Origin: Ferruginibacter sp.
Lineage (GTDB): Bacteria; Bacteroidota; Bacteroidia; Chitinophagales; Chitinophagaceae
NCBI GenBank assembly: GCA_028288705.1
Contig: JAQBNH010000008.1
Span: forward strand, 186,001 to 250,000
DNA length: 64,000 bases
Direction: 5' to 3'
Shown here piece by piece: positions 1-64,000 of this stretch. Each line of letters starts with the position of its first letter. Within the stretch, counting starts at the first letter, position 1. A program made the position numbers and the translations under genes. A model generated the notes under the pieces. That model saw only the letters and a program-made list of their open reading frames with translations, did no database searches and was not told the DNA's origin.

Positions 1-93
1 ATGGTAGCCACTATATTTCTCCCTGAGGTCGCGGAACTCCCTGCCGAGCTGGCCATTGGCCCCTGTTACCAGTATCGACATCATCGGATCCAT
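1..93 (-). CDS. rmlD: dTDP-4-dehydrorhamnose reductase, N-terminal fragment (cut by window edge)
   Basis: Only the first 31 codons are inside the window. They read as the start of a Rossmann-fold reductase with the glycine-rich NAD(P)-binding motif TGANGQLG, which is typical of RmlD. The family reduces dTDP-4-dehydro-L-rhamnose to dTDP-L-rhamnose. The chosen ATG lies two bases after the rmlC stop codon; ATGs nine and twelve bases further in are also possible starts. Last visible gene of the nucleotide-sugar operon. The call rests on the motif and on the tight link to rmlC. Confidence 0.8.
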   Translation of the reverse strand, partial: MDPMMSILVTGANGQLGREFRDLREKYSGYH

Positions 94-95
94 AC

Positions 96-662
96 TTAAA
101 CAGTTTGAGTAAATTCAAAATTATTACGGCAGTTTTCAAAGGAAGGATGCTGCGTATCTTTTTCTGAAATGATCGCTTTTTCAGCTGGAATTTTCCAGTC
201 GATATTTAATCCTGCATCATCATACTTGACGCCCGCTTCAGCTTCCTTATTATAAAATCGATCACATTTATAAAACACTTCACTCGTTTCACTCAGGACA
301 GAATAACCGTGAGCAAAACCTTGTGGCACCAATAGTTGCAATTTGTTTTCTGCAGATAATTCGATGGTATAGCTTTTGCCAAATGTGGGTGAACCTTTCC
401 TCATATCAACCACAACATCCAGGATCACGCCACTCAAGACCCTGATAAATTTGGTCTGCGCAAAGGGCGCCAACTGGTAATGAAGCCCGCGAATAACACC
501 ATAGCCGGATTGAGCCTGGTTATCCTGAACGAAGGTTATATCAATTCCTGCTTCCTGGCAAATTCGTTCGTTATAACTTTCGAAAAAATATCCACGGCTG
601 TCTGCAAAAACCTTTGGTTCAAAAATTAATAAGCCGGGAAATTCAGTTTTGATAAAAGGCAT
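96..662 (-). CDS. rmlC: dTDP-4-dehydrorhamnose 3,5-epimerase
   Basis: Cytoplasmic cupin epimerase of dTDP-L-rhamnose synthesis, converting dTDP-4-dehydro-6-deoxyglucose to the L-lyxo isomer. The 188-residue protein has the family motifs RGLHYQ (catalytic His about residue 61) and FAHGYSVLSE followed by a YK pair. I start at the methionine of MPFIKTEFPG because RmlC proteins begin there; an upstream in-frame ATG at 683 would add seven residues. It sits 65 bases after the epimerase gene and two bases before rmlD, so it is co-transcribed. rmlA and rmlB are not in the window; they may lie beyond the left edge or elsewhere. Confidence 0.93.
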   Translation of the reverse strand: MPFIKTEFPGLLIFEPKVFADSRGYFFESYNERICQEAGIDITFVQDNQAQSGYGVIRGLHYQLAPFAQTKFIRVLSGVILDVVVDMRKGSPTFGKSYTIELSAENKLQLLVPQGFAHGYSVLSETSEVFYKCDRFYNKEAEAGVKYDDAGLNIDWKIPAEKAIISEKDTQHPSFENCRNNFEFTQTV

Positions 663-727
663 TGGCAGTAAAAAATTAATCATTAAAAAAAGCAGCCCAT
701 TAAATACTAATGCCGCAATAATTCCGG

Positions 728-1714
728 CTAATTTCCAGTGTAGAGTTCTTTGAAAAAACTGATCGTTTCTTTCAGACCGTCTTCAAATTTTTTCGTCGGC
801 ATATAACCCAACAGATTTTTTGCCATAGAAATATCGGCCAGCGAATTTCGAATATCGCCAGCACGTGGCTCGCGGTAAGTTGCCGCCCAATCACTACCCA
901 CTTGTTCGCGGCAAGCTTCGTATAAATAGTTCACGGAGAAATTTTCACCAACGGCCACATTGTAAACCTTATTTACCGCATCGATATTTTCTGTCAGCAT
1001 CGCCTTTACGTTAACCTGTACTGCGTTATCAACAAAAGTAAAATCGCGTGTTTGCTCTCCATCACCATTAATGTAAACCGGCGTGCGGTTCATGATGCCT
1101 TTTACGAATAGCGGGATCACAGCAGCATAAGGCCCGTCCGGATCCTGGCGCTGACCAAAAATATTGAAATAACGAAAGCCTATTGTTTGCAGGCCGTATA
1201 CGTCAGCAAAAACCTGGGCATATAATTCGTTCGTTTTTTTTGTAGCGGCATAAGGCGAAAGACAATTGCCGACACGGCTCTCCAGTTTTGGCAGCGTAGG
1301 CTCATCTCCATAAACGGAGGAAGAAGAAGCGTAAACAAAGCGCTGAATGTTATTGTCAACAGCCGCTTTCAGCATGTTCACAAAACCGTTTACATTTACT
1401 TCATTAAAATAAACCGGCTCTTTAATAGATCTTGGTACGGAACCGAGCGCGGCCTGGTGGCTGACATAATCTATACCGGCACATGCTTTCTGGCAGGTAT
1501 CCAAATCACGGATATCTCCCTGGATAAATTCGAAATTCGGATAAACTTTCAGCACGGCAAGATTGCTTTCAAAACCGTTGACCATATTATCGAGTACCCG
1601 AACTTTACCCGCACCATTTTCTAAAAGGTAAGCTGCAATATGGCTGCCGATAAATCCTGCGCCACCTGTAACAAGAAATTTTTTATTACTTATATCTGTT
1701 GAATGAAATCCCAT
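728..1714 (-). CDS. NAD-dependent sugar epimerase, WbpP-like (UDP-N-acetylhexosamine 4-epimerase)
   Basis: Extended short-chain dehydrogenase/reductase of 328 residues. It has the NAD-binding motif GGAGFIG (17-23), an SSSSVYG segment carrying the catalytic serine region, and the Y156-x3-K160 pair. The segment LGSVPRSIKEP is characteristic of the WbpP/TviC group, which interconverts UDP-GlcNAc(A) and UDP-GalNAc(A). The dehydrogenase immediately upstream in the operon resembles WbpO/TviB, the usual partner, so the pair probably makes UDP-GalNAc uronate or its GlcNAc isomer. Exact substrate is inferred from the pair and cannot be fixed from sequence alone. Confidence 0.85.
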   Translation of the reverse strand: MGFHSTDISNKKFLVTGGAGFIGSHIAAYLLENGAGKVRVLDNMVNGFESNLAVLKVYPNFEFIQGDIRDLDTCQKACAGIDYVSHQAALGSVPRSIKEPVYFNEVNVNGFVNMLKAAVDNNIQRFVYASSSSVYGDEPTLPKLESRVGNCLSPYAATKKTNELYAQVFADVYGLQTIGFRYFNIFGQRQDPDGPYAAVIPLFVKGIMNRTPVYINGDGEQTRDFTFVDNAVQVNVKAMLTENIDAVNKVYNVAVGENFSVNYLYEACREQVGSDWAATYREPRAGDIRNSLADISMAKNLLGYMPTKKFEDGLKETISFFKELYTGN

Positions 1715-1744
1715 TTATATTTCTTTTTTTGAATGAACCAGCCA

Positions 1745-3034
1745 TTACAGGCTCCAGTAATTGCGCGACTTGATCTTCCCACGATAACTTCCTTTCAGAT
1801 CTGCGATCATGGCCTTGTCCTTTGTGATGGAAGCAAAATAAGCATCGTCCAGTGTTTTGTAATCGTTATGCGGAACGGTTACGATTACTGCGTCATAATC
1901 TTTACCGATTTCTTTCGTTAACCCGAAGCCGTACTCGTGCTGCAATTCATTACTGTCTGCATACGGGTCTGTAACATCAACGTTTAAAGAAAATGATTTC
2001 AGTTCCTTTACCACATCTGCTACTTTACTGTTGCGGATATCGCTCACATTTTCTTTAAAAGTTGCGCCCATTACCAACACTTTAGCGTCTTTGATATTAC
2101 CATTATCCTGGATGATCGATTGTAATACTTTCTTTGCAACATAATTTGCCATACCATCATTGATCACGCGGCCGGCAAGGATCACCTGGCTGTCGTAACC
2201 CAACTCTTTGGATTTGTAGGTGAGATAATATGGATCAACACCAATGCAATGGCCGCCAACAAGACCCGGTTGAAACTTAAGGAAGTTCCATTTTGTACCT
2301 GCTGCTTCCAATACTTCGAACGTGTTGATATTCATGCGATCGAAAATGATCGACAATTCATTCATCAAGGCAATGTTCAGATCGCGTTGCGTATTCTCAA
2401 TAATCTTTGCAGCTTCAGCAACTTTGATGCTGGAAGCCCTGTGTACACCCGCTGTTACTACGAGTTCATATACTTTTGCGATCGTATCCAGACTCTCATC
2501 GCAACAACCACTCACCACTTTAACAATCGTACTGATCGTATGTTCCTTATCGCCCGGATTGATGCGCTCAGGTGAATAACCAATCTTATAATCCGTGACC
2601 ATTTTGAGGCCAGATAATTTTTCAATGATCGGCACGCAATCTTCTTCTGTACAGCCAGGATACACGGTGCTTTCAAACACAACGTAATCGCCTTTTTTGA
2701 TTACTTTTCCTATCGTTTCGCTTGCGCGTTGCACAGGAACCAGATCCGGAACATTATGTTCATCAACCGGCGTTGGCACTGCTACAATAAAGAAATTCGC
2801 CTGCTTCAGTACTTCCAGATCATTTGTAAATTCGATATCACAACCATCGAAAGCGCTGGATTCCAGTTCCTGGCTGGGATCAATTTTATTCTGCATCATC
2901 TTCACGCGATCAGCGTTGATATCAAACCCGATGACCTTAATTTTTTTCGCGAATTCAAGTGCGATCGGTAATCCCACATATCCTAATCCGATAACGGCTA
3001 ATTTCTTCTTTTTGTCTAATAGATCCTGGTACAT
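1745..3034 (-). CDS. nucleotide-sugar dehydrogenase, WbpO/TviB-like (UDP-N-acetylhexosamine 6-dehydrogenase)
   Basis: UDP-sugar dehydrogenase of 429 residues that oxidises the C6 hydroxyl to a carboxylate with two NAD+. Visible features are the N-terminal GLGYVGLP dinucleotide motif (16-23), the VAVPTPV segment, and the active-site cysteine C263 in GGHCIGVDPYY. That last wording is typical of the WbpO/TviB branch, whereas true UDP-glucose dehydrogenases read GGSCFPKD, as in the ugd three genes away. It lies 30 bases before the WbpP-like epimerase and 51 bases after uxs, on one transcript. Likely product UDP-GalNAcA or UDP-GlcNAcA for surface polysaccharide. Confidence 0.88.
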   Translation of the reverse strand: MYQDLLDKKKKLAVIGLGYVGLPIALEFAKKIKVIGFDINADRVKMMQNKIDPSQELESSAFDGCDIEFTNDLEVLKQANFFIVAVPTPVDEHNVPDLVPVQRASETIGKVIKKGDYVVFESTVYPGCTEEDCVPIIEKLSGLKMVTDYKIGYSPERINPGDKEHTISTIVKVVSGCCDESLDTIAKVYELVVTAGVHRASSIKVAEAAKIIENTQRDLNIALMNELSIIFDRMNINTFEVLEAAGTKWNFLKFQPGLVGGHCIGVDPYYLTYKSKELGYDSQVILAGRVINDGMANYVAKKVLQSIIQDNGNIKDAKVLVMGATFKENVSDIRNSKVADVVKELKSFSLNVDVTDPYADSNELQHEYGFGLTKEIGKDYDAVIVTVPHNDYKTLDDAYFASITKDKAMIADLKGSYRGKIKSRNYWSL

Positions 3035-3085
3035 AATTTTTTATTTTGCTGCCTGCGCAGCGGTGATTATTATTCCGGCAAGGCG

Positions 3086-4066
3086 CTATTTCCTTGCAAA
3101 TTCTTTAGGTAATTTATTCAGTTCTTCAGGCGGAAGGTTTTTGAAATATTCATACGTGATCTTCAAACCTTCGGCGCGGCTTACTTTCGGCTCCCATTGC
3201 AATAACTCTTTTGCTTTGGTGATATCCGGCTGGCGTTGTTTAGGATCATCGACCGGCAAGGCTTTGTGCACGATCTTCTGCGTAGTGCCGGTTAAGCGAA
3301 TGATTTCTTCAGCGAAATCCTGCAGGGAAATTTCATCGGGGTTACCAATATTCACCGGCGACGCGTAATCGCTCATCAGCAAACGATAAATTCCTTCAAC
3401 CAGATCATCTACATAACAGAAACTCCTCGTCTGGCTACCATCACCAAAAACCGTCAGGTCTTCACCTCTTAGTGCCTGGCCGATGAATGCAGGTAAGGCA
3501 CGCCCGTCGTTTAAGCGCATGCGCGGACCGTAAGTATTAAAGATGCGGATAATCCTCGTTTCAACCTGGTGAAAAGTGTGGTAAGCCATGGTGATCGCTT
3601 CCTGGAAACGTTTGGCTTCATCGTAGACGCCACGTGGCCCCACAGGATTTACATTACCCCAATATTCTTCTGTTTGCGGATGAACCTGCGGATCGCCATA
3701 AACCTCGCTAGTGCTTGCTACAAGAATGCGGGCATTCTTCGCTTTCGCGAGACCAAGGCAATTATGGGTGCCAAGCGATCCAACCTTTAACGTCTGGATG
3801 GGGATCTTTAAATAATCGATCGGACTCGCAGGCGATGCGAAATGCAGGATGTAATCGAGGTTGCCGGTAACGTGAATAAATTTAGAAACATCGTGATGAT
3901 AGAATTCAAAATTCTTGAGCTTAAAAAGATGCTCAATATTTTTCAGGTCGCCGGTGATCAGGTTATCCATCCCAATCACATCAAAGCCTTCCTTGATAAA
4001 ACGGTCGCACAAATGAGATCCCAGAAATCCGGCTGCACCAGTAATTAAAACGCGTTTATTTGCCAC
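3086..4066 (-). CDS. uxs: UDP-glucuronate decarboxylase (UDP-xylose synthase)
   Basis: Extended SDR enzyme of 326 residues that decarboxylates UDP-glucuronate to UDP-xylose. It shows GAAGFLG (10-16), the [13 protein letters not shown] segment diagnostic of Uxs proteins, and Y148-x3-K152. The conserved [13 protein letters not shown] stretch also matches the family. Its substrate is made by Ugd, encoded 25 bases upstream in the same operon, so the two genes form a UDP-glucose to UDP-xylose module. Length is normal for bacterial soluble Uxs. Confidence 0.92.
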
Positions 4067-4091
4067 ACTTAACTTTTATAATGATAAGAAA

Positions 4092-5468
4092 TTATGATTG
4101 CGCTGCTACAACTTTTGCTGCGTGCGGCTGCTCTTGATGTACAGGCTTACGGCCAATACTCTCGTAATGAAAACCAAGTTTATTCATCTGGTCAAGGTCA
4201 AACAAATTCCTGCCATCGAAAATTGCTTTTTGTTTCAACGCATCAGCAATCTTTTCGAAATCCGGTGTGCGGAACTCATTCCACTCAGTTGCAATGATCA
4301 GCGCATCTGCATTTTTTAATGCCTCGTACTGGCTTGTGCAAAAACTGATTTTATTGCCTAATAATTGCTTAACGTTCGGCATAGCTTCAGGATCAAATGC
4401 ACAAACGGTGGCACCGGCCGCAGTTAATGCTTCAATCATATATAAAGCCGGCGCCTCGCGAATATCATCCGTATTAGGTTTGAAGGCAAGCCCCCAAAGT
4501 GCAAAATGTCTGCCTGAAAGATCCTGGTTAAAAAATTCGTTGATCTTCGGCATTAGGTGTAATTTCTGTTTTTCATTCACGTCCATCACCGCATCAAGGA
4601 TCTGGAATTCATAATCCACTTCAGCAGAAGATTTCACCAGCGCCTGAACATCTTTCGGGAAACAACTTCCGCCGTAACCGATGCCAGGGAATAAAAAACG
4701 TTTACCGATCCTTTCGTCACTGCCGATACCGCGACGAACCATATCCACATCCGCGCCCAATCTTTCACAAAGCTGTGCGATCTCGTTCATAAAACTGATC
4801 TTAACCGCCAGGAAAGAGTTAGCAGCATATTTTGTAAGCTCAGCGGAACGTTCATCCATAAAGATGATCGGGTTACCCTGGCGCACAAACGGGACGTACA
4901 GATCATTCATCAATTTGATCGCTTTCTCTGATGTTGTTCCGATGACGACGCGATCAGGTTTCATAAAATCATCTACGGCTACACCTTCGCGTAAGAACTC
5001 CGGGTTGCTTACCACGTCAAACGAATCAAGGATACTATCAGCATCCGGCGCAGATGACAGGATCGCGTGTTTTACTTTTTCAGCAGTACCTACCGGCACA
5101 GTGCTTTTATCAATGATCACTTTATAGTCACCGGGCTGTAACAACTTTCCAAGATCAGCGGCTACACCAAGAATATATTTAAGATCAGCACTTCCATCTT
5201 CGCCTGGAGGCGTAGGCAGTGCAAGAAAAATAACCTGGGCGTCCTTCACCGCAGTTTCCAGCGCGGTCGTAAATACCAGCCTGCCTTCTTTCTGATTCCG
5301 GAGAAATAACTTTTCTAATCCGGGTTCATAGATGGTAATCTGCCCGGAAGAAAGTTTATCAATTTTCGCTTTGTCGATATCAACACAAGTAACAGCGTTA
5401 CCCGTTTCCGCAAAGCAGGTGCCTGTAACCAGCCCCACATAACCAGTACCTATAACCGCAATTTTCAT
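4092..5468 (-). CDS. ugd: UDP-glucose 6-dehydrogenase
   Basis: Cytoplasmic dehydrogenase of 458 residues forming UDP-glucuronate from UDP-glucose. Visible are the NAD-binding GTGYVGLVTG at the N-terminus, the ALPTPPGEDG segment, NPEFLREG, and the catalytic cysteine C269 in GIGYGGSCFPKD. The C-terminal domain contains the usual GLAFKPNTDDIREAP region. It follows the aminotransferase gene by 31 bases and precedes uxs by 25, supporting one transcript. The product feeds UDP-xylose synthesis and can also go directly into polysaccharide. Confidence 0.95.
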   Translation of the reverse strand: MKIAVIGTGYVGLVTGTCFAETGNAVTCVDIDKAKIDKLSSGQITIYEPGLEKLFLRNQKEGRLVFTTALETAVKDAQVIFLALPTPPGEDGSADLKYILGVAADLGKLLQPGDYKVIIDKSTVPVGTAEKVKHAILSSAPDADSILDSFDVVSNPEFLREGVAVDDFMKPDRVVIGTTSEKAIKLMNDLYVPFVRQGNPIIFMDERSAELTKYAANSFLAVKISFMNEIAQLCERLGADVDMVRRGIGSDERIGKRFLFPGIGYGGSCFPKDVQALVKSSAEVDYEFQILDAVMDVNEKQKLHLMPKINEFFNQDLSGRHFALWGLAFKPNTDDIREAPALYMIEALTAAGATVCAFDPEAMPNVKQLLGNKISFCTSQYEALKNADALIIATEWNEFRTPDFEKIADALKQKAIFDGRNLFDLDQMNKLGFHYESIGRKPVHQEQPHAAKVVAAQS

Positions 5469-5499
5469 AATACAATTAAGTTTGGTATGAATTAGTAAA

Positions 5500-6630
5500 T
5501 TATTTTTTTATAAATTCCAGCACTTTATTCACGATGAACTGTTGCTGTTCGTTATCAAGTTCTGTGTGAATAGGCAATGAAATTACCCTCGTCGTCAGGT
5601 CATCTGTCACTGGCAAAATATATGCGCTGCTACCGAATGAATCAAACATTTTCTGACGATGAGCCGGTACCGGGTAATAGATCATGGATGGGACGTCATT
5701 CGCTGCAAGGAAAGCTGAAAGCGCATCCCTGTCTGCACCATTCAGCAATAATGTATATTGGTGAAAAACATGCTGTTGGTTTGCTGCGCGAAAAGGAACC
5801 GTGATTTTCTCATTACCCGCAAATGCCTGATCGTAAAAATCAGCCGCCTTTCTTCTTGCCCCGATATACTCATCAAGGTGTTGTAATTTGATATCGAGTA
5901 TCGCTGCCTGCATTGCATCAAGACGGGAGTTGCAACCTACTACATCGTGATAATATCTTTTGCTCTGTCCGTGTGATGCGATCATGCGCATTTTTTCTGC
6001 CAGGCCATCGTCATCAGTAAACATCGCACCGCCATCACCATATGCCCCTAAATTTTTAGAAGGATAAAATGACGTACAGCCGATATGGCCGATCGTCCCC
6101 GTCTTTTTCGTGGTACCGTTACTGAAAGTATAATCGTTACCGATGCCTTGTGCGTTATCCTCAATCACATAAAGGTTGTGGCGCGAAGCGATATCCATGA
6201 TCGCTTCCATATCTGCAGCATGACCATAGAGATGAACGGGGATAATGGCTTTTGTTTTCGGGGTTATCGCTTTTTCAACAGCAACGGGGTCTATACAAAA
6301 TGTTTTTGGATCTACTTCAACAAATACGGGTTTAATATGAAGTAATGCAGCAACTTCAACCGTTGCGATATAAGTAAAAGAAGGTGTAATTACTTCGTCA
6401 CCAGGCTGCAGGCCCAGCGCCATCATCGCGATCTGTAATGCGTCTGTACCGTTTGCACATGGAATGCAATGTTTATTATCGTGATAAGCCGCCAGGTTTT
6501 CTGCAAAATCAGTCACTACTTTTCCACCGATGAACTGAGAACTTTCCATAACGCCAATTACGGCAGCGTCTATTTCTTTCTTTATTTTAAGATATTGGGT
6601 TTTTGTATCGACCATTTGCAACGGAGTCAT
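5500..6630 (-). CDS. DegT/DnrJ/EryC1/StrS sugar aminotransferase, WbpE-like
   Basis: PLP-dependent aminotransferase of 376 residues from the family that aminates keto-sugars bound to nucleotides. The PLP lysine is K192 in SFYPSKNLGAYGDGG, the cofactor-binding acid is D158 in IEDNAQ, and NGTDALQIAMMALG matches the N-terminal substrate loop of WbpE-type enzymes. WbpE itself makes UDP-2-acetamido-3-amino uronate, but the WbpB oxidase and WbpD acetyltransferase partners are absent here, so the substrate is open. It is the first gene of the minus-strand sugar operon; a -7 element lies just upstream at 6651-6658. Confidence 0.85.
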   Translation of the reverse strand: MTPLQMVDTKTQYLKIKKEIDAAVIGVMESSQFIGGKVVTDFAENLAAYHDNKHCIPCANGTDALQIAMMALGLQPGDEVITPSFTYIATVEVAALLHIKPVFVEVDPKTFCIDPVAVEKAITPKTKAIIPVHLYGHAADMEAIMDIASRHNLYVIEDNAQGIGNDYTFSNGTTKKTGTIGHIGCTSFYPSKNLGAYGDGGAMFTDDDGLAEKMRMIASHGQSKRYYHDVVGCNSRLDAMQAAILDIKLQHLDEYIGARRKAADFYDQAFAGNEKITVPFRAANQQHVFHQYTLLLNGADRDALSAFLAANDVPSMIYYPVPAHRQKMFDSFGSSAYILPVTDDLTTRVISLPIHTELDNEQQQFIVNKVLEFIKK

Positions 6631-6650
6631 ATATAAATTTTTTAGCCGCG

Positions 6651-6658
6651 CAAAGATA
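6651..6658 (-). promoter_or_regulatory. -7 element (TAnnTTTG) of the nucleotide-sugar operon
   Basis: Read on the minus strand this is TATCTTTG followed by C, a perfect Bacteroidota -7 box about 20 bases before the aminotransferase ATG. No TTG is found at the usual -33 distance. It would drive the whole degT-ugd-uxs-wbpO-wbpP-rmlC-rmlD run. Confidence 0.55.
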
Positions 6659-6694
6659 AGATAATGAAATTCTAATTACCACTACCCGCGCCAA

Positions 6695-6724
6695 TTGATT
6701 TAACCCCAAAACCCGCTATTTTTG
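6695..6724 (+). promoter_or_regulatory. promoter of waaA (TTG-N19-TAnnTTTG)
   Basis: TTG at 6695-6697, a 19-base spacer, then TATTTTTG at 6717-6724. This is an exact match to the Bacteroidota primary sigma consensus and sits 16 bases before the start codon. It is divergent from, and does not overlap, the box of the sugar operon. Confidence 0.7.
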
Positions 6725-6740
6725 GTGCAAAATCACCGGT

Positions 6741-7994
6741 TTGAGCCTTTTTTTTTACAATTTCTTCCTCTTATTATATTCTGCCGGCATTCATATTGCA
6801 GCTTTATGGAATACGAAAGCGCGGCTTTGGATTTCGGGTCGTAAAAGTCATCCGGCACAACCATTTCCTTCCGGTAGTAAAACCATTTGGATGCATTGTG
6901 CCAGTCTTGGCGAATTTGAGCAAGGCCGTCCCGTTTTAGAGAATCTTAGGAACGTCTATCCATCGGCTAAAATTGTGCTGAGCTTTTTTTCTCCAAGCGG
7001 GTACGAGATCAGGAAAGATTATTCCGGAGCAGACCAGGTGATTTACCTGCCCATGGACTCGGCGAAAAACGCCAGTGAATTTATTAATACGATACAACCT
7101 TCACTGGTCATCTGGATCAAATATGAATATTGGTACTATTACCTGCGCGAACTAAAGGAAAAGAAGATCCCGGTGCTGCTGGTTTCGGGTATCTTCCGCG
7201 AAAGCCAGCCATTTTTTAAATGGTATTCCGGCATTTGGAAAAATATGCTCCGGAGTTTCCGACATTTATTTGTGCAGACCGATCGTTCGAAATCCCTTCT
7301 TGAAAGTATTGGCTTTACAGGAAATATTTCGGTGACCGGTGATACGCGTTTCGATCGCGTGATTGATATCGCAGAAGAAGCGAAACCGCTCCCCGAACTA
7401 TTGCTGGAGTTTACGCAAAACCGTCGCGTACTTGTGGCGGGTAGTACCTGGGAAGAAGACGAAGCAGAACTCCGGCATTATGTAAAAGCGCATCCGGAAG
7501 TTCGGTTTATCATTGCGCCGCACGAGATTCACCCTGAAAATATCCGTGACGTATTAAAGGAATTTCCCGGAGCAATTTGTTACTCCGACTTGATTGCCGG
7601 CGAAAAAGCCGCACCTGAAAATATTCAGGTGTTGATTATTGACAATATCGGGATGTTATCGCGGTTATATCGCTACGGACATGTGGCTTACGTGGGCGGT
7701 GGATTTGGCGAAGCCGGTATCCACAATGTGCTGGAAGCCGCTGTCTACGGGCGTCCTGTGATATTCGGGCCCGAACATGAAAAGTTTGCTGAAGCTGTTG
7801 GACTGGTTGCCTGCGGAGGAGCATTTGCGATTGAAAATGCGCTGCAACTGGAGGAATTGCTCAATCGCTTTTTTACAGAGAGCGACTTTTTAAGAGACGC
7901 CGGCAAGGCAGCCAAAAACTATGTCTACAGCCAGCGCGGGGCAACAGAAAAGATCATAAACTATATTCAGGAAAACCGTCTCCTGATCAGCTGA
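6741..7994 (+). CDS. waaA: 3-deoxy-D-manno-octulosonic acid (Kdo) transferase
   Basis: Inner-membrane GT30 glycosyltransferase of 417 residues that adds Kdo to lipid A precursor. It has a hydrophobic N-terminal anchor (about 3-22), the SLGEFEQGRPV segment with the catalytic glutamate near residue 58, and the C-terminal GGGFGEAGIHNVLEAA nucleotide-binding region followed by PVIFGPEHEKFAEA. The start codon is TTG, chosen because the protein then begins MSLFFYNFFLL like its relatives and because a consensus promoter lies 16 bases upstream. Its 3' end overlaps the convergent gene by 28 bases. Confidence 0.93.
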   Translation: MSLFFYNFFLLLYSAGIHIAALWNTKARLWISGRKSHPAQPFPSGSKTIWMHCASLGEFEQGRPVLENLRNVYPSAKIVLSFFSPSGYEIRKDYSGADQVIYLPMDSAKNASEFINTIQPSLVIWIKYEYWYYYLRELKEKKIPVLLVSGIFRESQPFFKWYSGIWKNMLRSFRHLFVQTDRSKSLLESIGFTGNISVTGDTRFDRVIDIAEEAKPLPELLLEFTQNRRVLVAGSTWEEDEAELRHYVKAHPEVRFIIAPHEIHPENIRDVLKEFPGAICYSDLIAGEKAAPENIQVLIIDNIGMLSRLYRYGHVAYVGGGFGEAGIHNVLEAAVYGRPVIFGPEHEKFAEAVGLVACGGAFAIENALQLEELLNRFFTESDFLRDAGKAAKNYVYSQRGATEKIINYIQENRLLIS

Positions 7995-8773
7995 TCAAAT
8001 TGTTTCACAACCTCGTTATGATCGTTCCATCCCAATTTCAATTTTAATTCGCGCTTGATCCAGTATTCGGCTTCCGGAAAAATCGCAAATCCATTGATCG
8101 TTTTCACGCTTCGTTCATACATCACTTCATCTCCGCGAAACAATTCTTTGATAAACAAAAACCGGTCGTTTACACCGATACCTTTTTTAAGATCGCGTAT
8201 AGGCACTTCCTGTAAAGAATCTGATAACTCGATTTTCGACTGTTTTAATTTATCGTTCAGCGACCCGGAAACCTCCGTAACAATTGTTTCATGAATTTCT
8301 TTCGGCGTTGAGTGAGCAGGAAGTTGCGCCTCCGGGATAAATGGCTTTGCAGGAACGGCAGCCGGTTCGGGAACAGGTTGCTGGTGAGTAAGCGTAGGCG
8401 TATCTTCTACCGGATCAAATAATAATTTCGGCTTGTTGTGCGAAGTGAATTTATTACGTTCTTCCGCATTGCGTTTGATCTCTTCAAGTTCGGCTTCCAC
8501 CTCGGCTTCATCAAGTTGTAAAACTTCTACGGTCTTTTCTTCGGTAACTTCTGGTGGAGGCGACGGCAGCTCTTCGCTTTTGTTCGATTCAGTTACGGGC
8601 TGACTTGAAGCAAAATGAAGTGCAACAGTTTTTTCTAGTCCTGCAGGCGCCTGCGCTTTCAGGTGCATCAGTTCCGACTGCAGCATCTGAACGGTCGTCA
8701 GCATGGCATCTGCCGAAGCTTTTTCCTTCAGCTGGCCCTGCAATTTATTTAAAAGGGTTTCCACCCGTTCCAT
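7967..8773 (-). CDS. conserved protein of unknown function with coiled-coil start and conserved C-terminal block
   Basis: 268 residues, no signal peptide or membrane segment. The first 40 or so residues are helical and coiled-coil-like (leucine heptads around LLNKLQGQLKE and MLQSELMHLK). Residues about 65-170 are low complexity, rich in Pro, Glu and Ala. The last 85 residues form an ordered block with IRDLKKGIGVNDRFLF, ELFRGDEVMYERS and a basic tail ending RRRFS. I believe this C-terminal block recurs across Bacteroidota as an uncharacterised protein but cannot name a function. It is convergent with waaA, overlapping it by 28 bases. Confidence 0.75.
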   Translation of the reverse strand: MERVETLLNKLQGQLKEKASADAMLTTVQMLQSELMHLKAQAPAGLEKTVALHFASSQPVTESNKSEELPSPPPEVTEEKTVEVLQLDEAEVEAELEEIKRNAEERNKFTSHNKPKLLFDPVEDTPTLTHQQPVPEPAAVPAKPFIPEAQLPAHSTPKEIHETIVTEVSGSLNDKLKQSKIELSDSLQEVPIRDLKKGIGVNDRFLFIKELFRGDEVMYERSVKTINGFAIFPEAEYWIKRELKLKLGWNDHNEVVKQFDQLIRRRFS

Positions 8774-8896
8774 ACATATTGTTTTGCGTAAAAATAAAAA
8801 TAATGGCGCTGTTTTCTTTTGCCTCTTTGGGTATAATCCTTAATCTTTGCACGCGCCGGGTTAAAGTTACTAACACATTCTTAAAAAAATTATTTA

Positions 8897-9466
8897 ATGT
8901 TTATTGAACCGAATTGGAGGGGTGAACGGAGAGGCTGGATCGAAGTTATTTGTGGCAGTATGTTCAGCGGTAAGACGGAAGAATTAATCCGTAGACTGAA
9001 ACGTGTGAAGATTGCTAATCTTAAAGTTGAGATTTTTAAACCAGCGATTGATACACGCTATGACGAAGTGAAGATCGTAAGCCACGACACAAATTCCATT
9101 CACAGTACTCCGGTCGACAGTTCTCAAACCATTTTATTATTAGCACAGGATGTAGATGTGGTAGGCATTGACGAGGCCCAGTTTTTTGATGCAGAAATTG
9201 GTAATGTTTGTGAGCAGCTGGCGTTACGCGGTATTCGCGTGATCGTTGCCGGGCTGGACATGGACTACCAAGGCAACCCGTTCGGACAAATGCCCGGCTT
9301 GCTGGCGAAGGCAGATTATATTACCAAGCTACATGCGATCTGCGTAAAGTGTGGCAACATCGCCAATATTTCTTACCGCAAAACTTCACAGGGCGGCCAG
9401 GTATTGCTGGGTGAAAAAGATATATACGAGCCTCGTTGCAGGATCTGCGCGCAGGAAAAAGATTAA
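8897..9466 (+). CDS. tdk: thymidine kinase (type II)
   Basis: Salvage enzyme phosphorylating thymidine to dTMP with ATP, 189 residues. It shows the P-loop GSMFSGKT (20-27), the Walker B-like [11 protein letters not shown], the lasso-like [12 protein letters not shown], and a structural zinc site made of CVKCG and the C-terminal CRIC pair. The extended N-terminus ([14 protein letters not shown]) is common in Bacteroidota Tdk. It stands alone between a divergent gene and the convergent heme ABC operon; stop codons of the two are two bases apart. Confidence 0.95.
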
Positions 9467-9468
9467 AT

Positions 9469-10245
9469 TTAGAAGAGCACAACCGGCTTTTGTGTTACCG
9501 GATGTAATACGATTTGTGTGCGCACGCTAAAAACATGTTCAATCAAGTCGCTGTTTAAAATAGCTTGTGGTTCACCGCTGGCCACCAGTTTACCTTCTTT
9601 AAGAAAAAATAATTCATCAGCGTATTGCGCGGCGAGGTTGATATCATGAACGATAGCGATCAACACGGTTTGTGCTGTTGCCAAAGATTTAGCCACTTGT
9701 AAAAATTCCTGCTGGAAGTTTACGTCAAGGCTTGTCAATGGCTCGTCCAGAAACAAATACCTGCACCCGGGCTCAGCTGGCTCCCAAATTTGAGCGAGTA
9801 CCCTCGCGAATTGTACCCGTTGTTTTTCGCCGCCGCTCAGTGTGAGGTAATCTCTATCAATAAATGCCTGCAACTGCATTTTTTCTATTACAGCCATAAA
9901 AATATCAAGATCTTTTTTTGTGGGTGAAAAATCAAAGTGTGGGTATCTTCCCATCAACACCACTTCTTTAACAGACAAGGGAAAACTCAATTCCGGTTGT
10001 TGGCTCATAACCGCGCGACGCTGCGCCATTCTTACTGTGGAAATAGCAGACAACTTTTCTTCGTCATAAAATACTTCACCGTGTTTTAAGTCAATACTTC
10101 CACTAAATAATTTTAGTAACGTTGATTTGCCCGAACCATTTGGGCCAAGGATCATATGAAATTTACCTGCTGCAAATTCCGCGCTGATATCTTTTAAAAT
10201 TTCTTTTTTTCCAACCTGGTAATGTAGATTACTGATCTTAAGCAT
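9469..10245 (-). CDS. hmuV: heme/iron ABC transporter ATP-binding protein
   Basis: Cytoplasmic ATPase of a FecCDE/HmuV-type importer, 258 residues. Visible are Walker A GPNGSGKST (34-42), the signature LSGGEKQRV, Walker B YLFLDEPLTSLD and the H-loop IVHDINLA. I chose the ATG at 10245 because a strong GGAGG Shine-Dalgarno lies five bases before it; an upstream ATG at 10272 lacks this and would overlap the permease further. The start overlaps the hmuU stop by eight bases, so translation is probably coupled. Substrate (heme, other iron chelate or cobalamin) is inferred from context. Confidence 0.87.
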   Translation of the reverse strand: MLKISNLHYQVGKKEILKDISAEFAAGKFHMILGPNGSGKSTLLKLFSGSIDLKHGEVFYDEEKLSAISTVRMAQRRAVMSQQPELSFPLSVKEVVLMGRYPHFDFSPTKKDLDIFMAVIEKMQLQAFIDRDYLTLSGGEKQRVQFARVLAQIWEPAEPGCRYLFLDEPLTSLDVNFQQEFLQVAKSLATAQTVLIAIVHDINLAAQYADELFFLKEGKLVASGEPQAILNSDLIEHVFSVRTQIVLHPVTQKPVVLF

Positions 10246-11290
10246 CCCCACCTCCTTTTTGTTGCAGCACATTGAATTTTTTAAGCAGCAGTATAAAAAT
10301 GGGCGCGCCTACCAGTGAGGTAATAATACCGATGGGGATCTCCGCCGGCGCCAGCAATAATCTTGCGCCCATGTCTGCTAAAGTTAGCAGGATAGCGCCC
10401 AAGATCATCGAAGCAGGCAACAACTTTTTATTATCACTACCAATCAGTAAGCGCAACACGTGAGGAACAATCAGTCCCATAAAACTAATTACACCGACAA
10501 ATGCCGTGGCAACAGATACCATAGTCGTGTTCAGGAACATGATCCTGCGTTTCAATTTGTTTGTGTCAACACCGAGGTAACCCGCTTCATCTTCTCCAAG
10601 TAATAAGGCATTCAGTTGCTTTGAATAACGTATTGAAATGATAAAAATAATTCCTGCAACAAGGCTGATAATCCCAACCTGCATCCAGTTAGCGCCGGAA
10701 AAAGTTCCGAGGTTCCAGAACGTGATGCTTCTTGCCTGCGGATCGCGCGCGATATAACTCATGAACCCGGTTCCGCTTAACCCGATCGCGTTTACAGCAA
10801 TACCGATCAATAATAATGACATGATGGAAATTCTTCCTGCATTTTTTGCCAGCGAATAAACCAGCCAAGTTGCAAGCAGGCCGCCGGCAAAAGCAAACAA
10901 TGGCACGAGCAAGGGGCCCATCAACGTTTTCAAGGCAGAAGGAATTCCGGCCGCTAATACGAATATTACAGATGCACCAAAAGCGGCACCAGCGCTGGTT
11001 CCTATCAATCCGGGTTCAACTATCGGATTCCGGAACAAGCCCTGCATTAACACACCGGAGGCAGACAGGATCGCACCTGTGACCGCACACAGCAGGACGC
11101 GTGGCAAACGGATTTGTAAAAAAACGGCCTCGTAAATATTCGATGGTTGTTGGCCCGAAACAAAATGCCTGATTGAATTCCACATTTCATTTACCCGAAT
11201 ATCTACCGCACCGAAGGCTGTAGCGATGATCAGCATCAATATTAATAACAGTAACAAACCCGGGAAAAATAAGCGGCTATTTCGCAACAT
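10238..11290 (-). CDS. hmuU: FecCD-family ABC transporter permease (heme/iron)
   Basis: Polytopic inner-membrane permease of 350 residues with about nine to ten hydrophobic segments. It carries FecCD landmarks: RLPRVLLCAVTGAILSASGVLMQGLFRNPIVEPGLIG near the N-terminus (residues about 58-95) and the C-terminal GFVGVISFMGLIVPHVLR-like block with LLPASMILGAILLTLADMGAR. It overlaps the binding-protein gene upstream by 14 bases and the ATPase gene downstream by 8, so the three are one translationally linked unit. Confidence 0.9.
   Translation of the reverse strand: MLRNSRLFFPGLLLLLILMLIIATAFGAVDIRVNEMWNSIRHFVSGQQPSNIYEAVFLQIRLPRVLLCAVTGAILSASGVLMQGLFRNPIVEPGLIGTSAGAAFGASVIFVLAAGIPSALKTLMGPLLVPLFAFAGGLLATWLVYSLAKNAGRISIMSLLLIGIAVNAIGLSGTGFMSYIARDPQARSITFWNLGTFSGANWMQVGIISLVAGIIFIISIRYSKQLNALLLGEDEAGYLGVDTNKLKRRIMFLNTTMVSVATAFVGVISFMGLIVPHVLRLLIGSDNKKLLPASMILGAILLTLADMGARLLLAPAEIPIGIITSLVGAPIFILLLKKFNVLQQKGGGDA
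10251..10255 (-). promoter_or_regulatory. strong Shine-Dalgarno (GGAGG) deciding the hmuV start
   Basis: On the minus strand GGAGG ends five bases before the ATG at 10245. Such strong sites are rare in this window, where most genes have A-rich leaders. It lies inside the last codons of hmuU and supports the shorter hmuV start. Confidence 0.7.
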
Positions 11291-12164
11291 AGGGAACCGT
11301 ATGAATGAGATCCATCAACTTAATAATATTATCGCCGCTCCTGGGCCCAAAATAAATGAGGTCGTGTTCTTCAAAGCGGACGATGCGTTTATTTTTACCG
11401 GCATTTGTTAGCGCCACGCCCGGTATATCACTAATAAATTTGTCCATGCCGCCCATTTTATCAAAGCCATAGTCAGTTGCAATGATAACATCAGGATTCG
11501 CTGTGGCCACGGCTTCCGCACTGATTTGACGTGCGCCCTTCGCATCATATTTCACCACCCTGCCACCGGCCATGCTAATCATTTTATCGGGTACGCCGCC
11601 GCGGCCCGACATCACGAAATAAACATTACTTGCCCGGCCAAAATGAATCACCATTACGAGCGGACTGTCCTGGATACTTTTTTCTGCCGCCTTGCGTGTT
11701 GCCAACGCTAAACCTGAATCCATACGTGCGATCGCTGCAGTGGCTTGTGCTGGAACATCAAAATATTTTCCTAAGGCGGTTAATAACAACCTTGCGCTGT
11801 CAGGGCTGTTTGCGCCCCCGAAAGCCTCTACTTTAAGGCCAGCCGTTTTAATTTGTGGAAGAACATTTTCAGGGCCTATATCATTACTGTGAATAACAAG
11901 ATCAGGGTTCACCGCGATGATCGCTTCAGGACTAAGAGCGCGGTGATAGCCTACTGTTTTCAGCAGTTTTGCGCTATCAGGAAAAGTGCTGCTGAGATCA
12001 ACAGCGACAATATTTTTTCCTTTACCAATGGCAAACATCATTTCTGTTAATTGCTTGGAAAGACAAACGATTCGCTGCTCTCCTGCTGCTACATGCTCAC
12101 GATTTCCAAAACGTCCACAGGAAAATAAGCCCGATAACGCCAGGATAAAAACAATTTTCTTCAT
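11277..12164 (-). CDS. hmuT: heme/iron ABC transporter substrate-binding lipoprotein
   Basis: Class III periplasmic binding protein of 295 residues. The start at 12164 gives a lipoprotein signal MKKIVFILALSGLFSC with the lipobox cysteine at 16; an upstream in-frame ATG at 12188 would spoil the signal. The fold is indicated by RIVCLSKQLTEMMFAIGKGKNIVAVD, the ALSPEAIIAVNPDLVI helix-strand unit, and the second-lobe DVIIATDYGFDKM. It is 45 bases after the TonB-dependent receptor gene and overlaps the permease gene, so it should take the ligand imported by that receptor. HmuT-like by context; a cobalamin or siderophore role is not excluded. Confidence 0.83.
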   Translation of the reverse strand: MKKIVFILALSGLFSCGRFGNREHVAAGEQRIVCLSKQLTEMMFAIGKGKNIVAVDLSSTFPDSAKLLKTVGYHRALSPEAIIAVNPDLVIHSNDIGPENVLPQIKTAGLKVEAFGGANSPDSARLLLTALGKYFDVPAQATAAIARMDSGLALATRKAAEKSIQDSPLVMVIHFGRASNVYFVMSGRGGVPDKMISMAGGRVVKYDAKGARQISAEAVATANPDVIIATDYGFDKMGGMDKFISDIPGVALTNAGKNKRIVRFEEHDLIYFGPRSGDNIIKLMDLIHTVPYVAK

Positions 12165-12209
12165 GAATAAATATTTTAGAGGAGGCAACCGTAGCTGCCT
12201 CCCGATAAA

Positions 12210-14618
12210 TTAAAAATTATATTTTAAAGTTAGACCGCCATAATAATTCGCATTCCTGGGAGCGGCGATGTAGGCATCGGGTAACTGGTTTACAAAGATC
12301 ATAATCGGGTATTTGGTATTGGTCAGATTATTTCCGCCAACAAATGCATCAACATCGAAATGGGCTGAAATTGATCGTCGGATACCCAGCTTTGCATTCA
12401 GTAAATTGTAACTGCCGGTGCGGTTAATCCCGTCTGATGTAATCGGCATTCCATCTTTATACATATAGTTTACGTTAGCATAAACACCTGGTGCCGTAGA
12501 AACGTCAATACCAAGATTGGCCACATACTTCGCAACACCAGCTACTGCTTTTCCACTGTAGTCGACGATGGAATCTTTGTTGCCCGGAGCAATGATATGA
12601 AACGGGTAATTTTTGTAAGTAAAATCAGAATAAGTAAAATTGGCAAAGGGCGATACGGTACGGAAAAATCCTTTTGTGGATTCAAGAACGGTGTACTTCA
12701 CTAAGGCTTCAATTCCTTTATTGTCCTGCTTTCCGCCATTTGTTACATAGCTGTACAACGTAGTGCTGCTGTTGTACGGAACTGCAACCGTTGTCATTTT
12801 ATCTGAGAAGATCGCATTAAAGAAGGCCAGCTCGTAACTGATTTTCCCATGAGCCAGCGCACCTTTGCTGCCAATCTCAAACTGGTTCGCCATTTCTGGT
12901 TTCAATTTATTATTTACGATACCTGTTTGCGGACCAAAAGCGGCGGCAAAAGGAATAAAGAAATAAGCACTAACAGGGGCTTTGTAGCCCTTGCTATACG
13001 AACCATAAAGAGAAAATTGCTTGTTGAATACTTTATTGATAGCCACATGCGGAGAAACCATTCTCTTATATGTAGTGTCATAATGTGTCGGTTTGTTTGC
13101 CACATAAAAACGATCATCTAATTTGATGAGCATATTGCTGATACCAACACCTGCAGTAACAGACAGATCTTTTGGTAATGCTAAAGTCCATTCCGTAAAC
13201 GCAGATGTTGTCGCGGTTGTGGTATAAACATTAGATGTTGTGGCCCCAATGATAAAATAAGGATCACCATATTTCCACACATGCGCAGGCGTTGTAACGA
13301 TCGGATCGATCATTGTGTAACCAATCGTTTGGGCATTTTGCCTTTGGGTTTCCACGCCGGTGACACCGCTTAGGTTTATGTTGTTACGCAAAGAAAACTT
13401 CGTCTCGAATGTAGAACGAAGACCAAGATTAGTAGAGGATTTATCCGTCCAGCCGCCGGCCGAACTTGCATTGCTGTTAAAAGATGTTCCGAATACCGTT
13501 GTGTTGTTAGAAATGTAATCATTGAATTTGTAAATATGCCCTAAGCCAGCGCGAACACTGTACACATTGCTGTGCGCATTACGTTTGATGTATTCAATGT
13601 TCCCTGAATAGTCGTCATTATTATATTGCGTAAGCGTTAGTTCTCCGCTGCGTTCGTCATAACTATTGCTATAGCCGAAGTAGGCATTGAAGCTTTGCTT
13701 TACACTAGGTTGAAAGTCGCCTGCAACATTTACAAAGTCTTTTCTCGAGGCATTATGAATTGTAAAACCATCTGATTTCTGATGCCCGTAATTCAGGAGC
13801 AAAGAAGAATGATCGGTGCCCATCGTGAAATGAGTTGTGTACCGTTGTAGCCCGTAATTGCCAAACAATACGTCCTGTCCAAGTGAAGTTTTTCCTGCTT
13901 CAGGTTTCATTGTTTTTAAATTCACAACACCCGCGATGGCGAGGCCATATAACGAGCCGGCCGGCCCCTTCACTACCTCAACATTGCCGATAGAACCGAA
14001 ATCTATATCATCTAAAACCGTGATGCCTTCTGCATCTGTAACCGGAATGCCATTCAGGTAAACTTTATAGCCCTGGCCATCGAAATTGCTGCTGATTCCG
14101 CGCGTGCCGCGTGAGCCATTACCATAGCCGCGAATATTAAATTGCTGGCCTGATGAAACGGCACGCCTGTTCATTGTTACACCGGGAACATTTCCATTGA
14201 TCGCATCGTCCAGAAAAAGCCCGGTACCCCGTTTCAATTCACGTTCTTTTAACCTCGTGATTGCTGCAGGCTGATACAGCAGAGATTTATTCAGGTTAGA
14301 CGTTGCCGTTATTTCCACCTCATCGAGGTTGCGGCCAACGGGTGTTAAGCTGATCTCCTGGAAAACAGTGCAAGAAGATACAGGCTGACGGCGGGTTTCA
14401 TAACCAACAAAACTTACTATTAATGAGCCCGCGGCAGAACAGGGAAGAAAGAAATTTCCCGAGCGGTCTGTGGCTGTCTCTTTTCCTGCCATGCTGATAT
14501 TGGCACCGTATAAAGCAGTTCCAGTAACGCCATCTATAACGTGACCGGAAATATTTTGCGCAACAATGGCGCTGCAGAACATCAGCATTATGCTGACGAA
14601 TAGAAAAATTCTTTTCAT
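12210..14618 (-). CDS. TonB-dependent outer-membrane receptor (probable heme/iron receptor)
   Basis: Outer-membrane beta-barrel receptor of 802 residues. Start at 14618 gives a signal peptide MKRIFLFVSIMLMFCSAIVAQ. Then follow a carboxypeptidase-regulatory-like domain (ISGHVIDGVTGTALYGANI to about 95), a plug domain (about 110-230, with VEVVKGPAGSLYGLAIAGVVN) and the barrel, ending GGLTLKYNF with the terminal aromatic residue needed for outer-membrane insertion. It heads the hmuTUV unit, so receptor, binding protein, permease and ATPase form a complete uptake route. No SusD-like partner is present, which argues for metal or cofactor rather than glycan uptake. Confidence 0.88.
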   Translation of the reverse strand: MKRIFLFVSIMLMFCSAIVAQNISGHVIDGVTGTALYGANISMAGKETATDRSGNFFLPCSAAGSLIVSFVGYETRRQPVSSCTVFQEISLTPVGRNLDEVEITATSNLNKSLLYQPAAITRLKERELKRGTGLFLDDAINGNVPGVTMNRRAVSSGQQFNIRGYGNGSRGTRGISSNFDGQGYKVYLNGIPVTDAEGITVLDDIDFGSIGNVEVVKGPAGSLYGLAIAGVVNLKTMKPEAGKTSLGQDVLFGNYGLQRYTTHFTMGTDHSSLLLNYGHQKSDGFTIHNASRKDFVNVAGDFQPSVKQSFNAYFGYSNSYDERSGELTLTQYNNDDYSGNIEYIKRNAHSNVYSVRAGLGHIYKFNDYISNNTTVFGTSFNSNASSAGGWTDKSSTNLGLRSTFETKFSLRNNINLSGVTGVETQRQNAQTIGYTMIDPIVTTPAHVWKYGDPYFIIGATTSNVYTTTATTSAFTEWTLALPKDLSVTAGVGISNMLIKLDDRFYVANKPTHYDTTYKRMVSPHVAINKVFNKQFSLYGSYSKGYKAPVSAYFFIPFAAAFGPQTGIVNNKLKPEMANQFEIGSKGALAHGKISYELAFFNAIFSDKMTTVAVPYNSSTTLYSYVTNGGKQDNKGIEALVKYTVLESTKGFFRTVSPFANFTYSDFTYKNYPFHIIAPGNKDSIVDYSGKAVAGVAKYVANLGIDVSTAPGVYANVNYMYKDGMPITSDGINRTGSYNLLNAKLGIRRSISAHFDVDAFVGGNNLTNTKYPIMIFVNQLPDAYIAAPRNANYYGGLTLKYNF

Positions 14619-14694
14619 GATAAGTTGTTTTGGATCCAATAAAATATGGGTACACTGAAGAATATCAGTAACCTGTTTAATCTAATTTATGGGA

Positions 14695-15210
14695 TCAACT
14701 GCGCGGTGGTGGCGCATGAACTTCCCTGAATCTATTAGCCAGGATGCAAGGTGGAAGTATATTTTTGGATTCGCCGGGGCAAAACAGTTCGGCAGTTTTA
14801 CCAGGTAAGCCCGTAACACAAAAATCGGGCAGTTGGAATTTAAGGAGATATTTATTGCCCTTACTATTTCCTGTTGCGTGCTTAATAGCCTGCGAAAAAT
14901 CATGCAGGAAGACCTGCTCTTTATCATCATTGATGCAATACAATGTTTCTTTACCATTAACCAATTTCGATTTCGCTACATCGTACATCTCGCCGCTCAG
15001 CATAAATTCTTCGCCTTTTTCTTCCCAGCGGATAGATGGATCCCCAGCATCAATTACCAATAGCCCCTCATAAGAATCAGGTATCATAGCTAAGATGCGG
15101 CCCTTCATTTCTTTTCGTAACTGGTATTGCTGGAAGCTGTAAATCCCGTAATAACCAAACTGGCTAATGCTGAATAAAATCAAAGCTAATATGATGCTGA
15201 AGCGACGCAA
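14695..15210 (-). CDS. small exported or membrane-anchored protein of unknown function
   Basis: 171 residues with one hydrophobic N-terminal segment (MRRFSIILALILFSISQFGYYGIYSF), which is either an uncleaved anchor or a signal peptide. The rest looks extracytoplasmic and ends with the histidine- and proline-rich tail HAPPPRS. Two cysteines (CVTG, LFCPG) lie near the C-terminus. It precedes the TonB receptor on the same strand by 76 bases, so it may be part of the heme uptake transcript. I do not recognise a named family. Confidence 0.7.
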   Translation of the reverse strand: MRRFSIILALILFSISQFGYYGIYSFQQYQLRKEMKGRILAMIPDSYEGLLVIDAGDPSIRWEEKGEEFMLSGEMYDVAKSKLVNGKETLYCINDDKEQVFLHDFSQAIKHATGNSKGNKYLLKFQLPDFCVTGLPGKTAELFCPGESKNILPPCILANRFREVHAPPPRS

Positions 15211-15329
15211 GGTTTGGTACTTGACTGCAAAATATTACATTTTAGAGGAAATTCTAAACTATTTGCCGGGAGTTTAGGTTTCATTCGCACTAACGTAGAA
15301 ATAATAATTAATGCTTTTACTTTGCAGCC

Positions 15330-15989
15330 ATGATAAAGAAGGTGCTGGCATTATTAAAAAAGGACCTGTTGCTGGAGTTGCGGCAACAACATACTTTTTA
15401 TGGCATCCTTTTATACATTGCCGCTACCGTTTACGTGTTACACCTTTCTCTGCCCGACAGTCCGGATGCAAACGTATGGAACAGTTTGTTTTGGGTGATC
15501 CAATTATTTGTTTGTGTAAATACCGTTGCAAAAAGCTTTTTGCAGGAAAGCAAAGGCCGCATGCTTTATTTTTATTCCATTGCTTCGCCGGTGGAGTTCA
15601 TCCTCGCGAAATTGCTGTTCAATATTATTTTGATGTTGTTTATGAGCCTCGTAAGCCTGTTACTTTTCTACGTGTTCCTGGATAATCCCGTTTCGAATAT
15701 GGGATTATTTATCGGGATTGTTTTATTGGGAGGAACGGGGATCAGCCTGGTGTTTACGCTGATGAGTGCCATCGCGGCGAAGGCGCAACAAAATGCTGCT
15801 TTGATTGCGATTCTTGGTTTCCCGGTGATCCTGCCACAACTATTGTTATTGATGCGGTTGAGCAAAGCTGCTTTTGCAGAAGTATTCCGCGAAGGTGCCG
15901 TGCTACAACTGGCAGGACTGGTTGCAGGCCTTGATGTGTTGGTGATTATGATGGCCGTGATATTGTTTCCCTATTTATGGAAAGACTGA
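15330..15989 (+). CDS. ccmB: heme exporter permease CcmB
   Basis: Membrane protein of 219 residues with six hydrophobic segments, matching CcmB of System I cytochrome c maturation, where it acts with CcmA and CcmC in the heme-loading complex. The start MIKKVLALLKKDLLLELRQQH and the Q-E-S-K-G segment after TM2 fit the family. A longer reading frame in another frame over the 5' half is a shadow. ccmA is not in the window. ccmC follows on the same strand but a metallopeptidase gene on the opposite strand intervenes. Confidence 0.9.
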   Translation: MIKKVLALLKKDLLLELRQQHTFYGILLYIAATVYVLHLSLPDSPDANVWNSLFWVIQLFVCVNTVAKSFLQESKGRMLYFYSIASPVEFILAKLLFNIILMLFMSLVSLLLFYVFLDNPVSNMGLFIGIVLLGGTGISLVFTLMSAIAAKAQQNAALIAILGFPVILPQLLLLMRLSKAAFAEVFREGAVLQLAGLVAGLDVLVIMMAVILFPYLWKD

Positions 15990-16835
15990 TTATTGATCTG
16001 AAGAAAAGGTATCTCCCTGGTTAATATCACCGGTGGTGAAACCTTTCTTAAACCAATACATACGCTGGGCGGATGTTCCATGTGTAAATGCATCGGGTGT
16101 TACATGGCCTTGGGATTCTGATTGGAGACGATCATCACCGATCGCGTTAGCAGCATTCAATGCGTCATCAATATCTTTCGACTGGATGACATTTTTCATT
16201 TTCTGATCGTAATGCGCCCAAACCCCGGCATAAAAGTCTGCCTGCAATTCCAGCTTCACTGAATATTTATTAAAAGCCGTTTCATCAAGCTGGCTCCTTA
16301 ATCGTTCCATTTTTTCTGAGGTACCCATTAAATTTTGAATATGATGCCCCACTTCATGAGCCACAACATATGCCATGGCAAAATCTCCGGAAGCCTGGAA
16401 ACGATTTTTTAATTCTTCTGCAAATCCTAAATCAATGTATACATCCTGGTCGGCCGGACAATAGAACGGGCCGGTAGCCGCACTTGCATAACCACAACCC
16501 GACTCAGTTGAATTCCTGAATAATACCAATGTTGGTTTGCTATATTTTTTTCCATGTTCAGAAAAGATCTGGTCCCAAACATCTTCAGTATCTGCCAGTA
16601 CAACTTTCACGAAAGACGCTTGTTCATCATCAGCAGCTTTTTGTTCCGAGGTCATTTCCGTACCATTTCCCTGGGGCAATGCCTGTGGAAGATTTTGAAC
16701 GTCACCACCGCTGAGGAAAAAATTAACCAGCAATGCGATCACGCCGAGCACGCCGCCACCAGCAACCATCTGCCCCCCGCTCATCCCCCGACGGTCATCT
16801 ACATTAGAACTTTCTCTTCTTCCTTTCCATAACAT
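15990..16835 (-). CDS. neutral zinc metallopeptidase, YpfJ/KPN_02809 family
   Basis: 281 residues. The N-terminus (WKGRRESSNVDDRRG) is the usual cytosolic start of this family, followed by one transmembrane segment (about 23-42) and an exported catalytic domain. The zinc site is HEVGHH (H160, E161, H164) with a likely third ligand in LELQADFYAGVWAH. The C-terminal GTSAQRMYWFKKGF block is also conserved. Its biological substrate is unknown to me. The stop codon directly abuts the end of ccmB and the gene runs opposite to the ccm genes. Confidence 0.9.
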   Translation of the reverse strand: MLWKGRRESSNVDDRRGMSGGQMVAGGGVLGVIALLVNFFLSGGDVQNLPQALPQGNGTEMTSEQKAADDEQASFVKVVLADTEDVWDQIFSEHGKKYSKPTLVLFRNSTESGCGYASAATGPFYCPADQDVYIDLGFAEELKNRFQASGDFAMAYVVAHEVGHHIQNLMGTSEKMERLRSQLDETAFNKYSVKLELQADFYAGVWAHYDQKMKNVIQSKDIDDALNAANAIGDDRLQSESQGHVTPDAFTHGTSAQRMYWFKKGFTTGDINQGDTFSSDQ

Positions 16836-16951
16836 AATCGTAAAATTTAGTCTTTAATTGATAGTCTTTGTATACAGAGAAAAAATAATGCCATGCTTCA
16901 GCCCGGACAAGAATAGCCAAAGTTTTTTTTATAAGCAAGTACAGTTTCCCA

Positions 16952-16959
16952 TAACTTTG
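16952..16959 (+). promoter_or_regulatory. -7 element (TAnnTTTG) before ccmC
   Basis: TAACTTTG followed by C, 15 bases before the TTG start of ccmC. It implies ccmC and the CcmD-like gene have their own promoter rather than being read from ccmB across the opposite-strand peptidase gene. No -33 TTG is evident. Confidence 0.5.
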
Positions 16960-16974
16960 CGCCTCTGATCAAAC

Positions 16975-17685
16975 TTGAGCGAATTAGTGCAAAAAAGCTG
17001 GTGGAAAATATTATCCTTTTTACTTCTAATGTACACCGTAACCGGCGGTTTTTTAATGGAAGTTCCTCACCTGCACATCCTCAATGAAACCATTCGCAAC
17101 CTTTATTTCCACGTATCGATGTGGTTTGCGATGATGATCCTTTTTATCGTGAGTTTCGTTTACAGTATAAAATACCTTAGAAATTTCGATTACAGGAACG
17201 ACATTTTCGCCCGCAATTTCGCAGCAATGGGCAGTTTCCTCGGTATTCTCGGTTACGCAACCGGAACTGTTTGGGCAAGTTACACCTGGGTAACGGATCA
17301 GGGCCAGAGTCTCGCAAATATTCTTAAAGAACCGAAACTCATCGGTGCCGCGATCGCATTATTAATTTACGGGGCCTATTTTGTATTACGTGGCTCTTTC
17401 ACTGATATCGACAAACGCGCACGCGTGAGTGCAGTATATAATATCTTCGCTTTTGTGATGTTGTTCCCGAGTATCTGGATTATTCCGAGATTAGTAGGTA
17501 GCCTGCATCCCGGTGCGCCCGGTGGCGAAGGCGGAAATCCCGCTCTCAACTTCAATGATATCGACAGCCGGCTACGCATGGTGTTTTATCCGGCGGTGAT
17601 TGGCTGGACGTTGCTAGGCGTTTGGATCGCGACGTTAAAGATCAGGATAGAATTGATAAAAGATAAATCATTACTTCATGGGTAA
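16975..17685 (+). CDS. ccmC: heme exporter protein CcmC (CcsA-like)
   Basis: Six-helix membrane protein of 236 residues that binds heme in cytochrome c maturation. The tryptophan-rich heme-handling segment is seen as GTVWASYTWVTDQ after TM3, with external histidines in MEVPHLHILNE and RLVGSLHPGAPGG. No ATG precedes TM1 in frame, so I start at TTG 16975, close to the -7 box; GTG at 16984 is an alternative. It overlaps the next gene by eight bases. Partner ccmB lies 1 kb upstream. Confidence 0.9.
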   Translation: MSELVQKSWWKILSFLLLMYTVTGGFLMEVPHLHILNETIRNLYFHVSMWFAMMILFIVSFVYSIKYLRNFDYRNDIFARNFAAMGSFLGILGYATGTVWASYTWVTDQGQSLANILKEPKLIGAAIALLIYGAYFVLRGSFTDIDKRARVSAVYNIFAFVMLFPSIWIIPRLVGSLHPGAPGGEGGNPALNFNDIDSRLRMVFYPAVIGWTLLGVWIATLKIRIELIKDKSLLHG

Positions 17686-17911
17686 ATATTACCGTAGCTT
17701 TTTTTTACGTTTGAGCATGTTCGTCCTGGCGATTGTCAGTTCGCAGATCTCCTTTGGGCAGGATCATGTTGAGATGGCAGATACGATGCGTTCCAACGGT
17801 AAAATATATGTTGTAGTAACGGTGTGCGTGATCATTTTAGTTGGATTATTTCTTTACGTAATGTCGGTTGACAGGAAGCTACGTAAACTGGAAAAAGAAC
17901 ATCGTCATTAA
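17678..17911 (+). CDS. CcmD-like small membrane protein
   Basis: 77 residues with a possible signal segment (LSMFVLAIVSSQISFG), then a single transmembrane helix (IYVVVTVCVIILVGLFLYVMSV) followed by a basic, charged tail (DRKLRKLEKEHRH). This layout and position after ccmC match CcmD, which stabilises the CcmABC complex. The ATG overlaps the ccmC stop by eight bases, indicating coupling. The sequence itself is poorly conserved, so the call relies on layout and context. Confidence 0.75.
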   Translation: MGKYYRSFFLRLSMFVLAIVSSQISFGQDHVEMADTMRSNGKIYVVVTVCVIILVGLFLYVMSVDRKLRKLEKEHRH

Positions 17912-17921
17912 TTTTGCTTGC

Positions 17922-17940
17922 AAGGGATGATTCCCTTTTT
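17922..17940 (+). terminator. short hairpin terminator after the ccmC-ccmD-like unit
   Basis: AAGGGA and TCCCTT arms around a TGAT loop, followed by a T run. The stem is short (six pairs), so termination may be partial. Confidence 0.5.
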
Positions 17941-17960
17941 AATAATATAAAACAAAACAT

Positions 17961-19379
17961 ATGTCACACCAGCCGTATAGCTTTTTTCAGAGCGTTGAAA
18001 AAAGTTTTGACAAAGCAGCCAAATTCACCAAGTTCGATCCGGGAATCCTGGAGCAGATCAAAGCTTGTAACAGCGTTTACCAGATGCGTTTCCCGGTAAA
18101 AAGGGATGATGGAAGTATTGAAGTAATTGAAGCATACCGCGTACAGCATAGCCAGCATAAGTCGCCATGTAAAGGTGGTATCCGTTTCAGCGATGAGGTG
18201 AACCAGGATGAGGTAATGGCTTTGGCGTCGTTGATGACGTACAAATGCGCGATCGTGAACGTTCCTTTTGGCGGTGGTAAAGGTGGTATCAAAATCAACC
18301 CACGCAATTACTCAGAATACGAGCTGGAGAAGATCACGCGTCGTTATACTGCAGAACTGGTTAAGAAAAATTTTATCGGTCCAGGCATTGACGTACCAGC
18401 TCCTGATTATGGAACCGGCCCTCGCGAAATGGCATGGATCGTTGATACTTATGCGTCATTAAAACCAGGTGAAATTGATGCGGCAGGTTGTGTTACGGGC
18501 AAGCCTGTTACGCAAGGCGGCGTTCGCGGACGTACGGAGGCGACTGGTCTTGGTGTGTTCTTTGGTATCCGCGAAGTTTGCAACATGGCGGATGTAATGA
18601 AAGAAAGAGGCCTGGAAGTAGGCATTAAAAATAAGACTGTTGTTGTACAGGGGTTGGGTAACGTTGGTTATCATTCAGCGAAATTTTTCCGTGAGGCCGG
18701 GGCGAAAGTGATTGGCCTGGCAGAATATGAAGGGGCGATTTTTAACGCAGAAGGTTTGAATGAAGAAGATGTTTTTCAACACAGAAAAAAAACAGGCTCT
18801 ATTCTAAATTTCCCGGGTGCAACTAACCTTGTGAAAAATACAGATGCGCTGGAACTGGAATGCGATATCTTAATTCCTGCAGCCCTGGAAAATGTTATCA
18901 ATGGTGAAAACGCACCACGTGTAAAAGCTAAGATCATTGGTGAAGCAGCGAATGGCCCATGTACGCCTGAAGCTGATGAAATTTTCATGCAGAAAAATAT
19001 CTTATGTGTTCCCGATATGTACCTGAATGCAGGTGGTGTAACCGTAAGTTATTTCGAGTGGTTGAAAAACTTAAGTCATGTTCGCTACGGCCGCATGGAA
19101 AAGCGTTTTACTGAAAATTTAAATACGCATATCCTGAACCAGATCGAAGGATTAACCGGCAAGCAAGTGGATGAGATCGAGCGCAAGTTCATCATGCACG
19201 GACCGGAAGAACAGGATCTAGTTCATAGCGGATTAGAAGAAACGATGATCACTGCAACACGTGAGATCATGGATATCTGGAAAAACAATCCATCTATTCC
19301 GGATATGCGCACCGCAGCTTATGTAAATGCGATCAACAAGGTGGCTACGAGTTATGCTGAACTGGGTATCTTCCCTTAA
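17961..19379 (+). CDS. gdhA: glutamate dehydrogenase (Glu/Leu/Phe/Val family)
   Basis: Cytoplasmic hexameric-type dehydrogenase of 472 residues, interconverting glutamate and 2-oxoglutarate plus ammonia. The substrate region reads CKGGIRFSDEVNQDEV and YKCAIVNVPFGGGKGG with the catalytic lysine near 107; the coenzyme domain holds VVQGLGNVGYHSA. The C-terminal part MYLNAGGVTVSYFEWLKNL is typical of glutamate rather than leucine dehydrogenase. Coenzyme preference cannot be told. Single gene flanked by a weak terminator before and a strong one after. Confidence 0.92.
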   Translation: MSHQPYSFFQSVEKSFDKAAKFTKFDPGILEQIKACNSVYQMRFPVKRDDGSIEVIEAYRVQHSQHKSPCKGGIRFSDEVNQDEVMALASLMTYKCAIVNVPFGGGKGGIKINPRNYSEYELEKITRRYTAELVKKNFIGPGIDVPAPDYGTGPREMAWIVDTYASLKPGEIDAAGCVTGKPVTQGGVRGRTEATGLGVFFGIREVCNMADVMKERGLEVGIKNKTVVVQGLGNVGYHSAKFFREAGAKVIGLAEYEGAIFNAEGLNEEDVFQHRKKTGSILNFPGATNLVKNTDALELECDILIPAALENVINGENAPRVKAKIIGEAANGPCTPEADEIFMQKNILCVPDMYLNAGGVTVSYFEWLKNLSHVRYGRMEKRFTENLNTHILNQIEGLTGKQVDEIERKFIMHGPEEQDLVHSGLEETMITATREIMDIWKNNPSIPDMRTAAYVNAINKVATSYAELGIFP

Positions 19380-19395
19380 TATATTCCGACAAAGT

Positions 19396-19425
19396 AAAAG
19401 CCCCGTCTTTCGATGGGGCTTTTTT
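19396..19425 (+). terminator. rho-independent terminator of gdhA
   Basis: AAAAGCCCC pairs with GGGGCTTTT around a ten-base loop, and the T run continues. It begins 17 bases after the gdhA stop and can also act on the opposite gene because of the A/T symmetry. Confidence 0.85.
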
Positions 19426-19437
19426 ATGCGTTGTATT

Positions 19438-19869
19438 TTACCAGGCAGGAAATTCGTCAGGCATCGAAAACCCGCTTCCTTCTTTCTGAAAAACAAAACA
19501 ACCTGTTCCATTCGTAATCACTAAATATGCTGCTGAAAGATTGATATTGTAGCGCATAGCTTGTTCAAGTGTTTTCTGCGAAAGCGACACATTCATTTCT
19601 TTACATTCTATCACCATAAATGGCTGATCATTTTTAAAAACTACTATGTCAAAGCGCTTTTTCAATTCTCCCAGCATCAGTTGCTTTTCCACCGCAATTA
19701 ATGAAGCGGGATATTTCATTACCTCAAAAAGAAACAACAAAAAGTTCTGGCGTACCCATTCTTCCGGCGTAAGGATAACCCAACGCTTTCGTGCCAGGCA
19801 AAAGATCTGGTCTTTTTCATCAGTGCGTCTGATGACAGGTTTTTTCTGCGGGTATTCAATTTTGATCAT
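19438..19869 (-). CDS. stand-alone PD-(D/E)XK nuclease-like domain (HsdR N-terminal type)
   Basis: 143 residues matching the N-terminal nuclease domain seen in type I restriction R subunits, without the helicase. Candidate catalytic residues are E61 (VEKQL), D74 (RFDIVVF) and E88-x-K90 (VIECKEM), in the right order for PD-(D/E)XK enzymes. The N-terminal half includes ARKRWVILTPEEWVRQNFL, a segment I associate with the Bacteroidota version. No methylase or specificity subunit is nearby, so this is not a restriction system. Physiological role unknown. Confidence 0.8.
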   Translation of the reverse strand: MIKIEYPQKKPVIRRTDEKDQIFCLARKRWVILTPEEWVRQNFLLFLFEVMKYPASLIAVEKQLMLGELKKRFDIVVFKNDQPFMVIECKEMNVSLSQKTLEQAMRYNINLSAAYLVITNGTGCFVFQKEGSGFSMPDEFPAW

Positions 19870-19996
19870 GGGTAGTATCTAACGCGCAAATATCGTTAGA
19901 TTAACTGCATAAATCTCCAAACACAAAGGGCGGAAAACGAAGGGCAATTTTAAAAACGCGATATTTTCGTTACTTTTATCTGAATAAAAAAGAAGA

Positions 19997-20767
19997 ATGA
20001 AGACAAAAGAAGAAATCGTAGACAACTGGCTGCCGAGATATACCGGCAAGAAACTGGATGAATTTGGTGAGTATATTCTCCTTACAAATTTTTCGAATTA
20101 TGTGACGATGTTTGCCGACTGGAACAATGTTGAAATCATCGGTTTAGACAGGCCAATGCAATGTGCAACCGCTGATAATATTACCATCATCAATTTTGGT
20201 ATGGGAAGTCCGGGTGCGGCAACGGTCATGGATCTGCTTACTGCGATCCAGCCTAAAGCTGTGTTGTTCCTGGGCAAGTGTGGTGGCCTGAAAAAACGCA
20301 ATAAAATTGGTGATCTTATTTTACCGATAGCAGCCATTCGTGGCGAAGGTACCAGCAACGATTATTTCCCTGCGGAAGTTCCGGCGCTTCCTGCGTTTGC
20401 GCTGCAGAAAGCGATATCTACCACCATTCGGGAATATGAATATGATTACTGGACCGGCGTATGTTATACCACCAACCGACGTGTTTGGGAACACGACGAA
20501 GCCTTTAAAGAATACCTGCAGAAAGTACGTGCTTATGCCATTGATATGGAAACCGCGACTATTTTCACCGTAGGCTTTTACAATAAAATTCCGACCGGCG
20601 CTTTGTTGCTCGTAAGTGATTCGCCAATGGTTCCCGAAGGTGTGAAAACAGAAGCCAGCGACAAGACTGTTACTGCCCATTTCGTAGAAAGGCATTTAAA
20701 AATAGGCATCGACTCTCTAAAACAGCTGATAAATGACGGCCTTACCGTCAGGCACCTTAAATTTTAA
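19997..20767 (+). CDS. amn: AMP nucleosidase
   Basis: 256-residue member of the nucleoside phosphorylase superfamily, short Bacteroidota form of AMP nucleosidase, hydrolysing AMP to adenine and ribose 5-phosphate. The phosphorylase fold is shown by INFGMGSPGAATVMDLL, VLFLGKCGGLKKRNKIGD and the nucleoside-binding AIDMETATIFTVGF with its Met-Glu-x-x pattern. It lacks the extra N-terminal domain of the E. coli enzyme. It ends eight bases before the ABC ATPase gene, so they share a transcript, though no functional link is evident. Confidence 0.85.
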   Translation: MKTKEEIVDNWLPRYTGKKLDEFGEYILLTNFSNYVTMFADWNNVEIIGLDRPMQCATADNITIINFGMGSPGAATVMDLLTAIQPKAVLFLGKCGGLKKRNKIGDLILPIAAIRGEGTSNDYFPAEVPALPAFALQKAISTTIREYEYDYWTGVCYTTNRRVWEHDEAFKEYLQKVRAYAIDMETATIFTVGFYNKIPTGALLLVSDSPMVPEGVKTEASDKTVTAHFVERHLKIGIDSLKQLINDGLTVRHLKF

Positions 20768-20775
20768 GCAATTAC

Positions 20776-22461
20776 ATGTTTCCGCTGCTTGATATTCAAC
20801 ATCTGCAGGTTAGCTTTAACCAGGATGGAACGGTTAGCCATGCCGTTAAGGATAGTTCGTTTACCCTTCCCCGTGGAAAGATGACAGCTATCGTTGGCGA
20901 GAGTGGTTCAGGGAAATCAGTGACAGCATTATCGTTATTAAAATTGCTGCCCGTGCAAGCGCATATCTCCGGCAACATATTCTTTAGCCCCGACGGTGCC
21001 AGGCAATTTGACATCAATGCTCTTAACAGCCGGAAGATGCAGGATGTCCGCGGGAATGCGATTGCAATGATCTTCCAGGAGCCGATGACATCGCTCAACC
21101 CGGTGTATACCTGCGGTGAACAAGTGATGGAAACCATCATTCGCCATAAAAAAGTTTCACGCAAGATTGCCCGCGAACAAACGCTGGCCTTATTTGAACT
21201 GGTGGCACTACCAAATCCGGCGGCTATGCTTACCCGGTATCCACATCAAATCAGTGGCGGACAAAAACAACGGGTGATGATGGCCATCGCGATGAGTTGT
21301 GATCCCGATCTGCTGATTGCAGACGAACCGACTACAGCGTTGGATGTACGCGTTCAAAAAAATATCCTGCAACTCATCAGGAACCTGCAGGAAAAAAGAG
21401 GCATGTCTGTATTACTGATCACACATGACCTGGCGCTGGTGTCAGATTTTGCAGATAACGTGATCGTGATGTATAAAGGCGAAATTGTTGAAACGGGCGA
21501 AACAAAAAAAGTGTTAGGGAGTCCGAGACATCCATATACAAAAGCTCTCCTCGCCTGCCGTCCCGCGGGCAATACCAAAGAATGGCGATTGCCCGTGATC
21601 AGTGATTTTATTCCGGCAAAAGAAAATCCCTACCAACCTGTTCCTGCGTCAAGAACGCAACCAAACGAAAACAATGTCGTATTATCAGTGGAAAATTTGT
21701 CGGTACATTTCCCGGAACGGAAAAATATTTTCGGAAAAACAATTTCCGTTTATAAAGCAGTTGACGACGTTAGTTTCAATGTATTTCAAAATGAGACTCT
21801 CGGACTTGTTGGTGAAAGTGGTTGTGGCAAAACAACACTGGGCAGGGCAATCCTTCATTTGGTGAAGCCAACTTCAGGCAGGATTTTATTAGAAGGAAAA
21901 GATATTGCGCGCCTGGATGAAAAATCTTTACGCCTGATCCGCAAAGAGCTACAGATTGTTTTCCAGGATCCTTATGGTTCGCTGAATCCGCGAATCAGTA
22001 TCGGCGAAGCCATTCTCGAACCACTGACAGTTCATGGCCTCCTGGAAAATAAGAATCAACGCCGAGAAAAAGTAGTGGAACTATTAGAGAAAGTAAATTT
22101 ATCAGCAGATCATTTTAGCCGTTACCCACACCAGTTCAGCGGGGGTCAACGGCAGCGGATCTGCATCGCCAGGGCATTGGCATTGACGCCCTCCTTCCTT
22201 GTGTTTGATGAGAGCGTTTCGGCATTGGATGTAAGCGTGCAGGCACAAGTGCTCAACCTCATCAATGACCTGAAAGCAGACCTCAATTTTACAGCGATAT
22301 TCATCTCGCATGACCTGTCAGTTGTACACTATATCAGTGACCGGATCCTGGTTATGAATAAAGGCCGTATCGTTGAATCAGGTAGCGCCGACGGCATCTA
22401 TCTTACTCCAAAAGAAGAGTATACCAAACAGTTAATTGCTGCCATTCCGGGCCGCAGGTAA
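20776..22461 (+). CDS. fused dipeptide/oligopeptide-type ABC transporter ATPase (DppD-DppF-like)
   Basis: 561 residues with two complete ATPase domains. Domain 1 has GESGSGKS, ISGGQKQRV and LLIADEPTTALD; domain 2 has GESGCGKT, FSGGQRQRI and LVFDESVSALD. Each is followed by the oligopeptide-type tail (HPYTKALLACRP; EEYTKQLIAAIPGRR). This tandem arrangement resembles YejF and GsiA, which power peptide or glutathione import with separate permeases. No permease or binding protein lies nearby. Follows amn by eight bases. Confidence 0.9.
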   Translation: MFPLLDIQHLQVSFNQDGTVSHAVKDSSFTLPRGKMTAIVGESGSGKSVTALSLLKLLPVQAHISGNIFFSPDGARQFDINALNSRKMQDVRGNAIAMIFQEPMTSLNPVYTCGEQVMETIIRHKKVSRKIAREQTLALFELVALPNPAAMLTRYPHQISGGQKQRVMMAIAMSCDPDLLIADEPTTALDVRVQKNILQLIRNLQEKRGMSVLLITHDLALVSDFADNVIVMYKGEIVETGETKKVLGSPRHPYTKALLACRPAGNTKEWRLPVISDFIPAKENPYQPVPASRTQPNENNVVLSVENLSVHFPERKNIFGKTISVYKAVDDVSFNVFQNETLGLVGESGCGKTTLGRAILHLVKPTSGRILLEGKDIARLDEKSLRLIRKELQIVFQDPYGSLNPRISIGEAILEPLTVHGLLENKNQRREKVVELLEKVNLSADHFSRYPHQFSGGQRQRICIARALALTPSFLVFDESVSALDVSVQAQVLNLINDLKADLNFTAIFISHDLSVVHYISDRILVMNKGRIVESGSADGIYLTPKEEYTKQLIAAIPGRR

Positions 22462-22484
22462 CTGTGTTCTACAGCCATGGTCGG

Positions 22485-25400
22485 TTAATCTCCATAATCG
22501 CCCAGTGATTTATAATTGTAATCATCATTCGAAAAAAATTCCTTCGCACTTTTGTGAAAGCCAAATAATAATTTCTTGAGTTGCAGGTTTAGCTGATCAT
22601 TCAATGGTTCATATTCTTTAATTTTTTTGTCTGTCAATACTACAAGATCGACCTCTGAACTCAGTTCCTTTTCATTCACCGGCTGCAAACCGCTTACACC
22701 AATTTTCCAGTCGTCGGATTTTTTGATCCGGTATTTGAAAAAATAGACCATCCCTGTTCTCCCATTCAACGTGGCCGAAGTTTTCTTTAGAAAAACTATG
22801 GAATCAATTTTATTCGCATTGCTCTCACCCACAAGGAAACTGCGTGCCAGTGCAAGCTGTGTCGCGGAAATTGCAGGCAGCTTATTTAAAAGTTTCGCCT
22901 TCTCTAATTTCACAAACAACCAGGCGAAGTATTTATCATCTGCTGCCAGGGTAGAGAAAATGCTGTCAGGTACGAACTTATTGTTGCGTAACAAAAGAAT
23001 TGCAGCATCCATGCGAACGAAAGCGTCCTTGCTTAACAACAGCTTTGTAAAAAACTGCTCCACATTTTTATCTTTCTCATAGAAAGGCATCAATAAAACG
23101 GCATAATCGTTCAGTCCAAAACTATTGCTGTTGCTGTTGTTGTAACGATAATCGCTATTATTTTCATCATCGGCTTCATCCTCATTTTTCTTATCAGCCT
23201 GCATCTGCTTTTCGTCTTTTGCCTGCAATTTTTTTTGCGCAACCTTCGCGTCGATATAGATAGAAGGAAAATATTTTTTATATTCTTTCGCTTTCACAAA
23301 TCCGCTGTCAACCAGCATCACTAATAATTCTGTCACCTGCTCTTTATAGTCAGACAAAGTTGCAAGTTTCAGGAGGTCGGGAAACATTTTTGCACTCAAT
23401 TGCAGCGTGTCTTCGAGGTGACTAAATAAAGTAGAAAAGTCGTTATCATCCTCAAAAATGGGAGGATCCTGGAGCATGATTTCCTTCAGGATTTTGTACG
23501 CTGCAGCAGTTTTCAACCTGGACAATGCCAATACGGCTTCATTCTGAAACAGCGTGGTGTCGGCCGTGAGATCATAAATTGATTTCAAATAATTCGGCAC
23601 ATTATCTGTAATTGAGTCTTTGATATAACCTAATTCAGCAATCAGGCTGAGCTTAGTTTGATAATAATCTTTATCAGAAAGAGAGATGCGGTTGATCGCT
23701 TTATACAGGTCTGTTGCGCCTTCGCTCCCGAAATAAACATTTGCGACTGATTGCCTGGCCTTCTTTTCCAGCGCGCTGTCTGCACTAAATAAATCGCTAA
23801 AAAAAAGCGACAGTTTGTTCTCATATAGATTAGCAGAAGTATTATCAATTACCGGGGAAAAGCTATTGAACAGGCGGTTCACAAAACCAGATCTGCGGGA
23901 AACAGTATCGCTCATGGTAGAAAGCGTATACATATATTTATCTTTCAACAGCAGCAGCCGTTCTATCGTTCTTGATGAACCCGTATCCTGAACAGAAAAA
24001 CTCAGGCCTTTCAAACCATTGCGAAGATTGAGATATGTTTTATTTCGGAGCAGCATATCGTTCTTGTCGAGGTAGTCATCAATCTCTGATTGCCAGAATT
24101 TGGCAGAGTCGCGGATGAAAAAATACTTTGGATATTCCTGCACCTGAACAGCTATCATCTCACCCGTTGAGTCGCTGCGGAACAAGCCGTTTTTTTGTTT
24201 CTGCCAGTAAGTGATATATCCGGTTGCATTATTTCCATTACCGGCGTCCGCGGCATTTTGTTCGATGATGGTGCGAATGCCCGCGTCGATATTTGGCTGC
24301 ACCGGCGTATTCATACTGATATGCAGAAACGTATCCACGAACATGATGGAAGACGGATACTTGTACGGTTGAAATTGCAATGTTTTAAAAACCGCAAAAT
24401 TACTGTCGGAGGGATTTTTCGTGCGTTGTGCGATTACATAATAATGCGGGCCATTCAGCACATAGGCAGCATTTACGAACTCTCCATTTTTTAAGGTTTC
24501 ACGAACCAGCAGCGCAGGATAACCGTCAATATTGGTCTGGCGGCGGCTCAACTGTTCATCAAAAAAATCAGGGCTGCGGAACGACTCTTCTACGAGCCCG
24601 AGGTCAAAACTATCTTCTTCAATAAAATTAAAATTGTAATTACTTTTTTTCATGAGCAGGTAGGCATCGCCCGTTGCAGAATCTTTTGCTTCATACTCCC
24701 AACGATCTGCAATGCCTTTATCAAGATATTGGTGCGGCTGTTGCGGCAGCCGGATACTGAATCCGCCCTGTGCCGGCATAAAACTGACAGGCGTTTTTTC
24801 TATCTTGCGTAAACGGATAGACGAAAAAAAACGATTCCCCTCTTCGCCCGCAACGTATTCATTTTTACCACTCATTTTGAAGACAATGATCTCGAACGGT
24901 GTAACAAAAACCTGGTAACGCTGCAGGTCACCCCGCCTTGTACGGTTACTGATATCATATCCTTTATAGCCATCCTTTTCAATTTCCCTGCGGGATAGAA
25001 TACGGCCCGGGATGTTTTCATAAAGCACGCTATCGATCTTACTCAACACCGCGTTTGTTGATTGATCCAAAAAGCTTGCATAAGTTTTTAACCGTGTAAT
25101 CAGGTAGTAGCTGCCGTTATTCATATCAGCATATTGCCAGCGGTTCAGCGGCAGGTAAGCATTTCGAAGGGAGTACATGATGCCGGGCACATCAACCTGG
25201 TACATCCCATCCGGCGCATGTTGAGTTGTGAAAGTCACGTTCACTTTCAATTTATCTATCAGATCCTTTTGTGTTGCATCACGGTCACTCATTTTGATCG
25301 GGCGAAGAGTGTATCCTTTTTTGCGGAGAATTTCGATCACGCCACGTTCTCCCGGTAAATGCGCCGCACCAACGCCGGCAAATAAAGAACGGGTGCGGAT

Positions 25401-26174
25401 GATGCTATCTATTGAATTTGCCTGGATCTCATTTCTTTTATATAAGAACTTTTCACGAAACGCGTCCGAACGCTCCATCATCAGATCTAGTGAATCCATT
25501 AAGTCGAGGTCGCCACGACGATAAGCATTTTGCATTTTTTCCACCAGGCTGCTCATACTTTCACCGTCCAGGTCAATTTCCTTTTTCTTTTTCTCTTTTG
25601 CCATATCCGAATAAGCTTCCATAACGAGCTTTTCAGATTCATAATAATCTTCAACACCTGCCGGGGCTTTACCCAGTTTGCGACCGGTTTGAAAAATGTA
25701 GAGATCCAGGAAAGTATCTTCCTCGAAATCTTCCCTTGCAATATAGGAGCGATATAACAGGCTGTTCACAACGGGAGGTTCTGTACTGAGTGCGGCTTTC
25801 AAAATATCATCATATTTCCCGATGCGAAAACTCTTTTCGGTGAGAAAGTCATTGCCGCCATTCTGAACGTAAGCTGTATAATTTTCGTTGAGAGTATTCA
25901 GCCGAACCATTTGCGCCTGCCAGGATTCGGGGTTCAGTTCCAGAGCAACAGCATCAACTTTCCGCATCGCATAATAAAAAGAATCACTCAGGTGGAAAGC
26001 CAGTTTATTGCTGACGTGCATCGTTCCAAAAAGGTATGAAGGCTTTTTCAGGCCGTTGCCACTGATTTCCCAGAGTAGGGCATTATATTTCGGAACATTA
26101 AGTTTTTGGGCTGAAACAGTGGTAGAAAAAACGAAAAACAGGCTGATAAAAATGAATAGGCGGCGGGTAAACAT
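22485..26174 (-). CDS. large exported TraB/GumN-domain protein with C-terminal extension
   Basis: 1229 residues with a signal peptide (MFTRRLFIFISLFFVFSTTVSAQ). Residues about 28-295 are a TraB/GumN domain: LWEISGNGLKKPSYLFGTMH (H53) at the front and AGVGAAHLPGERGVIEILRKKG at the back, both putative metal-binding family motifs. Residues about 300-800 appear to hold three related units, each with a GY/GL-start strand, a ligand-like loop and an F-x-S-I/F-x-x ending (for example RFFSSIRLRK, VFKTLQFQP, LFNSFSPV). The remaining part is helical and HEAT-like, broken by an Asp/Asn-rich stretch near 1010. Most GumN proteins have about 300 residues. Function unknown. Confidence 0.8.
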   Translation of the reverse strand: MFTRRLFIFISLFFVFSTTVSAQKLNVPKYNALLWEISGNGLKKPSYLFGTMHVSNKLAFHLSDSFYYAMRKVDAVALELNPESWQAQMVRLNTLNENYTAYVQNGGNDFLTEKSFRIGKYDDILKAALSTEPPVVNSLLYRSYIAREDFEEDTFLDLYIFQTGRKLGKAPAGVEDYYESEKLVMEAYSDMAKEKKKKEIDLDGESMSSLVEKMQNAYRRGDLDLMDSLDLMMERSDAFREKFLYKRNEIQANSIDSIIRTRSLFAGVGAAHLPGERGVIEILRKKGYTLRPIKMSDRDATQKDLIDKLKVNVTFTTQHAPDGMYQVDVPGIMYSLRNAYLPLNRWQYADMNNGSYYLITRLKTYASFLDQSTNAVLSKIDSVLYENIPGRILSRREIEKDGYKGYDISNRTRRGDLQRYQVFVTPFEIIVFKMSGKNEYVAGEEGNRFFSSIRLRKIEKTPVSFMPAQGGFSIRLPQQPHQYLDKGIADRWEYEAKDSATGDAYLLMKKSNYNFNFIEEDSFDLGLVEESFRSPDFFDEQLSRRQTNIDGYPALLVRETLKNGEFVNAAYVLNGPHYYVIAQRTKNPSDSNFAVFKTLQFQPYKYPSSIMFVDTFLHISMNTPVQPNIDAGIRTIIEQNAADAGNGNNATGYITYWQKQKNGLFRSDSTGEMIAVQVQEYPKYFFIRDSAKFWQSEIDDYLDKNDMLLRNKTYLNLRNGLKGLSFSVQDTGSSRTIERLLLLKDKYMYTLSTMSDTVSRRSGFVNRLFNSFSPVIDNTSANLYENKLSLFFSDLFSADSALEKKARQSVANVYFGSEGATDLYKAINRISLSDKDYYQTKLSLIAELGYIKDSITDNVPNYLKSIYDLTADTTLFQNEAVLALSRLKTAAAYKILKEIMLQDPPIFEDDNDFSTLFSHLEDTLQLSAKMFPDLLKLATLSDYKEQVTELLVMLVDSGFVKAKEYKKYFPSIYIDAKVAQKKLQAKDEKQMQADKKNEDEADDENNSDYRYNNSNSNSFGLNDYAVLLMPFYEKDKNVEQFFTKLLLSKDAFVRMDAAILLLRNNKFVPDSIFSTLAADDKYFAWLFVKLEKAKLLNKLPAISATQLALARSFLVGESNANKIDSIVFLKKTSATLNGRTGMVYFFKYRIKKSDDWKIGVSGLQPVNEKELSSEVDLVVLTDKKIKEYEPLNDQLNLQLKKLLFGFHKSAKEFFSNDDYNYKSLGDYGD

Positions 26175-26516
26175 AGTTTAAGATGTGGTAGGTTGCCCAC
26201 TTCATAAAGTTGCAGATAACCCGACAAATTATCAAATAAGAAAATGATAATACCATGGTAAAAAATTTACATATGATAAAATGATCCTGCAATTCCGGTA
26301 AATTCCTGTAACTTCGCCCACTTTAAAAATCATGCCGTAACATGATAAATGTCCTGCTCAGGCGGGGCTACCTTATCTCTGTAATCTTTTACTGTTCCTG
26401 GCATGTGATAAACAGGCATTCATTAATTTTCTCAGATGAATTTGCCGGGAGATGTTTCAGCGCTGCTGATTCCCGCCGGGCAAGTCCTTCAATCAAACAA
26501 CACTAAATATTTCCTG
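26175..26516. other. 342-base divergent intergenic region between the TraB/GumN gene and queA
   Basis: AT-rich region holding the leaders of two divergent genes. I see a near-consensus -7 box (TAACTTCG, 26309-26316) facing queA, and no clear box for the minus-strand gene. A 54-codon reading frame from about 26342 has no family features and I do not call it. The queA frame stays open back to 26436 but that extension lacks similarity to QueA. Confidence 0.5.
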
Positions 26517-27566
26517 ATGAAATTATCACAGTTCAGATTTGACCTTCCGCTTAACCTTATTGCCCAGCACCCAACGAAGAAACGTGAGGAAAGCCGTATG
26601 ATGGTTGTTCACCGCAAAACCGGTGAAATTGAAAACCGACATTTCCGGGATATCATGGATTATTATGATGATAAGGACGTGTTCGTGGTAAACAACACCA
26701 AAGTATTCCCTGCGCGTATGTATGGCCGTAAGGAAAAAACAGGCGCCAAGATCGAAGTGTTTCTTTTACGTGAACTAAATAAGACCAATAAACTTTGGGA
26801 TGTAATTGTTGATCCAGCGCGCAAGATCCGTGTTGGCAATAAATTATATTTTGGCGAAAGTGATGAACTGGTCGCGGAAGTGATCGACAACACAACCAGT
26901 CGTGGCCGTACGATCCGGTTTTTATGGGATGGCACTGATGAAGAGTTCCGGCAGATGCTGGATATTATGGGTGAAACACCTTTACCCAAATACATTAAGC
27001 GTAAACCGGAAGAGGAAGATAAAGAACGTTATCAAACAGTTTACGCAAAGCATGAAGGTGCAGTAGCAGCGCCAACTGCAGGTTTGCATTTCAGTAAAGA
27101 ACTGATCAAACGCCTTGAAATTAAAGGTGTTCGTTTTGCAGAAGTTACGCTGCATACTGGTTTAGGTACATTCCGCCCGATTGAAGTGGAAGATCTGAGC
27201 AAACATAAAATGGATGCTGAGTATTATAAAATAGATGAAACCGCTTGTGGGATTGTGAACAAAGCGAAGCAGGGACATCAAAGGATTTGTTCGATCGGTA
27301 CGACGACAATGCGTGCGATGGAAACTTCTTATACAGCAGAAAAATTATTGAAACCTTCAGAAGGCTGGACGAACCATTTTATCCACCCGCCTTATAATTT
27401 CAATATCGCCGATTCTTTGGTGACCAATTTTCACCTGCCAAAAACGAGTCTGTTGATCATGGCGTGTGCATTCGCAGGTTATGATTTGATGATGGAGGCT
27501 TACAAGAAAGCGATCAAAGACAAATACCGCTTCTTTAGTTATGGCGATTCGATGATCATTCTTTAA
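26517..27566 (+). CDS. queA: S-adenosylmethionine:tRNA ribosyltransferase-isomerase
   Basis: 349-residue enzyme that transfers and isomerises the ribosyl moiety of SAM onto 7-aminomethyl-deazaguanine in tRNA, forming epoxyqueuosine. Family motifs seen: [45 protein letters not shown] and the C-terminal [18 protein letters not shown] start at the ATG giving [11 protein letters not shown], the usual QueA N-terminus; the frame is open 27 codons further upstream but without family similarity. A terminator follows. Other queuosine genes are not adjacent. Confidence 0.94.
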
Positions 27567-27585
27567 TCGTAAAACATTTTGTATG

Positions 27586-27610
27586 AAAACTCTCTTCGGG
27601 GAGTTTTTTT
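27586..27610 (+). terminator. rho-independent terminator of queA
   Basis: AAAACTC and GAGTTTT arms extended by a C-G and a T-G pair around a TTCG tetraloop, followed by T residues. Starts 19 bases after the queA stop. Confidence 0.85.
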
Positions 27611-27653
27611 ATGCCCGATCAGGAGAAATTTCAGGCCTTTTCTAAAAAAAGAG

Positions 27654-27677
27654 GGGCCGAGATAGATATCTCAGCCC
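27654..27677 (+). other. unexplained hairpin upstream of a 44-codon reading frame
   Basis: GGGC-C-GAGAT pairs with ATCTC-A-GCCC around a four-base loop, with one C-A mismatch. It has a run of seven A before it and no T run after it, so it is not a terminator on the plus strand. Nineteen bases later an ATG opens a 44-codon frame (27696-27830) with an MKNQAINVVRSFF start that overlaps the lysC 3' end antisense. Confidence 0.5.
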
Positions 27678-27794
27678 GAATTAATCCAATATCCTATGAA
27701 AAACCAAGCTATTAACGTAGTTAGGTCTTTTTTTATTGTCAAAGGACTGTTAAACAGCCATTTAATTTTTAGCATGCATGTCCATCTGGCGGGA

Positions 27795-29123
27795 TTAAGA
27801 CTCATCCAGCCCGAACAACCCGGCATTTAAGGCCTGCAGCATTTGTTCTTTGTACGCCCGGGCAATCAGTAGGGAAACATTGTGCCGGCTTCCCCCGTAA
27901 CTCACCATTCTTACCGGAATTCCGCTTACAGCGTCAAACAGGCGGCGCATCATATCCGGGGTATCGTTGATTTCGTTTCCAACAATAGACACAATGGACT
28001 GGTTTGTGTCAATCTCAACGGTTCCAAATGCTTCCAGTTCTTTACGTATCTCGGGGAGAAATATATCACTGTCGATGGTAACAGAAACGCCAACCTCTGA
28101 AGTCGTGATCATATCGATGGATGTCTTGTATTTTTCAAACACCTCGAATACTTTTCTTAAAAATCCATAGGCCAGTAACATCCGGCTGCTTTTAATACGA
28201 ATAGCTGTAATATAATCTTTTGCAGCAACGGCTTTTACTCCGGTGCTTCCTGCCTGTTCGGTAATCAGTGTGCCTTTCGCTGAAGCATCCATCGTATTTA
28301 AGAGTCGGACCGGAACATTATAAAACTGGGCCGGCCAGATACTGGCTGGATGCAAGATTTTAGCACCGAAATAGGCGAGTTCAGCTGCTTCCTCAAAGCT
28401 CATTTGCTCGATTGGCCTGGTGATTGAAACAATGCGCGGATCATTGTTGTGCATTCCGTCAATGTCCGTCCAGATTTCACATACGCTTGCATTTATTGCT
28501 GCGGCAATAAGCGATGCGGTGTAGTCGCTTCCGCCACGTTTTAAATTATCAACTTCCCCTTTTGCGTTGCGGGTGATGAAACCCTGTGTAATAAAAATCT
28601 TGATATCCGGGTTACGCTGCAGCTGTTGTGCAAGTTTAACTTTGATCGTGCCTACCTGGGGCTCATCATGCGTATCCAACGTCATGAAATCAAGTGCAGG
28701 TAAGAGTTTATGCGGAACTTTTATTTCTTCCAGGTACAACGAAAATAATTTTGTACTCAACAATTCGCCCTGCGCAAGAATATCTTTATTCAGTGCTTCG
28801 CTGAAAGAGATTTTTAAGATAATCGAAAGAAATTCAAAGTGTTCAGCTAACACCCTTTGCGCTTTTTGAACAATGTTGATGTCGGTCAGAAGTTCACCAA
28901 CGAAATGATTGTAATGTTGCTCGAGGCTGTCGATACATTGGCGGGCATTCTGGCGATCATTCACTGCGAGCAGATTGCTGATTTCTACGAGGGTATTGGT
29001 GGTTCCGCTTAAAGCAGATAAAACAACGATCTTACTTTCATTATCCGCCGTAATTAACGCGGCCACTTCTTTCATTCGCTGCGGTTTGCCAACGCTGGTG
29101 CCGCCAAATTTCATCACTTTCAT
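27795..29123 (-). CDS. lysC: aspartate kinase
   Basis: Monofunctional aspartokinase, 442 residues, phosphorylating aspartate at the head of the lysine, threonine and methionine pathway. The kinase domain begins VMKFGGTSVG and has GRGGSDYTA-type substrate loop seen here as LKRGGSDYTASL, plus EIWTDIDGMHNNDPR. The C-terminal third holds two ACT domains (around MLLAYGFLRKVFEVF and VSIVGNEINDTPDMM), implying amino acid feedback control. Start chosen at MKVMKFGG because upstream in-frame codons lack family similarity and a -7 box lies 28 bases before it. No homoserine dehydrogenase fusion. Confidence 0.93.
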   Translation of the reverse strand: MKVMKFGGTSVGKPQRMKEVAALITADNESKIVVLSALSGTTNTLVEISNLLAVNDRQNARQCIDSLEQHYNHFVGELLTDINIVQKAQRVLAEHFEFLSIILKISFSEALNKDILAQGELLSTKLFSLYLEEIKVPHKLLPALDFMTLDTHDEPQVGTIKVKLAQQLQRNPDIKIFITQGFITRNAKGEVDNLKRGGSDYTASLIAAAINASVCEIWTDIDGMHNNDPRIVSITRPIEQMSFEEAAELAYFGAKILHPASIWPAQFYNVPVRLLNTMDASAKGTLITEQAGSTGVKAVAAKDYITAIRIKSSRMLLAYGFLRKVFEVFEKYKTSIDMITTSEVGVSVTIDSDIFLPEIRKELEAFGTVEIDTNQSIVSIVGNEINDTPDMMRRLFDAVSGIPVRMVSYGGSRHNVSLLIARAYKEQMLQALNAGLFGLDES

Positions 29124-29150
29124 AATCTTACACCGGTTTTTCCGGAGCCG

Positions 29151-29158
29151 CAAATATA
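29151..29158 (-). promoter_or_regulatory. -7 element (TAnnTTTG) of lysC
   Basis: Minus-strand TATATTTG followed by C, 27 bases before the lysC ATG. Supports the shorter lysC start, since the longer candidate would put this box inside the gene. No TTG at the -33 distance. Confidence 0.55.
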
Positions 29159-29216
29159 CTGAACCCACAAGGATTTGTGCGATCCAGAAAGAGCCCACTT
29201 TAAGGCCCTTAGCAGT

Positions 29217-30296
29217 TTAACAGAATGGCACTTCAAATTTTTCGGAAAGTGATCTAAGGTCTTCGACAACGGACGAAAGCAGACCAATGCCATTTGTGCG
29301 CCTGTTTTTTTCTATTTCGGCTTCCGGTTCCCCTGGGATGATCACGCGGCCTTTTCCAGCAACGGTTTCCGCGTTTTTAAACCGGCGGATCCATTGATCC
29401 ATATCCTTCTTAAAACTTTCTGCCGTACGAAATGCATCGATCCGCATGGCGCCGAAAAAATGACCAATACCCTTTCCTGGCATATTTTCCGGCATGGCTA
29501 CATAGGCGGGAAATGGCGGAACCCAGGGGCCGTAGTTGGCGCCGCTAAGAATGGCCGAGAAAATATCAACGATGCTTCCGAGCATGTAACCTTTATGGCT
29601 GCCATGTTCACGATCGCCACCCAAGGGCAACAAGGCGCCGCCCTGTTTGAGTTCCGCTGCGTCGGTACTCGGGCTGCCATCTTTCGCCTGAACCCAACCC
29701 TCAGGTGTTGGTTTGTTTTTTCGTTGCAAAATTTCCAGTTTGCCGTTGGCTGCGGTGGTGGTGGCGAAATCCGCTACAAAGGCCGGCTCATCACCCGCGG
29801 GAATGGCAACTGCAATCGGGTTCGTACCCAGCAAACGTTCTGTTGAAAAAGTTGGAGCCACCAATGGAGATGCATTGGTCATAGCAATACCGATCATATC
29901 ATTTTCCAGGGCCATCATGGCGTGAATCCCGGCGATACCGAAGTGATTACTATTTTGAACGCTTACCCAGCCGGTCCCCGCAGATTTGGCCTTGTCGATT
30001 GCTACCTGCATGGCAAACGGTGCAGATACAAGCCCAAGGCCGGCATCCGCGTCTACAACCGCGGTAGACGGAGATTCGTGAATAATTTTCAAAACCGGCG
30101 TTGCGTTGACACGTTTTACTTCCCAAAGGCGCACGTAGCCCGAGAGACGGGCGACCCCATGACTGTCAACCCCGCGAAGGTCGGCACTAAGCAACGTCTT
30201 TGCAGCAAGTCCAGCATCTGCATCAGGACAGCCGATCTTTAAAAATATATCCTTTGAAAAATTAAATAATGCGTTGTAGCTGAAAATTTCTTCCAT
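29217..30296 (-). CDS. Ldh family oxidoreductase (malate/L-lactate/ureidoglycolate type)
   Basis: 359-residue NAD(P)-dependent dehydrogenase of the type 2 malate/L-lactate family, distinct from the Rossmann-fold Mdh encoded at 42587. Visible are ADLRGVDSHGVARL with the catalytic His region, VQNSNHFGIAGIHAMMAL, and the cofactor-binding GTNPIAVAIPAG and GSHKGYMLGSIVDI. Members act on malate, lactate, ureidoglycolate, sulfolactate or 2,3-diketogulonate, so the substrate cannot be fixed. It ends 93 bases before the lysC start on the same strand. A -7 box lies only four bases before its ATG. Confidence 0.87.
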   Translation of the reverse strand: MEEIFSYNALFNFSKDIFLKIGCPDADAGLAAKTLLSADLRGVDSHGVARLSGYVRLWEVKRVNATPVLKIIHESPSTAVVDADAGLGLVSAPFAMQVAIDKAKSAGTGWVSVQNSNHFGIAGIHAMMALENDMIGIAMTNASPLVAPTFSTERLLGTNPIAVAIPAGDEPAFVADFATTTAANGKLEILQRKNKPTPEGWVQAKDGSPSTDAAELKQGGALLPLGGDREHGSHKGYMLGSIVDIFSAILSGANYGPWVPPFPAYVAMPENMPGKGIGHFFGAMRIDAFRTAESFKKDMDQWIRRFKNAETVAGKGRVIIPGEPEAEIEKNRRTNGIGLLSSVVEDLRSLSEKFEVPFC

Positions 30297-30300
30297 GCGT

Positions 30301-30308
30301 CAAAGTTA
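30301..30308 (-). promoter_or_regulatory. -7 element (TAnnTTTG) almost touching the Ldh start codon
   Basis: Minus-strand TAACTTTG ends four bases before the ATG at 30296. If it is used, the transcript would start at or within a few bases of the start codon. No -33 TTG is seen. Confidence 0.45.
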
Positions 30309-30356
30309 TGTTTGCTACATGAAATAGAGATGTTGATTTGTGGATACCGGCCTGAT

Positions 30357-31016
30357 TTAAAACACAACTATCCCATTTTTGACTGCGTAAATCGCTAATC
30401 CAACGCGGCTTTTTACATCAAGTTTATCAAACAAGGCATCCCTGTATCCATCAATAGCCCTTGGAGTTATCCGCATCTTTCCGGCGATCTCTTTATAAGT
30501 CATGTCGGTGCTGGCAAATCGCAAAAACTCAATTTCTGTTACGGAAAGCATCGCCTTTTCGATAGAGTTTTGATTGTGCGCATCTTTTCTGAAGAGGGAT
30601 GCAAGTTTACCTGTAGCATTGTGTGAGTAGTAATAACCATTTTCAACGATAGCGATGATCGCAGCGCGCAGTTCACCCGGGTGAATATCTTTTTTTAAAA
30701 AACCCCTAACGCCAACCTGGAGTAAACGAATCAGCGCAATTTCGGAATCGTACATCGTGAGCACCAGCACGTGAATTTCCGGGTGGCGTGCTTTCAACAA
30801 CGCCGCCGTTTCATAGCCATCCATTTTTGGCATGTTAAGATCCAGGACAATCAGTTCGGGCCGCGGTCCTTGTTTGAGGCTTTCCAACAGTTCTTCGCCG
30901 TTGCAGGCCACTCCGGAAACTTTTATTTCATCATATTTGTCGAGATAAGAAGCCAGGGCATCTCGCAATAAAACATGATCATCTACGAGAACGACATTAT
31001 GCGGTTGCTTTGTCAT
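30357..31016 (-). CDS. NarL/LuxR-type response regulator
   Basis: 219 residues: receiver domain (1-120) with acidic pocket D12-D13, phospho-acceptor D59 (VLDLNMPKMDG), the LTMYD threonine and the FLKKD lysine; then a LuxR-type helix-turn-helix (about 150-215, LSVTEIEFLRFASTDMTYKEIAGKM). The ATG lies inside the last codons of the histidine kinase gene (20-base overlap), so the two are a cognate pair. All phosphorylation residues are intact. Target genes unknown. Confidence 0.92.
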   Translation of the reverse strand: MTKQPHNVVLVDDHVLLRDALASYLDKYDEIKVSGVACNGEELLESLKQGPRPELIVLDLNMPKMDGYETAALLKARHPEIHVLVLTMYDSEIALIRLLQVGVRGFLKKDIHPGELRAAIIAIVENGYYYSHNATGKLASLFRKDAHNQNSIEKAMLSVTEIEFLRFASTDMTYKEIAGKMRITPRAIDGYRDALFDKLDVKSRVGLAIYAVKNGIVVF

Positions 31017-31797
31017 GATTGTATGGTATTTTAATAGTTATCTGTGTGCCAAATCCTTCATTGGATTCGAGAGTGAAATCTCCGTGTAACATCGTTGCGC
31101 GGTTCCTCATATTTTTCAGTCCCATCCCCTTAACCTTATCCACATAATTGAAGCCCTTACCGTTATCTATAATTTTAAGGACAAGTAGTTCCTTTTCATA
31201 ATTCAGGCATATTTTAATGCTATTGGCATTGGCATGTTTTATAACATTATGCAGGGCTTCCTGAACAATCCGAAAGAGCAATAGTTCAGAATTACTGTCG
31301 AAGTATTCTGCGTCGCCATGCACGGCGAGGGATATTTTATAGAGTTCGGGTTTTTGAATCTCGCTCACTTCAAATTCCAATGCAGCAATAAATCCATCAT
31401 TTAATATTTTCTCCGAATTCAGCATGCGGCTAAGGTCGCTGAGATCATGGATGACATCGCCGATGATGCTTACCGAATCGTGCACTTTCGACCTACTCTT
31501 TATGCTGTCTTCAAAATTGAGCACATTGAGGTGCAATTTGGCGAGGGTAAGTTTTTGTCCAATGTTATCATGTATCTCCTGGGCAATATTGACAAATGTT
31601 TGCTCCTGTATTTCGAGCTGCGCTTTTAAGATGTTGTTTTGATGCGCTGCCTTTAGCTCTTCCAGATCACGGAAATAAGCATGCTGCTTTAATTGGTATT
31701 TTTTAATTACAAAAATAACCACCGTGATAAGTAAAGCGATAAATACCGTACACCCAACAACTAGGATGTAAAAGGGAGCTTCGGCTGAATTGAACAT
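30997..31797 (-). CDS. sensor histidine kinase (HisKA_3/NarX-DesK type)
   Basis: 266 residues. One N-terminal transmembrane helix (about 9-31), a short coiled-coil linker, the dimerisation and phospho-acceptor segment NIAQEIHDNIGQKLTLAKLHLN with H76, and a C-terminal HATPase domain (EALHNVIKHANAN; IIDNGKGF; GMGLKNMRNRATMLHG). The chosen start (MFNSAEAPFYILV) is the ATG directly before the membrane helix; the open frame extends 55 codons further but only antisense-like composition is found there and it would lie inside the upstream gene. No sensory domain is visible, so sensing probably depends on the membrane protein encoded just upstream. Confidence 0.88.
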   Translation of the reverse strand: MFNSAEAPFYILVVGCTVFIALLITVVIFVIKKYQLKQHAYFRDLEELKAAHQNNILKAQLEIQEQTFVNIAQEIHDNIGQKLTLAKLHLNVLNFEDSIKSRSKVHDSVSIIGDVIHDLSDLSRMLNSEKILNDGFIAALEFEVSEIQKPELYKISLAVHGDAEYFDSNSELLLFRIVQEALHNVIKHANANSIKICLNYEKELLVLKIIDNGKGFNYVDKVKGMGLKNMRNRATMLHGDFTLESNEGFGTQITIKIPYNHDKATA

Positions 31798-32429
31798 TGG
31801 TAAGCTTTGACAAATGATAAATGCATTATTGCGTACGGAATCATATTGATTAACATGATTACTTTCATAAATCGGAAAATTGAATTTGATCCGAGGAATT
31901 CTAAGAAAATAGTAATTGGAAATGAGATCCCCATCCCAAGAAAAATCCCCGTAACTACCCAAAAAGAAGGCTCTGTAAGAGGAAATACTGTTGGGGCAGA
32001 ACGGAACAAGTTAATGTAGTATATCACGCACAGAACTAATAATGTCAAGTTAGAAATGGTAAAGATCATAAAGGTTGGCAATAGCTGTATTTTTACGATC
32101 AATGATATTGTTACTATTAGGACAATGAATTTAAAACTAGCTGACAGAAGCGATGATTTTTTGGGTAGTATATAAAGGATAAACTGGCCCAAAAAAATCA
32201 GATGAAAAACCAAAGCAATCCAATGAATTTTAACGAATAATGCTCGCCCATCAACTCTTGTCATCCAGTACATGCAAACTATAATAACTCCAACTACTGA
32301 ATACCAATAGAAATTACGCATGTAATGTGGAACGCTCTTGTTGTTGATAGTTCGTAGTGAAAAAATGAACCCTAACAAATAAGGCACTTGAGTCAGTCCC
32401 ATTAAAATGTAGTAAACCGTTAATTCCAT
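31761..32429 (-). CDS. polytopic membrane protein of unknown function, first gene of a two-component operon
   Basis: 222 residues with about seven hydrophobic helices and few charged residues; the codons are notably A/T-rich compared with neighbours. It overlaps the histidine kinase start by 37 bases and has no enzymatic motif I can see. Layout resembles 7TM sensory modules that pair with kinases lacking their own sensor, but this is inference. Start ATG at 32429 gives MELTVYYILMGLTQVPYLLG, beginning directly with a membrane helix. Confidence 0.72.
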   Translation of the reverse strand: MELTVYYILMGLTQVPYLLGFIFSLRTINNKSVPHYMRNFYWYSVVGVIIVCMYWMTRVDGRALFVKIHWIALVFHLIFLGQFILYILPKKSSLLSASFKFIVLIVTISLIVKIQLLPTFMIFTISNLTLLVLCVIYYINLFRSAPTVFPLTEPSFWVVTGIFLGMGISFPITIFLEFLGSNSIFRFMKVIMLINMIPYAIMHLSFVKAYQCSIQPKLPFTS

Positions 32430-32620
32430 ATACCCAATACTACATATAATCAGCCACCTAAATTTGAGGAAACATGCATTTATTTACCGTGTTTTTCTCT
32501 TTGTGTATTCAGGCAAAAAGCTTAATATCTCGATCTCCGGTTCGGCAATGTATTAACCCGGCCGCTCCCTATTCAAGTATTACCCACAAATTTTTGCGTA
32601 AAATCCCCATTCAACTCATC

Positions 32621-32634
32621 GGGTATTTACACCC
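32621..32634. promoter_or_regulatory. imperfect palindrome in the divergent regulator region
   Basis: GGGTATTTACACCC: GGGT and ACCC half-sites separated by six bases, about 95 bases before the second response regulator. A further ACCC is at 32582-32585. It is a candidate operator for one of the two LuxR-type regulators encoded on either side; this is inference from symmetry and position only. Confidence 0.3.
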
Positions 32635-32727
32635 ATCTTGTTGAATTACAATAATTTTTACATCCCGATGGCGTTATAGCATCGTAATCTTACTAACCTA
32701 AAATGCACTAATTTCACCGTCCCAATT

Positions 32728-33405
32728 ATGAAACAAGAATCCTCAGAGCCTATACAAGTGATTATCGCTGACGACCATGTATTATATCGTGCGGGTGTAA
32801 AAACCGCATTGAGCGCAAAAAAAGATATAAAGGTTATCGCAGAAGCCGATAATGGTATGCACTTGTTACACCTACTTAAGACGGTTACCGCCGACGTGAT
32901 CCTCCTGGATATTCAAATGCCTATCATGGATGGTATCGCGGCCCTACCCGAAATAAAAAAGATCTCCCCCAATACCAAGATCATCATGCTCACAATGATG
33001 GACGACCATAGCATGATTAATAAACTCATGGAGATTGGCGCAAACAGCTATTTATCAAAAACAAGCGACAGCGAGATCATTTACGAAGCAATAAAAACAT
33101 GCTACGAACAGGAATACTATTTTAATTCCCTTACCAATAAGGCCATGCTCACTAACCTGAAGCAACGTAATGCGGCTCCGCCACAACAACTAATGCAGCA
33201 GGAAGTATTATTAAATGATAAGGAAACAACCATTCTCCGACTGATGTGCGAAGAGAAAAGCACAAAAGAAATTGCGGACCTCGTGGAATTGAGTCCACGT
33301 ACTGTTGAAGCAATCCGGGATAAACTAAAAGTAAAAACCGGCGCAAAAAGTACTGCGGGCCTGATCATGTACGCCGTAAAAAATAAAATCATCGATGATC
33401 TCTGA
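32728..33405 (+). CDS. NarL/LuxR-type response regulator (no adjacent kinase)
   Basis: 225 residues with receiver domain (acidic pair in IIADDH, phospho-acceptor D61 in LLDIQMPIMDG, LTMMDD threonine, SYLSK lysine) and a C-terminal LuxR-type DNA-binding domain (about 155-220, DKETTILRLMCEEKSTKEIADLV). It is divergent from the membrane protein-kinase-regulator operon and paralogous to that regulator, but has no kinase of its own nearby. It may share the neighbouring kinase or an unlinked one. A terminator closes the gene. Confidence 0.9.
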   Translation: MKQESSEPIQVIIADDHVLYRAGVKTALSAKKDIKVIAEADNGMHLLHLLKTVTADVILLDIQMPIMDGIAALPEIKKISPNTKIIMLTMMDDHSMINKLMEIGANSYLSKTSDSEIIYEAIKTCYEQEYYFNSLTNKAMLTNLKQRNAAPPQQLMQQEVLLNDKETTILRLMCEEKSTKEIADLVELSPRTVEAIRDKLKVKTGAKSTAGLIMYAVKNKIIDDL

Positions 33406-33425
33406 TCACTAAAATAATTATTCTG

Positions 33426-33450
33426 AATCCCCGGCTGACGGGGATTTTTA
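33426..33450 (+). terminator. rho-independent terminator after the second response regulator
   Basis: AATCCCC pairs with GGGGATT around a seven-base loop, followed by TTTATTTT. It starts 21 bases after the stop codon. Confidence 0.85.
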
Positions 33451-33463
33451 TTTTACCAACACC

Positions 33464-34312
33464 ATGAGCCATTTTATTTATAACGGCAAAAGTTTTCCTG
33501 CTGAAACCGCTATCATCGGGCCAGATAATCGTGGACTGCGCTTCGGCGATGGGCTCTTTGAGACAATCAAATTCATCAACGGCGAGCTCATTATGCCGGA
33601 TGAACATTTTGCCCGTCTCTGGAAAGGTCTGCAGATGCTGGATTTCTCCATCCCAAAATTATTTACGCCGGAAAAACTCGAGCAGGAAATCAAACAGCTC
33701 GTGAAAAAAAATCAACACGCCGCCGCCCGTGTCCGGCTTACGGTTTTCAGGGGTAATGGCGGATTATACGACGCAGAAAACAACATTCCCAACTACCTCA
33801 TTCAGACATGGGCTTTACCTGCCAATAACGGCAAGCTCAACAGCAACGGCTTACAGCTTTGTATCTACCACGACGCTCAAAAAAACTGCGACAAATTCAG
33901 CAACCTGAAGCACAACAACTTTTTGCCTTACTTCATGGGTGCTGCTTATGCCAAAAAGGAGCAATGCAACGACGCCCTTATTTTAAATAATCAGCAGCGC
34001 ATCTGCGAATCAACTATTGCGAATCTGTTCATCATCCGGAATGGAGTCGTGATAACTCCGCCACTCTCCGAAGGATGTATTGCAGGAACCATGCGAAAAG
34101 CCATTCTCACAGATTTAACCGATTCTCCTTTCGACCTGGTAGAAGCGCAGATAGATGAAGCCATGTTACGATCGGCAGAAGAAGTTTTCCTCAGCAATTC
34201 TATTTATAATATTCGCTGGGTAGCGGGCCTTGGAGAAAAGCAGTTCGGCAATGACAGCATTAAAAAAATCTACATGTACCTGCAACAAACAAATCCAGGG
34301 CTATATTGTTAA
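33464..34312 (+). CDS. class IV aminotransferase, possibly aminodeoxychorismate lyase
   Basis: 282-residue PLP enzyme of fold type IV. The PLP lysine is K149 (SNLKHNNFL) and E182 (RICESTIANLF) contacts the pyridine nitrogen; DNRGLRFGDGLFETIKF is the typical N-terminal block. The family covers aminodeoxychorismate lyase (PabC), branched-chain and D-amino acid aminotransferases. The short length and FGDGLFET wording favour PabC-like, but the substrate is not certain. It is six bases before the photolyase gene. Confidence 0.82.
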   Translation: MSHFIYNGKSFPAETAIIGPDNRGLRFGDGLFETIKFINGELIMPDEHFARLWKGLQMLDFSIPKLFTPEKLEQEIKQLVKKNQHAAARVRLTVFRGNGGLYDAENNIPNYLIQTWALPANNGKLNSNGLQLCIYHDAQKNCDKFSNLKHNNFLPYFMGAAYAKKEQCNDALILNNQQRICESTIANLFIIRNGVVITPPLSEGCIAGTMRKAILTDLTDSPFDLVEAQIDEAMLRSAEEVFLSNSIYNIRWVAGLGEKQFGNDSIKKIYMYLQQTNPGLYC

Positions 34313-34318
34313 CTCAAT

Positions 34319-35626
34319 ATGCAACAGGTTAATATTTGCTGGTTCCGTCGCGATCTCCGTTTCCAGGATAATGCCGCACTTTATCATGCGTTCAAAGCCG
34401 GATTACCGGTATTGCCTCTCTTTATTTTCGATAAAAACATCCTCGACAATCTCGAAGATCCCGCCGATTCCCGCGTAACCTTTATTCATCAACAGCTGGA
34501 AAAGCTCCAGGATATTTTATTGAAAAAGGGATCAACTTTCGAGGTTTATCATGAACAGCCTGATGTAGTTTTTAAGGATCTCATTGAGCGATATCCTATT
34601 CACAGCGTTTTTACAAACGAAGATTACGAGCCCTATGCCACAGATCGTGACGAAAAAATCGCTGCCATACTCAAAGAGAAAAATAGGGCATTAAATAAAT
34701 ATAAGGATCATGTCATCCTGGCCAAAGATGAAGTGTTGAAAGATGATGGAAAGCCCTACACGGTTTTTACGCCCTTCAGCCGAAAATGGAAATCTATCCT
34801 CACGCATTTTCACCTGAAATCTTATCCTTCTGAAGAAAAGATGCGCCTTTTCCTGCAACAGCCGCCCCAGCCAATCCCGTCTTTGAAAAAACTTGGCTTC
34901 TCAAAAGGGAAAATGGCATTCCCGGATGACGATATTGAAGAAAATATCATTAGCCATTACGGCGCAAACCGCGATTTCCCGGGTATTCATGGCACTTCGC
35001 ATCTGGGACTGCATCTTCGTTTCGGCACCATAAGCATCCGGCAAGTCGCAACAAAGGCGATGCAACTATCTGCGGTGTTTTTAAGTGAACTGATCTGGCG
35101 GGATTTTTACCAGATGATTCTCTGGCATTTTCCGCAAGTAGGCCGCGGTCGTGCTTTCAAGCCTGCATATGAACAGATCGAATGGCGAATTGATAATGGC
35201 GAATTTGAAAAATGGTGTTCGGGTCAAACGGGCTACCCTATCGTAGATGCAGGCATGCGCGAACTGAATGCCACCGGATTTATGCACAACCGCGTTCGAA
35301 TGATCACGGCATCCTTCCTGTGTAAACATTTGCTGCTGGACTGGCGCCTGGGAGAGGCATATTTTGCAGAGAAATTATTAGACTATGATCTTGCGGCAAA
35401 CAATGGCGGCTGGCAATGGGCTGCGGGTAGTGGTTGTGATGCAGCGCCGTACTTCAGGATTTTTAATCCGTACCTGCAAACAAAAAAATTTGATCCCGAT
35501 TTCAGGTATATAAAAAAATGGGTGCCCGAATTCCAGGAATTTAATTATGCTGCACCAATAGTTGACCATGATTTTGCGCGAAAACGTTGCCTGCAGGTCT
35601 ATTCCGCAGCTCTTAAAAAAGATTAA
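34319..35626 (+). CDS. phr: deoxyribodipyrimidine photolyase/cryptochrome family
   Basis: 435 residues. N-terminal antenna-binding Rossmann domain (WFRRDLRFQDNAALYHA, residues about 3-130) and C-terminal FAD domain with TSHLGLHLRFGTIS, PIVDAGMRELNATGFMHNR, and DYDLAANNGGWQWAAGSG. These are the motifs of class I CPD photolyases, which use blue light to split pyrimidine dimers. Photolyase versus (6-4) or signalling cryptochrome cannot be settled without alignment. Its TAA stop overlaps the mqnD stop from the opposite strand in a shared TTAA. Confidence 0.9.
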   Translation: MQQVNICWFRRDLRFQDNAALYHAFKAGLPVLPLFIFDKNILDNLEDPADSRVTFIHQQLEKLQDILLKKGSTFEVYHEQPDVVFKDLIERYPIHSVFTNEDYEPYATDRDEKIAAILKEKNRALNKYKDHVILAKDEVLKDDGKPYTVFTPFSRKWKSILTHFHLKSYPSEEKMRLFLQQPPQPIPSLKKLGFSKGKMAFPDDDIEENIISHYGANRDFPGIHGTSHLGLHLRFGTISIRQVATKAMQLSAVFLSELIWRDFYQMILWHFPQVGRGRAFKPAYEQIEWRIDNGEFEKWCSGQTGYPIVDAGMRELNATGFMHNRVRMITASFLCKHLLLDWRLGEAYFAEKLLDYDLAANNGGWQWAAGSGCDAAPYFRIFNPYLQTKKFDPDFRYIKKWVPEFQEFNYAAPIVDHDFARKRCLQVYSAALKKD

Positions 35627-36453
35627 TCCCCGACAAAGATATTCTCATCGGAAGACGTTGTACCATACATCCTGTCATAAACCGAGAGCAGGTTTTTTAC
35701 AGACGCTTTTCCTTCTTCCCCAAGATCGATGGAGTAATTATTTACATACAGATCGATATGCTTGCGCATCACATCTTCACTCATCTCCTGCGCATTGTCG
35801 CGGATATAATCATTCAATGCCGGATAATTTGAAAAAGAATATTCAATGCTTTTCCTGATCAGCGAATCGATCTTTTGCTGAACAGATTGCTCAAGCTTAC
35901 CTTGGATAACAATGCCACCTAACGGTATCGCATGGCCGGTTTGCTTTTCCCAAAAATCACCGAGGTCCACTACTTTTATCAATCCTTTTTCCGCGTAGGT
36001 AAACCTGTTTTCATGAATAATTACACCGAGGCCTTTCCCTGATAAGGCAAAGTCTTCAATCTCGTCATAGCGGAGGAATATCTTGTTTTTTGCCTCCGGA
36101 TAAGCCACTGAAAATAATAAATGCGCCGTCGTGTTTTTCCCCGGAATAGCAATTAAGTGTTCGGAAATATTTTCATTACCCAACGAATTATTACGGATGA
36201 GTAACGGCCCCACACCCCTGCCCAATGCACTTCCGCTGTTCAGCAACTTGTATTTATCCAGTACCAACGGTAAAACGCCATAACTGAGTTTTGTAACAGC
36301 GAGTTTATTTTCCAGCGCCCAGTTATTTAATGTTTGCACGTCTTCCAGCACCGGCTCGAACGTAAATCCTTCGGTGTCGATCTTTTGATTAACCAACGCA
36401 TCAAAAATAAAAGTATCATTCGGGCAAGGAGAAAAGCCAATCGCTATGTTCAT
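35623..36453 (-). CDS. mqnD: 1,4-dihydroxy-6-naphthoate synthase
   Basis: 276-residue enzyme of the futalosine menaquinone pathway converting cyclic dehypoxanthine futalosine to dihydroxynaphthoate. The periplasmic-binding-protein-like fold of MqnA/MqnD is seen, starting IAIGFSPCPNDTFIFDAL, which is the MqnD signature, with KLSYGVLPLVLDKY and GVIIHENRFTY downstream. mqnB lies five bases upstream on the same strand, so two steps of one pathway are co-transcribed. It shows the organism makes menaquinone by the futalosine route. Confidence 0.93.
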   Translation of the reverse strand: MNIAIGFSPCPNDTFIFDALVNQKIDTEGFTFEPVLEDVQTLNNWALENKLAVTKLSYGVLPLVLDKYKLLNSGSALGRGVGPLLIRNNSLGNENISEHLIAIPGKNTTAHLLFSVAYPEAKNKIFLRYDEIEDFALSGKGLGVIIHENRFTYAEKGLIKVVDLGDFWEKQTGHAIPLGGIVIQGKLEQSVQQKIDSLIRKSIEYSFSNYPALNDYIRDNAQEMSEDVMRKHIDLYVNNYSIDLGEEGKASVKNLLSVYDRMYGTTSSDENIFVGD

Positions 36454-36458
36454 GCTTA

Positions 36459-37082
36459 CTATTTAAATTGAGGTAAGAGTGCCGGCAGGGCCTCGTTTAA
36501 TTTTTCAATGGCTTGTTTCATTTTCCATTTCGTCTTGTCGCGTTCGCCAACCATGTTACTGGTACTTCTTATTTGAATAAAAGGTACTTCCTCCCGCAGG
36601 CAGATATAATGTAAAGCCGCGCCTTCCATGGATTCAATCGCGGGTTGAAATTTCTCCAGGTAAAATCTGGTAGCTTCTTCGTCTTCCCCCACGGTATTTA
36701 CAGTGATTCCTTTTCTCTGCGGTAAACCCGGAAAGCGCTGTCTTAGTTCAGGATTGATGAGCCAGCCGTCGCTAAAAGGGAAATGATCCTTATCTGCAAA
36801 ACCCATATCAAAGAGAGACAAAAGCCTGCCTTGCTCCCGGATCCCCAGATCTGCAAATAAATCTCTTTCTATTAAAAAAACCTGCCCAAGATCTGCTTCA
36901 TTAAAACAGCCCGCAATTCCCGCCTGTACAACCATATCGTAATCGATCTGGTGCAGGCGTTTTGTGAGCTGATACATCGTTTCCGGGCAACCTACACCGG
37001 TGATTAAAATATCTGCCGAGGGATGGCCTGCTAAAAAAGGCGCAATTTCCATCTCCGTGGCCGCCACAACGAGTATCTGCAT
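36459..37082 (-). CDS. mqnB: futalosine hydrolase
   Basis: 207-residue nucleoside phosphorylase-like hydrolase removing hypoxanthine from futalosine. The phosphorylase fold is shown by LVVAATEMEIAPFL, ITGVGCPETMYQL, VQAGIAGCFNEADLGQVF and the ESMEGAALHYICL purine-binding segment. The last of these with the tight link to mqnD separates it from MTA/SAH nucleosidases. Its upstream region is shared with the divergent pterin synthase gene. Confidence 0.9.
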   Translation of the reverse strand: MQILVVAATEMEIAPFLAGHPSADILITGVGCPETMYQLTKRLHQIDYDMVVQAGIAGCFNEADLGQVFLIERDLFADLGIREQGRLLSLFDMGFADKDHFPFSDGWLINPELRQRFPGLPQRKGITVNTVGEDEEATRFYLEKFQPAIESMEGAALHYICLREEVPFIQIRSTSNMVGERDKTKWKMKQAIEKLNEALPALLPQFK

Positions 37083-37127
37083 GGCACAAATTTCGTTTAT
37101 CTGCTTTACATTTCTGCCAATTGGGGT

Positions 37128-37135
37128 TACATTTG
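37128..37135 (+). promoter_or_regulatory. -7 element (TAnnTTTG) of the pterin synthase gene
   Basis: TACATTTG followed by C, 21 bases before the ATG at 37157, with no TTG at the -33 distance. The position supports the start I chose, since the longer candidate would begin before this box. Confidence 0.5.
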
Positions 37136-37156
37136 CAAAAAATTACAGGCATCACA

Positions 37157-37567
37157 ATGTTGTACATTACGAGGATAGAACATTTTAACGCGGCGCACAA
37201 GTTGTACAATCCAACATGGAGCAAAGAAAAGAATGAAGATATTTTTGGCAAATGCGCCAATGAAAACTGGCATGGCCACAATTTTGAACTTTATGTTACT
37301 TTAAAGGGCCTGCCCGACGAAGAAACCGGATTTGTCTTCGATGTGAAAAAGTTAAGCATCATTGTAAAAGAACATGTGATCGAGAAACTGGATCATAAAA
37401 ACCTCAATGAAGACGTGGATTTCATGAAAGGTAAGATCTGTTCAATAGAAAATCTCGTGATTGGTATCTGGCAACAACTCTATCCTCATTTGCCGGAAAA
37501 TGTGAAACTGCATAGCCTGAAACTCTACGAAACTGCCCGCATTTTCGTAGAGTACTTTGGTGAATAA
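37157..37567 (+). CDS. 6-pyruvoyl/6-carboxy-tetrahydropterin synthase, copy 1
   Basis: 136-residue COG0720 enzyme. Zinc ligands: the His of HFNAAH and the two of HGH; catalytic Cys in FGKCANENWHGH, spaced C-x5-HGH; the Asp-His pair in KLDHKNLN; and the Glu of LYETARIF. The C-x5-HGH spacing is that of animal-type 6-pyruvoyl-tetrahydropterin synthase, whereas QueD usually has C-x3-HGH. Product could be a tetrahydropterin or the queuosine precursor. A second copy follows 119 bases later, then folE. Confidence 0.85.
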   Translation: MLYITRIEHFNAAHKLYNPTWSKEKNEDIFGKCANENWHGHNFELYVTLKGLPDEETGFVFDVKKLSIIVKEHVIEKLDHKNLNEDVDFMKGKICSIENLVIGIWQQLYPHLPENVKLHSLKLYETARIFVEYFGE

Positions 37568-37686
37568 TGAATTCACGGCAAACAATTTGTACTTTTATTT
37601 GTAATTCAATGACGCGCCAATAAACAGCAGACTTCTGTTTTTAAGGCTGCCATTTTTCACCAGGTATTAAAGACCAGTCAAACTTC

Positions 37687-38103
37687 ATGGGCAAGAGAGT
37701 CGCTGTTTACCGTAAAGAACATTTTAATGCCGCGCACCGGTTGTACAATCCAGCATGGGATAATGCCACCAATGATAAAGTATTTGGCAAATGCAACAAC
37801 CCGCATTACCATGGTCATAATTATGATTTGATCGTAAAACTCACCGGTGAAATTGATGATACTACCGGCTTTGTTATGGATCTGAAAGAACTCAGCGAAT
37901 TGATCAATGCGCAAGTGCTGGAGAAATTCGATCACCGCAATCTCAATGAAGATTGTATGGAATTTAAACACCTGAATCCAACTGCTGAAAACATTGCCGT
38001 GGTGATTTTCGAATTGTTACGGCCTCATATCGCGCAGGCGATAGACCTACAGGTAAGGCTATACGAAACCGAAAGAAATTTTGTAGAATATCCAGCTAAC
38101 TAA
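37687..38103 (+). CDS. 6-pyruvoyl/6-carboxy-tetrahydropterin synthase, copy 2
   Basis: 138-residue paralog of the preceding gene, also with the zinc His of HFNAAH, catalytic Cys in [14 protein letters not shown] (C-x5-HGH), FDHRNLN and LYETERNF. The wording GKCNNP-x-x-HGHNY and [13 protein letters not shown] is close to animal 6-pyruvoyl-tetrahydropterin synthases. All catalytic residues are kept in both copies, so neither is decaying. It is 20 bases before folE, which supplies the substrate dihydroneopterin triphosphate. Confidence 0.86.
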
Positions 38104-38123
38104 CCGCAATAAATTTACCGGAC

Positions 38124-38720
38124 ATGGCTTATAAAAAGACAGAACATTACGACGAAGAAGTAACATCAGAACTGGTTAAAAACTACCGAAACAGCATCGG
38201 ATTGTTAGGAGAAGATCCCGATCGGGAAGGCTTACAAAAGACTCCTGAACGCATTGCGAAAGCCATGCAATACCTCACCCAAGGTTATTCGCTGGACGCA
38301 GAAGCAATCCTTAATTCTGCAAAATTTCATGAAGACGTTAGCGAGATGGTGATCGTAAAAGATATTGAACTATATAGCATGTGTGAACATCACATGTTAC
38401 CTTTTTACGGAAAGGCGCATGTGGCGTACATTCCAAACGGATACATTACCGGGTTAAGTAAAATTGCCCGCGTGGTGGATGTTTACAGCCGGCGGTTGCA
38501 GGTACAGGAAAGACTAACGCACCAGATACTGACGGCGATTAAAGATTCCTTAAATCCCCATGGGGTGGCGGTCGTAATCGAAGCTTCGCATCTCTGTATG
38601 ATGATGCGTGGCGTACAAAAACAAAATTCTGTTACCACAACTTCAGCTTTCTTCGGGCAATTTGAAAAAAATGAAACCCGCAGTGAATTCTTAAAACTGA
38701 TCAGTGCTAAATTGCATTGA
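38124..38720 (+). CDS. folE: GTP cyclohydrolase I
   Basis: 198-residue enzyme converting GTP to 7,8-dihydroneopterin triphosphate, the common precursor of folate, biopterin and deazaguanines. Zinc ligands C87 and H90 ([11 protein letters not shown]) and C158 ([10 protein letters not shown]) are present, with [22 protein letters not shown] in between. Located 20 bases after the second pterin synthase, forming a pterin cluster. fabD follows with its ATG 26 bases after the folE stop. Confidence 0.95.
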
Positions 38721-38746
38721 TCATTCATCAGGATATAACTAAAACA

Positions 38747-39637
38747 ATGGCACACGCATACATATTTCCCGGGCAGGGCGCACAGTTTACGGGCATGGGA
38801 CAACTGTTATATGATAACAATCCTGCAGCAAAAGATCTTTTTGAAGAAGCAAATGACATTCTCGGTTTCCGGCTCTCCGATACCATGTTTACGGGCACAG
38901 ACGAAAGCCTGAAACAAACAAACGTAACACAGCCGGCCGTTTTTTTACATTCGGTTGCTTCGTTTAAAAATATTCCGGATGCAAAACCAGACATGGTTGC
39001 CGGTCATTCCCTGGGAGAGTTCTCTGCTTTGGTGGCCAACCAGGTATTGAGTTTCGGAGATGCGTTGCGCCTTGTTTCCATCCGCGCCGGAGCCATGCAA
39101 CGTGCCTGTGAACTGAATCCTTCAACTATGGCTGCGATTATTGGTTTAGATGATGCTAAAGTAGAAGAAATTTGTCGCCATGTCGCCAACGAAGCAGGTG
39201 AAGTGGTGGTTGCTGCAAATTATAATTGCCCTGGGCAACTCGTGATCAGCGGAAGTTTACGCGGTATAGAACTTGCCTGCGGACAGTTAAAAGATGCGGG
39301 CGCAAAAAGAGCCTTGGTGTTGCCGGTTGGCGGTGCCTTTCACTCACCGTTAATGTTACCGGCAAGAGAAGAATTAGCCCAGGCCATTTCAGAAATAACC
39401 TTTAATAATCCTATTTGCCCGATCTATCAAAACGTAGTGGCAAAAGGCATTTCAGACCCGGAGATGATTAAAGAAAATTTGATCAGCCAACTCACCGGGC
39501 CGGTGAAGTGGACGCAATGTGTACAGGCAATGATAGCGGACGGTGCAACAGAATTCACCGAATGCGGACCCGGAAAAGTATTGCAGGGCCTGGTTCAAAA
39601 AATAAATAAAGAAATGATCACAAACGGAATGAGTTAG
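38747..39637 (+). CDS. fabD: malonyl-CoA:ACP transacylase
   Basis: 296-residue fatty acid synthesis enzyme that loads malonyl units on ACP. The nucleophile is S88 in GHSLGEFSAL, with H199 in GGAFHSPLM and the oxyanion GQGAQ near the N-terminus. I start at MAHAYIFPGQGAQ, the normal FabD start; ten upstream in-frame codons beginning with TTG overlap folE and lack similarity. The terminator stem overlaps the stop codon. Confidence 0.94.
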   Translation: MAHAYIFPGQGAQFTGMGQLLYDNNPAAKDLFEEANDILGFRLSDTMFTGTDESLKQTNVTQPAVFLHSVASFKNIPDAKPDMVAGHSLGEFSALVANQVLSFGDALRLVSIRAGAMQRACELNPSTMAAIIGLDDAKVEEICRHVANEAGEVVVAANYNCPGQLVISGSLRGIELACGQLKDAGAKRALVLPVGGAFHSPLMLPAREELAQAISEITFNNPICPIYQNVVAKGISDPEMIKENLISQLTGPVKWTQCVQAMIADGATEFTECGPGKVLQGLVQKINKEMITNGMS

Positions 39638-39659
39638 CAACAGCTAACTCATTTTTTTT
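39631..39659 (+). terminator. rho-independent terminator overlapping the fabD stop codon
   Basis: GAGTTAGC and GCTAACTC form a perfect eight-pair stem with an AACA loop, followed by A and eight T. The left arm includes the last codons and TAG stop of fabD, an economical arrangement. Confidence 0.9.
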
Positions 39660-42498
39660 ATCGTATAATAGATGTTGATCCTTTTCTCTGGATAACATTC
39701 CCGCGGTAATCTACGGCTTCAGCCAGCCATATAAACGTGCCGGTATTTTGTTCTTTGCCTTTGTACTTTCCATCCCAGCCTTTGTTAAAATCAGCAGTAG
39801 CAAAGATCAATTCACCGTACCTGTTATAAATGCGGAAATAATGATATTCCTTCATGCCGATGGCAATCGCGCGCAACAGATCATTTCGGCCATCACTATT
39901 AGGCGTAAACGCAGTAGGAACATAAATGTCCGGCCCTTTATACACTTTGATATTGATCGTATCACTGCCTTCACAATTTAATGGCGTACGTCCGGTTACG
40001 ACATATTGTATATCGCGATCCAATGTTGTCACCGGCATTGCAATGTTCGGATCATTTAATCCATAAACAGGACTCCAGGTATATGAAGTAACGCCACTAT
40101 TTCCCAATTCTGTCGCGCGCAATTGCAAAGGCTGATTAATAGCAACGATCGTATCGCGGCCCGCTGATATCCGGACAGCCGGGGTAACCTTTATATTCAC
40201 TGTGTCAGGGATAAGTGATTTGCAACCGTTTGCATCCGTAACGTGTAAATAATAAGTTGTGTTAACAACCGGCCTGATAACAAAAGGTTCCTGGTTATTA
40301 GCGCTGCTTAAATAAGTTGAAGGTGTCCATGAGAAAGCAACACCGCCGCTACCCGATATTCTTGTTGTGCCACCAAAACAAATTTCACCATCGGCACCGG
40401 CATTTGCAATGGGTGCAGGTAACACAGTTACCGTTACAGAATCTTTTCTGAAACACACACCGGTTGTTGCGGTCACATAATATTTCGTTGTTACACGCGG
40501 AGAGGCAACAGGATTAAAAATATTGCTGTTGCTTAAGGTTGCAGCGGGCGTCCATTGATAACTATCTGCGTTCGATTGGATACGCAGCGTATCTGATTTA
40601 CTGTCGCAGATTGGGGGATTGTTTATTGCAGCTAATGTAACTGTATTGATAAAAGTGAGTGTTTGCTGTTTAGTTGTTACGCAATTATTGGCATCTTTTA
40701 CATAGAGCGTATAGGATCCTGTTCCGGCGTTGAAAAAATTGACTGTCTGATAGGTTGTTCCGTTAATAGAATAACTATATGGGGGCTTACCACCGCTGGC
40801 ATTTACCGTTATGCTGCCGTCTGTTCCGCCCGTACAGGAAGGCTGAACGGGAACAAGGTCTGAGAGCAAAGTGGGATAAGCCTGATCCAGTGTTACAGCA
40901 ATACTATCCACGCAACCCGAAGCATCCCGGATCTTAATCACGTGGATTCCTACGGGAAGATTATTAAAATTGCTATCCGGCTGGTAAGGTTGATTCCCAA
41001 TGGAGAATTCGAGCGGTGCCTGCCATTCATGACCGGCTAAAAGCCTAATCTGCCCTGTTGAAGAACCTGCGCAATTAATATCTGTTACAGAGCCCAGTTC
41101 CAAGTCTTTCCATTTTACGTTGATCGAATCGCGGGCATGACAAGTGCCTTCCACCGCCGTGCAATAATACTTTGTAAAATTATTTACCGGTGTCACGATG
41201 GGTGTTCGCGTATTCCCGGATGATAAAGTTGGATCAGTATCCCATGTATATGTTGAAAATCCTGTCGTGGCCATTAATTGTTTGCCCGAGTTGCGGCAGA
41301 TGAATGCCGTATCAGGATGCATGCCCGGCGATAGTTGCAGAATGTCATAATCCCTGATCTGGATGATCGTGCTGTCTGTAGGAATTGCAGCTGCACATGG
41401 AGCCACCGTGTAAATTTTTAAATATTCAATGCCTTCCGGAAGGTTATCGATGAGTGGAACGATGCTTAAGAATACTTCATCCTGGCCGGCAGGGATTGTT
41501 ATGGAAGCTGGCAACGTTTGCACATCTACCGTGTTCAAAGCTGATCCTCCATAATTGAAATAAATTGTCTGCGGAGCAGTAGCAGCCGAAGTCCTTTTTA
41601 TTTTGACAGAACCCGTTGCACAACCTTCTACCAGGTAACTCATACCCGAAGCATCTGTTTGCGTGAGATTGGTCAGCTGAACGGAGTTTGATGTCAGGCT
41701 CCTTGCCTCAAGAAAAACACCGCTGTCATAAGCCCCATCACCCACATCGGCGATCACGAGTTTCATATGGTAAACCTGGCAGGGCTGTACTCTTTCCAAT
41801 GCCGTTAAAACCACGGTATGCCCGTTGTGAGTGAGAAACGTGTTGCCCAGATTGCTTACGTAATAAGATGGGTTATTGATGCAATTGTTGGTGAAAACAA
41901 TATTGTTTACGTTACGGATAGATACGGGCGTATTGGTTCCGGGCACGAGCGCAATATTTCGCAGGCCGGTGATACCAGGCCCGGAAATGAAAAAGGCGAA
42001 GGCATCGTTATAATCACAAACAAATGCTGAAGTATATTCTTCCGAACTCATCACGTATCGAAATTTGATACTATCGCCTAATGGTACAAAATCAAATTCA
42101 AGTATCGTGGCATCATGCGTATTTGCTGAATCTTCGCCGATAGAATGGGCAAGGTCCCAATCGCCCGGACCGTGATTAACCGGCACCTGGTCCAACGTAG
42201 CGGTAGATGTTTGCGGGCCGTCCAATCCATAACTGGTACCCTGCGTTTTTGCGCGGCCGTTAGTCAGCACGATGCCGCTATCAATACCAATATTAGTTCC
42301 GCCGGCATTTGTGAAGAATCCCGTTGCCCGGCTGTCTGCCCTCAACACCGCATTACTGATTGTAACCCCGTCGCCCACAAGCCGCTGCGCCAGGACCTGG
42401 GCTGTACTTTGCGAAACAATATTCAACTGCGCGCTGGCAATAGTTGCGACGAGTAAAAAAAATGCACTAAAAAAAAACCGGGTAAAAATTGACGGCAT
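39658..42498 (-). CDS. choice-of-anchor L domain protein with SprB-like repeats and T9SS type B sorting domain
   Basis: 946 residues, predicted cell-surface or secreted protein. Start at 42498 gives a signal peptide (MPSIFTRFFFSAFFLLVATIASAQ). Then a choice-of-anchor L domain (about 30-270, with MSSEEYTSAFVCDYNDAFAFFISGPG), a Calx-beta-like stretch, two SprB-like repeats (SGGKPPYSYSINGTTYQ; GLYV/TGSYTLYVKDANNCV), three Ig-like units each containing a W-T/S-P motif, and the C-terminal gliding-motility-associated domain (VPTAFTPNSDGRNDLL to GSTSIIR). Such type B domains direct export by the type IX system. Role is probably adhesion, by analogy. Confidence 0.87.
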   Translation of the reverse strand: MPSIFTRFFFSAFFLLVATIASAQLNIVSQSTAQVLAQRLVGDGVTISNAVLRADSRATGFFTNAGGTNIGIDSGIVLTNGRAKTQGTSYGLDGPQTSTATLDQVPVNHGPGDWDLAHSIGEDSANTHDATILEFDFVPLGDSIKFRYVMSSEEYTSAFVCDYNDAFAFFISGPGITGLRNIALVPGTNTPVSIRNVNNIVFTNNCINNPSYYVSNLGNTFLTHNGHTVVLTALERVQPCQVYHMKLVIADVGDGAYDSGVFLEARSLTSNSVQLTNLTQTDASGMSYLVEGCATGSVKIKRTSAATAPQTIYFNYGGSALNTVDVQTLPASITIPAGQDEVFLSIVPLIDNLPEGIEYLKIYTVAPCAAAIPTDSTIIQIRDYDILQLSPGMHPDTAFICRNSGKQLMATTGFSTYTWDTDPTLSSGNTRTPIVTPVNNFTKYYCTAVEGTCHARDSINVKWKDLELGSVTDINCAGSSTGQIRLLAGHEWQAPLEFSIGNQPYQPDSNFNNLPVGIHVIKIRDASGCVDSIAVTLDQAYPTLLSDLVPVQPSCTGGTDGSITVNASGGKPPYSYSINGTTYQTVNFFNAGTGSYTLYVKDANNCVTTKQQTLTFINTVTLAAINNPPICDSKSDTLRIQSNADSYQWTPAATLSNSNIFNPVASPRVTTKYYVTATTGVCFRKDSVTVTVLPAPIANAGADGEICFGGTTRISGSGGVAFSWTPSTYLSSANNQEPFVIRPVVNTTYYLHVTDANGCKSLIPDTVNIKVTPAVRISAGRDTIVAINQPLQLRATELGNSGVTSYTWSPVYGLNDPNIAMPVTTLDRDIQYVVTGRTPLNCEGSDTINIKVYKGPDIYVPTAFTPNSDGRNDLLRAIAIGMKEYHYFRIYNRYGELIFATADFNKGWDGKYKGKEQNTGTFIWLAEAVDYRGNVIQRKGSTSIIR

Positions 42499-42540
42499 CG
42501 GGCTTGTTTTGGGATTACCAAGATAACATAAATGCGCAAA

Positions 42541-42569
42541 AAAAAGTCCCGGCATTACCGGGACTTTTT
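42541..42569 (-). terminator. rho-independent terminator of mdh
   Basis: AAAAAGTCCCGG and CCGGGACTTTTT form a perfect 12-pair stem with a CATTA loop; on the minus strand a T run follows. It lies 18 bases after the mdh stop and before the start of the next minus-strand gene. Confidence 0.9.
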
Positions 42570-42586
42570 AAATTTTGATAATATGA

Positions 42587-43522
42587 TCAGATACTTAAAG
42601 TGCTTAAAACACTGTTCATGCTTCTCACGGCATCAGCACTTTTCGCGAAAGCTGCCTGTTCTTCTTCGTTAAGTTTATAATCAATAATCTTTTCCCAGCC
42701 ATTTTTACCAATGATTACCGGCACGCCGATACAGATGTCCGACTGGCCATATTCGCCTTCTAGATACACGCAGCAAGGCATCATTTTCTTTTCATCACGT
42801 ACGATCGCTTCTACCAGAGAGGCGCCCGCCGCACCCGGAGCGTACCAGGCAGAGGTGCCCAGCAAACCGGTTAATGTAGCACCGCCAACCATCGTATCAG
42901 CAGCTACTTTCTTCAGGGATTCTGCATCAAGGTAATCTGCTGCAGGTGTTCCGCAATAAGTTGCCAGGCGGGTAAGCGGGATCATCGTCGTGTCGCCATG
43001 TCCTCCCACAACTACAGTTTGCAGGTCGTTTGGAGAAACATCCATCGCCTGGCTGAGGAAGAAACGGAACCGGCTGCTATCCAGGATTCCACCCATACCG
43101 ATGATACGGTTTTTAGGAAGACCGCTGGATTTCAGTGCGAGGTATGTCATCGTGTCCATCGGGTTACTGATCACGATTATGATCACATCCGGGGAATATT
43201 TTAATAAATTCTGAGTAACGGTTTTAACGATACCGGCATTGATGCCAATCAGTTCTTCTCTTGTCATGCCCGGCTTACGTGGAATGCCCGACGTAATAAC
43301 CGCCACGGTACTGCCGGCTGTTTTTGCATAATCGTTCGTACTTCCAACGATGCGTGTATCAAAGCCTTCGATCCCGGCTGTTTGCATCAGGTCCATCGCT
43401 TTTCCTTCCGCCACACCTTCTTTAATATCCACCAAAACCAGTTCATCGCAAAGTTGCTTGCGGGCAATATTGTCGGCGCAAGTGGCTCCTACGGCCCCGG
43501 CTCCTACTACAGTTACTTTCAT
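42587..43522 (-). CDS. mdh: malate dehydrogenase
   Basis: 311-residue TCA-cycle enzyme of the lactate dehydrogenase-like malate dehydrogenase group. NAD-binding GAGAVG (7-12), SGIPRKPGMTREELI with the substrate arginines, VISNPMD, and the catalytic H175 in GGHGDTTM. The arginine in the mobile loop (RKPGM) supports malate over lactate. Single gene with its own -7 element and terminator. Confidence 0.95.
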   Translation of the reverse strand: MKVTVVGAGAVGATCADNIARKQLCDELVLVDIKEGVAEGKAMDLMQTAGIEGFDTRIVGSTNDYAKTAGSTVAVITSGIPRKPGMTREELIGINAGIVKTVTQNLLKYSPDVIIIVISNPMDTMTYLALKSSGLPKNRIIGMGGILDSSRFRFFLSQAMDVSPNDLQTVVVGGHGDTTMIPLTRLATYCGTPAADYLDAESLKKVAADTMVGGATLTGLLGTSAWYAPGAAGASLVEAIVRDEKKMMPCCVYLEGEYGQSDICIGVPVIIGKNGWEKIIDYKLNEEEQAAFAKSADAVRSMNSVLSTLSI

Positions 43523-43561
43523 GTACTTAAGTTTATGAGTTTATTTCAAATTATAGCGCTG

Positions 43562-43569
43562 CAAAGGTA
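43562..43569 (-). promoter_or_regulatory. -7 element (TAnnTTTG) of mdh
   Basis: Minus-strand TACCTTTG followed by C, 39 bases before the mdh ATG. No TTG at the -33 distance. Confidence 0.5.
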
Positions 43570-43709
43570 TAGGTTGGGCCTGTGATTCCGGAGTTGAACA
43601 GTAAAAAAGTTTAATAAATTAAATCTTTGCAAAAGCCGTGTTTTTAACGAAATGAACATAATATACCGCCCTATATTTAGTTATAAATTCAATTATCCCC
43701 GCTGTCAAG

Positions 43710-44312
43710 ATGAAAATGTTCCTGGCTTTACTTTTATTAAGCTTGCCCATCGCCGGCTACTCCCTGCCTTCACCAGGCCTTACTGCTGTTTTCGACAGCA
43801 AAAAAAACATCGTTAAGCTCAAATGGCAGCATAATGACCGCAGTATCTCAAAGTTCATTCTTCAAAGAAGCTCTGATAATAGCCGCTGGACAGACATTTA
43901 TACGCTGATCATTAGTTCCAGTACCGAAGATAAATTTGTCAGGTTTACAGATGAGAAAGTAGGCACTGGTAAAAATTATTACCGCCTGAAAATGTACACA
44001 GATGTTTCTGTTTTTGAATATACGCCGTCGATCATGGTGATCATTGGTAAACCGGGGGGGAATAGCTGGCTGATGTATCCTGTTCCTGTGGGAACCACAC
44101 TCAACTTACAATACAACGGAAGCGAATTAATTCCCGGCGTGATCACTATTACCATTCAAAGCCTGGCATCCGGAACCATCTTCACGAGGCTGCGACTGGC
44201 GAGCACTACGAGATTTATTCAGATACCCGTAGCTAACATCGGCCGGGGGATTTATGATATCCGTATCTACATTAACAACGAAGTCGTCTGGAACCAGCGA
44301 TTTACGAAATAG
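43710..44312 (+). CDS. secreted protein with fibronectin-like fold and degenerate T9SS type A-like tail
   Basis: 200 residues with a signal peptide (MKMFLALLLLSLPIAGYSLP). Residues about 25-110 resemble a fibronectin type III-like unit (LKWQHNDRSISKFILQRSSD, then KNYYRLKMY). The last 80 residues look like a weakened type IX sorting domain (MYPVPVGTTLNLQY to GIYDIRIYINNEVVWNQRF), where the usual motif is YPNP. Cargo function unknown. It converges with the thioredoxin-like gene, stops two bases apart. Confidence 0.7.
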   Translation: MKMFLALLLLSLPIAGYSLPSPGLTAVFDSKKNIVKLKWQHNDRSISKFILQRSSDNSRWTDIYTLIISSSTEDKFVRFTDEKVGTGKNYYRLKMYTDVSVFEYTPSIMVIIGKPGGNSWLMYPVPVGTTLNLQYNGSELIPGVITITIQSLASGTIFTRLRLASTTRFIQIPVANIGRGIYDIRIYINNEVVWNQRFTK

Positions 44313-44314
44313 TT

Positions 44315-44815
44315 CTAAAGGTCTTCTGCAATTTTTGCAAACGACACACTGCCTTCATAACCCTTTACAAACTTTCCTTTCTTATCGTAGAGATAGAGAG
44401 AGGGATAATTTCTTACGCCATAAAAAGTTCCGAGAAAATACGAAGCATCCCAGCCGATGAAAATATTCGGGTATTTCGATAATTCATATTTGTCGTAGAA
44501 AGGTTTAATGAAATTATACGCTAATGGCGTTCCCATTACGATCTGCACTTTCTTAAATTTATCCATGTTCCTAAGCAGGTCTTCCGTTGCATGCTGGCAA
44601 TGATCACAATCCGGGCTAAATACCATTACCAGTACGGGTTGCTTTTCTTTCAGATCGTCTTTTACAAACTTAGTGCTGTCGGGATAACGCATAATGCTAA
44701 ACGGAGGAACCGTTGGAAAACGCTGGTAAACCGGCAGACTATCTGTAGCTTGTCCAAAACTGTTGAAACTGATCGCCAGGATCAGGAGAGAAAAAATTGC
44801 CCTTGTAATTTTCAT
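44315..44815 (-). CDS. exported thioredoxin-like protein
   Basis: 166 residues with a signal peptide (MKITRAIFSLLILAISFNSFGQ) and a thioredoxin fold. The redox motif is C70-D-H-C73 (FSPDCDHCQHATEDL) and the cis-proline is in RNYPSLYLYD. Sequence is of the TlpA/ResA sort but short, with no membrane anchor beyond the signal. Likely a periplasmic thiol oxidoreductase; partner unknown. A cytochrome c maturation role is possible but the ccm genes are 27 kb away. Confidence 0.82.
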   Translation of the reverse strand: MKITRAIFSLLILAISFNSFGQATDSLPVYQRFPTVPPFSIMRYPDSTKFVKDDLKEKQPVLVMVFSPDCDHCQHATEDLLRNMDKFKKVQIVMGTPLAYNFIKPFYDKYELSKYPNIFIGWDASYFLGTFYGVRNYPSLYLYDKKGKFVKGYEGSVSFAKIAEDL

Positions 44816-44957
44816 GCATCAAAGCTAAGTGCATTTCTGAAACCGCACGTTAACGATAGCCTAATATATGAGTAGAAAAAACTCCCGTTGATGTCTGTTT
44901 TCCAACATAGCGTTGTGCGGAAGAGGTTCAAGCCGCAGGAGTGTGGGATTTCTTTCC

Positions 44958-44965
44958 TATTTTTG
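44958..44965 (+). promoter_or_regulatory. -7 element (TAnnTTTG) of efp
   Basis: TATTTTTG followed by C, 24 bases before the efp ATG at 44990. It lies inside the longer open frame, supporting the shorter start. No -33 TTG seen. Confidence 0.5.
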
Positions 44966-44989
44966 CTGCCTCTAAAAAATCAAGTTTTT

Positions 44990-45553
44990 ATGGCAACAAC
45001 TGCAGACATGCGTTCCGGGCTGATCATCAAAGTAGATGGCAGCTTATACACCGTAATTGAATTCGGGCAAAATAAAACGGCACGTGCCGCTGCGAAAGTC
45101 TGGGCTAAACTCAAAGGCGTGGATAATACCCGTACTATTGAAGTTACCTGGAACAGTGGCGAAACAATCTTCCCGGTTCGGGTAGAAAAAAAACCTTACC
45201 AGTATTTATACAAAGATGATACAGGCTATAGTTTTATGGATACAGAAACCTTTGAGCAAATTACCGTTCCTGAAACAATGGTTGATGCTCCAAAGTTTTT
45301 AAAAGACGGCCAGGAAGTAACTGTTGCGATCAATGGTGAAACCGATCAGCCGATGGCAGTTGAACTTCCAGACAAAATTGTTTTGATGGTTACTTACAGC
45401 GAACCGGGGATGAAAGGCGATACGGCAACGAAGACCCTGAAACCTGCTACTGTTGAAACAGGCGCCACTGTAAACGTCCCTCTATTTGTAAATGAAGGCG
45501 AAATGATCCGCGTAAACACCAAAACCGGTGAATATGTTGAACGAGTGAAATAA
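44990..45553 (+). CDS. efp: translation elongation factor P with atypical tip loop
   Basis: 187-residue EF-P, which enters ribosomes stalled at proline runs and promotes peptide bond formation. The three domains are present; the C-terminal signature is TYSEPGMKGDTATKTLKPATVETGA (split over 143-167) and the KPYQYLYKDD linker is typical. The KOW-domain tip loop reads NKTARAAAKVWAKLK, where most EF-Ps have KPG(K/R)G: the PG and following G are lost, while Arg32 stays at the position that carries the modified residue. Start MATTADMRSG is chosen from the family and the -7 box. Confidence 0.93.
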   Translation: MATTADMRSGLIIKVDGSLYTVIEFGQNKTARAAAKVWAKLKGVDNTRTIEVTWNSGETIFPVRVEKKPYQYLYKDDTGYSFMDTETFEQITVPETMVDAPKFLKDGQEVTVAINGETDQPMAVELPDKIVLMVTYSEPGMKGDTATKTLKPATVETGATVNVPLFVNEGEMIRVNTKTGEYVERVK

Positions 45554-45571
45554 CGATTTATTTTAATAATT

Positions 45572-45602
45572 AAAGGCTGATCTGTAAAGACCAGCCTTTT
45601 GC
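45572..45602 (+). terminator. rho-independent terminator of efp
   Basis: AAAGGCTG pairs with CAGCCTTT, extended through a mismatch to TCT/AGA around a GTAA loop, and ends in TTTT. Starts 19 bases after the stop. Confidence 0.8.
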
Positions 45603-45700
45603 ATTTTGAAGAAAAAAGCGTGATTTATGCCCGATTATTCTCTTTTTCGGCAGTTTTTAGATAAAAATGAGGCATTTTAGGGTTTTTTGAAAACTAATAG

Positions 45701-45732
45701 TTGGTAGGTTGAATAATCATTGCCTATCTTAG
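45701..45732 (+). promoter_or_regulatory. possible promoter of accB-accC
   Basis: TTG at 45701-45703, a 21-base spacer, then TATCTTAG at 45725-45732, one mismatch from TAnnTTTG. It lies 42 bases before the accB ATG. Weak evidence. Confidence 0.35.
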
Positions 45733-45774
45733 CTGCCCGTTTCTATTTCCTAATTAATAATTTAATAACCTAAC

Positions 45775-46251
45775 ATGGACATTAAGCAAATCCAGGAACT
45801 TGTAAAACTCATCAACAAGACTTCCATCGGTGAAATAACCATTGAAGAAGATGGAACGAAGATCACCATCAAACAAAAAAAAGACCCTTCTCAAAAAATA
45901 TATACTCAGAATAGCCCAGCATCTTTTGCCCCCCAGCAAACTGCAGCACAGCCTGCTCCGGCCGCACCGCAAGCTCCGGCATCAGCACCTGCAGCGCCAA
46001 AACAAGACAACCTTATTACAATTAAAAGCCCGATGATCGGTACGTTTTACCGCCAGGCCGGCCCGGGTAAACCGATTTTTGTAAATGTGGGCGACGAAGT
46101 GGCTCCTGGTAAAGTGGTTTGCATCATCGAAGCGATGAAATTGTTCAACGAAATCGAAAGCGAAGTAAAAGGTAAGATCGTGAAAGTGTTGGTGGAAGAC
46201 GCCAGCCCGGTAGAATACGACCAGCCTTTATTCCTGGTAGATCCGGCATAA
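45775..46251 (+). CDS. accB: acetyl-CoA carboxylase biotin carboxyl carrier protein
   Basis: 158 residues. An N-terminal acidic-basic domain, an Ala/Pro-rich linker (about 55-77), and the C-terminal biotinyl domain with the biotin-accepting K122 in IIEAMKLFNEIE. The linker is the flexible arm typical of AccB. accC lies 65 bases downstream, the standard AccB-AccC pair that carries out the first half of malonyl-CoA synthesis. Supplies the substrate of FabD, encoded 6 kb away. Confidence 0.95.
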   Translation: MDIKQIQELVKLINKTSIGEITIEEDGTKITIKQKKDPSQKIYTQNSPASFAPQQTAAQPAPAAPQAPASAPAAPKQDNLITIKSPMIGTFYRQAGPGKPIFVNVGDEVAPGKVVCIIEAMKLFNEIESEVKGKIVKVLVEDASPVEYDQPLFLVDPA

Positions 46252-46316
46252 CGCATCGAAAGATTCATGCCGCAGTCAGGTCCGGATTATCAATTGCTCA
46301 TTATTAATTTTTTCCT

Positions 46317-47654
46317 GTGTTCAAAAAAATATTAATTGCCAACCGCGGCGAGATCGCATTGCGCGTCATCCGCACCTGCCGTGAAATGGGTATCAAAACT
46401 GTTGCGGTTTATTCCACGGCAGATAAAGACAGCCTGCATGTAAAATTTGCTGACGAAGCGGTTTGCATCGGGAAGCCAGCCAGCGCCGATAGTTATTTAA
46501 ATATGGCGCATATTATGGCTGCTGCCGAAATTACCAATGCGGATGCAATTCATCCTGGTTATGGTTTTCTAGCAGAAAATGCAAAATTTGCTAAGATCTG
46601 TGCTGATCACGGTATCAAGTTCATCGGCCCCACGCCGGAAATGATCAATGCCATGGGTGATAAGGTTACAGCGAAGGAAACGATGATCAAGGCAGGCGTT
46701 CCGGTAGTTCCAGGTGTAGAAGGTTTGTTGCAGAGTGCAGAACATGCTAAAAAAGCGGCGCTAGAAATTGGGTACCCTGTTATCCTGAAAGCTACGGCCG
46801 GCGGTGGTGGTAAAGGTATGCGCGTGGTATGGGAGGAAAGTGAACTTGAGAGAAATTACGACAATGCTAAAACAGAAGCTGCGGCTTCATTTAAGAATGA
46901 TGGTATCTACATGGAAAAATTTGTAGAAGAGCCAAGGCATATTGAAATACAGATCGCGGGTGATCAATACGGTAATGTTTGCCATTTGAGCGAACGTGAT
47001 TGTTCCATCCAGCGCCGTCACCAGAAATTAGTGGAAGAATCTCCTTCTCCTTTTATGACGGATGAATTGCGTGAACGCATGGGTAACGCAGCTATCAAAG
47101 CGGCGCAGGCAATCAATTATGAAAGCGTTGGTACCATTGAGTTCCTGGTAGATAAGCACCGCAATTTCTATTTTATGGAAATGAATACGAGGATCCAGGT
47201 AGAACATTGCGTTACTGAAGAAGTGATCAACTACGATCTGATCAAAGAACAGATTAAGATCGCGATGGGGGAAAAAATTATCGGGAAAGCTTATTACCCC
47301 CAAATGCATGCGATCGAATGCCGTATCAACGCAGAAGATCCATACAACGATTTCCGTCCTTCTCCGGGCAAGATCACCGTGCTGCATCAGCCCGGCGGCC
47401 ATGGTGTTCGTGTAGATAGCCATGTGTATGCCGGATACGTTATTCCACCCTATTACGACAGCATGATCGGGAAACTGATCGCTGTTGCCCAAACGCGTGA
47501 TGAGGCCATCAATACAATGAGCCGTGCACTCAGCGAATATGTGATCGAAGGCGTTAAAACCACGATCCCTTTTCACCAGCAACTCATGCGCGATGAAAAT
47601 TTCCGCTCAGGAAATTTCACCACCAAATTTTTAGAATCGTTTACGATGCAATAA
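46317..47654 (+). CDS. accC: acetyl-CoA carboxylase biotin carboxylase subunit
   Basis: 445-residue ATP-grasp enzyme that carboxylates biotin on AccB. It has the N-terminal [18 protein letters not shown], the ATP-binding glycine loop [12 protein letters not shown], the [23 protein letters not shown] segment and the MNTRIQVEH active-site motif. The start codon is GTG, giving [12 protein letters not shown], the expected beginning; no ATG is available nearby. Shares a transcript with accB. Confidence 0.95.
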
Positions 47655-47659
47655 TATTT

Positions 47660-47688
47660 AAGGGCCGCAATTGTGGCTCTTATTTTTT
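47660..47688 (+). terminator. probable terminator of accB-accC
   Basis: AAGGGCCGC pairs with GTGGCTCTT, including two G-T wobbles, around AATT, followed by TATTTTTT. Six bases after the accC stop. Confidence 0.65.
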
Positions 47689-47747
47689 AAGCTATTTTTT
47701 TGCACAGCCTGCATCCCGCAGATGCTGCCGAGAAAGTTTTTCAGCCA

Positions 47748-49817
47748 ATGAATATTTCTACAGATATTTTATTAAAAGCATACCGTCATATGAGCACTGC
47801 CCGTGCCATGGCAGATATTTACGAAGCCAATCGTTCCATCTGTAAGTATGTTCACAGCACATCCCGTGGGCATGAAGCGATTCAACTGGCAACCGCTTAT
47901 CAACTGCTGCCCTGCGATTATGTAAGTCCGTACTACCGCGATGAAAGCATTATGCTCGGCCTGGGCTTTGAACCACAACAACTCATGATGCAATTGCTGG
48001 CTAAAGCCGGCGATATGTTTACGGGTGGACGGGAATATTACAATCATCCAAATTATCGTGGACCTGATAAGCCAACGATCATTCATCAAAGCAGCGCGAC
48101 GGGCATGCAGGCCATCCCTACAACTGGTGTGGCACAGGGAATAAAATACCTGGAAAAAATTGCATCGCCTCTATTCAGGAAAGGTGGCAATGCTGAAATG
48201 CCGGTAGTCATTTGTTCACTGGGTGATGCATCCGTTACAGAAGGTGAAGTAAGCGAAGCATTCCAGTTTGCTGCCCTGCATCAGTTGCCCATCATTTTTT
48301 TAGTGCAGGATAACGATTGGGGCATCAGCGTTACTTCTGCCGAAGCGCGTACGTCGAACGCCTATGAATTTATCGAGGGCTTTAAAGGCATTCAGCGAAA
48401 AACCATTAATGGCAGCGATTTCACTGCATCATTTTTGGCGATGCAGGAAATTGTACAGGATGTTCGCGACAACCGCGGCCCATGGCTCCTTCACGCAAAA
48501 GTGCCTTTATTAGGACATCATACCAGTGGCGTACGAAAAGATTTTTACCGCTTCGATGATGAATTCGAAACGCAAAACCAGGATGATCCCGGTCCAAAAC
48601 TTCGCAAGGTTTTACGGGAGGCAGGAATTACAGAGAATGCTATACAGGAAATAGAAAAAGAAACACGAGACCTGGTGGCGTACCATTTTGCGGTAGCCAC
48701 TGCATCTGCCGAACCAGATCCCACGACTGTTTCGGAACATGTGTTTGCAGCACCTGCTGTTACTGAAGAGAAGGGTGAACGTAACCCGGCCGGCAAGGAG
48801 AAAATATTAATGGTAGACGCGGCACTTTTTGCCATCCGCGAATTAATGGAAGATTTTCCTGAAGCTGTATTATACGGCCAGGATGTAGGACGCAGGCTGG
48901 GCGGTGTTTTCCGCGAAGCAGCGACATTAGCCGAACAGTTTGGAGATCACCGCGTTTTTAATACGGCGATCCAGGAAGCATATATAATTGGTTCAACAGT
49001 GGGCATGAGCGCGGTCGGCATAAAGCCAATCGTTGAGGTTCAATTCGCTGATTATATTTACCCGGGCCTGAATCAACTCGTGACAGAAATTTCGAAAAGC
49101 TGTTACCTCAGTTGCGGAAAATTCCCGGTGCAAACACTGATCCGTGTGCCGATTGGCGCTTACGGTGGTGGCGGCCCTTATCATAGCGGCAGCGTTGAAA
49201 GTACATTACTCACGATCAAAGGAATTAAAATTATTTACCCTTCCAATGCCGCGGATATGAAAGGATTGCTGAAAGCCGCCTTCCTCGATCCTAACCCGGT
49301 GGTGATGCTCGAACATAAGGGCTTGTATTGGAGCAAAGTGCCGGGAACTGAGGAAGCAAAAATGACCGAACCTTCGCGCGACTATATGATCCCGTTAGGA
49401 AAAGGAAATATTGTACTGTCGGCTTCGGCTGAACAATTGTCGGATGGTGACACCTGTTGCGTTATCACTTATGGCATGGGCGTTTATTGGGCGAAAGCGG
49501 CAGCAAAGGAGTTCAGCGGGCAAATTGAGATCATCGACTTACGAAGTTTGTTTCCCTTAGATGAAGCACTCGTTTTCTCTACTGTGCAAAAACATGGAAA
49601 ATGTCTGATCCTTACCGAAGAGCAGCAAAACAATTCTTTTGCGGAAGCACTGGCGGGCAGGATATCAAAGGCCTGTTTCAAATATTTGGATGCACCCGTT
49701 GAAGTTTTAGGGGCTTTAAATCTTCCGGCAGTGCCCATGAATATGGTACTGGAGCAGGCGATGCTGCCCAACCCGGAAAAGGTTGCAGCGTTGATAAGCC
49801 AGTTGCTTAACTATTAA
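47748..49817 (+). CDS. 2-oxoacid dehydrogenase E1, fused alpha and beta subunits
   Basis: 689 residues combining both halves of a thiamine diphosphate-dependent E1. Residues about 1-330 are the alpha part, with the TPP motif CSLGDASVTEGEV to QDNDWGIS and the SGVRKDFYRFD region; residues about 360-689 are the beta part (ALFAIRELMEDFPEAVLYGQDV, GAYGGGGPYHSGSVES). A variable linker with acidic residues joins them. Best match in kind is branched-chain 2-oxoacid dehydrogenase, but pyruvate cannot be excluded. E2 and E3 genes are not nearby. Start at ATG 47748; an upstream TTG at 47700 is open but unlikely. Confidence 0.88.
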   Translation: MNISTDILLKAYRHMSTARAMADIYEANRSICKYVHSTSRGHEAIQLATAYQLLPCDYVSPYYRDESIMLGLGFEPQQLMMQLLAKAGDMFTGGREYYNHPNYRGPDKPTIIHQSSATGMQAIPTTGVAQGIKYLEKIASPLFRKGGNAEMPVVICSLGDASVTEGEVSEAFQFAALHQLPIIFLVQDNDWGISVTSAEARTSNAYEFIEGFKGIQRKTINGSDFTASFLAMQEIVQDVRDNRGPWLLHAKVPLLGHHTSGVRKDFYRFDDEFETQNQDDPGPKLRKVLREAGITENAIQEIEKETRDLVAYHFAVATASAEPDPTTVSEHVFAAPAVTEEKGERNPAGKEKILMVDAALFAIRELMEDFPEAVLYGQDVGRRLGGVFREAATLAEQFGDHRVFNTAIQEAYIIGSTVGMSAVGIKPIVEVQFADYIYPGLNQLVTEISKSCYLSCGKFPVQTLIRVPIGAYGGGGPYHSGSVESTLLTIKGIKIIYPSNAADMKGLLKAAFLDPNPVVMLEHKGLYWSKVPGTEEAKMTEPSRDYMIPLGKGNIVLSASAEQLSDGDTCCVITYGMGVYWAKAAAKEFSGQIEIIDLRSLFPLDEALVFSTVQKHGKCLILTEEQQNNSFAEALAGRISKACFKYLDAPVEVLGALNLPAVPMNMVLEQAMLPNPEKVAALISQLLNY

Positions 49818-49823
49818 ACAGGA

Positions 49824-50483
49824 TTAACCTTGATGAATAATTCTGCCGTCCTTCATTTGAACGACACGGTCTCCCGTTTTCGCAAGTTCTTCATTGTGCG
49901 TAACAATTAAAAAAGTCTGCTGAAACTGATCGCGGAGCTGGTTGAATAAACGGTGTAACTCGCGCCCGTTGGCAGAGTCCAGGTTTCCTGTCGGTTCGTC
50001 AGCCATCACGATATCCGGGTTATTGATCAGCGCACGCGCCACGGCAACCCGTTGCTGTTCGCCGCCCGAAAGCTGATGAGGTTTATTTTCGAGCCTTTCG
50101 CTTAAACCAAGAATATCCAGTAATTCGCGCGCTCGTTCTTCCGTTTCTTTTTTCTTTCTCCCAGCGATCCACCCCGGGATAGCCACGTTTTCCAGTGCAG
50201 TAAACTCCGGCAACAAATGATGGAACTGGAAGATGAAACCAATATGTTTATTTCGGAATTTAGCCAGGGCTTTTCCATAAAGGCGGTCAATGCGTTGATT
50301 ATGCAAAAGCACCTGCCCTTTATCCGCATTGTCTAAAGTGCCAAGTATATGCAGCAATGTACTTTTGCCGGCGCCGGAAGAACCAACGATACTCACGATC
50401 TCGCCTTTTGCGATACTTATATCAACTCCTTTTAATACGTGCAGTTTGCCGTAAAACTTTTCAATATTGGTCGCCGTTAACAT
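49824..50483 (-). CDS. lolD: lipoprotein-releasing-type ABC transporter ATPase
   Basis: 219-residue MacB/LolD-type ATPase: Walker [10 protein letters not shown], signature LSGGEQQRV, Walker [14 protein letters not shown] and H-loop VTHNEEL. The family powers LolCE (lipoprotein release) or MacB/FtsEX-type mechanotransmission; LolD is the closest by wording ([13 protein letters not shown]). The permease partner is not adjacent, a common arrangement in Bacteroidota. Stop lies six bases from the convergent E1 gene. Confidence 0.8.
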
Positions 50484-50617
50484 CGGCCGAAAATAAATCT
50501 TTATGTTAACATGGCATTTTAAACCTAATGCAATTTTGTCTGTTTATTTGCCTGGAAGCGGTTTGGCGGGGAAATTGCCCTGAAAAGATCAGGAATTACC
50601 TGTGAACAAAAACACTT

Positions 50618-50647
50618 TTGGTTATTTCGTACGAACCTATACATTTG
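50618..50647 (+). promoter_or_regulatory. promoter of the DUF2795 gene (TTG-N19-TAnnTTTG)
   Basis: TTG at 50618-50620, a 19-base spacer and TACATTTG at 50640-50647, followed by C. Exact match to the Bacteroidota consensus, 25 bases before the ATG. Confidence 0.7.
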
Positions 50648-50672
50648 CAAAAAATTAAACCCTTTACAGACG

Positions 50673-50894
50673 ATGTTTTGGACACTTGAATTAGCCTCAC
50701 ACCTGGAAGATGCTCCATGGCCGGCAACGAAAGACGAATTGATTGATTACAGTATCCGCAGCGGCGCACCAATCGAGGTTATCGAGAATTTACAGGAACT
50801 GGAAGATGAGGGAGACCTGTATGAAGGATTAGAAGATATCTGGCCTGATTACCCAAGCCAGGAAGATTTCTTTTTCAACGAGGACGAATATTAA
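50673..50894 (+). CDS. DUF2795 family small acidic protein
   Basis: 73 residues, very acidic, with no signal or membrane segment. The pattern FWTLELASHLEDAPWPATKDELIDYSIRSGAP is that of the DUF2795 family, widespread and highly conserved in Bacteroidota, whose function is not known. The C-terminal tail ending in a run of Asp and Glu is also typical. A perfect promoter before it and a strong terminator after it suggest a well-expressed single gene. Confidence 0.85.
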   Translation: MFWTLELASHLEDAPWPATKDELIDYSIRSGAPIEVIENLQELEDEGDLYEGLEDIWPDYPSQEDFFFNEDEY

Positions 50895-50911
50895 TCATTC
50901 CCGATATTTAT

Positions 50912-50942
50912 AAAAAAAGCCATCTGCATGATGGCTTTTTTT
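50912..50942. terminator. bidirectional terminator between the DUF2795 gene and fabI
   Basis: AAAAAAAGCCAT pairs with ATGGCTTTTTTT around a short loop (perfect 12-pair stem). A and T runs on both sides let it serve the plus-strand small gene and the minus-strand fabI, which ends 19 bases away. Confidence 0.9.
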
Positions 50943-50960
50943 ATTTAAGATTGTTGCTGA

Positions 50961-51773
50961 TTATTTTTCCATCTGATCGATAATTTCCTGAGTTACCCCC
51001 GTATTGGAAAATCCGCCATCATGAAACAGGTTTTGCATCGTGACCATCTTCGTCATATCTGAGAACATCACTACGCAATAGTTGGCACAGTCTTCTGCAC
51101 TCGCATTACCCAGCGGGCTCATTTTTTCTGCGTAACTGATAAAGCCATCAAATCCTTTCACACCACTGCCTGCCGTTGTTCTTGTGGGTGATTGAGAAAT
51201 TGTATTTACCCGAACATGTTTTTTAACCCCGTAGTGATAGCCGAAACTGCGGGCAACACTTTCCAGTAAAGATTTTGCATCAGCCATTTCGTTGTAATCA
51301 GGGAAAACGCGTTGCGCGGCGATATAGGTAAGTGCGATCACACTGCTCCAATCGTTCAGTGCATCTTTCTTCATGCAATTTGCCAGCACACGATGCAGGC
51401 TCATTGCCGAAATATCCATGGTCTTTGTATTAAAACCATAATCGATTTCTGTGTAATGTTTTCCTTTACGCACATTCAGGCTCATACCAATGGAATGCAA
51501 AATGAAATCGAATTTCCCGCCAAAATGTTCCATGGCTTTTGTTATGAGATTATCAACATCTTCGGCATTGCTTACATCGCAGGGAATTACCGGCGCATTT
51601 ATTTTTTCCGCAAGCTTATTGATTTCGCCCATACGCATCGCCACCGGTGCATTGGTGAGCACGATCTCTGCGCCTTCTTCATGGCATTTTAATGCTGTGA
51701 TCCAGGCGATCGATTTTTCATCGAGGGCACCGAAAATAATTCCTTTTTTTCCTTTCAATAAATTATGACTCAT
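50961..51773 (-). CDS. fabI: enoyl-ACP reductase (NADH)
   Basis: 270-residue divergent short-chain reductase completing each round of fatty acid elongation. The active-site triad pattern Y-x10-Y-x6-K is kept (TYIAAQRVFPDYNEMADAK), as in E. coli FabI Tyr146-Tyr156-Lys163. The N-terminal GKKGIIFGALDEKSIAW and the SIG motif (HSIGMSL) are also seen. Target of triclosan in the family. Ends in the shared terminator. Confidence 0.94.
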   Translation of the reverse strand: MSHNLLKGKKGIIFGALDEKSIAWITALKCHEEGAEIVLTNAPVAMRMGEINKLAEKINAPVIPCDVSNAEDVDNLITKAMEHFGGKFDFILHSIGMSLNVRKGKHYTEIDYGFNTKTMDISAMSLHRVLANCMKKDALNDWSSVIALTYIAAQRVFPDYNEMADAKSLLESVARSFGYHYGVKKHVRVNTISQSPTRTTAGSGVKGFDGFISYAEKMSPLGNASAEDCANYCVVMFSDMTKMVTMQNLFHDGGFSNTGVTQEIIDQMEK

Positions 51774-51819
51774 ATCTTATGTATTGATGAATGTAAGTTG
51801 ATGTGGTAAAGGTAAATTT

Positions 51820-52029
51820 TTATGGCGCAAATAAAACAGCTCTGAATTTTATGATCAGCAGGTTAATGATGAAGGATAAAATAAAAATACCGACAAAATG
51901 TGCCAGCAGGAAAAGAAACGCATGATTGGCAGAACTGCGTGGATTAATAAATTTTTTAATCAGCCTGTGCATACCATACCCGAGGAAGATGGTAATGCAT
52001 AGAAAAATAAAAATGCTGAATTTTTGCAA
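51820..52029 (-). CDS. small two-helix membrane protein of unknown function
   Basis: 69 residues with two strongly hydrophobic helices (about 4-21 and 37-61) separated by a basic loop (HRLIKKFINPRSSANH). It sits 20 bases after recN and 46 bases before fabI on the same strand, so it is probably transcribed. I do not recognise a family; coding is supported by the sensible membrane topology and tight packing only. Confidence 0.5.
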   Translation of the reverse strand: MQKFSIFIFLCITIFLGYGMHRLIKKFINPRSSANHAFLFLLAHFVGIFILSFIINLLIIKFRAVLFAP

Positions 52030-52049
52030 AGTAAATGTTTAGATATGTA

Positions 52050-53705
52050 TCAATTGCCCACCATTTCCCGTGCATTTTCCAATGCTGCCGCTGTAGGCCT
52101 TTCGCCGCTGAGCATTTGCGCGATTGCGGTGATTCGTTCGTCATTGGTTAATAAACGGATGGATGTGGCGATCTTATCATTCACGATTGCCTTATACACA
52201 AAATAATGAGCCGATGCCTTGGCAGCGATTTGTGGCTGATGAGTAATCGCAATTAATTGGTGCGCCTCGGAAAGGTCTTTCATGATAATACCAACCTGCC
52301 GCGCTGCCTCACCACTGATGCCGGTATCGATCTCGTCAAAGATCAAAGTAGGTAATGCGAGTTTTTTCGCGACCAGTGATTTCACGCTTAGCATCAGCCG
52401 GCTTAGTTCACCACCGCTCGCTACTTTATGCAAGGGTTCAAAACGATTGCTTTTATTAGCATCAAAAAGAAAATCTACGGCATCCATGCCTGTGGCGGAT
52501 AACACATCATCCGTAATAGAAATATTGATGCGCGCGTTAGGCATGCCTACCTGTGCCAGTAGTTTATTAACCTGTTGCGTGAAAGCTTTTACCTGATTAT
52601 GGCGCCTGGCAGAAATAGACTTAGCAAGTTTAGCCGCTTTTTCTTTTAGTTCTGCTGTTTCTTTTTCAAGCCGCGAGATCTCGTGCGAAATATTCAGAAC
52701 CGCATCAAGTTTTACCTCGAGCGATTCTTTAATTTCCAGTAACTGCGCAGTACTGGCAACGTTATGTTTTTTTAATAGCTTATACCCTGCGGAAAGCCTG
52801 TCGTTTAGTATCTGGATCCTTTCCGGGTCGTAATGGATGCCGGCATCAATATGTTCCAGTTCGTCTGCTACATCCTGCAATTCCAGTAACGAACTTTTTA
52901 ATCTTTCTTCCAGCGATCCGAGTTGAGGATGAAAGTTACGTATGGTAGTCATTTTATGCTGGATCAGCTTGAGTTGTTGCAATAATGGCTGTTCTCCGTC
53001 TTTCAATTCTGTATATAAGGCCCCTAATTGATGTTTGATATTTTCCGCATTGCTGAGAATTTTCAGATCTGACTCTCCATTTTCCAATTCGTTTTCTGCC
53101 AGCGATAATTCTTCCAGTTCATCAAATAAAAACCGGTTGTAGTCCAGTTCTTTATTAGCTGCAGCTTCCTCCGCACATAAGGCTTCCAGTTGCTTTTTAG
53201 CTGCGGCATACTGCGAGAACATGCCTTTGAGTTCTGATAGTAAAGTGGCGTTATCTGCCAGTGCATCCAACACATCCCGCTGAAAGTTTTCTTCGCCGAT
53301 CTCCAGTGTATCAAACTGCTGATGCAAATCAACCAGCAAACTACTGAGTTCTTTTAATTGGCTAAGGTTAACGGGCGTGTCATTGATAAAGCCTCTTGAT
53401 TTTCCTGCTACTGAAATCTCGCGACGCACGATCATTTCTTCATCACCATCCAGTTCATGACGGCTGACAAATGCTTTTATCGCCGGGTTATTTCGGGTAA
53501 GAAACTGCCCTTCTACCACGCATTTTTTTGCCTTATCCTGTAAAACAGCGCTATCTGCCCGTTCGCCAAGGATCAGGTTCAATGCGCCCATCAGGATACT
53601 TTTTCCCGCGCCGGTTTCGCCCGTAATAATATTTAAATGGCCCGAAAAACTGATCTGCAATTCGTCGATGATCGCGTAATTCCGGATGGTTAATTTCTGT
53701 AACAT
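52050..53705 (-). CDS. recN: DNA repair protein RecN
   Basis: 551-residue SMC-like ATPase acting in double-strand break repair. Walker A GETGAGKS (29-36) near the N-terminus, a central coiled-coil region (about 150-370), and the C-terminal GGELSRLMLSVKSL signature with Walker B PTLIFDEIDTGISGE. Length is normal. First gene of a minus-strand run with the small membrane protein. Confidence 0.94.
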   Translation of the reverse strand: MLQKLTIRNYAIIDELQISFSGHLNIITGETGAGKSILMGALNLILGERADSAVLQDKAKKCVVEGQFLTRNNPAIKAFVSRHELDGDEEMIVRREISVAGKSRGFINDTPVNLSQLKELSSLLVDLHQQFDTLEIGEENFQRDVLDALADNATLLSELKGMFSQYAAAKKQLEALCAEEAAANKELDYNRFLFDELEELSLAENELENGESDLKILSNAENIKHQLGALYTELKDGEQPLLQQLKLIQHKMTTIRNFHPQLGSLEERLKSSLLELQDVADELEHIDAGIHYDPERIQILNDRLSAGYKLLKKHNVASTAQLLEIKESLEVKLDAVLNISHEISRLEKETAELKEKAAKLAKSISARRHNQVKAFTQQVNKLLAQVGMPNARINISITDDVLSATGMDAVDFLFDANKSNRFEPLHKVASGGELSRLMLSVKSLVAKKLALPTLIFDEIDTGISGEAARQVGIIMKDLSEAHQLIAITHQPQIAAKASAHYFVYKAIVNDKIATSIRLLTNDERITAIAQMLSGERPTAAALENAREMVGN

Positions 53706-53793
53706 ACTAAGGCAGCAAATTAGATAAACTAATGCAGACTTCAGGGCTGAAGAGTTGAAATTTATTCACGACACAGCTGGGATTAAATCCCAT

Positions 53794-53819
53794 AAAAAAA
53801 GCCCGGAATCACCCGGGCT
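53794..53819 (-). terminator. rho-independent terminator of grpE-dnaJ
   Basis: Minus-strand AGCCCGG and CCGGGCT arms around a six-base loop, followed by seven T. Starts 16 bases after the dnaJ stop. Confidence 0.85.
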
Positions 53820-53834
53820 ATTGTAATTTTTTTA

Positions 53835-55004
53835 TTAGCTAAACATCTCGCGCACCTTATCAAAAAAAGACTTTTCATTTTTCTCAGGTTTCGGCTCAAA
53901 GTTTTTAGATTCCAGCATTTTCTCCAGCATGTCCTTTTCCTCGCTGCTAACGTGTTGCGGTGTCCAGATATTTACCTGGATCAGCTGATCGCCTTTTTCA
54001 TAACTGTTCACATGAGGAAATCCCTTTCCTTTCAACCTGAAGATTTTACCGCTTTGTGTTCCTGCAGGAATTTTGATCTTTGCTCTTCCGTCGATCGTTG
54101 GCACTTCCACCTGTGTTCCAAAAACCGCATCCGGGAAAGAGATGTATAAATCAAAAGCGACATTCAGTCCGTCACGATGTAATTGCGGATGTGCCTCTTC
54201 TTCGATCAGTACGATAAGATCGCCAGGGCTTCCACCTCGTTCGCCGGCATTGCCTTTTCCGTTAATGCTTAACTGCATGCCTTCCTGTACGCCGGCCGGA
54301 ATATCAATCGTCACCGTTTCTTCGCCGTAAACACGCCCTTCACCCTTACAGCTGTTACATTTGCTGGTGACGGTACTTCCTTCACCATTACAGGTAGGGC
54401 AAGTTGTAACAGTTTGCATCTGCCCGAGGAACGTATTCTGAACACGCCGCACCTGCCCGCTTCCACCACAGCCGGAACAAGTTTGAATGCTGTTCTTATC
54501 TTTTGCGCCACTGCCATCACAGGTGTTACATTTTACATGCTTTTTTACTTTGATCGTTTTGTTGGCACCCTTTGCGATCTCTTCGTAATTCATTTTCAAT
54601 TTCACGCGGAGATTGGTTCCTCTTGTGCCACGGCCACGACTACCCGAAGCCCTCCTGCCATTTCCGCCACCAAAGAAACTTCCAAAACCTTCATCACCGA
54701 AGATATCGCCGAACTGGCTGAAAATGTCATCCATATTCATGCCCCCGCTGCTGTATCCGCCACCGCCGCCACGACCACTAAACGCGTTGTGGCCAAAGCG
54801 GTCGTACTGGGCCTTTTTATCGGCGTCATTCAGGATCTCGTATGCTTCTGCGGCTTCTTTAAATTTGTCTTCAGATGACTTATCGCCGGGATTACGATCA
54901 GGGTGATGCTGCATCGCGACTTTGCGGTATGCTTTCTTGATCTCTTCCTGCGTGGCTGTTTTTGAAACGCCCAATACCTCGTAAAAATCTCTTTTTGTTG
55001 TCAT
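53835..55004 (-). CDS. dnaJ: chaperone protein DnaJ
   Basis: 389-residue co-chaperone stimulating DnaK ATPase. It has the J domain (1-70, HPD in MQHHPDRNPGD), a long Gly/Phe-rich region (about 75-125), four zinc-binding repeats (CNTCDGSG, CSGCGGSG, CPTCNGEG, CNSCKGEG) and the C-terminal substrate-binding domain. It follows grpE by 47 bases in a two-gene heat-shock operon; dnaK is elsewhere. Glycine tract (GRGGGGGYSSGG) is long but in frame. Confidence 0.96.
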   Translation of the reverse strand: MTTKRDFYEVLGVSKTATQEEIKKAYRKVAMQHHPDRNPGDKSSEDKFKEAAEAYEILNDADKKAQYDRFGHNAFSGRGGGGGYSSGGMNMDDIFSQFGDIFGDEGFGSFFGGGNGRRASGSRGRGTRGTNLRVKLKMNYEEIAKGANKTIKVKKHVKCNTCDGSGAKDKNSIQTCSGCGGSGQVRRVQNTFLGQMQTVTTCPTCNGEGSTVTSKCNSCKGEGRVYGEETVTIDIPAGVQEGMQLSINGKGNAGERGGSPGDLIVLIEEEAHPQLHRDGLNVAFDLYISFPDAVFGTQVEVPTIDGRAKIKIPAGTQSGKIFRLKGKGFPHVNSYEKGDQLIQVNIWTPQHVSSEEKDMLEKMLESKNFEPKPEKNEKSFFDKVREMFS

Positions 55005-55051
55005 GTTCAGCCTTAGCTATTCACTGCCGCCGGAGCGCAGTAATGATGTAA

Positions 55052-55606
55052 TTATTTTCCAACTACCACTTTTGCGAAGCGGATCAATTTATCATTCAGG
55101 TAATACCCTTTTTGTACTTCGTCTACCACCTTTCCTTTCATTTTATCTCCTGCTTCCAGTTCTGTGATCGCTTCATGTTTTTCCACGTCAAACGCAGTAT
55201 CAATGCTCGTCATGGGAGTAAGGCCTTTTTGCTGGAGAAGGTTGCGCAGTTTTGAAAAAACCAGCCTGTTCCCTTCCTTCACCTGCTGAATATCGGTGCT
55301 GGATTCCATTTGCTTTTCTGCCCTGTCACAGTCGTCCACAACATCCAGTAATGCAGTAATAATATCCCGCCCGGCTGTTTGAGATAATTCCTGCTTTTCT
55401 TTAGCAGTGCGGCGTTTAAAATTGTCAAATTCAGCGAACAAACGTAAATATTTGTCTTTCTGCTCCTGGAGTTCAGCAGCCATTTTCTCAGTCTCAGCTT
55501 CGTTTTCCGTATAAGGATTGCTTAAATGAGTGTTTCCCGGAATGTCAGCATCTGCATTAATGTCCATTTCGCCCATATTTGTCTCAGGTATTGTATTTTC
55601 TTCCAT
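55052..55606 (-). CDS. grpE: nucleotide exchange factor GrpE
   Basis: 184-residue co-chaperone that releases ADP from DnaK. Acidic disordered start (to about residue 40), a long coiled coil (EKMAAELQEQKDKYLRLFAEFDNFKRRTAKE) and the beta domain with VEKHEAITELEAGDKMKGKVVDEVQKGYYLNDKLIR in two parts near the C-terminus. A consensus promoter lies just upstream. dnaJ follows on the same transcript. Confidence 0.95.
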   Translation of the reverse strand: MEENTIPETNMGEMDINADADIPGNTHLSNPYTENEAETEKMAAELQEQKDKYLRLFAEFDNFKRRTAKEKQELSQTAGRDIITALLDVVDDCDRAEKQMESSTDIQQVKEGNRLVFSKLRNLLQQKGLTPMTSIDTAFDVEKHEAITELEAGDKMKGKVVDEVQKGYYLNDKLIRFAKVVVGK

Positions 55607-55627
55607 AGTAATGCTTTAAAATGTTGG

Positions 55628-55657
55628 CAAAGGTACAATAGTCAAACATTTTGCCAA
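55628..55657 (-). promoter_or_regulatory. promoter of grpE-dnaJ (TTG-N19-TAnnTTTG)
   Basis: Read on the minus strand: TTG at 55657-55655, a 19-base spacer, TACCTTTG at 55635-55628, then C. It matches the housekeeping consensus exactly and lies 21 bases before the grpE ATG, so this heat-shock operon has a sigma-A-type promoter. Confidence 0.7.
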
Positions 55658-55710
55658 TGCGCAATTGCGGTCAAATTGACACTAAATGAATTTTTAAGAA
55701 AACAGTTGGA

Positions 55711-56055
55711 TTATTTTACGACCTGGAATTTGCCAGACTCGATAATCGCGCCATTCCGGTCGCGGAGCTGGAAAATGTAGATACCACGGAAAAATTCTTC
55801 CAGGTTGATACTGAATTTTGGAGAAAGCGTTTTTAAGTCCAGGACTTTCTTACCGATGAAATTATAGATCTGTAAACTGTAGGATTTATCATAGCCGCGC
55901 TGGAACTCAAAGCTGATAACAGCCGTGGCGGGATTGGGATAAATTTTGATCAGCTTTGCCTCGATAATGCCGGTTTCGGCAGGTATTTTTGTTTGAGAGA
56001 AAGAAGTAAAATTTATTCCAATAATTAAAATTAGTATGAGAAAAATGTTTTTCAA
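55711..56055 (-). CDS. small exported protein consisting almost only of a T9SS type A sorting domain
   Basis: 114 residues: signal peptide (MKNIFLILILIIGINFTSFSQ), about 14 further residues, then a full type A sorting domain (IKIYPNPATAVISFEF, YNFIGKKVLDL, FFRGIYIFQLRDRNGAIIESGKFQVVK). Normal type IX cargo proteins carry a large functional part before this tail; here there is none. It could be a decayed cargo gene or a free-standing domain. It lies between grpE and the peroxiredoxin gene on the same strand. Confidence 0.78.
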   Translation of the reverse strand: MKNIFLILILIIGINFTSFSQTKIPAETGIIEAKLIKIYPNPATAVISFEFQRGYDKSYSLQIYNFIGKKVLDLKTLSPKFSINLEEFFRGIYIFQLRDRNGAIIESGKFQVVK

Positions 56056-56121
56056 CTAAGTAAATATAATCAAATATTTTGCCTGAACACTCAAATTAGA
56101 AAATTATTAGCAAGATTAACT

Positions 56122-56154
56122 AAAAATCCCGGCCGAAGGTAGGACGGGATTTTT
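56122..56154 (-). terminator. rho-independent terminator of the peroxiredoxin gene
   Basis: AAAAATCCCG and CGGGATTTTT arms around a 13-base loop, with T residues following on the minus strand. It begins 10 bases after the peroxiredoxin stop. Confidence 0.8.
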
Positions 56155-56164
56155 AGCCAAAAGT

Positions 56165-56641
56165 TTAAGCCAGTTCTTCCAGTTTCTGGTCGATCGCCGC
56201 AAAATCAGGAACATCTCCCGCACTTTCCAGCACTTCGGCATATTGTACGATACCTTGCTTATCAATAATGAAAGCAGAGCGTTTGCTCACGCCTTTCATG
56301 TCCATCGGGCTAAAAGACTCGTACAGTGAACCATACAGCTCCGATACTTCCTTATTAAAATCGCTCAGCAGCGGATAATTGTATTGTTGCTCCTCTTTGA
56401 ATTTTGCCAGGGTAAAAACCGAATCCACAGAAATCCCGAAGACCTGTGTTTTGGCGTTATCGTATTTGCCAATGTCATCACGAACAGCACAAAGTTCTTT
56501 TGTACATACACCTGTAAATGCCTGGGGGAAAAACAGGAGCAATACGTTCTTCTTTCCCGCGAAATCAGACAAAGATTGTTGTTGCTTGTCGCTATTGTAA
56601 AGCGTGAAATCCGGGGCTTTATCGCCTTGTTTGATTGTCAT
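56165..56641 (-). CDS. bcp: peroxiredoxin (Bcp/PrxQ-like)
   Basis: 158-residue thiol peroxidase reducing hydroperoxides. The peroxidatic cysteine is C46 and a second cysteine is C51 (TGVCTKELCAVRD), the C-x4-C pattern of the atypical two-cysteine Bcp/PrxQ group. Other parts (FFPQAFTG, FGISVDSVFTLAKF) resemble AhpE-type enzymes, so subgroup assignment is uncertain. No signal peptide; cytoplasmic. Single gene with its own terminator. Confidence 0.87.
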   Translation of the reverse strand: MTIKQGDKAPDFTLYNSDKQQQSLSDFAGKKNVLLLFFPQAFTGVCTKELCAVRDDIGKYDNAKTQVFGISVDSVFTLAKFKEEQQYNYPLLSDFNKEVSELYGSLYESFSPMDMKGVSKRSAFIIDKQGIVQYAEVLESAGDVPDFAAIDQKLEELA

Positions 56642-56711
56642 GTAAATAATTTTTAGTTGCTTTTATCCAACAATATTACTGCAATAAAGTTCACCGTTGG
56701 TATTTCAAAGG

Positions 56712-56738
56712 AAGGCCCCGTCTTTCGACAGGGCCCTT
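56712..56738 (-). terminator. hairpin downstream of porP, possible weak terminator
   Basis: Arms around GGCCCCGTC and GACAGGGCCC with one bulge and one mismatch, loop TTTC, 67 bases after the PorP/SprF stop. The following T run is poor. The core and loop closely resemble the gdhA terminator (CCCCGTCTTTCGA), so the two may share an origin. Confidence 0.35.
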
Positions 56739-56804
56739 GTTATCCAAACAATCCATAAAAACAAAAATCATTCGCGGCAGCACCCCTGTTTAATGGTTGC
56801 TCCT

Positions 56805-57839
56805 TTAAAATTTCGGACAACGAACCGCGTCGCGGCTGCTGTTATAGCGATCCAGGTATTTTTGATATATCACTGATAGTTCAAAACCGCCTCTTCCCTT
56901 ACTGCCAACTTTTAAGGGTGAAATATTGGCATCATAGCTAACGGCTACGGCAAGTGGTTTGAATTCGATTTTCGCCACCGGGATCATCGCATCTTTCAAA
57001 CGCAAATAAGCACCGGCATGAAACAAGTATTTTGGATTCTCTACATCATCGAGTTTCCAGGAATATAAAACGCCCGCCGTTGTTTCTGTGTAATTGCCCT
57101 GCTGTGAATAATCAGCTTCGATAGTGAAATAAGAGCTTTCTGTAATGCCCATTCTTACCCCCGCAGAACCCACCCATTTTGGCGCCATCTCAAGTTTGTT
57201 ATCTGAATAAAATGAGATCTTTTTTGGTTTGTTGAAATGGTGATAAGCTGCTCCCACAAAAAAATTGTTGTCAGGGTTTTCGCCGATCTGGCTATTGAAA
57301 CTGATGCCCGCGCTTCCGTCGAAATATCCGTAGGAACCATTGGCCATAGCTTCACCATTAGACAAGCCTTCATTATAACCGCTTCCATCAAACTGGCTAT
57401 TGGTCGTCATCTTGCTGCGGTCGATACTGCGCTGAACATAACCGCCCATCAGCCCCATCGAAATGTATTTGCTTTTATCAGCGCCTAATGATTTATGGTA
57501 ATTTAATACAGGTAAAATATGCGTGGAAGTAAGTGCAACTGTTCCGGCTTTATCATACAAAACCTGTCCGCCGAGGGTTACAAAATCGTCACCCTGCCCC
57601 ACCGGGATTTTATATTCAGCGTTTAAGGAAACGGTTTTGTATGCATCAGTTATTGAATTCCATTGAGATCGGTAAACAGATTGTACGCGAACATCACCCG
57701 AAAAAAGGCCTGCCAGACCAGGGTTACGTAACAAAGGCGTTTCGAAAATCTGGGAAAAGTGAATGTCCTGCGCCGAAGCCGGCAATACATGTACATACAG
57801 GCAAAGGCATAAAATAAAATGAAGTAAAAATTTCTTCAT
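56805..57839 (-). CDS. PorP/SprF family type IX secretion outer-membrane protein
   Basis: 344-residue beta-barrel protein with a signal peptide (MKKFLLHFILCLCLYVHVLPASAQ). The start of the mature part, DIHFSQIFETPLLRNPGLAGLF, is the PorP/SprF signature, and the FVGAAYHHFNKP and GVLYSWKLDDVE strands fit the barrel. In Flavobacterium, SprF is needed for secretion of the type B cargo SprB, and such genes sit right after their cargo. Here it lies 136 bases after the PKD-repeat cargo gene on the same strand, so it is probably its dedicated partner. Confidence 0.9.
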   Translation of the reverse strand: MKKFLLHFILCLCLYVHVLPASAQDIHFSQIFETPLLRNPGLAGLFSGDVRVQSVYRSQWNSITDAYKTVSLNAEYKIPVGQGDDFVTLGGQVLYDKAGTVALTSTHILPVLNYHKSLGADKSKYISMGLMGGYVQRSIDRSKMTTNSQFDGSGYNEGLSNGEAMANGSYGYFDGSAGISFNSQIGENPDNNFFVGAAYHHFNKPKKISFYSDNKLEMAPKWVGSAGVRMGITESSYFTIEADYSQQGNYTETTAGVLYSWKLDDVENPKYLFHAGAYLRLKDAMIPVAKIEFKPLAVAVSYDANISPLKVGSKGRGGFELSVIYQKYLDRYNSSRDAVRCPKF

Positions 57840-57975
57840 GGACTTAGAGGTGGTTTTTCAGCGGTGACCCGTCCTGCGGATCAATGTATTAACGAAAGAT
57901 AGAATCGATTAGTATAATAAAATGTTACACCCATCCGGTTTTTTATCCACATCAAATGAAAACACCTATAAGTGT

Positions 57976-60900
57976 CTATTTAATTAACGCAACGTTGCCT
58001 TTATACGTCAGAACGGTATTATTGTCGCACAATATTTCCATCACATAAATAAACACATCCGGCAACAATTTCTGCCCTTTATACAATCCATCCCAACCCG
58101 CGGCGGCATCATTTGCGCTGAAGTTATTTTTCTGGAACACAACTTCACCCCAACGATTAAAAATTTTCACATTTTTGATGCTGAATAAACCGGTTCCTCT
58201 CGGGAAGAAAACATCATTGCTGCCATCGCCATTCGGAGAAAAAGTATTTGGAATGAATACATTGGTGCCATTACAGAGAACAAAAACGGTGAGGTTATCT
58301 GTACTGCTGCATCCGCCAGGATTTGTGGCAGTAACAGTATATTCGGTTGTCTGCCTTGGCTTCACCGTGATCGCCGGGTAATTATTCCTGGAAAGTTCGC
58401 CCGATGGTGTCCAGATTACCTTAGTCACATCCGCTGATAGGGTTGGTATCAGATCCGTCATTTGCCCGACGTTTATGGTTTGATCGGGTCCGGCGTTTAC
58501 TGTTGGAATCGGATAAACCTTAACCGGAACATAACCCGTATCGCTAAAGCAATTTCGTCCATCCGATCCTACTACGCGATAGGTTGTGCTGGTTTGTGGT
58601 GCCACTGTAACCGACGGTAAATTATTGTTTGTAATAAGGCCTGCTGACGGAGTCCACGAATAACTGTGAGCCCCTGTTGCTGTCAGCCGCATACTTTGGC
58701 CCTGGCATAAAGTATCGCTTCTGCTTATGAGCATTTTAAACGGGTAAGTCACGCTGACCTCAATCGTATCTTTCGCAAAACAGCCATCAGCATTGGCGCC
58801 CGTAACAATGTATTTTCTCAACGAATCGGGGTTGGCAATAGGGTTTGCACAATTAACACAACTCAATCCTGTGGCTGGCGTCCAGGAATAAGTGAGGGCG
58901 CCCGTTGCCTGTAATCCCACACCAGTTCCTTTACATATCATTGTATCAACCCCTGCGTTTACCAAAGGGATGGCGAATGCATTGATTGTGGTGGTAGCAG
59001 TGTCTTTACAGCCGCTGCTGTTTGTTACTATTGTTTGAACAGGGTACGATCCTGCGATTGTATAAATTTGCGATAAAGGATTTTTGAGGCTGGACTGTTG
59101 CGCATTTCCAAAACTCCATTCCCACCGCAATGCAGAAGTATCCGGGTTGATTACCTGGCCTGTAAAAGTAACCGTAAGAGGGGTACAACCATTTGATGTT
59201 TGACCGATATTGATCTCGGGTTGCTTTATAACCCTCACCGGTATGACCGCCTTGATGGAATCTGTACAACCTGTCTGCGAAACCGCTTTTAACTTTGGAA
59301 AATAATTACCAACGGTCGCATAAAAATGAACCGGATTTTGTTGCGTAGATGTTGTGCCATCTCCAAAGTCCCAGCTGTAGCCCGAGATCACATCATTACT
59401 CACTGTTGTATTGCTAAACTGAACGGCACCGTTGTTACAAAGCAGGCTGGTATCTGTTGTAAATCCTGCGGTTACGCCATTCACAATGATCGTGTCAAGC
59501 CCCGTAACAGGAACCAGGCAGCCGTTATTGTCTTTCAGAATCATCTTCGGAACATAAATGCCCGGTACGGTGTAAATATGAGTAATGATTGAGTCGGTTG
59601 TTGCCTGTGTTGTACCATCATTAAAATCCCAGATAAAAGAAGTGCGGTCCCGGGTTATTGCAGAAAAATTTACCTGCAACGGCTTGCATCCGGCCAATGG
59701 CGTGTAGGTAAATGTTCCCTGCGGACCGCGAACCACTACGGTTCGTTGTTTTGTTGAGGTACATCCCCCTTGTCCTGTAACCGTGAGAATAATGGTATAA
59801 GCACCGGGAATATTATAAAAATGGGTTGGGTTAGATAATTGCGAAGAGGATCCGTCGCCAAAATCCCAGTTTAAACTCACCGCATTTTGTGATTGACTGG
59901 TAAAATTGACAACGAGCGGCGGGCAGGTACTTACAGAATCACTCATGGTGAAAGCTGCAACAGGCGTGCTGATACTGATATAATTTGTTTTCACAAGGCT
60001 GCTGGTACATCCATACTGATCGGTGATTGATAAAGAAACGGTGTAGATGCCGTCGGTTGCGTAATTGTGCGTGGGAGCTGCCAGGTTACTGGTTGCGCCA
60101 TCGCCAAAATTCCAAACGTAAACAAGGCCCGGTCCTGTAGAAGTGTTAGAGAAACTGATCGCGTGCGCAGGGCAGGTGCTGGTATCAGAAGCAGTAAATA
60201 TGGCTTGCGGACTTGAAACCGTGATTGCGTTGGGCATCGAAAAAAGGTCAGAACAGCCGGCGTTGTCGGTAACCGTTAGTGTTACGGTGTAAATGCCGGC
60301 TGTAGTATAACTGTGTTGAAAAGGGCCGTTAGTATATGTCTGGATATTGCCATCGCCAAAATCCCAAACCCATTGTACGATCGGGTGAGTGCCGTCTCCC
60401 GCAGATTGATCGGTAAAAGATACATTGCTTTGAAGGCAGCTCCCCGCAACTGCAGGACTGAAGCCTGCTGAAGGTCCGTTTACGCGAATGAATTGTGTTT
60501 TAATGATTGTGTCTGTACAGCCGTTCAGGTCGGTCGTGATCAAACTCACATCGTAGATACCCGGGGTTGTGTAAGTATGGGCGGTAGTTCTGCTGGTGCC
60601 TGTTCCGCCGTCACCAAAAGTCCAGGCATAACTATTAATATTTCCCGCGTTGCTGTTAATCGCCGTAAAATTTGCGGCGCTGTTACGGCATACAATGGCG
60701 TCCCCTGTGAAATCTGCCGTTTCATGGATGATGCGGAGATCCTGGCTGCGCGTGAAGCTACAACCGCTGGCCGCATTTGTTACTGTAAGGCTAACCCCGT
60801 ATGTTCCGGTTGCGGCATAAGTATGCACCGGGCTGGGGACATTGGAAGTATTTCCATCGCCGAAGTTCCATGACCAGGTATCTGCACCTATGGAGCCATC

Positions 60901-62775
60901 CGTAAAATTGGTCGTGAACGGCGCAGCACAATTAATGGACGGCGTGAAGATGGCAATCGGTGGCTTTACATGAACGTAATTTGTGCGAATGAGCGTGTCG
61001 GCACAGCCGTTGTTTAAAACGATCAGGCGAATCGTAAACACGCCTGTATCGTCATAATTATGTGTTGGATTTTGTTGCGCTGAAGTTGCACCATCTCCAA
61101 AATCCCATTGCCACTCTGTGATCGTGCCGGTTGACAGATCGGTAAAATTTACTGGCAAATTTGCGCAAACATCCAGCGGATCTGCAACAAAATTTGCTGA
61201 TGGTTTTGTGCCCACGCGAATACCCGCCGGAACTGTAACGGCAGCGGTGCAGCCACTTGCTGTGGTGATGGTAACGGTGATTGTGAAATCGCCGGCGGCA
61301 AAAATATGGGTTGGATTTGCTGAAGCAGAAGTGCCGCCATCGCCAAAATCCCAACTATAACTTACGGCCGGTTCTGAAGAAACAAGCGTGGAAGAAAATG
61401 TCCAGCTAAATGGTCCGCAGCCTAGTTGCGGCAGGTTATTGATGCTCACAACAGGCAAGGCGATTTTTACGAAATCCGCTTTTGTTAACGTATCAGTACA
61501 GCCACTGGCATTTGTTGCAACTAATGTGACGGAAAAATTTCCGGGAGTTGAGTAAACATGCGAAGGATTTTGCAGCGTAGAAGTTCCGCCATCGCCAAAG
61601 TTCCACTCATACGTTATTGCACCGATACTCGTCGATGTAAAATTGACGGTTCTGGGAACAGTACAACTGCTTAGCGGATTGCCCGTGAAAGCAGCCTGTG
61701 GTTTAGGAAGAACGGTGATCGTAGCAAAAGCTGAATCTGTACAGGCGCCAAAATCAGACAGGAGTTTTACCGTGTAAGTTCCCGGTGCAGCATATAGTTT
61801 AGTTCCGTTGATCGAATTGGCTGTTGTGCCATCGCCGAAATCCCATGTTGCTGAAACCGGTGCAGGCGAACTGGTATTGGTGGCAATAAAAAGATTATTT
61901 ACGCATACAGAACTCGGACTGGTAAATGCTGCATCAACCGTCCCGATGGTAATGGCATTCTGCCGGATTAAAGTATCCGTGCAACCTGTACTGTTTGTTA
62001 CAATAAGTTTCACTGTATAAGATCCGGCGACGGTATAATTGTGTGCAGGGTTAGTTTGAGATGAAGTTCCCCCATCGCCAAAATCCCACAAATAAGTAAG
62101 TACCCCCGTACCCGTTGACGCATTCTGAAAAACAATATTTACAGGGGATGAACAATTGTTCGGTGCGCTATTCGTAAAATCTGCATGAACACCCTGGCTA
62201 ACCTGGATATACTGTGATTTCGTGAGCGTTTTAAAACAGCCACCGCTATTCCCCACGCGAAGAGATACATTGAAATTTCCTGCTGCCGTGTAGGTGTGCG
62301 CCGGACTTTGAGCGGTTGAAGTGGCGCCGTCGCCAAAATCCCATTGCCAGCTGTTAATACCACCATTGCCTGCCGAACTTAAATCGGTAAACTGAACCGG
62401 CAGCGGAAAACAGCCTGCAAAACGATTGGCAGAAAAATTTACGACAGGTTGCGGTGCGACAGAAATATATTGAGTTTTCGTAATAGAATCTTTGCCGGCA
62501 GCATTTTGTACGACTAATTTAATACTGTAGAGGCCGGGATTGAAATAGGTTACAGAAGGATTTTGAAGGAAGGAAACGGTGGCATTACCTAAATCCCAAT
62601 GCCAGCTTGTGGGGTTGCCGCCCGATTGATCTGTGAAATTAACCACCAGCGGAGCACAACCTGAAACAGGCGTAGCAGTAAATGCTGCAACCGGTTGCTG
62701 TGCTTTGGCAAAAAAGCCAAGAAGCAAAAATAACAGGATAGCGCAACTGGTTTTCACCAGGCTGTGGTCAGGCAT
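57976..62775 (-). CDS. giant PKD-repeat surface protein with T9SS type B sorting domain
   Basis: 1599 residues with a signal peptide (MPDHSLVKTSCAILLFLLLGFFAKAQ). By eye I count 15 PKD units, each about 85-90 residues with a W-D/N-F-G-D-G core or variant; the first and last are divergent (WDLGNA, WSFGNA). Three Ig-like units with WTP motifs follow (about 1300-1510), then the gliding-motility-associated type B sorting domain (FIPNTFSPNGDGSNDVF to NVALIK). The repeats make the DNA repetitive but never identical over long stretches. Likely an adhesin exported with the PorP/SprF protein encoded next. Confidence 0.93.
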   Translation of the reverse strand: MPDHSLVKTSCAILLFLLLGFFAKAQQPVAAFTATPVSGCAPLVVNFTDQSGGNPTSWHWDLGNATVSFLQNPSVTYFNPGLYSIKLVVQNAAGKDSITKTQYISVAPQPVVNFSANRFAGCFPLPVQFTDLSSAGNGGINSWQWDFGDGATSTAQSPAHTYTAAGNFNVSLRVGNSGGCFKTLTKSQYIQVSQGVHADFTNSAPNNCSSPVNIVFQNASTGTGVLTYLWDFGDGGTSSQTNPAHNYTVAGSYTVKLIVTNSTGCTDTLIRQNAITIGTVDAAFTSPSSVCVNNLFIATNTSSPAPVSATWDFGDGTTANSINGTKLYAAPGTYTVKLLSDFGACTDSAFATITVLPKPQAAFTGNPLSSCTVPRTVNFTSTSIGAITYEWNFGDGGTSTLQNPSHVYSTPGNFSVTLVATNASGCTDTLTKADFVKIALPVVSINNLPQLGCGPFSWTFSSTLVSSEPAVSYSWDFGDGGTSASANPTHIFAAGDFTITVTITTASGCTAAVTVPAGIRVGTKPSANFVADPLDVCANLPVNFTDLSTGTITEWQWDFGDGATSAQQNPTHNYDDTGVFTIRLIVLNNGCADTLIRTNYVHVKPPIAIFTPSINCAAPFTTNFTDGSIGADTWSWNFGDGNTSNVPSPVHTYAATGTYGVSLTVTNAASGCSFTRSQDLRIIHETADFTGDAIVCRNSAANFTAINSNAGNINSYAWTFGDGGTGTSRTTAHTYTTPGIYDVSLITTDLNGCTDTIIKTQFIRVNGPSAGFSPAVAGSCLQSNVSFTDQSAGDGTHPIVQWVWDFGDGNIQTYTNGPFQHSYTTAGIYTVTLTVTDNAGCSDLFSMPNAITVSSPQAIFTASDTSTCPAHAISFSNTSTGPGLVYVWNFGDGATSNLAAPTHNYATDGIYTVSLSITDQYGCTSSLVKTNYISISTPVAAFTMSDSVSTCPPLVVNFTSQSQNAVSLNWDFGDGSSSQLSNPTHFYNIPGAYTIILTVTGQGGCTSTKQRTVVVRGPQGTFTYTPLAGCKPLQVNFSAITRDRTSFIWDFNDGTTQATTDSIITHIYTVPGIYVPKMILKDNNGCLVPVTGLDTIIVNGVTAGFTTDTSLLCNNGAVQFSNTTVSNDVISGYSWDFGDGTTSTQQNPVHFYATVGNYFPKLKAVSQTGCTDSIKAVIPVRVIKQPEINIGQTSNGCTPLTVTFTGQVINPDTSALRWEWSFGNAQQSSLKNPLSQIYTIAGSYPVQTIVTNSSGCKDTATTTINAFAIPLVNAGVDTMICKGTGVGLQATGALTYSWTPATGLSCVNCANPIANPDSLRKYIVTGANADGCFAKDTIEVSVTYPFKMLISRSDTLCQGQSMRLTATGAHSYSWTPSAGLITNNNLPSVTVAPQTSTTYRVVGSDGRNCFSDTGYVPVKVYPIPTVNAGPDQTINVGQMTDLIPTLSADVTKVIWTPSGELSRNNYPAITVKPRQTTEYTVTATNPGGCSSTDNLTVFVLCNGTNVFIPNTFSPNGDGSNDVFFPRGTGLFSIKNVKIFNRWGEVVFQKNNFSANDAAAGWDGLYKGQKLLPDVFIYVMEILCDNNTVLTYKGNVALIK

Positions 62776-62876
62776 AGGTAGATTCGTTTGTTTTACGTTC
62801 AGGTATAGGTATAGTTAGGGCTATAAATGCATAACTCTAAATTCGTCAAAAAATTGCCTTTACGTAAAAAAACAAT

Positions 62877-63359
62877 CTATAATCTTTGCATGTGTAAAAC
62901 CTTGGCATCGGTACTTCCCCAGGGAGCTAGTTCCATCACAGGAAAAGCTTTCTTGGTAAACCGCCATTCGCGGTTAATAAAGGTAAAACCAGCAGGAATT
63001 GAAGGCTGGGTAATATTGATGACCAGTTTGCCATAATCATCATTGCTGGTCCAGGTGCCGGTATACGTAACGCCGTTTTTCGCCGCTGTCATCGGCCCAT
63101 CGAAATAAGTATTTTTCATGAGGCGGAAAACATAGCCATTGTACTGAGCCGTGAGATCAGTTCCGTTATCATTGGCATTGCTCACGATGAAATCACGGTT
63201 TAAAACATTCTGTTCAAAATACTGCTGGAGAAGATTTTCGGTTGCCTGGTTGCTCCCGGTTTTACTACAACCACCTGCAAAAAGCATGACAGCCGCTAAT
63301 AGCGTTGCAATCACAAAGCGCCATTTAAAAAAAATGCGGTCGAAGCGTTTGTTATCCAT
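62877..63359 (-). CDS. predicted lipoprotein of unknown function
   Basis: 160 residues. Start at 63359 gives a basic N-terminus, a hydrophobic segment (FVIATLLAAVMLFAGG) and a lipobox cysteine in FAGGCSKTG. The mature part has a few short strands (YNGYVFRLMKN, GTWTSNDDYGKLVINI) but no family I recognise. The ATG overlaps the stop of the carboxypeptidase gene by eight bases, so expression is coupled to it. An upstream ATG at 63392 is possible but would put extra residues before the signal. Confidence 0.75.
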   Translation of the reverse strand: MDNKRFDRIFFKWRFVIATLLAAVMLFAGGCSKTGSNQATENLLQQYFEQNVLNRDFIVSNANDNGTDLTAQYNGYVFRLMKNTYFDGPMTAAKNGVTYTGTWTSNDDYGKLVINITQPSIPAGFTFINREWRFTKKAFPVMELAPWGSTDAKVLHMQRL

Positions 63360-64000
63360 AGATATTCCCGTATTTATTTCTTGCATAATCAATAAAGTAT
63401 TGACTGTTCAGTGTTTCTCCCGTGGCCATCTTACAAAGCTCGGAGGAATTGTAATAACGCCCGTGGCGATAAATTTGTTGTTGCAACCAGTTCCACGCTT
63501 TTATGCTGTTACCGTAGGCGATCTCTCTCTCCAAAGAGGGCTGTTCTTTCAAAATAGCTGCATAGAGTTGCGCAGCATATAAACTTCCGATGCTATAAGT
63601 TGCGAAATAGCCAAAACTACCATGGCACCAATGGATATCCTGCAGGCAACCACGTTTGTCGTCAGGTACGGTTACCCCTAAATAATTTTTATAAGATTCA
63701 TTCCAGATCGCCGGGATATCTTTCGCTGTAATGCTGCCTTCGATCAGCTGTTTCTCAATTTCGTAGCGGATCATCACATGAAAATGATAGGTAATCTCAT
63801 CGGCCTCTGTCCGGATCAGTGATGGCTGAACTTTATTGATGCCTGCATAAAATTGTTGCAGTGAAACGCCACCGAGTTGTTCCGGAAACAGTTGTTGTAA
63901 TTCAGGGTAATGGCTGGTCCAAAACGGCAGGCCTCGCCCGATACAATTTTCCCACAACCGGCTCTGGCTTTCATGAATACTCAGGCTGCAATATTCGCCT
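63352..64000 (-). CDS. M32 family carboxypeptidase (Taq type), C-terminal part (cut by window edge)
   Basis: The visible 215 codons enter from the right edge without a start. Near the edge is SLSIHESQSRLWENCIGRGLPFW, containing the HESQSR motif that follows the HExxH zinc site in thermostable M32 carboxypeptidases. GTLxxxYAAQL-like helices follow (SIGSLYAAQLYAAIL) and the C-terminal KYGNIYG. The HExxH itself must lie beyond the window. Removes C-terminal amino acids from peptides; cytoplasmic in known members. Confidence 0.9.
   Translation of the reverse strand, partial: GEYCSLSIHESQSRLWENCIGRGLPFWTSHYPELQQLFPEQLGGVSLQQFYAGINKVQPSLIRTEADEITYHFHVMIRYEIEKQLIEGSITAKDIPAIWNESYKNYLGVTVPDDKRGCLQDIHWCHGSFGYFATYSIGSLYAAQLYAAILKEQPSLEREIAYGNSIKAWNWLQQQIYRHGRYYNSSELCKMATGETLNSQYFIDYARNKYGNIYG

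Follow-up and report, generated by a model that had tools for sequence, protein, structure and literature searches.

A family-wide arginine tip in the elongation factor P of presumed Chitinophagaceae that may act without post-translational modification

Elongation factor P (EF-P) binds beside the P site of ribosomes stalled on prolines. According to excerpts of PMC6544042, the lysine (Lys) and arginine (Arg) types studied need modification for full activity. In E. coli, a single change at position -2, -1 or +1 relative to the tip residue leaves little or no activity; P32S/G and G33A/S variants lost activity in an epmA+ strain, and G35N kept 3.8%. Loss of the glycine before the tip residue inactivates the EF-Ps of both E. 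coli and P. putida. For the latter, the G31A variant was rhamnosylated in vitro at <1% of the wild-type rate and G31 was called crucial for function, whereas in vivo, with EarP overproduced, all variants except those changed at R32 were fully modified. Furthermore, P. putida S30P was nearly inactive, with 39% of activity kept by S30A and 96% by S30G, and the unmodified Arg-type EF-Ps of P. putida and S. oneidensis were found to inhibit polyproline translation in an E. coli reporter (all from the excerpts of PMC6544042). Unmodified EF-P of N. meningitidis is described in excerpts of PMC4739656 as working weakly in N. meningitidis itself and not at all on E. coli ribosomes, and its rhamnosylated peptide is given as GGRSSAK; a table legend of the same paper lists Borrelia burgdorferi as having Arg32 without EarP.

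Tips working without modification have also been described. As stated in excerpts of PMC11611912, the loop of EfpL reads SPTARGAAT and is two residues longer, and the authors credit loop length. R33 of this protein was unmodified by mass spectrometry and needed, the R33K variant gave no growth rescue, and docking stacked R33 on the CCA end. Moreover, an actinobacterial Lys EF-P is reported there to work unmodified thanks to a stiffer loop. A search of a limited set of papers returned none joining EF-P with Chitinophagaceae or Bacteroidetes; earlier notice is possible.

Within the window, i.e., the whole stretch of 64,000 nucleotides that was analyzed, an EF-P gene with the following features was located.

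44990..45553, plus strand: efp, elongation factor P of 187 aa, translated without internal stops
45059..45118, plus strand: putatively rebuilt tip hairpin, codons 24-43, EFGQNKTARAAAKVWAKLKG, holding all 9 fixed differences between the family and the Lys type (residues 28-43)
45074..45097, plus strand: KTARAAAK, codons 29-36, target of the DNA pattern with which 395 Bacteroidota genomes were scanned
45083-45085, plus strand: codon of Arg32, from the translation

The window protein scored 209 bits against the EF-P model NCBIfam TIGR00038 (cut-off 185.8) and exceeded the cut-offs of all three Pfam EF-P domains (PF08207, PF01132 and PF09285); at curated cut-offs it possesses the KOW-like N domain and the two OB domains of the EF-P fold. 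Translation and model scores agree with the original prediction, which had placed an EF-P, normal outside the loop, with Arg at residue 32 at these coordinates. The tip reads EFGQNKTARAAAKVWAKL, and in an alignment without gaps KTARAAAKVW of the window EF-P corresponds to KPGKGxAFVR of its relatives. Relatives from the same order share the spacing of the hairpin (EFQHVKPGKGxAFVRTKL), and Arg32 aligns with their Lys. A displaced or non-homologous loop, one of two findings that had been named in advance as overturning the prediction, is ruled out by this ungapped alignment. The other, a second canonical efp, was rejected as an explanation as well, a single EF-P match, the window efp, being present in the organism's own genome (3.72 Mb, 99.4% complete). 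Relative to the tip residue, the protein carries Ala at -1, a change tested in P. putida; its residue at -2 is Thr, absent from the set of variants tested there. The PG(K/R)G motif, the loss of which had drawn attention to the gene, is not that of Arg-type EF-Ps, only 2.33% of which have Pro at -2 (excerpts of PMC6544042). What is unusual here is that Gly is missing on both sides of the tip residue (-1 and +1) and that the strand is altered as well (K36, W38).

The closest relatives by name were Ferruginibacter and other Chitinophagaceae (the best 80 of a longer list of matches), on which basis the family of the window organism, coded f1, is taken to be Chitinophagaceae. A survey of the order yielded an EF-P match in 84 of 85 f1 genomes, one apiece. 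The loop was read in 50 of those 84 genomes and in the 80 named loci, amounting to 130 loci, in which the own genome enters a single time and some species may be represented by both a named locus and a survey genome. KTAR was present in 130/130 loci (121 KTARAAAK, 6 KTARSAAK and 3 KTARAGAK), and intermediate or reverted tips were not seen among them. Since the 130 KTAR readings derive from 110 distinct DNA 24-mers encoding just 3 tip peptides, chance or sequencing error is excluded; the ratio of spellings to peptides also points to purifying selection on the tip, which is counted in favor of the interpretation given below.

Among the EF-Ps read from other families, this tip was not encountered. 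The DNA pattern KTARx[AG]AK was matched in 14/14 f1 genomes among the 395 Bacteroidota genomes scanned, each time within EF-P, and in 8/381 non-f1 genomes at 9 places, none of which lies in an EF-P. Among 81 non-f1 Bacteroidota EF-Ps (80 distinct), which were picked for high rank or family spread and are not a random sample, 65 PGK, 8 PGN, 4 VGR and 3 PAR tips were read, with TAR in 0/80 distinct sequences. Alignment across Bacteroidota, as suggested with the original prediction, confined the TAR tip to f1 among the families read; judged from these sequences, it is a trait of the whole family and not a single oddity.

Several further observations were made during this survey. No EF-P was detected by P0001 or PF09285 in G263 (f1), G087 (f19) and G050 (f4), listed as 93-100% complete, which may reflect a gap or real loss. 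Three MAG records titled Streptomyces griseus or Williamsia (L093, L097, L141) carry the f1 EF-P type and are probably mislabelled or mixed bins. EF-Ps with an Asn tip (RTPGNLRAF) occur in f23, f28 and f48 (L223 and L224 in f23; furthermore L221, L222, L225, L227, L228 and L238), and in the f23 genomes G427 and G372 genes for Asn-tip and Lys-tip EF-Ps adjoin each other. G412 has three EF-P matches, and the match of L234 (G325:C1:1389479-1390036) lies within a 712-aa open frame, perhaps a fusion or merely a long frame. Single-protein scans of viral contigs revealed no close viral relatives of EF-P.

In order to locate the changes within the protein, the EF-Ps of f1 (118 distinct sequences) were compared with those of the Lys type in the order (49 distinct sequences), with only sequences of 187 residues admitted and one pair of thresholds applied (a residue was considered fixed at >=95% in f1 and >=85% in the Lys type, and differing). 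Nine fixed differences resulted (Lys type to f1: V28N, P30T, G31A, K32R, G33A, F36K, R38W, T39A and S43G), all of them within residues 28-43, the remaining 171 residues having none. The fact that 15 of the 80 distinct other Bacteroidota EF-Ps read have PGN, VGR or PAR tips would be compatible with ordinary drift to an Arg-type loop that left mechanism and meaning unchanged. However, the confinement of the differences to residues 28-43 and the almost exclusively synonymous variation of the tip argue for a selected switch, and drift is considered very unlikely.

A tree was calculated from 64 EF-P rows, only three of them from outside the phylum, after removal of columns 24-43. In this loop-free tree the 13 f1 rows grouped together (100/100) within the order, and the rows nearest to them were the Lys-type EF-Ps of f3 and f16, with weak support (81/76); the program flagged two long-branch joins, neither of which touched f1. 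The loop-free tree and the focused differences therefore suggest that the rest of the protein was inherited with the order, the tip looking rebuilt. Horizontal gain of the whole efp gene is not supported, as the family sits among its order relatives in this tree. Compared with the KPGKG proteins of the sister families, the rest of the protein is alike and nine hairpin residues are fixed differently.

The tip itself has a counterpart in Thermus thermophilus EF-P (1ueb, tip KLGRGGAKVVAK), which shares the Arg tip, the lack of proline and an AKVxAK strand, but keeps Gly on both sides of Arg, unlike the f1 protein. Over residues 26-43, identity with the window EF-P was highest for Thermus (44%) among the 13 rows printed; the value of 0.06 for EfpL is an effect of a one-column offset. 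In domain I outside the loop, in contrast, the window EF-P is closest to f3 (0.55 and 0.52), with 34% for Thermus (45% in domains II-III) and 0.17 for EfpL, and a recombined tip from Thermus or EfpL is not favored. The loop's likeness to Thermus is explained by convergence, although a short conversion tract would also be compatible. The most parsimonious history of the Bacteroidota tips involves 4 changes between Arg and other residues, but holding all Arg-tip rows together was not rejected (p-AU 0.092); separate origins of these Arg tips are likely on the present alignment. Other Arg tips were seen in f18, namely QVGRGSGKVW (L185, L191, L197; g121), AQVGRGAAHVK (L189; g123) and KPARGAAFVR (L064, L202, L208; g112); the first has K36 and W38 in common with f1 EF-P and the last retains the proline.

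By eye, the f1 tip resembles that of EfpL (YeiP, e.g., of E. coli) in its TAR-[GA]-AA letters and in having Ala and not Gly before the tip Arg. However, MAFFT placed the TAR of EfpL one column off that of f1, i.e., the likeness is visual and is not reproduced by the alignment. The EfpL loop is two residues longer, whereas that of f1 EF-P has the length of a standard Lys-type EF-P and hence falls short of the more than 7 loop residues that, with an Arg tip, characterize EfpL. Moreover, EfpL is a paralog mostly accompanying an EF-P, whereas the window protein is the only EF-P found in its genome. Identity of the window EF-P with EfpL amounts to 29% in domains II-III and 17% in domain I outside the loop, and its scores against the NCBIfam EfpL models are far below the cut-offs (105.7 bits with a cut-off of 216, and 90.8 bits with one of 264.05). 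Membership in EfpL is thus rejected on loop length and model scores, and by sequence f1 EF-P is best described as a variant of EF-P that is EfpL-like in tip letters and stands outside EfpL.

Structure predictions were obtained for two family members. Model 1, representing the window protein, reached a mean pLDDT of 78.8, with block values of 49-74 in domain I, and showed the EF-P fold, with the C. glutamicum EF-P 6s8z (Z 19.7, rmsd 2.1, 182 aligned) as best match, called tied with 1ueb of Thermus (Z 18.8, rmsd 2.8, 177 aligned); EfpL 8s8u ranked lower (Z 16.0, rmsd 4.8, 178 aligned). Unlike f1 EF-P, the C. glutamicum protein has a Lys tip and keeps Pro and Gly (KPGKGP). Model 1 predicts a hairpin with A31-R32 as its turn, whereas model 2, from another family member (mean pLDDT 69.6), turns residues 31-41 into a helix, for the most part at pLDDT <50, domain I being unreliable. 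A rigid or helical tip is not supported, given the disagreement of the two models at this site.

The known modification systems were then compared with the f1 tip and searched for in the genomes. The EpmA type combines a Lys tip with EpmA, whereas the f1 protein has an Arg tip and EpmA exceeded its cut-off in 0/119 genomes, with 2/14 control genomes over the cut-off. The best full-length EpmA matches listed lie in open frames of ~480-630 aa, which we take to be the size of lysyl-tRNA synthetase. The aminopentanol (YmfI) type has Lys at residue 32, as in Bacillus, where f1 has Arg. T30-A31-R32 conforms to the EarP type, i.e., an Arg tip without Pro at -2, and standard loop length is likewise common to f1 and the P. 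putida and N. meningitidis proteins; f1 differs by Ala instead of Gly at -1, and EarP was not found in f1 in a search without positive control. EarP (PF10093) matched 0/119 order genomes, the own genome included, but also 0/14 control genomes, and 0/20 further genomes (6 f1 and 14 f18, the latter including other Arg-tip genomes), again without positive control. The check for earP and epmA proposed with the original prediction accordingly returned neither EarP nor an EpmA over its cut-off in 119 genomes, with the reservation that the EarP control matched 0/14, and EarP absence is suggestive only. EarP would also be a poor partner for f1 EF-P because P. putida G31A was modified at <1% of the rate in vitro and f1 has Ala31; on the other hand, Ala at -1 is no bar to an enzyme, since overproduction of EarP led to full modification of the same variant in vivo (excerpts of PMC6544042).

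Nine window genes were compared with the 80 named f1 loci, of which 45 are full-length. Two downstream neighbors were conserved:

45775..46251, plus strand: accB-like gene, presumably for biotin carboxyl carrier protein; tblastn match in 43/45 full-length named f1 loci
46317..47654, plus strand: accC-like gene, presumably for biotin carboxylase; tblastn match in 43/45 full-length named f1 loci

Further neighbors, which we take to be mdh-like and thioredoxin-like genes, were present in 36 and 33 of the 45 full-length loci, respectively. Elsewhere in the window, a 705-aa frame (47700-49817, plus strand) presumably encodes a 2-oxo acid dehydrogenase E1 whose alpha and beta subunits are fused, and a 965-aa protein (39658-42555, minus strand) is assumed to be secreted and to bear a gliding-type C-terminal end. 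No modifying-enzyme lookalike was found among the nine window genes, as judged within the window against the named f1 loci.

These results bear on the possibility that Arg32 carries a new modification, introduced by a family enzyme unrelated to EarP and EpmA, which would add another, independently evolved route of EF-P activation to beta-lysylation, aminopentanolation and rhamnosylation. The dependence of the studied Lys and Arg types on modification (excerpts of PMC6544042) speaks for it, as do the frozen hairpin, which would be expected if an enzyme must recognize it, the room left by the unsuccessful EarP and EpmA searches, and the Arg-x-x-Ala-Lys spacing shared with the rhamnosylated N. 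meningitidis peptide (excerpts of PMC4739656). However, the compared window genes offered no candidate, the EfpL tip with its similar letters is unmodified (excerpts of PMC11611912), and the B. burgdorferi case implies that Arg32 alone is no sign of a rhamnosylating enzyme (excerpts of PMC4739656). Taken together, a new modification is regarded as possible but rather doubtful. The original prediction had offered either an unmodified rigid loop or an unknown modification; this pair of options stays right, because no second EF-P was found in the genome, the loop is undisplaced and neither EarP nor an EpmA over its cut-off was found in the order genomes, whereas the word rigid is not borne out by the predictions, which disagree at the tip.

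The need for EF-P was evaluated from proline motifs. The PPP motif of ValS (valyl-tRNA synthetase) was present in 12/12 genomes tested, and PPP occurred in 8/367 predicted proteins within 464 kb of the own genome (mechanical gene calls). Ratios of observed Pro-Pro to that expected from each protein's proline content were 0.54 (0.45-0.62) for the own genome, 0.79 (0.67-0.94) for the f1 genome G047 and 0.67 for the 80 named f1 loci, which cover one gene region and are not independent; the Lys-type relative G002, the nearest by EF-P, gave 0.65 (0.53-0.77), and values of 0.89 and 0.87 were obtained for G258 and G173, respectively. Likewise, PPP per 10,000 residues amounted to 0.57 (own), 1.24 (G047), 2.68 (named f1 loci), 0.60 (G002), 1.50 (G258) and 1.88 (G173). 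The tip types cannot be told apart by polyproline content, and reading the Pro-Pro depletion as the mark of a weak EF-P is not supported, given the overlap with Lys-type G002.

A weakened tip with a narrower job for EF-P, in which proline rescue is shared with ABCF ATPases and YebC, or in which altered ribosomes and tRNAs compensate, was considered in this context. ABCF C-terminal domains and YebC were detected in 14/14 genomes (7 f1, 5 Lys-type and 2 other Arg-tip genomes), the f1 genome G263, which has both, is without an EF-P match, and Pro-Pro in the own genome lies below the expectation from composition; all three observations agree with such a role. Nevertheless, the same backups occur in the five Lys-type relatives, the ratio is also low in Lys-type G002 and less so in f1 G047, and the invariance of the tip speaks against decay, which makes a weakened factor improbable.

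Based on these results, we propose with moderate confidence that the window efp encodes the working EF-P of its family and that the tip, rebuilt to an Arg type, most likely acts without post-translational modification. A bare Arg32 in a loop of standard length would steady the CCA end, as proposed for Arg33 of EfpL. Across an alignment of 20 family members, the GDT, Tyr and Arg residues of domain III do not vary; according to excerpts of PMC11611912, they contact the P-site tRNA, 16S rRNA and the E-site codon. The unmodified interpretation is favored because the tip Arg of EfpL is unmodified and its R33K change is without effect (excerpts of PMC11611912). In addition, one EF-P per f1 genome with a match (84), the frozen tip and the retained PPP stall motifs are counted in its favor, as are the negative results for EpmA (0/119), EarP (0/119 and 0/20, no positive control) and modifying-enzyme lookalikes among the nine window genes. 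Counted against it are the longer EfpL loop with its TAR one column off that of f1, and the inactivity of E. coli P32S/G and G33A/S (excerpts of PMC6544042). A bare Arg is not sufficient in every loop, since the unmodified EF-Ps of P. putida and S. oneidensis inhibit and that of N. meningitidis is weak (excerpts of PMC6544042 and PMC4739656).

EF-P tips are highly conserved, and this family changed positions -2, -1 and +1 as well as the tip residue and then kept the result. A modification-free EF-P, if true, would be useful for cell-free protein synthesis. Moreover, f1 EF-P represents a natural experiment on tip requirements, asking if EF-P has to be modified in the first place and how Arg can replace Lys.
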